Origin: Planctomycetota bacterium
Lineage (GTDB): Bacteria > Planctomycetota > Brocadiia > SM23-32
Direction of reading: 5' to 3'
NCBI GenBank assembly: GCA_018400625.1
Contig: JAGYMJ010000576.1
Span: 1 to 11,261, forward strand
Length of the DNA: 11,261 bases
Both the position numbers and the translations under genes were made by a program. Within the stretch, counting starts at the first letter, position 1. Each line of letters begins with the position of its first letter. Shown piece by piece: positions 1 to 11,261 of the stretch. The notes beneath the pieces were generated by a model. The model had not been told where the DNA came from. It made no database searches and worked only from the letters and a program-made list of their open reading frames with translations.

Positions 1-84
1 GTGTCCGCCGATTCGCATTATCCTCCGCCGTTAACAAGCAACGAACAACGAACAACTTTTTGCCAACAAAGCAAGACAAATTAC

Positions 85-122
85 AAAAAAAATATTACCG
101 GGTTCTACCGCTCCCACCAGTC
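85..122 (-). terminator. possible weak terminator after the EF-G-like gene
   Basis: Just downstream of the EF-G-like stop codon, the minus strand carries a short imperfect stem (ACTGG pairing with CCGGT, including one G:U) followed by AATA and eight T residues (A run at 85-92 on the plus strand). The T tract is good but the stem is short and the loop long, so this is tentative. Positions 1-84 show nothing else that I can support. Confidence 0.3.
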
Positions 123-123
123 C

Positions 124-2163
124 TTACTCTTCTTCAGCCTTTTTTTTGCTTCGTTCGATGATTTGCTGCTGCAGATGGCTGGGTACCTGGTCATAATGGG
201 AGAACTCAAGAGTAAAAGAGCCTTCGCCGCCGGTCATGCTCTGCAATTCAGCGCTGTAAGTACTGATTTCGGATTGAGGTATCTGGGCGTTAAGCGTTTG
301 CAGCTGCCCTTCCTGGTCCATTCCCTCAATCTGAGCACGATGGCCGGCAAGATTTGCCGTAACATCCCCGACATATTCAGACGGCACGGTGACGGCAATC
401 TTCACGATGGGTTCCAGCAAAACAGGCTTGGATTGGTTAAAAGCTTCCCGGAACGCTCTTGATCCGGCAATTTTAAAGGCGGCCTCTGAAGAGTCCACTT
501 CATGGTAAGAGCCATAGAAAACAGCGGCTTTAACATCGACGACGGGATAGCCGGCAATGACACCTCTTTCCAGAGTTTCCCTGATGCCTTTTTCTATAGC
601 GGGCATAAATTGCTGGGGGATAACTCCGCCTTTGATTTCATCGATATACTCAAAACCTTCACCTCTTTCATTGGGTTCGAGTCGGAGGTGGACTTCGCCG
701 TATTGTCCACGTCCACCGCTTTGTTTTTTATGCTTATACTTACCTTCCGCCGAAGCTCTGATGGTTTCGCGATAAGGTATGGCCGGTTCATGAGTTTCAG
801 CGCTCACCTCAAACCGTTTTTTAAGTCTGCTGAGAACGACCTCCAGGTGCAGGTTACTCATACCTGTGATAACCAATTCATTGCTTTGGGGGTCGCGTTC
901 AACCTTAAAAGAAGGATCGGCTTCAGCCAATCGATTGAGTCCGGTACCGATTTTCTGTTCATCGTCCCTGCTTTTAGGCTCGACCGCGAGCGACATCATA
1001 GGTTTAGGGAATTCTATTGGCGGCAGGCTGAGTTTCCCTCCTTTACCCCTCAGAGTGTCGTCGAAATTAACCTCCTCGACTTTACTAATGCAAGCGATAT
1101 CCCCCGGCCCGGCGGCACCACATTCTTTTTGCTTTGCTCCGAAAGCATTATTGATATGTCCAACCCGCTCGGTAGCGCCTGTGCGCGCCACCTCGACGGT
1201 ATCTCCGTCATTGATTGTGCCGCTAAAAACTCTGAAGAAGACCAATCTTCCCACATGCGGGTCAATAATAGTTTTGAACACTTTTGCACAGAAGGGGCCG
1301 TCGGGGTCGGGCAAGAGTTCAGTTTTTTCTTCATCCGGGCCAATAGCTTCAACAGGCGGGCGTTCCAGGGGTGAAGGCGCACATGTGACCAGGAAATCCA
1401 GAAGTTCCGCTACGCCGACATTTTTTTCGGCAGCGGTCGAGAGGATAGGTACCAAATCACCGCTCATCACGGCGTTCTTGAACGTATTTTTAATCCGGTC
1501 AGTATCGATTTCTTCGCCTTCGAGATAAGCTTCCATCAACTCATCATCACATTCAATGATTGATTCCTGAAGGGACTGTTTGAGGGCTTCAAAATCCCCC
1601 ACAACGCCCTCCGGCGGGGAATCACTGTCCAGCAGGCTCACGACCCCCTTGCAATCCTGTCCGAGGCCGACGGGGAGGGATACGGGGACGCAGTGGTTAC
1701 CAAAGGCTTCCTGCAAATCGGTGATGATACCGTCAAAATCAATCTTATCCCCATCCAGGTGATTTATGGTCAAAACTTTAGCCAGACCGTTTTTTTCAGC
1801 ATAACTGAACATTCGTCTCGTATTGAGACGCACCTTGTCCGAAGCATCAACGGCGATCAATGCGGTCTCGGTGGCCGGCAGGACGGCGGTAGCGGCGCCG
1901 CAAAATTCCAGATGGCCCGGAGTGTCAATCAGATTAAAGGTGTGCTTTTTGTAGTCAAAATTGAATACGGCACTGTCGATGGAGAACTTACGTTCTTTTT
2001 CTTCCGCCTCAAAATCGCTGAGGGAATTACTTTCATCCACATTTCCGGCCCTGTTGGTTGCTTTAGCAGCAAAAAGCATAGTATCCACAAGTTTAGTTTT
2101 CCCGGAACCGCCATGACCACCTACCGCTACGTTTCTCAAATTTGCAATTTCCCTCTTAGCCAT
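124..2163 (-). CDS. elongation factor G-like GTPase (EF-G2/FusA2 type)
   Basis: A 679-residue translational GTPase with the full EF-G domain order. The N-terminal G domain has a P-loop GHGGSGKT at residues 16-23, a switch region around SDFEAEEKERKFSI (49-62), DTPGH at 80-84 and a G4 motif NHLD at 134-137. Domains II and III follow, then domain IV with GGRGQYGEV and the GSYHEVDSSE segment typical of EF-G, and a C-terminal domain V. Canonical EF-G has AHIDAGKT and NKMD at G1 and G4. The altered P-loop is typical of the second, EF-G-like branch, whose cellular role is poorly defined (reported members bind or hydrolyse GTP and may assist translocation or act under special conditions). The NHLD motif departs further from canonical EF-G. 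A strong Shine-Dalgarno AAGGAGG precedes the ATG. The gene follows hisA by 54 nt and may share its transcript. It is probably not the housekeeping fusA, because no rpsL/rpsG/tuf genes are nearby. Confidence 0.93.
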   Translation of the reverse strand: MAKREIANLRNVAVGGHGGSGKTKLVDTMLFAAKATNRAGNVDESNSLSDFEAEEKERKFSIDSAVFNFDYKKHTFNLIDTPGHLEFCGAATAVLPATETALIAVDASDKVRLNTRRMFSYAEKNGLAKVLTINHLDGDKIDFDGIITDLQEAFGNHCVPVSLPVGLGQDCKGVVSLLDSDSPPEGVVGDFEALKQSLQESIIECDDELMEAYLEGEEIDTDRIKNTFKNAVMSGDLVPILSTAAEKNVGVAELLDFLVTCAPSPLERPPVEAIGPDEEKTELLPDPDGPFCAKVFKTIIDPHVGRLVFFRVFSGTINDGDTVEVARTGATERVGHINNAFGAKQKECGAAGPGDIACISKVEEVNFDDTLRGKGGKLSLPPIEFPKPMMSLAVEPKSRDDEQKIGTGLNRLAEADPSFKVERDPQSNELVITGMSNLHLEVVLSRLKKRFEVSAETHEPAIPYRETIRASAEGKYKHKKQSGGRGQYGEVHLRLEPNERGEGFEYIDEIKGGVIPQQFMPAIEKGIRETLERGVIAGYPVVDVKAAVFYGSYHEVDSSEAAFKIAGSRAFREAFNQSKPVLLEPIVKIAVTVPSEYVGDVTANLAGHRAQIEGMDQEGQLQTLNAQIPQSEISTYSAELQSMTGGEGSFTLEFSHYDQVPSHLQQQIIERSKKKAEEE

Positions 2164-2217
2164 CTAAAAAACCTCCTTATAGAACTATATTAAAAAGTGT
2201 ATCTATTTATTGTTGCC

Positions 2218-2952
2218 TCATTCAAGTCTGGATTGGAAATTATTTGCGATATCGATTGCCTCCTGAAGGCAAAATTTCTCTTCATATAACGCCTTTCCGG
2301 TTATAACACCATCGGCCCCGCAGGCCCCCAGTTTTTGTATATCTTCCAGGCTGCTCACCCCACCTGAAGCGATTACAGGTATATCTGTAACCTGAAGCAA
2401 ATTCTTGATGCCTGAAAAGTGGGGATGGGAAAGCATCCCATCGCGTTCAACGTCGGTATAAAGGAAAGCGGCCGGGCGACCTTTCTGAAGCAACTGAGCC
2501 AGTTCTTCCACTTTAGTCTCCGTGCCCTGCCGCCATCCTTCGATGGATACCCTACCTTTAACGGCATCCAGGGCGACAACGATTTTCCCGGGATTGGAAA
2601 GGCACTGTGCGATAGTCCATTGAGGGTCTTTGACGGCCTTCGTACCTATGACCACCCTCTTAACGCCTGCCTTGATGGCTTTACTTATTGCGGTTTCAGA
2701 CCTGATACCGCCGCCAATTTGGATGTTGATTTCCGTCTTCTGAATGAGTTTTTTTATCGCGTTGCTGTTGGTATTATTTCCAGACAAAGCACCATCGAGG
2801 TCCACCACATGAAGCCAGGTCGCGCCGCTTTCTTGCCAATGAGCGGCGGCAACCCAGGGTTCATCATAGTATTGTCTGGCTGTATCCGGCCGACCTTTTT
2901 CCAACCGCACACAACGTCCATCTTTAACATCTACTGCGGGGAATACAATCAT
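2218..2952 (-). CDS. hisA: ProFAR isomerase HisA (histidine biosynthesis)
   Basis: A 244-residue (beta-alpha)8 barrel of the HisA/HisF family. It catalyses the Amadori rearrangement of ProFAR to PRFAR in the cytoplasm, the fourth step of histidine synthesis, ahead of HisF/HisH. Seen directly: the N-terminal strand FPAVDVKDG with the catalytic Asp8, the phosphate-binding GGGIR at 80-84, the second catalytic Asp130 in ALDAVKGR followed by the conserved Gly-Trp at 139-140, TDVERDGM at 166-173 and the second phosphate loop ASGGVSS at 195-201. Asp8/Asp130 match the acid/base pair known for HisA, which favours HisA over HisF. An AAGG Shine-Dalgarno lies 6-7 nt before the ATG. No other his genes are adjacent, so the pathway appears to be dispersed. 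The gene sits between tRNA-Gly upstream and the EF-G-like gene downstream, all on the same strand. Confidence 0.95.
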   Translation of the reverse strand: MIVFPAVDVKDGRCVRLEKGRPDTARQYYDEPWVAAAHWQESGATWLHVVDLDGALSGNNTNSNAIKKLIQKTEINIQIGGGIRSETAISKAIKAGVKRVVIGTKAVKDPQWTIAQCLSNPGKIVVALDAVKGRVSIEGWRQGTETKVEELAQLLQKGRPAAFLYTDVERDGMLSHPHFSGIKNLLQVTDIPVIASGGVSSLEDIQKLGACGADGVITGKALYEEKFCLQEAIDIANNFQSRLE

Positions 2953-3036
2953 TGAAAACCTTCAAAATCTATCCTTTGGGGGGAACCGTGCCGTTTTCTA
3001 ACTTATCAACAACAAGGCTTAATCATTTCACTAAAA

Positions 3037-3111
3037 TGGAGCGGGTGAGGGGATTCGAACCCCCGACACCCAGCATGGCAAGCTGGTGCTCTTCCGCTGA
3101 GCTACACCCGC
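3037..3111 (-). tRNA. tRNA-Gly (anticodon GCC), CCA encoded
   Basis: On the minus strand the gene begins GCGGGTG and its acceptor stem closes with CACCCGC, discriminator T and an encoded CCA (3037-3039). The anticodon stem-loop is CCAGC-TTGCCAT-GCTGG, giving anticodon GCC for glycine codons GGC/GGU. The D-arm (AGCTCAGCGG..GAGC) and the T-arm with GGTTCGAATCC are intact. U as discriminator base is the usual identity for bacterial tRNA-Gly. A consensus promoter lies just upstream. hisA begins 84 nt after the CCA end on the same strand. Confidence 0.97.
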
Positions 3112-3126
3112 ACCTCTATTCAAGAT

Positions 3127-3155
3127 ATTATATGCATTCTCTCCGTCATGGTCAA
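3127..3155 (-). promoter_or_regulatory. sigma-70 type promoter of tRNA-Gly
   Basis: Read on the minus strand: a -35 box TTGACC (3150-3155), a 17-nt spacer and a perfect -10 box TATAAT (3127-3132). The -10 lies 15 nt before the tRNA 5' end, so transcription would start within about ten bases of the mature tRNA. With no clear terminator after the tRNA, this promoter could also feed hisA and the EF-G-like gene. Confidence 0.85.
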
Positions 3156-3204
3156 ACGCCAAGCCTCTCCCCAAGGTTTTAAACCCTGAATAAATGGACG
3201 ATTG

Positions 3205-3235
3205 GGGCGTTGCGAAAGACAAAAAGGCAACGCCC
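3205..3235 (-). terminator. stem-loop after ilvC, possible terminator without T tract
   Basis: A perfect 9-bp stem (GGGCGTTGC pairing with GCAACGCCC) with a 13-nt loop lies 12 nt past the ilvC stop. On the minus strand it is followed by AATCGTCC rather than a run of T. It may stabilise the 3' end or terminate poorly. On the plus strand it is not followed by a gene. It also separates ilvC from the tRNA-Gly promoter. Confidence 0.45.
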
Positions 3236-3247
3236 GTTGATTGTTAA

Positions 3248-4297
3248 TTATTCATTTTCCGGACGCAGCTTCCGCACCTGGGCGCCCGCACGCCACATTT
3301 CAGAATTCTTGATTTCATCCAGTTCTTCTCTCAGCTTTTCTGCATAATCCGGCCGGCTGTTGACTTCGATAACTCGTTGAGTTTCACTGCCGTCCGCCAC
3401 TTTCTGGTAGAGATCTTCAAAAACGGGGCTTACGGCATCCCTGAATTTATCTTTCCAATCCAGAGCTCCCCTCTGGGCCGTAGCGCTGCAATTAGCAAAC
3501 ATCCAGTCCATTCCGTTCTCGGCGACCAATTTAATAAGGCTTTGCGTCAATTCTTCGACAGTTTCATTGAATGCTTCACTGGGAGAATGGCCGTTTTCCC
3601 TTAAAACCGCGTACTGGGCCTCCATAACGCCGGCCAGAGCTCCCATAAGCACTCCCCGCTCCCCGGTAAGATCGCTCAAAGTTTCGCCTTTGAAAGTTGT
3701 TTCAAAAAGATAACCCGAACCTATGGCTATGCCCAAAGCAATGCATCTCTCACGCGCGTTCCCGGTGGCGTCCTGTTCAACGGCGAAGCTTGAATTTATT
3801 CCGCTTCCCTCAAGAAAATTACGCCTGACCGAAGTGCCGCTCCCTTTGGGGGCAACCAGCAGAACATCAACATCTTCCGGCGGTATTACTCCCGTCTGAT
3901 CCTGGTAAACAATGGAAAAACCATGGGAAAAATAAAGGGCGTCGCCGGGGTTGAGATTCCGCTTAATGGTATCCCAAAGCATCATCTGAGCCGCATCAGA
4001 GACCAGATACTGTATAACGGTCCCTTTGCTTACGGCTTCCTCAACGGGGAACAAGCTGACTCCGGGTTCCCAGCCGTCTTTCTGCGCTTTTTCCCAATAG
4101 TTGCCATGCTCCGGCGCCTGCCCTATGATAACATTGATACCGTTATCGCGCATGTTGAGTGCTTGAGCCGGGCCCTGGACGCCGTATCCAATGATAGCGA
4201 CCGTTTCATCTTTCAAAACTTCACGAGCTTTCTCCAGAGGAAATTCATCCCTTATAATAACTGTTTCCTTAACTCCACCAAAATCAAGCTTTGCCAT
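3248..4297 (-). CDS. ilvC: ketol-acid reductoisomerase (NADP+), IlvC
   Basis: A 349-residue ketol-acid reductoisomerase. It uses NAD(P)H and Mg2+ to turn 2-acetolactate or 2-aceto-2-hydroxybutyrate into the 2,3-dihydroxy acids of the valine, leucine and isoleucine pathways. Seen: the Rossmann loop GYGVQGPAQALN (37-48), SHGF (124-127), APKGSGTSVR (149-158), the metal-binding DLTGE (Asp209, Glu213), and the C-terminal knotted domain with VEELTQ and NCSATAQRGALDW. The spellings GYGVQGPAQ, KGSGTSVRRNF and TGERG are those of the Bacteroidetes/yeast-like subgroup, not the GYGSQGHAHA of most bacterial class I enzymes. The start is the ATG at 4297, 7 nt after GGAG; a TTG two codons upstream (4303) is almost on top of that ribosome site and is less likely. 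ilvB, ilvN, ilvD and leu genes are absent nearby. A near-consensus promoter and an 83-bp palindromic element lie upstream. Confidence 0.96.
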   Translation of the reverse strand: MAKLDFGGVKETVIIRDEFPLEKAREVLKDETVAIIGYGVQGPAQALNMRDNGINVIIGQAPEHGNYWEKAQKDGWEPGVSLFPVEEAVSKGTVIQYLVSDAAQMMLWDTIKRNLNPGDALYFSHGFSIVYQDQTGVIPPEDVDVLLVAPKGSGTSVRRNFLEGSGINSSFAVEQDATGNARERCIALGIAIGSGYLFETTFKGETLSDLTGERGVLMGALAGVMEAQYAVLRENGHSPSEAFNETVEELTQSLIKLVAENGMDWMFANCSATAQRGALDWKDKFRDAVSPVFEDLYQKVADGSETQRVIEVNSRPDYAEKLREELDEIKNSEMWRAGAQVRKLRPENE

Positions 4298-4356
4298 GTT
4301 CAATCTCCAAAATTTAATGTGAAATGAGTAAAATAGACTTTATAAACAATGTTTTC

Positions 4357-4439
4357 GTAAGTATTCAGTGCAGTGCGCAGCTTTCTCCCCACCGTGCACT
4401 GTGCCGGTGGGGAAACAACGTGATTCACTGAGGACTTAC
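4357..4439. mobile_element. 83-bp palindromic MITE-like element, copy A, with 8-bp target duplication
   Basis: The element begins GTAAGTATTCAGTG and its other end, read inward on the opposite strand, is GTAAGTCCTCAGTG: terminal inverted repeats of 14 bp with 12 matches. The centre holds a perfect 8-bp stem, CCCCACCG and CGGTGGGG, around a 10-nt loop. The flanks are identical: ATGTTTTC at 4349-4356 and at 4440-4447, which is a perfect 8-bp direct repeat outside the element. It has no coding capacity. Read on the minus strand it matches the copy at 8822-8904 at 72 of 83 positions without gaps. An insertion with target duplication is the simplest explanation. GTAA ends with 8-bp duplications are what I recall for the IS66 family, so a relative of that family may supply the transposase (inference). 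Confidence 0.85.
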
Positions 4440-4454
4440 ATGTTTTCGAGCCCC

Positions 4455-4483
4455 ATTATAACAATATAATACATCTTTGTCGA
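4455..4483 (-). promoter_or_regulatory. sigma-70 type promoter of ilvC
   Basis: On the minus strand: -35 TCGACA (4478-4483, five of six consensus bases), a 17-nt spacer and a perfect -10 TATAAT (4455-4460). The predicted start near 4448 gives a leader of about 150 nt before the ilvC ATG at 4297. That leader contains all of palindromic copy A. Confidence 0.75.
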
Positions 4484-4510
4484 AAGACAATGATGAAAGA
4501 CGGCAAAAAG

Positions 4511-4594
4511 GTATTAAATTCAGTGAAGTCCCTGGTTTTATGACCACCGGCAAAGGTCACGGCAGGGCAACAACGCGGTTCACTGAATACTTAA
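4511..4594. mobile_element. 84-bp palindromic MITE-like element, copy C, degenerate
   Basis: A second member of the same family, 63 bp from copy A. It runs from GTATTAAATTCAGTGAA to a right end that reads TTAAGTATTCAGTGAACC on the minus strand. Read on that strand it keeps the landmarks of the other copies: TCAGTGAACC near one end, GGTGGT in the middle and ACTTCACTG near the far end. The outer inverted repeats are eroded. The flanks are GCAAAAAG (4503-4510) and GCAAAAAA (4595-4602), a 7/8 match that looks like an aged 8-bp target duplication, though an A-rich match is less specific. The right flank abuts the recJ stop codon, so the element falls immediately after recJ in the transcript. Confidence 0.65.
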
Positions 4595-4602
4595 GCAAAA
4601 AA

Positions 4603-6375
4603 CTATCCATTATCAACATATTCAATCAGGTCACCGCCATCCCATTGAATATCTTCAGCCCGCAGTTCCACTTCATATTTGCGGTTGAATGTGTTGATGC
4701 GCGGTTCAAAAGCAAGCGAAAAAGACTGCCCCTGGCGAGCCTTAAGAGATTTTAACCACTCGGCCTTTCCAAAGGCGATCACACGCAAAGATATCCCATT
4801 CTGTTTGGCGAAAAAGGCAAGGTGGTTACGTCGCGAGCCTATCGTCTGGGGATTACCTGCGATCTTCAGCCCCCTTGCCGCGAAGAGGGGCTGTGGATTA
4901 CCTTCGCCGTAAGGTTCTAAGTAACTCAATTCTTCGACAGCAGGTTCGGATAAATTCCTCAGTTCGAGTTCACCTTCGAGCTGAAGCTGCGGCATGGGCG
5001 GTTCAGGGCCGAGCATAGAACTTGTTATATCAGAGATGTCTTGCTTAAATGGTTCCAGATTTTTCAGGGGGAGCGACATCCCTGCAGCTCCTTTATGCCC
5101 CCCAAACCGATCAAGGAGATCGCCGCACTTACTTATCGCCTTAAAAAGGTGGAGGCCGGGTATGCTGCGGGCGCTTCCACACGCTATACCGTCTTTTTCG
5201 TAAAAAACGAAGGCAGGTCGGGAAAAATGCTCTGCAAGTTTTGAGGCCACCAGACCAACCACACCCGGATGCCATTCGGGATGCGAGAGCACTATACAAT
5301 TGCATTTTGCCAGATCATGCGTGGATTCGGCCAATTCCATGGCTTCAGCACTTATAGCCCGCTGCGTAATCTGCCTTTTACGGTTATGAGCTTCCAGCTC
5401 ACCCGCAATCTCGCGCGCCTTATTAAAATCATCGGTAGTCAGCATATCGATTGCTGCACAAGCGTCCGCCATACGCCCTACAGCGTTGAGGCGGGGGGCT
5501 ATTTGATATCCTATGTTATAAGTGGAATAACGGGATTTGCCGGCGATCCCACAAACTTGCAGCAAGGCCCTTATACCCGCCAACTTTGCTGAAGGGAGCA
5601 GCTTGAGCCCATAGTTGACATAAACACGATTTTCGTTTTCCATGGGCACCAGATCGGCGACCGTCCCGATAGCGACCAGCGGCAGCAAGTCAACCAGAGT
5701 TTCTTTAAAATCGGGCGATACGGCCCCACCTGCACCGAAAGCCTGACCAAGCGACCACGCGAGCTTGAAAGCCACACCGACTCCGCTGAGGTTTTCATAC
5801 CCGAACTCACATTCGCGGAGGTGGGGGTTGAGGATGAAATCTGCCGTTGGACGTTCACCACGCTGTTGGTGGTGGTCGGTAATAATTATATCAAGCCCCA
5901 ATTCCTTGGCATATTGAATTTCTTTTATTGCGCTGATGCCGCAATCCACGGTTAAAATCACATCCGTACCATTATTTTTCAGTTCTTCGACGGCGGAGAA
6001 ATTGAGCCCATATCCTTCATCAAACCGGTGGGGGACATAAAAGTCCACAGACGCATCGCCGGCCCGTAGAGCCCGTACCATAAGGGCCGAAGCGCATATT
6101 CCGTCGGCATCAAAATCGCCGTAAACCGTGATTTTCTTACCTTCTTTAATCCTTTCTTTTAGAAAAAAAGCGGCCTTCTTCACTTGATCATCTCTGCTGG
6201 GATCGGAAAGCTGGTGAAGGGTAGGTTCAAGAAATTCGCGAGCCTTTTCCCGGTTTTCTATCCCGCGGTTCAACAACATTTGCGCGGTAATAGGAGAAAT
6301 ACGCAGTTCGGCGGCTAATTTGTCAATTTTCCCCGAAGAATTGCGGGGGATAATCCATTTTTTGCTCGCTTGCAT
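4603..6375 (-). CDS. recJ: single-stranded-DNA-specific exonuclease RecJ
   Basis: A 590-residue 5'-3' exonuclease for single-stranded DNA, acting in recombinational repair (RecF pathway) and mismatch repair. It belongs to the DHH superfamily. Seen: motif I YGDFDADG (85-92), motif II TVDCGIS (142-148), the signature TDHH (166-169), SGVGVAFK (197-204) and the fourth Asp motif GTVADLVPM (237-245). The DHHA1 part carries EWHPGVVGLVASKL (367-380), GSARS (400-404) and FGGHKGAAGMSL (424-435), and an OB-fold-like C-terminus follows. The length is normal for RecJ. A GAGGTG ribosome site precedes the ATG. The gene is divergent from the hsp20 operon, separated by 300 bp. A palindromic element begins 8 nt past the stop codon (TAG). 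Confidence 0.96.
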   Translation of the reverse strand: MQASKKWIIPRNSSGKIDKLAAELRISPITAQMLLNRGIENREKAREFLEPTLHQLSDPSRDDQVKKAAFFLKERIKEGKKITVYGDFDADGICASALMVRALRAGDASVDFYVPHRFDEGYGLNFSAVEELKNNGTDVILTVDCGISAIKEIQYAKELGLDIIITDHHQQRGERPTADFILNPHLRECEFGYENLSGVGVAFKLAWSLGQAFGAGGAVSPDFKETLVDLLPLVAIGTVADLVPMENENRVYVNYGLKLLPSAKLAGIRALLQVCGIAGKSRYSTYNIGYQIAPRLNAVGRMADACAAIDMLTTDDFNKAREIAGELEAHNRKRQITQRAISAEAMELAESTHDLAKCNCIVLSHPEWHPGVVGLVASKLAEHFSRPAFVFYEKDGIACGSARSIPGLHLFKAISKCGDLLDRFGGHKGAAGMSLPLKNLEPFKQDISDITSSMLGPEPPMPQLQLEGELELRNLSEPAVEELSYLEPYGEGNPQPLFAARGLKIAGNPQTIGSRRNHLAFFAKQNGISLRVIAFGKAEWLKSLKARQGQSFSLAFEPRINTFNRKYEVELRAEDIQWDGGDLIEYVDNG

Positions 6376-6512
6376 CTCGTCACCTCAAGTTATAATCTTC
6401 ACGTTAGTGTTCAGTGATATATTTTACAGATAAACAGGCAAATTTCAAAGTCAAGCATCATTAAAGAGGCGTTTCTGCACCTCAAAAGACTAAAACTGCC
6501 AATATGACAGGC

Positions 6513-6539
6513 AAAAAAAACCCGCGACAATCCGACGGG
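6513..6539 (-). terminator. stem-loop with T8 tract on the minus strand, upstream of recJ
   Basis: Read on the minus strand, CCCG-T..G-CGGG forms a five-pair stem (one G:U) with a 9-nt loop, followed at once by eight T residues (A run at 6513-6520). This is the layout of an intrinsic terminator. It points toward recJ yet sits about 140 bp before the recJ start, so it would end a transcript coming from the hsp20 side rather than a known gene. It may be the 3' end of a small RNA, an upstream attenuator, or insulation between divergent units. Confidence 0.4.
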
Positions 6540-6599
6540 GAAAGCACATAATCCGCCAGGACCGCTTCTATCGATGAATAAAGCTGCGTTTGAAAAGAA

Positions 6600-6615
6600 T
6601 GGCATGTCTTTTGCG
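6600..6615 (+). promoter_or_regulatory. candidate -24/-12 (sigma-54) promoter of the hsp20 operon
   Basis: The bases TGGCAT-N5-TTGCG place the invariant GG (6601-6602) and GC (6613-6614) exactly 10 nt apart, as in sigma-54 promoters (TGGCAC-N5-TTGCA/T). The last base is G instead of A or T. The start would be near 6626, about 50 nt before the first hsp20 ATG. No convincing -35/-10 pair with normal spacing was found here: TTGAAA (6590) and TATATT (6616) are 20 nt apart. No sigma-32 (CTTGAA..CCCCAT) promoter was seen either. The rest of the 6376-6599 gap holds the minus-strand stem-loop and no supportable gene. Confidence 0.5.
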
Positions 6616-6675
6616 TATATTCTGAATGAAAGTTGGCGTTGAAAATTTAACTTTTATTTCTGGAGGTGATGGAAA

Positions 6676-7113
6676 ATGGTTATATGGGACAGAGATTTTG
6701 GATTGGGAAGTGATCCGTTCAGTGATCTTGCTCGTTTCCGCAACACAATGAACCGTCTGTTCAGTTCGGCGATGCCTTTGGGAGCTCAGGGCCTGTTCCC
6801 ACCGGTCAACGTATGGTCAAACAACGAGAAAGCGGTCGTTACGGCCGAAGTTCCAGGAGTGAATAAGGAGGATATGGACATTTCGGTTGAAAACGATGCT
6901 CTGACGGTCAAGGGGCATAGAGAACACGTGGAAATTGGCGATGATGAGTCATTCCGAAAAAGGGAAAGAGGTTACGGCTCGTTCAGAAGGGTTATAGGCT
7001 TGCCCTATGCCGTTGACCCCGAGAATGTTAATGCAGAATACAAAGACGGGATTCTGCGTGTGGAACTTCACCGTCACGAAGCGAGCAAACCCAGGAAAAT
7101 CGACATCAGTTAA
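6676..7113 (+). CDS. Hsp20-family small heat-shock protein 1
   Basis: A 145-residue ATP-independent holdase chaperone of the alpha-crystallin/Hsp20 family; such proteins form cytoplasmic oligomers and bind unfolding proteins for later refolding by DnaK/ClpB. A short N-terminal arm (residues 1-40, with DPFSDLARFRNTMNRLF, typical of the family) precedes an alpha-crystallin domain from about 43 to 137. Landmarks are AEVPGVNKEDMDISVENDALTV (residues 58-79), RERGYGSFRR, and YKDGILRVEL. The tail KPRKIDIS carries the I-x-I anchor that docks in a neighbouring subunit. The usual LPK after the last strand is HRH here. An excellent GGAGGTGA ribosome site lies before the ATG. It is the first of three hsp20 genes on one strand and begins downstream of a candidate sigma-54 promoter. 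Confidence 0.93.
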   Translation: MVIWDRDFGLGSDPFSDLARFRNTMNRLFSSAMPLGAQGLFPPVNVWSNNEKAVVTAEVPGVNKEDMDISVENDALTVKGHREHVEIGDDESFRKRERGYGSFRRVIGLPYAVDPENVNAEYKDGILRVELHRHEASKPRKIDIS

Positions 7114-7167
7114 AGGGGATTTTTATAACATACTGAAATCTTAAAAAAATTCTTAGGAGGCACGAAC

Positions 7168-7569
7168 ATGAACGAAGAACAAAAAATAGCAAAAACCGAT
7201 GAACAATCGAAGGCACTTCAAACAGAAGCCATAGGGACGGAGGACGCTGTTTATTCACCGCAAGTGGATATAATAGAAAAGAAGGAGTCGGTTGAAGTAC
7301 TTGCCGATATGCCCGGCGTTCCTAAAGAAAATGTGGACCTCGTCATGGAGGAAGGCGTTCTTACAATCGACGGTAAGGTGGCGCCGACCAGGGAAGATGA
7401 CCTTTCATTGGAAGCCGGCGAATACGGCTACGGCAATTACCATAGGTCATTTGCCGTCGGCGACGGACTGGATACCGAAGGCATTGAGGCCTGTATGCAG
7501 GACGGCGTATTGAAGCTGACTCTACCAAAAACAGAAAAATACAAACCAAAACGTATTGAAATACAATAA
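7168..7569 (+). CDS. Hsp20-family small heat-shock protein 2
   Basis: A 133-residue alpha-crystallin-domain chaperone. It differs from its neighbours in its N-terminus: instead of the W/F-rich arm there is a polar, Glu/Lys/Gln-rich stretch (about residues 1-30, MNEEQKIAKTDEQSKAL..). Such tails are thought to alter oligomer size or client binding. The domain shows LADMPGVPKENVDLVMEEGVLTI, EYGYGNYHRSF, DGVLKLTLPKTEKYKP and the C-terminal I-E-I of KPKRIEIQ. It starts 54 nt after the first hsp20 gene with a strong AGGAGG site. That spacing, and the lack of a terminator between them, suggest one operon. A hetero-oligomer with the neighbouring sHSPs is plausible but unproven. Confidence 0.92.
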   Translation: MNEEQKIAKTDEQSKALQTEAIGTEDAVYSPQVDIIEKKESVEVLADMPGVPKENVDLVMEEGVLTIDGKVAPTREDDLSLEAGEYGYGNYHRSFAVGDGLDTEGIEACMQDGVLKLTLPKTEKYKPKRIEIQ

Positions 7570-7626
7570 GAGTGTTTGCCCAAGAACATTTTTATTATGC
7601 AAGATAAATCACAGGAGGTGGTGAGA

Positions 7627-8118
7627 ATGACTATGAGAGACTTAATACCATGGAAAAAGAGGCATCGAAGGCCCGAAAGTGTTGATCTCATGCAGAGAAA
7701 TGAGATACAGGATTTTTTCCGCGATGCCATGGAGGATTTCTTCAGTACCGGCTGGGGCATTGCCCCCTGGCTGAGGAAAGAATGGGATATGGGACCGGCT
7801 ATCGATATATCAGAGAACGATAAAGAATACAGAGTCGAAGTGGAATTGCCTGGATTGAAAAAGGATGACCTCGACGTCACTATCGACAACGGTCGTCTGC
7901 AAATATCCGGCGAGAGGCAGACGGAGGATAAGGAAGAAAAAGAGAACTACCTGCGTGTCGAACGTTCGACCGGGGCATTCTCCAGGACCATTCCGCTACC
8001 GGCAACAGTCAATGAGGACGAAGCTGAAGCCGGCTACAAAGACGGCGTTTTAACCGTCAGACTCCCTAAAACTCCGGAAGCTCGCGGCAAAAAAATTGAT
8101 ATAAGCACTTCCGAGTAA
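7627..8118 (+). CDS. Hsp20-family small heat-shock protein 3
   Basis: A 163-residue alpha-crystallin-domain chaperone with the N-terminal MRDLIPWKKR and an FRDAMEDFF arm seen in many bacterial Hsp20 proteins. The domain runs from about residue 56, with VELPGLKKDDLDVTIDNGRLQISGER, RSTGAFSRTIPLP and YKDGVLTVRLPKTPEA; the tail is KKIDIS. The start at ATG 7627 is chosen because AGGAGG (7613-7618) is 8 nt before it. An in-frame TTG at 7576 would add 17 residues but has no ribosome site, and the GTG at 7621 abuts the Shine-Dalgarno. This is the last gene of the three-gene operon, and a strong terminator follows. Confidence 0.92.
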   Translation: MTMRDLIPWKKRHRRPESVDLMQRNEIQDFFRDAMEDFFSTGWGIAPWLRKEWDMGPAIDISENDKEYRVEVELPGLKKDDLDVTIDNGRLQISGERQTEDKEEKENYLRVERSTGAFSRTIPLPATVNEDEAEAGYKDGVLTVRLPKTPEARGKKIDISTSE

Positions 8119-8149
8119 TTCAATTTCAAATAAGAATAAAAACACATTC

Positions 8150-8190
8150 ACCGGGCGACATTAAAACGGATATGTCGCCCGGTTTTATTT
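8150..8190 (+). terminator. intrinsic terminator of the hsp20 operon
   Basis: A perfect 12-bp stem, ACCGGGCGACAT with ATGTCGCCCGGT (8150-8161 and 8172-8183), with a 10-nt loop, is followed by TTTATTTTT. It lies 31 nt after the last hsp20 stop. It closes the operon and separates it from the def promoter. Confidence 0.93.
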
Positions 8191-8197
8191 TTGAGTA

Positions 8198-8226
8198 TTG
8201 ACTTGGTAAATAACCCCTTTTATGGT
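8198..8226 (+). promoter_or_regulatory. sigma-70 type promoter of def
   Basis: TTGACT (8198-8203), a 17-nt spacer and TATGGT (8221-8226), directly after the hsp20 terminator and about 55 nt before the def start. The -35 matches five of six consensus bases and the -10 four of six. Confidence 0.6.
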
Positions 8227-8281
8227 AGAATAAGATAATTGGTTTTGTTTAATTTGATAATACTTTCCGCGATAAATTGAG

Positions 8282-8773
8282 ATGAAATTAAGAACCTACC
8301 CCGATCCAATATTACGAAGACGCGCCCGGCCGCTTAAACAAATCGGTCAGGACGAGCGAAAAAAACTGCATGAAATGCTGGAAAAAATGTACGAAAATGA
8401 GGGAATAGGCCTGGCCGGACCTCAAATCGGGTGGAGTGTGCGGGTGATTACAGTCGATCCCGACGGAAAAGGACAGAGGAAAAGGATATTCATAAACCCG
8501 CAAATCCTTGAATCAAGTGGGATAGCAGACGCCGAAGAAGGCTGCCTGAGCCTGCCCGGGATCAGAAGTAATGTCCAGCGATCGGACAAAGTTGTGGTAT
8601 CCGCATATACTATGGAGGGTGAAGCCCTCAAGCTGGAATTAGAAGGACTTATGGCCAGGGTCTGGCAGCATGAGATTGACCACCTCAACGGTATCCTTTT
8701 CGTTGATAAAATTACGACGGCTGAAAAACTTCATGTCCGGGAAAAAATGCGCTCTTTGTCGGATTCGGGTTAA
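8282..8773 (+). CDS. def: peptide deformylase
   Basis: A 163-residue metalloenzyme that removes the formyl group from the N-terminal methionine of new proteins at the ribosome exit. All three signatures are present: motif 1 GIGLAGPQ (41-48; usually GxGLAAPQ), motif 2 EGCLS (86-90) with the metal ligand Cys88, and motif 3 QHEIDHLNG (129-137) with ligands His130 and His134 and catalytic Glu131. The length and C-terminal helix are normal for bacterial PDF. No Shine-Dalgarno is evident before the ATG (context TAAATTGAG), unlike the other genes here. fmt, which often follows def, is absent; the next feature is a palindromic repeat. Confidence 0.95.
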   Translation: MKLRTYPDPILRRRARPLKQIGQDERKKLHEMLEKMYENEGIGLAGPQIGWSVRVITVDPDGKGQRKRIFINPQILESSGIADAEEGCLSLPGIRSNVQRSDKVVVSAYTMEGEALKLELEGLMARVWQHEIDHLNGILFVDKITTAEKLHVREKMRSLSDSG

Positions 8774-8821
8774 CCAAATCACATGGCGGTCATGATTAAA
8801 TATTTGGGGTATCATTCAGAG

Positions 8822-8904
8822 GTAAGTCCTCAGTGAACCACGTGGTTTCCCCTCCGGCACAGGGCACGGTGGTGAGAAAATTACGCACTTCACTGGATAT
8901 TTAC
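8822..8904. mobile_element. 83-bp palindromic MITE-like element, copy B
   Basis: It begins GTAAGTCCTCAGTGAACC and ends CACTGGATATTTAC, and matches copy A read on its minus strand at 72 of 83 ungapped positions. The central CCCCTCCG..CGGTGGTG pairing is weaker than in copy A. No direct repeat is visible at the flanks (ATTCAGAG left, CCACAATT right), which suggests an older insertion or one altered since. It lies 49 nt after the def stop, in the 314-bp gap before the secreted-protein gene. Confidence 0.75.
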
Positions 8905-8980
8905 CCACAATTTTACACAAAAGCCTTCCTGCCGACGGGCATATAGTAATGTATCATTCGGCCCCTTGCGGGCAACGGGT

Positions 8981-9008
8981 TTGACATGAATTCTATTTAA
9001 TGTATCAT
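8981..9008 (+). promoter_or_regulatory. sigma-70 type promoter of the secreted-protein gene
   Basis: A perfect -35 TTGACA (8981-8986), a 16-nt spacer and -10 TATCAT (9003-9008, five of six consensus bases). The start would be near 9015, at the first base of the solo repeat end at 9016. The box sits in an 11-bp direct repeat, TAATGTATCAT (8947-8957 and 8998-9008). Confidence 0.6.
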
Positions 9009-9015
9009 ATATACT

Positions 9016-9034
9016 GTAAGTCTTCAGTGAACCA
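9016..9034 (+). repeat. solo end of the palindromic element (copy D)
   Basis: GTAAGTCTTCAGTGAACCA matches the first 19 bases of copy B with one difference. The rest of the element is missing: 83 bp downstream would fall inside the next gene and shows no matching end. It is a truncated remnant, or an end sequence kept for another reason, in the 5' leader of the next gene. Confidence 0.55.
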
Positions 9035-9087
9035 TATACGTTCGTTCTGTCAAAGAATACAATATCATTTTCTTAGGAGAAATAAGA

Positions 9088-10116
9088 ATGAAAAAAATGC
9101 AGATAAAACTTGTTTTTTTGTTCGTCGGGTTGGTTGCCATCTCTTTCGCATCAACAATACTGAGTTCTTCCGAAAAAGTTCAAGCCGATTCCATCCTCGC
9201 TTCAGTTCCCTCAGATTCAAACTTGCTCATTTCCGTGGACATGCAGCGTGCGTTTGAACTGTCTCTCGTGCAAGAAGCGCTGGATGATGCCGATGCAACA
9301 GATACGAAGGAATTGGAAACATTACTTGAAAAACATGAATTAACGATGGAAGAACTATGCAGGGAATTTGTATTCTTCGGTAAAATCGACCCATCAATGA
9401 GCTCCGGGGGAGTCTGGGGCGCCGTCATGCGAACCGACATTGAAGAAGGTTCTTTCAAAGGAATCCTTGAAGCCGAATCGAATGGAGAGGATGCGGTATT
9501 ATCTTACGAGATAAAAGATTTACAGGGTTATGATGTGTATGTGTTGAATAATGACCATGCCGCCCTGACGCAAGGAACTCGAAAAATGAATATAACTTCC
9601 GCCGCCTTGACTTATATCACTGCCAACCACCTATTGGTCGCCGATGAAAGTGAAATCGAAAGAATGATTACTCAAATAACGGCAGGCAATACTGTGGAAA
9701 GGTCGCCTGCAAGAGGATTGAATGATATTGATCACGAGGCTCTGGTCTGGGCAATTTTTGATCTCAACGGAAATATCATACCCCAGGACCTGCCGCCTGA
9801 GTCAGAACACTTTAAGGATTTAGCGGGCGGAACATTTGTATTAGACTTTGAGGGAGTTGCGGACGGAGATATGGACATGCGCCTTTCTTTGGAAAGCAGG
9901 GAGCAGGAAAGCGCACAAAAAATGCATGCTCAGATCAGGCAGTTCTCGGGTCTTATCCCTATGCTTTTCAGCGGCGACCCCCAACTTGGCAACTCAGTCG
10001 CCGATTCTATTGATATATCCTTATCGGGCAATAAGGTTATCATTGCAGTGTCTCTTCAACAATCATTGATTAAAGACCTGCAAAGATTTGCAGAATCCGC
10101 TCAGCAAGAATTTTAA
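9088..10116 (+). CDS. secreted protein of unknown function
   Basis: A 342-residue protein I do not recognise with certainty. The N-terminus is a clear Sec signal peptide: MKKMQIK, a hydrophobic core (about residues 8-25) and a likely signal peptidase I site after VQA (residue 33). The mature part is acidic and otherwise without membrane segments, so it should be periplasmic or extracellular. It opens with SILASVPSDSNLLISVDM, a pattern seen in secreted proteins of DUF3352-like type (weak resemblance, inference only). There are no cysteines beyond CREF near residue 91 and no obvious catalytic motif. AGGAGA lies 7 nt before the ATG. It has its own promoter. The HDAC-family gene starts 4 nt after its stop, so the two are probably co-transcribed. 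Confidence 0.8.
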   Translation: MKKMQIKLVFLFVGLVAISFASTILSSSEKVQADSILASVPSDSNLLISVDMQRAFELSLVQEALDDADATDTKELETLLEKHELTMEELCREFVFFGKIDPSMSSGGVWGAVMRTDIEEGSFKGILEAESNGEDAVLSYEIKDLQGYDVYVLNNDHAALTQGTRKMNITSAALTYITANHLLVADESEIERMITQITAGNTVERSPARGLNDIDHEALVWAIFDLNGNIIPQDLPPESEHFKDLAGGTFVLDFEGVADGDMDMRLSLESREQESAQKMHAQIRQFSGLIPMLFSGDPQLGNSVADSIDISLSGNKVIIAVSLQQSLIKDLQRFAESAQQEF

Positions 10117-10120
10117 TGCA

Positions 10121-11140
10121 ATGTCACAAAAACATCAAATTTCGAATGTCACAGGGTTGGTTTATCATGATATGTATCTTGAACATGGATGGAAAGACGG
10201 CCATCCTGAAGGTCCTGAAAGACTAAACACCATCATGGAGCAATTGGAGGGAGATAAACTGCTGGGAAGGCTGAAACGGATAGCCCCGGTTGAATTGGAA
10301 CGGAAATGGATTGAAAAAATCCATGACGATGACTACCTTACCGAGCTTAAAACCGCCTGTCTTAACGGCAGCAGTTATATTCACTCACTCGATAACCAAC
10401 TTTGCCCTGCTTCCTATTCTATAGCCTTGCACGCCGCTGGTGGAGTGAGTGAAGCCATAAAAGCAGTCATGGAAGGTCATGTAAAAAATGCTTTCTGCGC
10501 TGTAAGACCGCCGGGCCATCACGCGATGAGGAACCGTGCTATGGGCTTTTGTTTCATCAACAATGTGGCTGTCGGCGTTCGTTTTCTTCAAGAACAATAT
10601 AACATCGAAAAGGTTCTTGTGGTCGATTGGGATTTGCACCACGGTAACGGGACCCAGGCCGCTTTCTATAATGATCCGGATGTCTTGTTCTTTTCCCTCC
10701 ATCAATTTCCTTTTTATCCGGGAAGCGGTCATGCATCTGAAACGGGAGAAGGCCCTGGAGTTGGATTTACCGTTAATGTTCCCATGTCTCCCGGTAAGGA
10801 GGATGCGGATTATCTTCAGGTTTTTGAGGACTGCTTAACACCGAGAGCTTTGGAATTTGATCCCGAATTCATTTTGATTTCCGCCGGGTTCGATGCTCAC
10901 GAGAAAGACCCCCTCGGCCGCATGAACCTGACGAGAGAAGGTTTCAGAAAAATGTCGCAAATTGTATGCGCCATTGCACAGGAAAAATGTAAAGGACGGA
11001 TAGTGTCGGTGTTGGAAGGAGGCTATGACATGCAGGGACTCGCCGAATCCGCTTCAGCCCATGTGCAAACCCTGATCGAAATGCCGTTGGACCCTCCCCA
11101 TTTCAACCCGGAGAGTTCAGAAAAAACAGCTGTTAGTTGA
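10121..11140 (+). CDS. histone deacetylase-family (AcuC/HDAC-like) amidohydrolase
   Basis: A 339-residue zinc-dependent deacetylase of the arginase/HDAC fold. Seen: HPEGPERL (28-35), the catalytic histidine pair RPPGHHA (His133, His134), GFCFINNVAVGV (142-153), DWDLHHGNGT (169-178) with zinc ligands Asp171 and His173, SAGFDAHEKDP (254-264) with ligand Asp258, and EGGY (299-302) whose Tyr302 is the transition-state tyrosine. All catalytic residues are present. Bacterial members deacetylate acetyl-lysine on proteins, acetylpolyamines or other amides; the substrate cannot be told from sequence. The ATG at 10121 is 4 nt after the previous stop, with only a weak CAAGAA-like ribosome site, which hints at translational coupling. 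A TTG at 10088 overlapping the upstream gene would add 11 unlike residues and is less likely. Confidence 0.92.
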   Translation: MSQKHQISNVTGLVYHDMYLEHGWKDGHPEGPERLNTIMEQLEGDKLLGRLKRIAPVELERKWIEKIHDDDYLTELKTACLNGSSYIHSLDNQLCPASYSIALHAAGGVSEAIKAVMEGHVKNAFCAVRPPGHHAMRNRAMGFCFINNVAVGVRFLQEQYNIEKVLVVDWDLHHGNGTQAAFYNDPDVLFFSLHQFPFYPGSGHASETGEGPGVGFTVNVPMSPGKEDADYLQVFEDCLTPRALEFDPEFILISAGFDAHEKDPLGRMNLTREGFRKMSQIVCAIAQEKCKGRIVSVLEGGYDMQGLAESASAHVQTLIEMPLDPPHFNPESSEKTAVS

Positions 11141-11170
11141 ACGTTGAAAGAGTTGCCTGTCCCCTTCCTT

Positions 11171-11200
11171 TTGACACCGGTCACAAGAAAGTGGTAATAT
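11171..11200 (+). promoter_or_regulatory. sigma-70 type promoter of tRNA-Val
   Basis: A perfect TTGACA (11171-11176), an 18-nt spacer and TAATAT (11195-11200), ending 10 nt before the tRNA 5' end. Confidence 0.65.
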
Positions 11201-11210
11201 AGCGAAAAAC

Positions 11211-11261
11211 GGGCGCATAGCTCAGTGGCGAGAGCGCTACCTTCACACGGTAGAAGTCGCA
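11211..11261 (+). tRNA. tRNA-Val (anticodon CAC), truncated by the window edge
   Basis: It begins GGGCGCA-TA followed by a D-arm GCTC-AGTGGCGA-GAGC and an anticodon arm CTACC-TTCACAC-GGTAG, which gives anticodon CAC (valine, GUG). The sequence stops in the variable/T-arm region, so the acceptor 3' strand is outside the window. The structure seen is regular. A -35/-10 promoter lies directly upstream. Confidence 0.9.

Follow-up and report, generated by a model that had tools for sequence, protein, structure and literature searches.

A lineage-restricted family of short palindromic MITEs in Planctomycetota, probably of IS66 type

Correia-type and other bacterial MITEs are short, palindromic and intergenic and occur in many copies. 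The family described here is like them in these respects but has other ends, and Correia elements have a TA target. Two further systems are closer. According to PMC11946415, the ends of IS66 insertion sequences are 20–30 bp long and start with GTAAGCG, and the target is duplicated over 8 bp. The present family shares the GTAA start and the 8-bp duplication, and remnants of a transposase are found inside ends of this kind in a genome of the same genus (G001). In contrast to an IS66 insertion sequence, the MITE has no transposase gene, and the bases following GTAA are mostly GT or AT (GTAAGT or GTAAAT), not GCG. The second system is MITECca01 of Cardinium, which, as described in PMC9769881, derives from an element of the IS982 family, is 240 bp long and is present in 169 copies together with intact parents. 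Both families are high-copy and mostly intergenic, and in Cardinium an eroded parent copy has retained a 3′-terminal piece of its transposase gene, comparable to the remnants in G001. The elements described here differ from MITECca01 in that they are mostly about 83 bp long with variable interiors, and no intact parent was seen. In the literature searched, where subscription journals were thinly covered, we recognized no description of this family or of an IS66-derived MITE, and the listings contained no worked example of MITE birth from IS66-type elements. The first-pass annotation had proposed a new MITE family, and on the basis of these searches we regard it as a new family within a known class of mobile elements.

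The window, that is, the whole stretch of 11,261 nucleotides analyzed, is contig 576 of the home MAG, which is 83% complete and comprises 698 contigs with a total of 3.19 Mb. It contains three full-length copies of nearly equal size, as had been noted before: A (83 bp), B (84 bp), and C (83 bp). Copy A, supported by sequence, alignment, and predicted folds, occupies positions 4357–4439 on the + strand. Its left end is GTAAGTATTCAGTG and its right end, read as the reverse complement, is GTAAGTCCTCAGTGAA; these inverted ends agree at 12/14 and 15/21 positions. A central hairpin with the stems CCCCACCG and CGGTGGGG lies at 4387–4412. The element is bordered on both sides by ATGTTTTC (4349–4356 and 4440–4447, 8/8 identical), and the interval 4349–4447 comprises the element and both flanking repeats. 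From the base composition, the chance of an 8/8 agreement at two fixed places is 1.6e-5. The RNA fold predicted for A with its flanks (99 nt) has an energy of −40.2 kcal/mol (z = −5.07, with 0 of 200 shuffles as good), and the DNA fold of the 83-mer has a z of −4.29 (1 of 200 shuffles as good). None of the listed ORFs of ≥80 aa overlaps A. The palindromic 83-bp architecture, the identical flanks, and the lack of an internal ORF were all as originally annotated. The genes around A and B encode ketol-acid reductoisomerase (KARI; 3248–4303, − strand) and RecJ (4603–6375, − strand). An empty site for A was not obtained, as there was no alignable relative: among the five recJ loci compared, only recJ aligned, the products of the congeners being 66–70% identical in protein, and KARI was not found in any of the five.

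Copy B (4511–4594, + strand; sequence and alignment) is more diverged and has one extra base near its left end. Its flanks, GCAAAAAG (4503–4510) and GCAAAAAA (4595–4602), are alike at 7/8 positions, which points to a probable decayed target duplication and is a sign absent from the first-pass annotation. A mechanical ORF of 92 aa (4477–4755, + strand) overlaps this copy. Copy C (8822–8904, − strand), found by alignment, is 87% complementary to A, and its flanks are unlike (2/8). A lone terminus, GTAAGTCTTCAGTGAACCATA (9016–9036, + strand), for which no partner was found nearby, is probably a fragment of a further copy. Copy C and the lone end are located between the gene for peptide deformylase (8282–8773, + strand) and an ORF at 9088–10116 (+ strand). 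This ORF encodes 342 aa, has no Pfam match at E 0.001, and starts 72 bp past the first base of the lone end (9016). Elsewhere in the window, three Hsp20 genes stand in a row (6676–8118). The ten window proteins scanned against Pfam gave no match to a transposase family, in accordance with the earlier statement that the window holds no transposase.

In the home MAG, the 83-bp query gave 52 matching rows, 10 of which were, by eye, the opposite strand of a site that another row had covered; they correspond to at least about 42 places, a lower bound with 40 of the 477 candidates scored. The 16-bp sequence GTAAGTCCTCAGTGAA, with three or fewer mismatches, located 590 termini in the home MAG compared with 20 for the reversed control, and 183 and 109 in two genomes of the same genus (G001 and G002) compared with 12 in each control. 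Six genomes of other genera of the host family (G003–G008) were near background, with 19, 5, 10, 6, 11, and 5 termini against controls of 12, 3, 4, 5, 8, and 3. A stricter 18-mer pattern occurred 216 times in G001 and 0 times in the control. The 83-bp query matched 3 of 58 genomes, namely the home MAG and the two congeners, and the element first noticed in the window is abundant in its own genome and present in two others.

We also scanned a species-level genome collection, which may leave out the home genome or very near records, with an exact 21-mer. This gave 28 stretches in MAGs bearing Sed10 names, 24 of them in two MAGs titled Candidatus Brocadiaceae (17 in PWZK and 7 in PUMZ). The remaining four are on short contigs of CSSed10 bins titled Mollicutes, Bacteroidales, Hydrogenedentota, and Diapherotrites (L119, L129, L131, and L133), and are possibly misbinned pieces of a host of the same genus, or the result of transfer. 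The Sed10-named MAGs appear to originate from the Kulunda Steppe soda-lake study (PMC6146748); the strings "sed10," "transpos," and "mite" each have 0 occurrences in its main text as far as that text was available. Viral contigs contained 0 stretches for the 18-mer and 6 for the 16-mer. The family ends mark one uncultured soda-lake lineage and flag contigs that may be misbinned. Among 100 termini listed of the 590 in the home MAG, 28 (by eye) begin no more than 60 bp from where the contig begins and point off it, and such repeats may help explain the fragmentation of this MAG.

Each copy consists of two terminal inverted repeats of roughly 16–21 bp around a short interior, which is often a hairpin. 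The ends are of a right type, GTAAGTCCTCAGTGAACCACG, and a left type, GTAAATATTCAGTGAA. Pairing of facing ends 75–95 bp apart in home MAG loci gave 46 pairs, 31 of which (including C, not including B) were kept at ≤3 mismatches per end to a stricter consensus, and 15 were dropped. The length was 83 bp in 23 of these 31 clean copies. Their flanks were identical at 8/8 positions in 8 copies, 7/8 in 6, 6/8 in 2, and ≤5/8 in 15. Consequently, 14 of 31 reached at least 7/8, a level attained by 0.15% of 5963 mis-paired flanks, and 17, including C, had no duplication at this level. The 8-bp duplication seen at copy A recurs at other copies of the home MAG. In a looser set of 53 pairs, taken from the retrieved loci and including a few chance pairs, an exact 8-bp repeat was present in 10 and a 9-bp repeat in none. 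Longer elements of 96, 155 (two), 163, 259, 272, 295, and 738 bp also have 8/8 flanks; they are 8 of 15 rows at ≥7/8, and the 633- and 880-bp rows seem to be chance pairs.

Where one element has inserted into another, the host element offers a natural empty site. Among 34 joined flanks, those of one copy (L072) aligned over the junction with uninterrupted copies, at 66–72%; this copy, with the repeat GAAGATTT, is inserted in a terminal part of a second MITE. In L114, the element that bears a remnant breaks up a 155-bp relative following 51 identical bases, and L111 holds this relative in unbroken form; the insertion was observed from one side because the other is off the contig. Based on the copy number, the flank duplications, the nested insertions, and the near-background counts in the other genera searched, the elements, which stand in many different sequence surroundings, are a real, lineage-restricted, and mostly intergenic family, and the MITE reading of the first-pass annotation is supported.

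The strong predicted hairpin would also be expected of a structured RNA, a transcription terminator, or a REP-like palindrome kept for a host function, and the genomic context is compatible with this at first sight. Under a simple ORF rule, none of 33 copies is inside an ORF of ≥100 aa, four are inside ORFs of 82–89 aa, and five are partially overlapped by an ORF of 112–523 aa; between ORFs, 21 are in tandem, four in divergent, and one in convergent arrangement, and three are one-sided. The single convergent case among 33 argues against such a function, and no terminator-like site was found in the stretch scanned (4200–4720). The Rfam matches in the window are two tRNAs only. In an alignment of 19 copies, each 83 bp long, 86.4% of the cells in paired columns form pairs, compared with 38–48% when slid, and the end helix is paired in 91.4% of cells. 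The covariation, however, was 0.076 against a shuffle mean of 0.073, and 158 of 500 shuffles were as high. Because the paired columns do not covary beyond shuffles, the palindrome looks to persist through inheritance and because the ends require it, rather than as an RNA. A host function moreover leaves the 8-bp duplications unexplained, and we regard it as a highly improbable reason for the retention of the palindrome, consistent with the initial view that this is no ordinary terminator or REP sequence. Some later use of the element by the host could be accommodated.

The family is best explained as non-autonomous MITEs that were probably moved by IS66-family transposases. Here, we propose that the ends would be bound by an IS66-family DDE transposase whose gene lies elsewhere, and that this enzyme would join the copies to targets cut with an 8-bp stagger. 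The earliest copies may have arisen by internal deletion of an IS66-type element; decayed elements in which a portion of the transposase gene adjoins the same kind of terminus survive in G001. No host function would be needed to explain the copies.

A profile search with PF03050 gave no match in the home MAG and in G002, and two matches above the cut-off and two weak ones in G001. In five loci of G001 (L203, L206, L106, L114, and L176), a decayed C-terminus of an IS66-type transposase points at a family terminus at a distance of 2 to about 550 bp, and one of these loci is beside a weak PF03050 match. L176 and L114 align over 660 columns with 78.6% likeness. The alignment starts at a transposase C-terminus and stops one base beyond the family terminus (positions 751 and 648), and the two elements have different flanks; both loci were first fetched by their termini, and the nearness to the terminus is therefore not independent. 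The transposase part of L176 (first 304 bases) is matched by eight loci, three of which (L108/L197, L208, and L190 of G002) have no convincing terminus within the stretch fetched. The remnant pieces gave a PF13817 match under the cut-off (E 1.5e-4) and a PF03050 match at E 5e-5 and 23.2 bits (cut-off 23.1), and two of the four pieces scanned had no transposase family match. The L176 piece matches seven plasmid records at 35–38%, six of them annotated as IS66 family transposase; the one protein match of a 56-aa remnant piece, from an MSBL1 archaeon, is uninformative. In the home MAG, 38–73 bp of the remnant subterminal DNA is kept up to the terminus in C659, C308, and C592. The end of L114 agrees with the left end of copy C at 19/21 positions, with the right end of A at 18/21, and with the left end of A at 14/21. 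The 8-bp duplication, as in IS66, was seen in the clean home copies, the looser set, and the longer elements. An IS66 element on contig 351 of G001 (L098), whose 523-aa protein has four IS66 domain matches, has the end GTAAGCGCTTAGTAAAGTAC, which agrees with GTAAGTCCTCAGTGAACCAC at 14/20 positions (by eye); it differs from the MITEs in its full transposase gene, and the comparison covers one end.

The first-pass annotation had linked the family to IS66 from its GTAA termini and duplications, and these marks, together with the remnants at five G001 termini, agree with IS66; of the GTAAGCG start, the family shares GTAA and mostly continues with GT or AT. No intact autonomous parent with matching ends was found, decayed IS66-type remnants being all that was seen beside family ends; the MITEs have no intact DDE transposase or accessory genes, and beside the ends in G001 there are only transposase fragments. 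These observations, the lack of a GTAAGCG start, the great differences between interiors, and the three of eight remnant loci with no terminus nearby would all be expected if the family had a non-IS66 parent with GTAA ends and 8-bp duplications and the IS66 remnants were cargo or neighbors. The unlike interiors in particular suggest that foreign DNA may be taken up between the ends, in which case the remnants could be cargo. Such a parent is nevertheless unlikely, as the five remnant loci share their orientation to the terminus, the homology of two of them stops at it, and remnant subterminal DNA lies beside termini of the home MAG as well. The remnants pointing at termini, the likeness of the L114 end, and the end and duplication marks of IS66 make the elements probable IS66-type MITEs. 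Judged from the sequences, an IS66 origin is supported, not proven, and since an intact transposase was not found, the family is classed as a probable IS66-type derivative and not as a member of IS66. The gradation, in a single genus, between transposase remnants and the 83-bp element could reveal how MITEs are born from IS66-type elements.

A DruA-Tn5 (IS4-type) element was considered as another parent and rejected. L133 encodes a DruA-Tn5 protein of 760 aa and has a terminus of the present family that ends at position 3473, and L138/L139 of G001 encode a 766-aa homologue; these proteins have DruA, Tnp_DNA_bind, and Tn5-dimerisation domains and are located between MITE-like hairpins. The insertion sequence, a DruA (DUF4338)-Tn5 fusion in the loop of a hairpin repeat (L133 1040–3419; L139 71–2447, G001:C133), has its own inner ends, CTGACAAG...CTTGTCAG. 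The L139 copy is flanked by GCCCTGTGC and GCCCTGCGC, a 9-bp repeat at 8/9, and joining its flanks gives a sequence with an uninterrupted counterpart among the repeats of L135 (88% over 104 nt). Two relatives in G015, identical to each other (100% over 2387 bp), have the ends CTAATC...CCCCAG and 8-bp repeats (by eye). Because the own ends and the 9-bp repeat show a nested insertion in the hairpin loop, it is extremely improbable that these elements, although adjoined by family ends or hairpins, are the parent. The loop flanks of L133 are unlike each other, and this locus is read as a recombinant. Among 8000 candidates scored, 1432 were relatives of the DruA-Tn5 protein, some named IS4 family transposase, and relatives were present in 9 of 392 genomes of the phylum (E ≤ 1e-100). 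One of the two G015 relatives is situated in CCCCTTCCAAGGGG (by eye). DruA-Tn5 elements may favor palindromes. L103 of G001 was also rejected as a parent, its "end" at position 128 being better read as a decayed MITE of ~66 bp (128 to ~196, by eye). In the same locus (428–2766; G001:C274), a separate DruA gene overlaps an IS66-like transposase gene, and DruA is thus found with two kinds of DDE transposase.

The interiors of the family are variable in size and direction. Among the elements with 8-bp duplications, lengths range from 83 to 738 bp and several hairpin types occur. By pattern match (≤3 mismatches), the core of the 31 clean home copies has one orientation in 15 and the other in 8, and is other, deleted, or unclassified in 8; perfect 8-bp duplications occur in 6/15 and 2/8 copies of the two orientations, respectively. 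It is conceivable, though rather doubtful, that the 21-bp ends are a general mobilizing cassette for unlike interiors, with the hairpin core turned round between fixed arms. If true, copying might pass through a hairpin or template-switch state in which cores would flip and be exchanged. Hairpin cores such as CCACCGGCCCTGCGCCGGTGG are also found in other repeats without obvious GTAA ends (L135 1640–1730; L109 3304–3382). In L084 (G002:C191), longer elements at 9106–9400 and 4285–5022 have perfect 8-bp flanks and a second, longer palindrome around CCGCCCTGCTCGGCCCTTCCGGCGCTTG.
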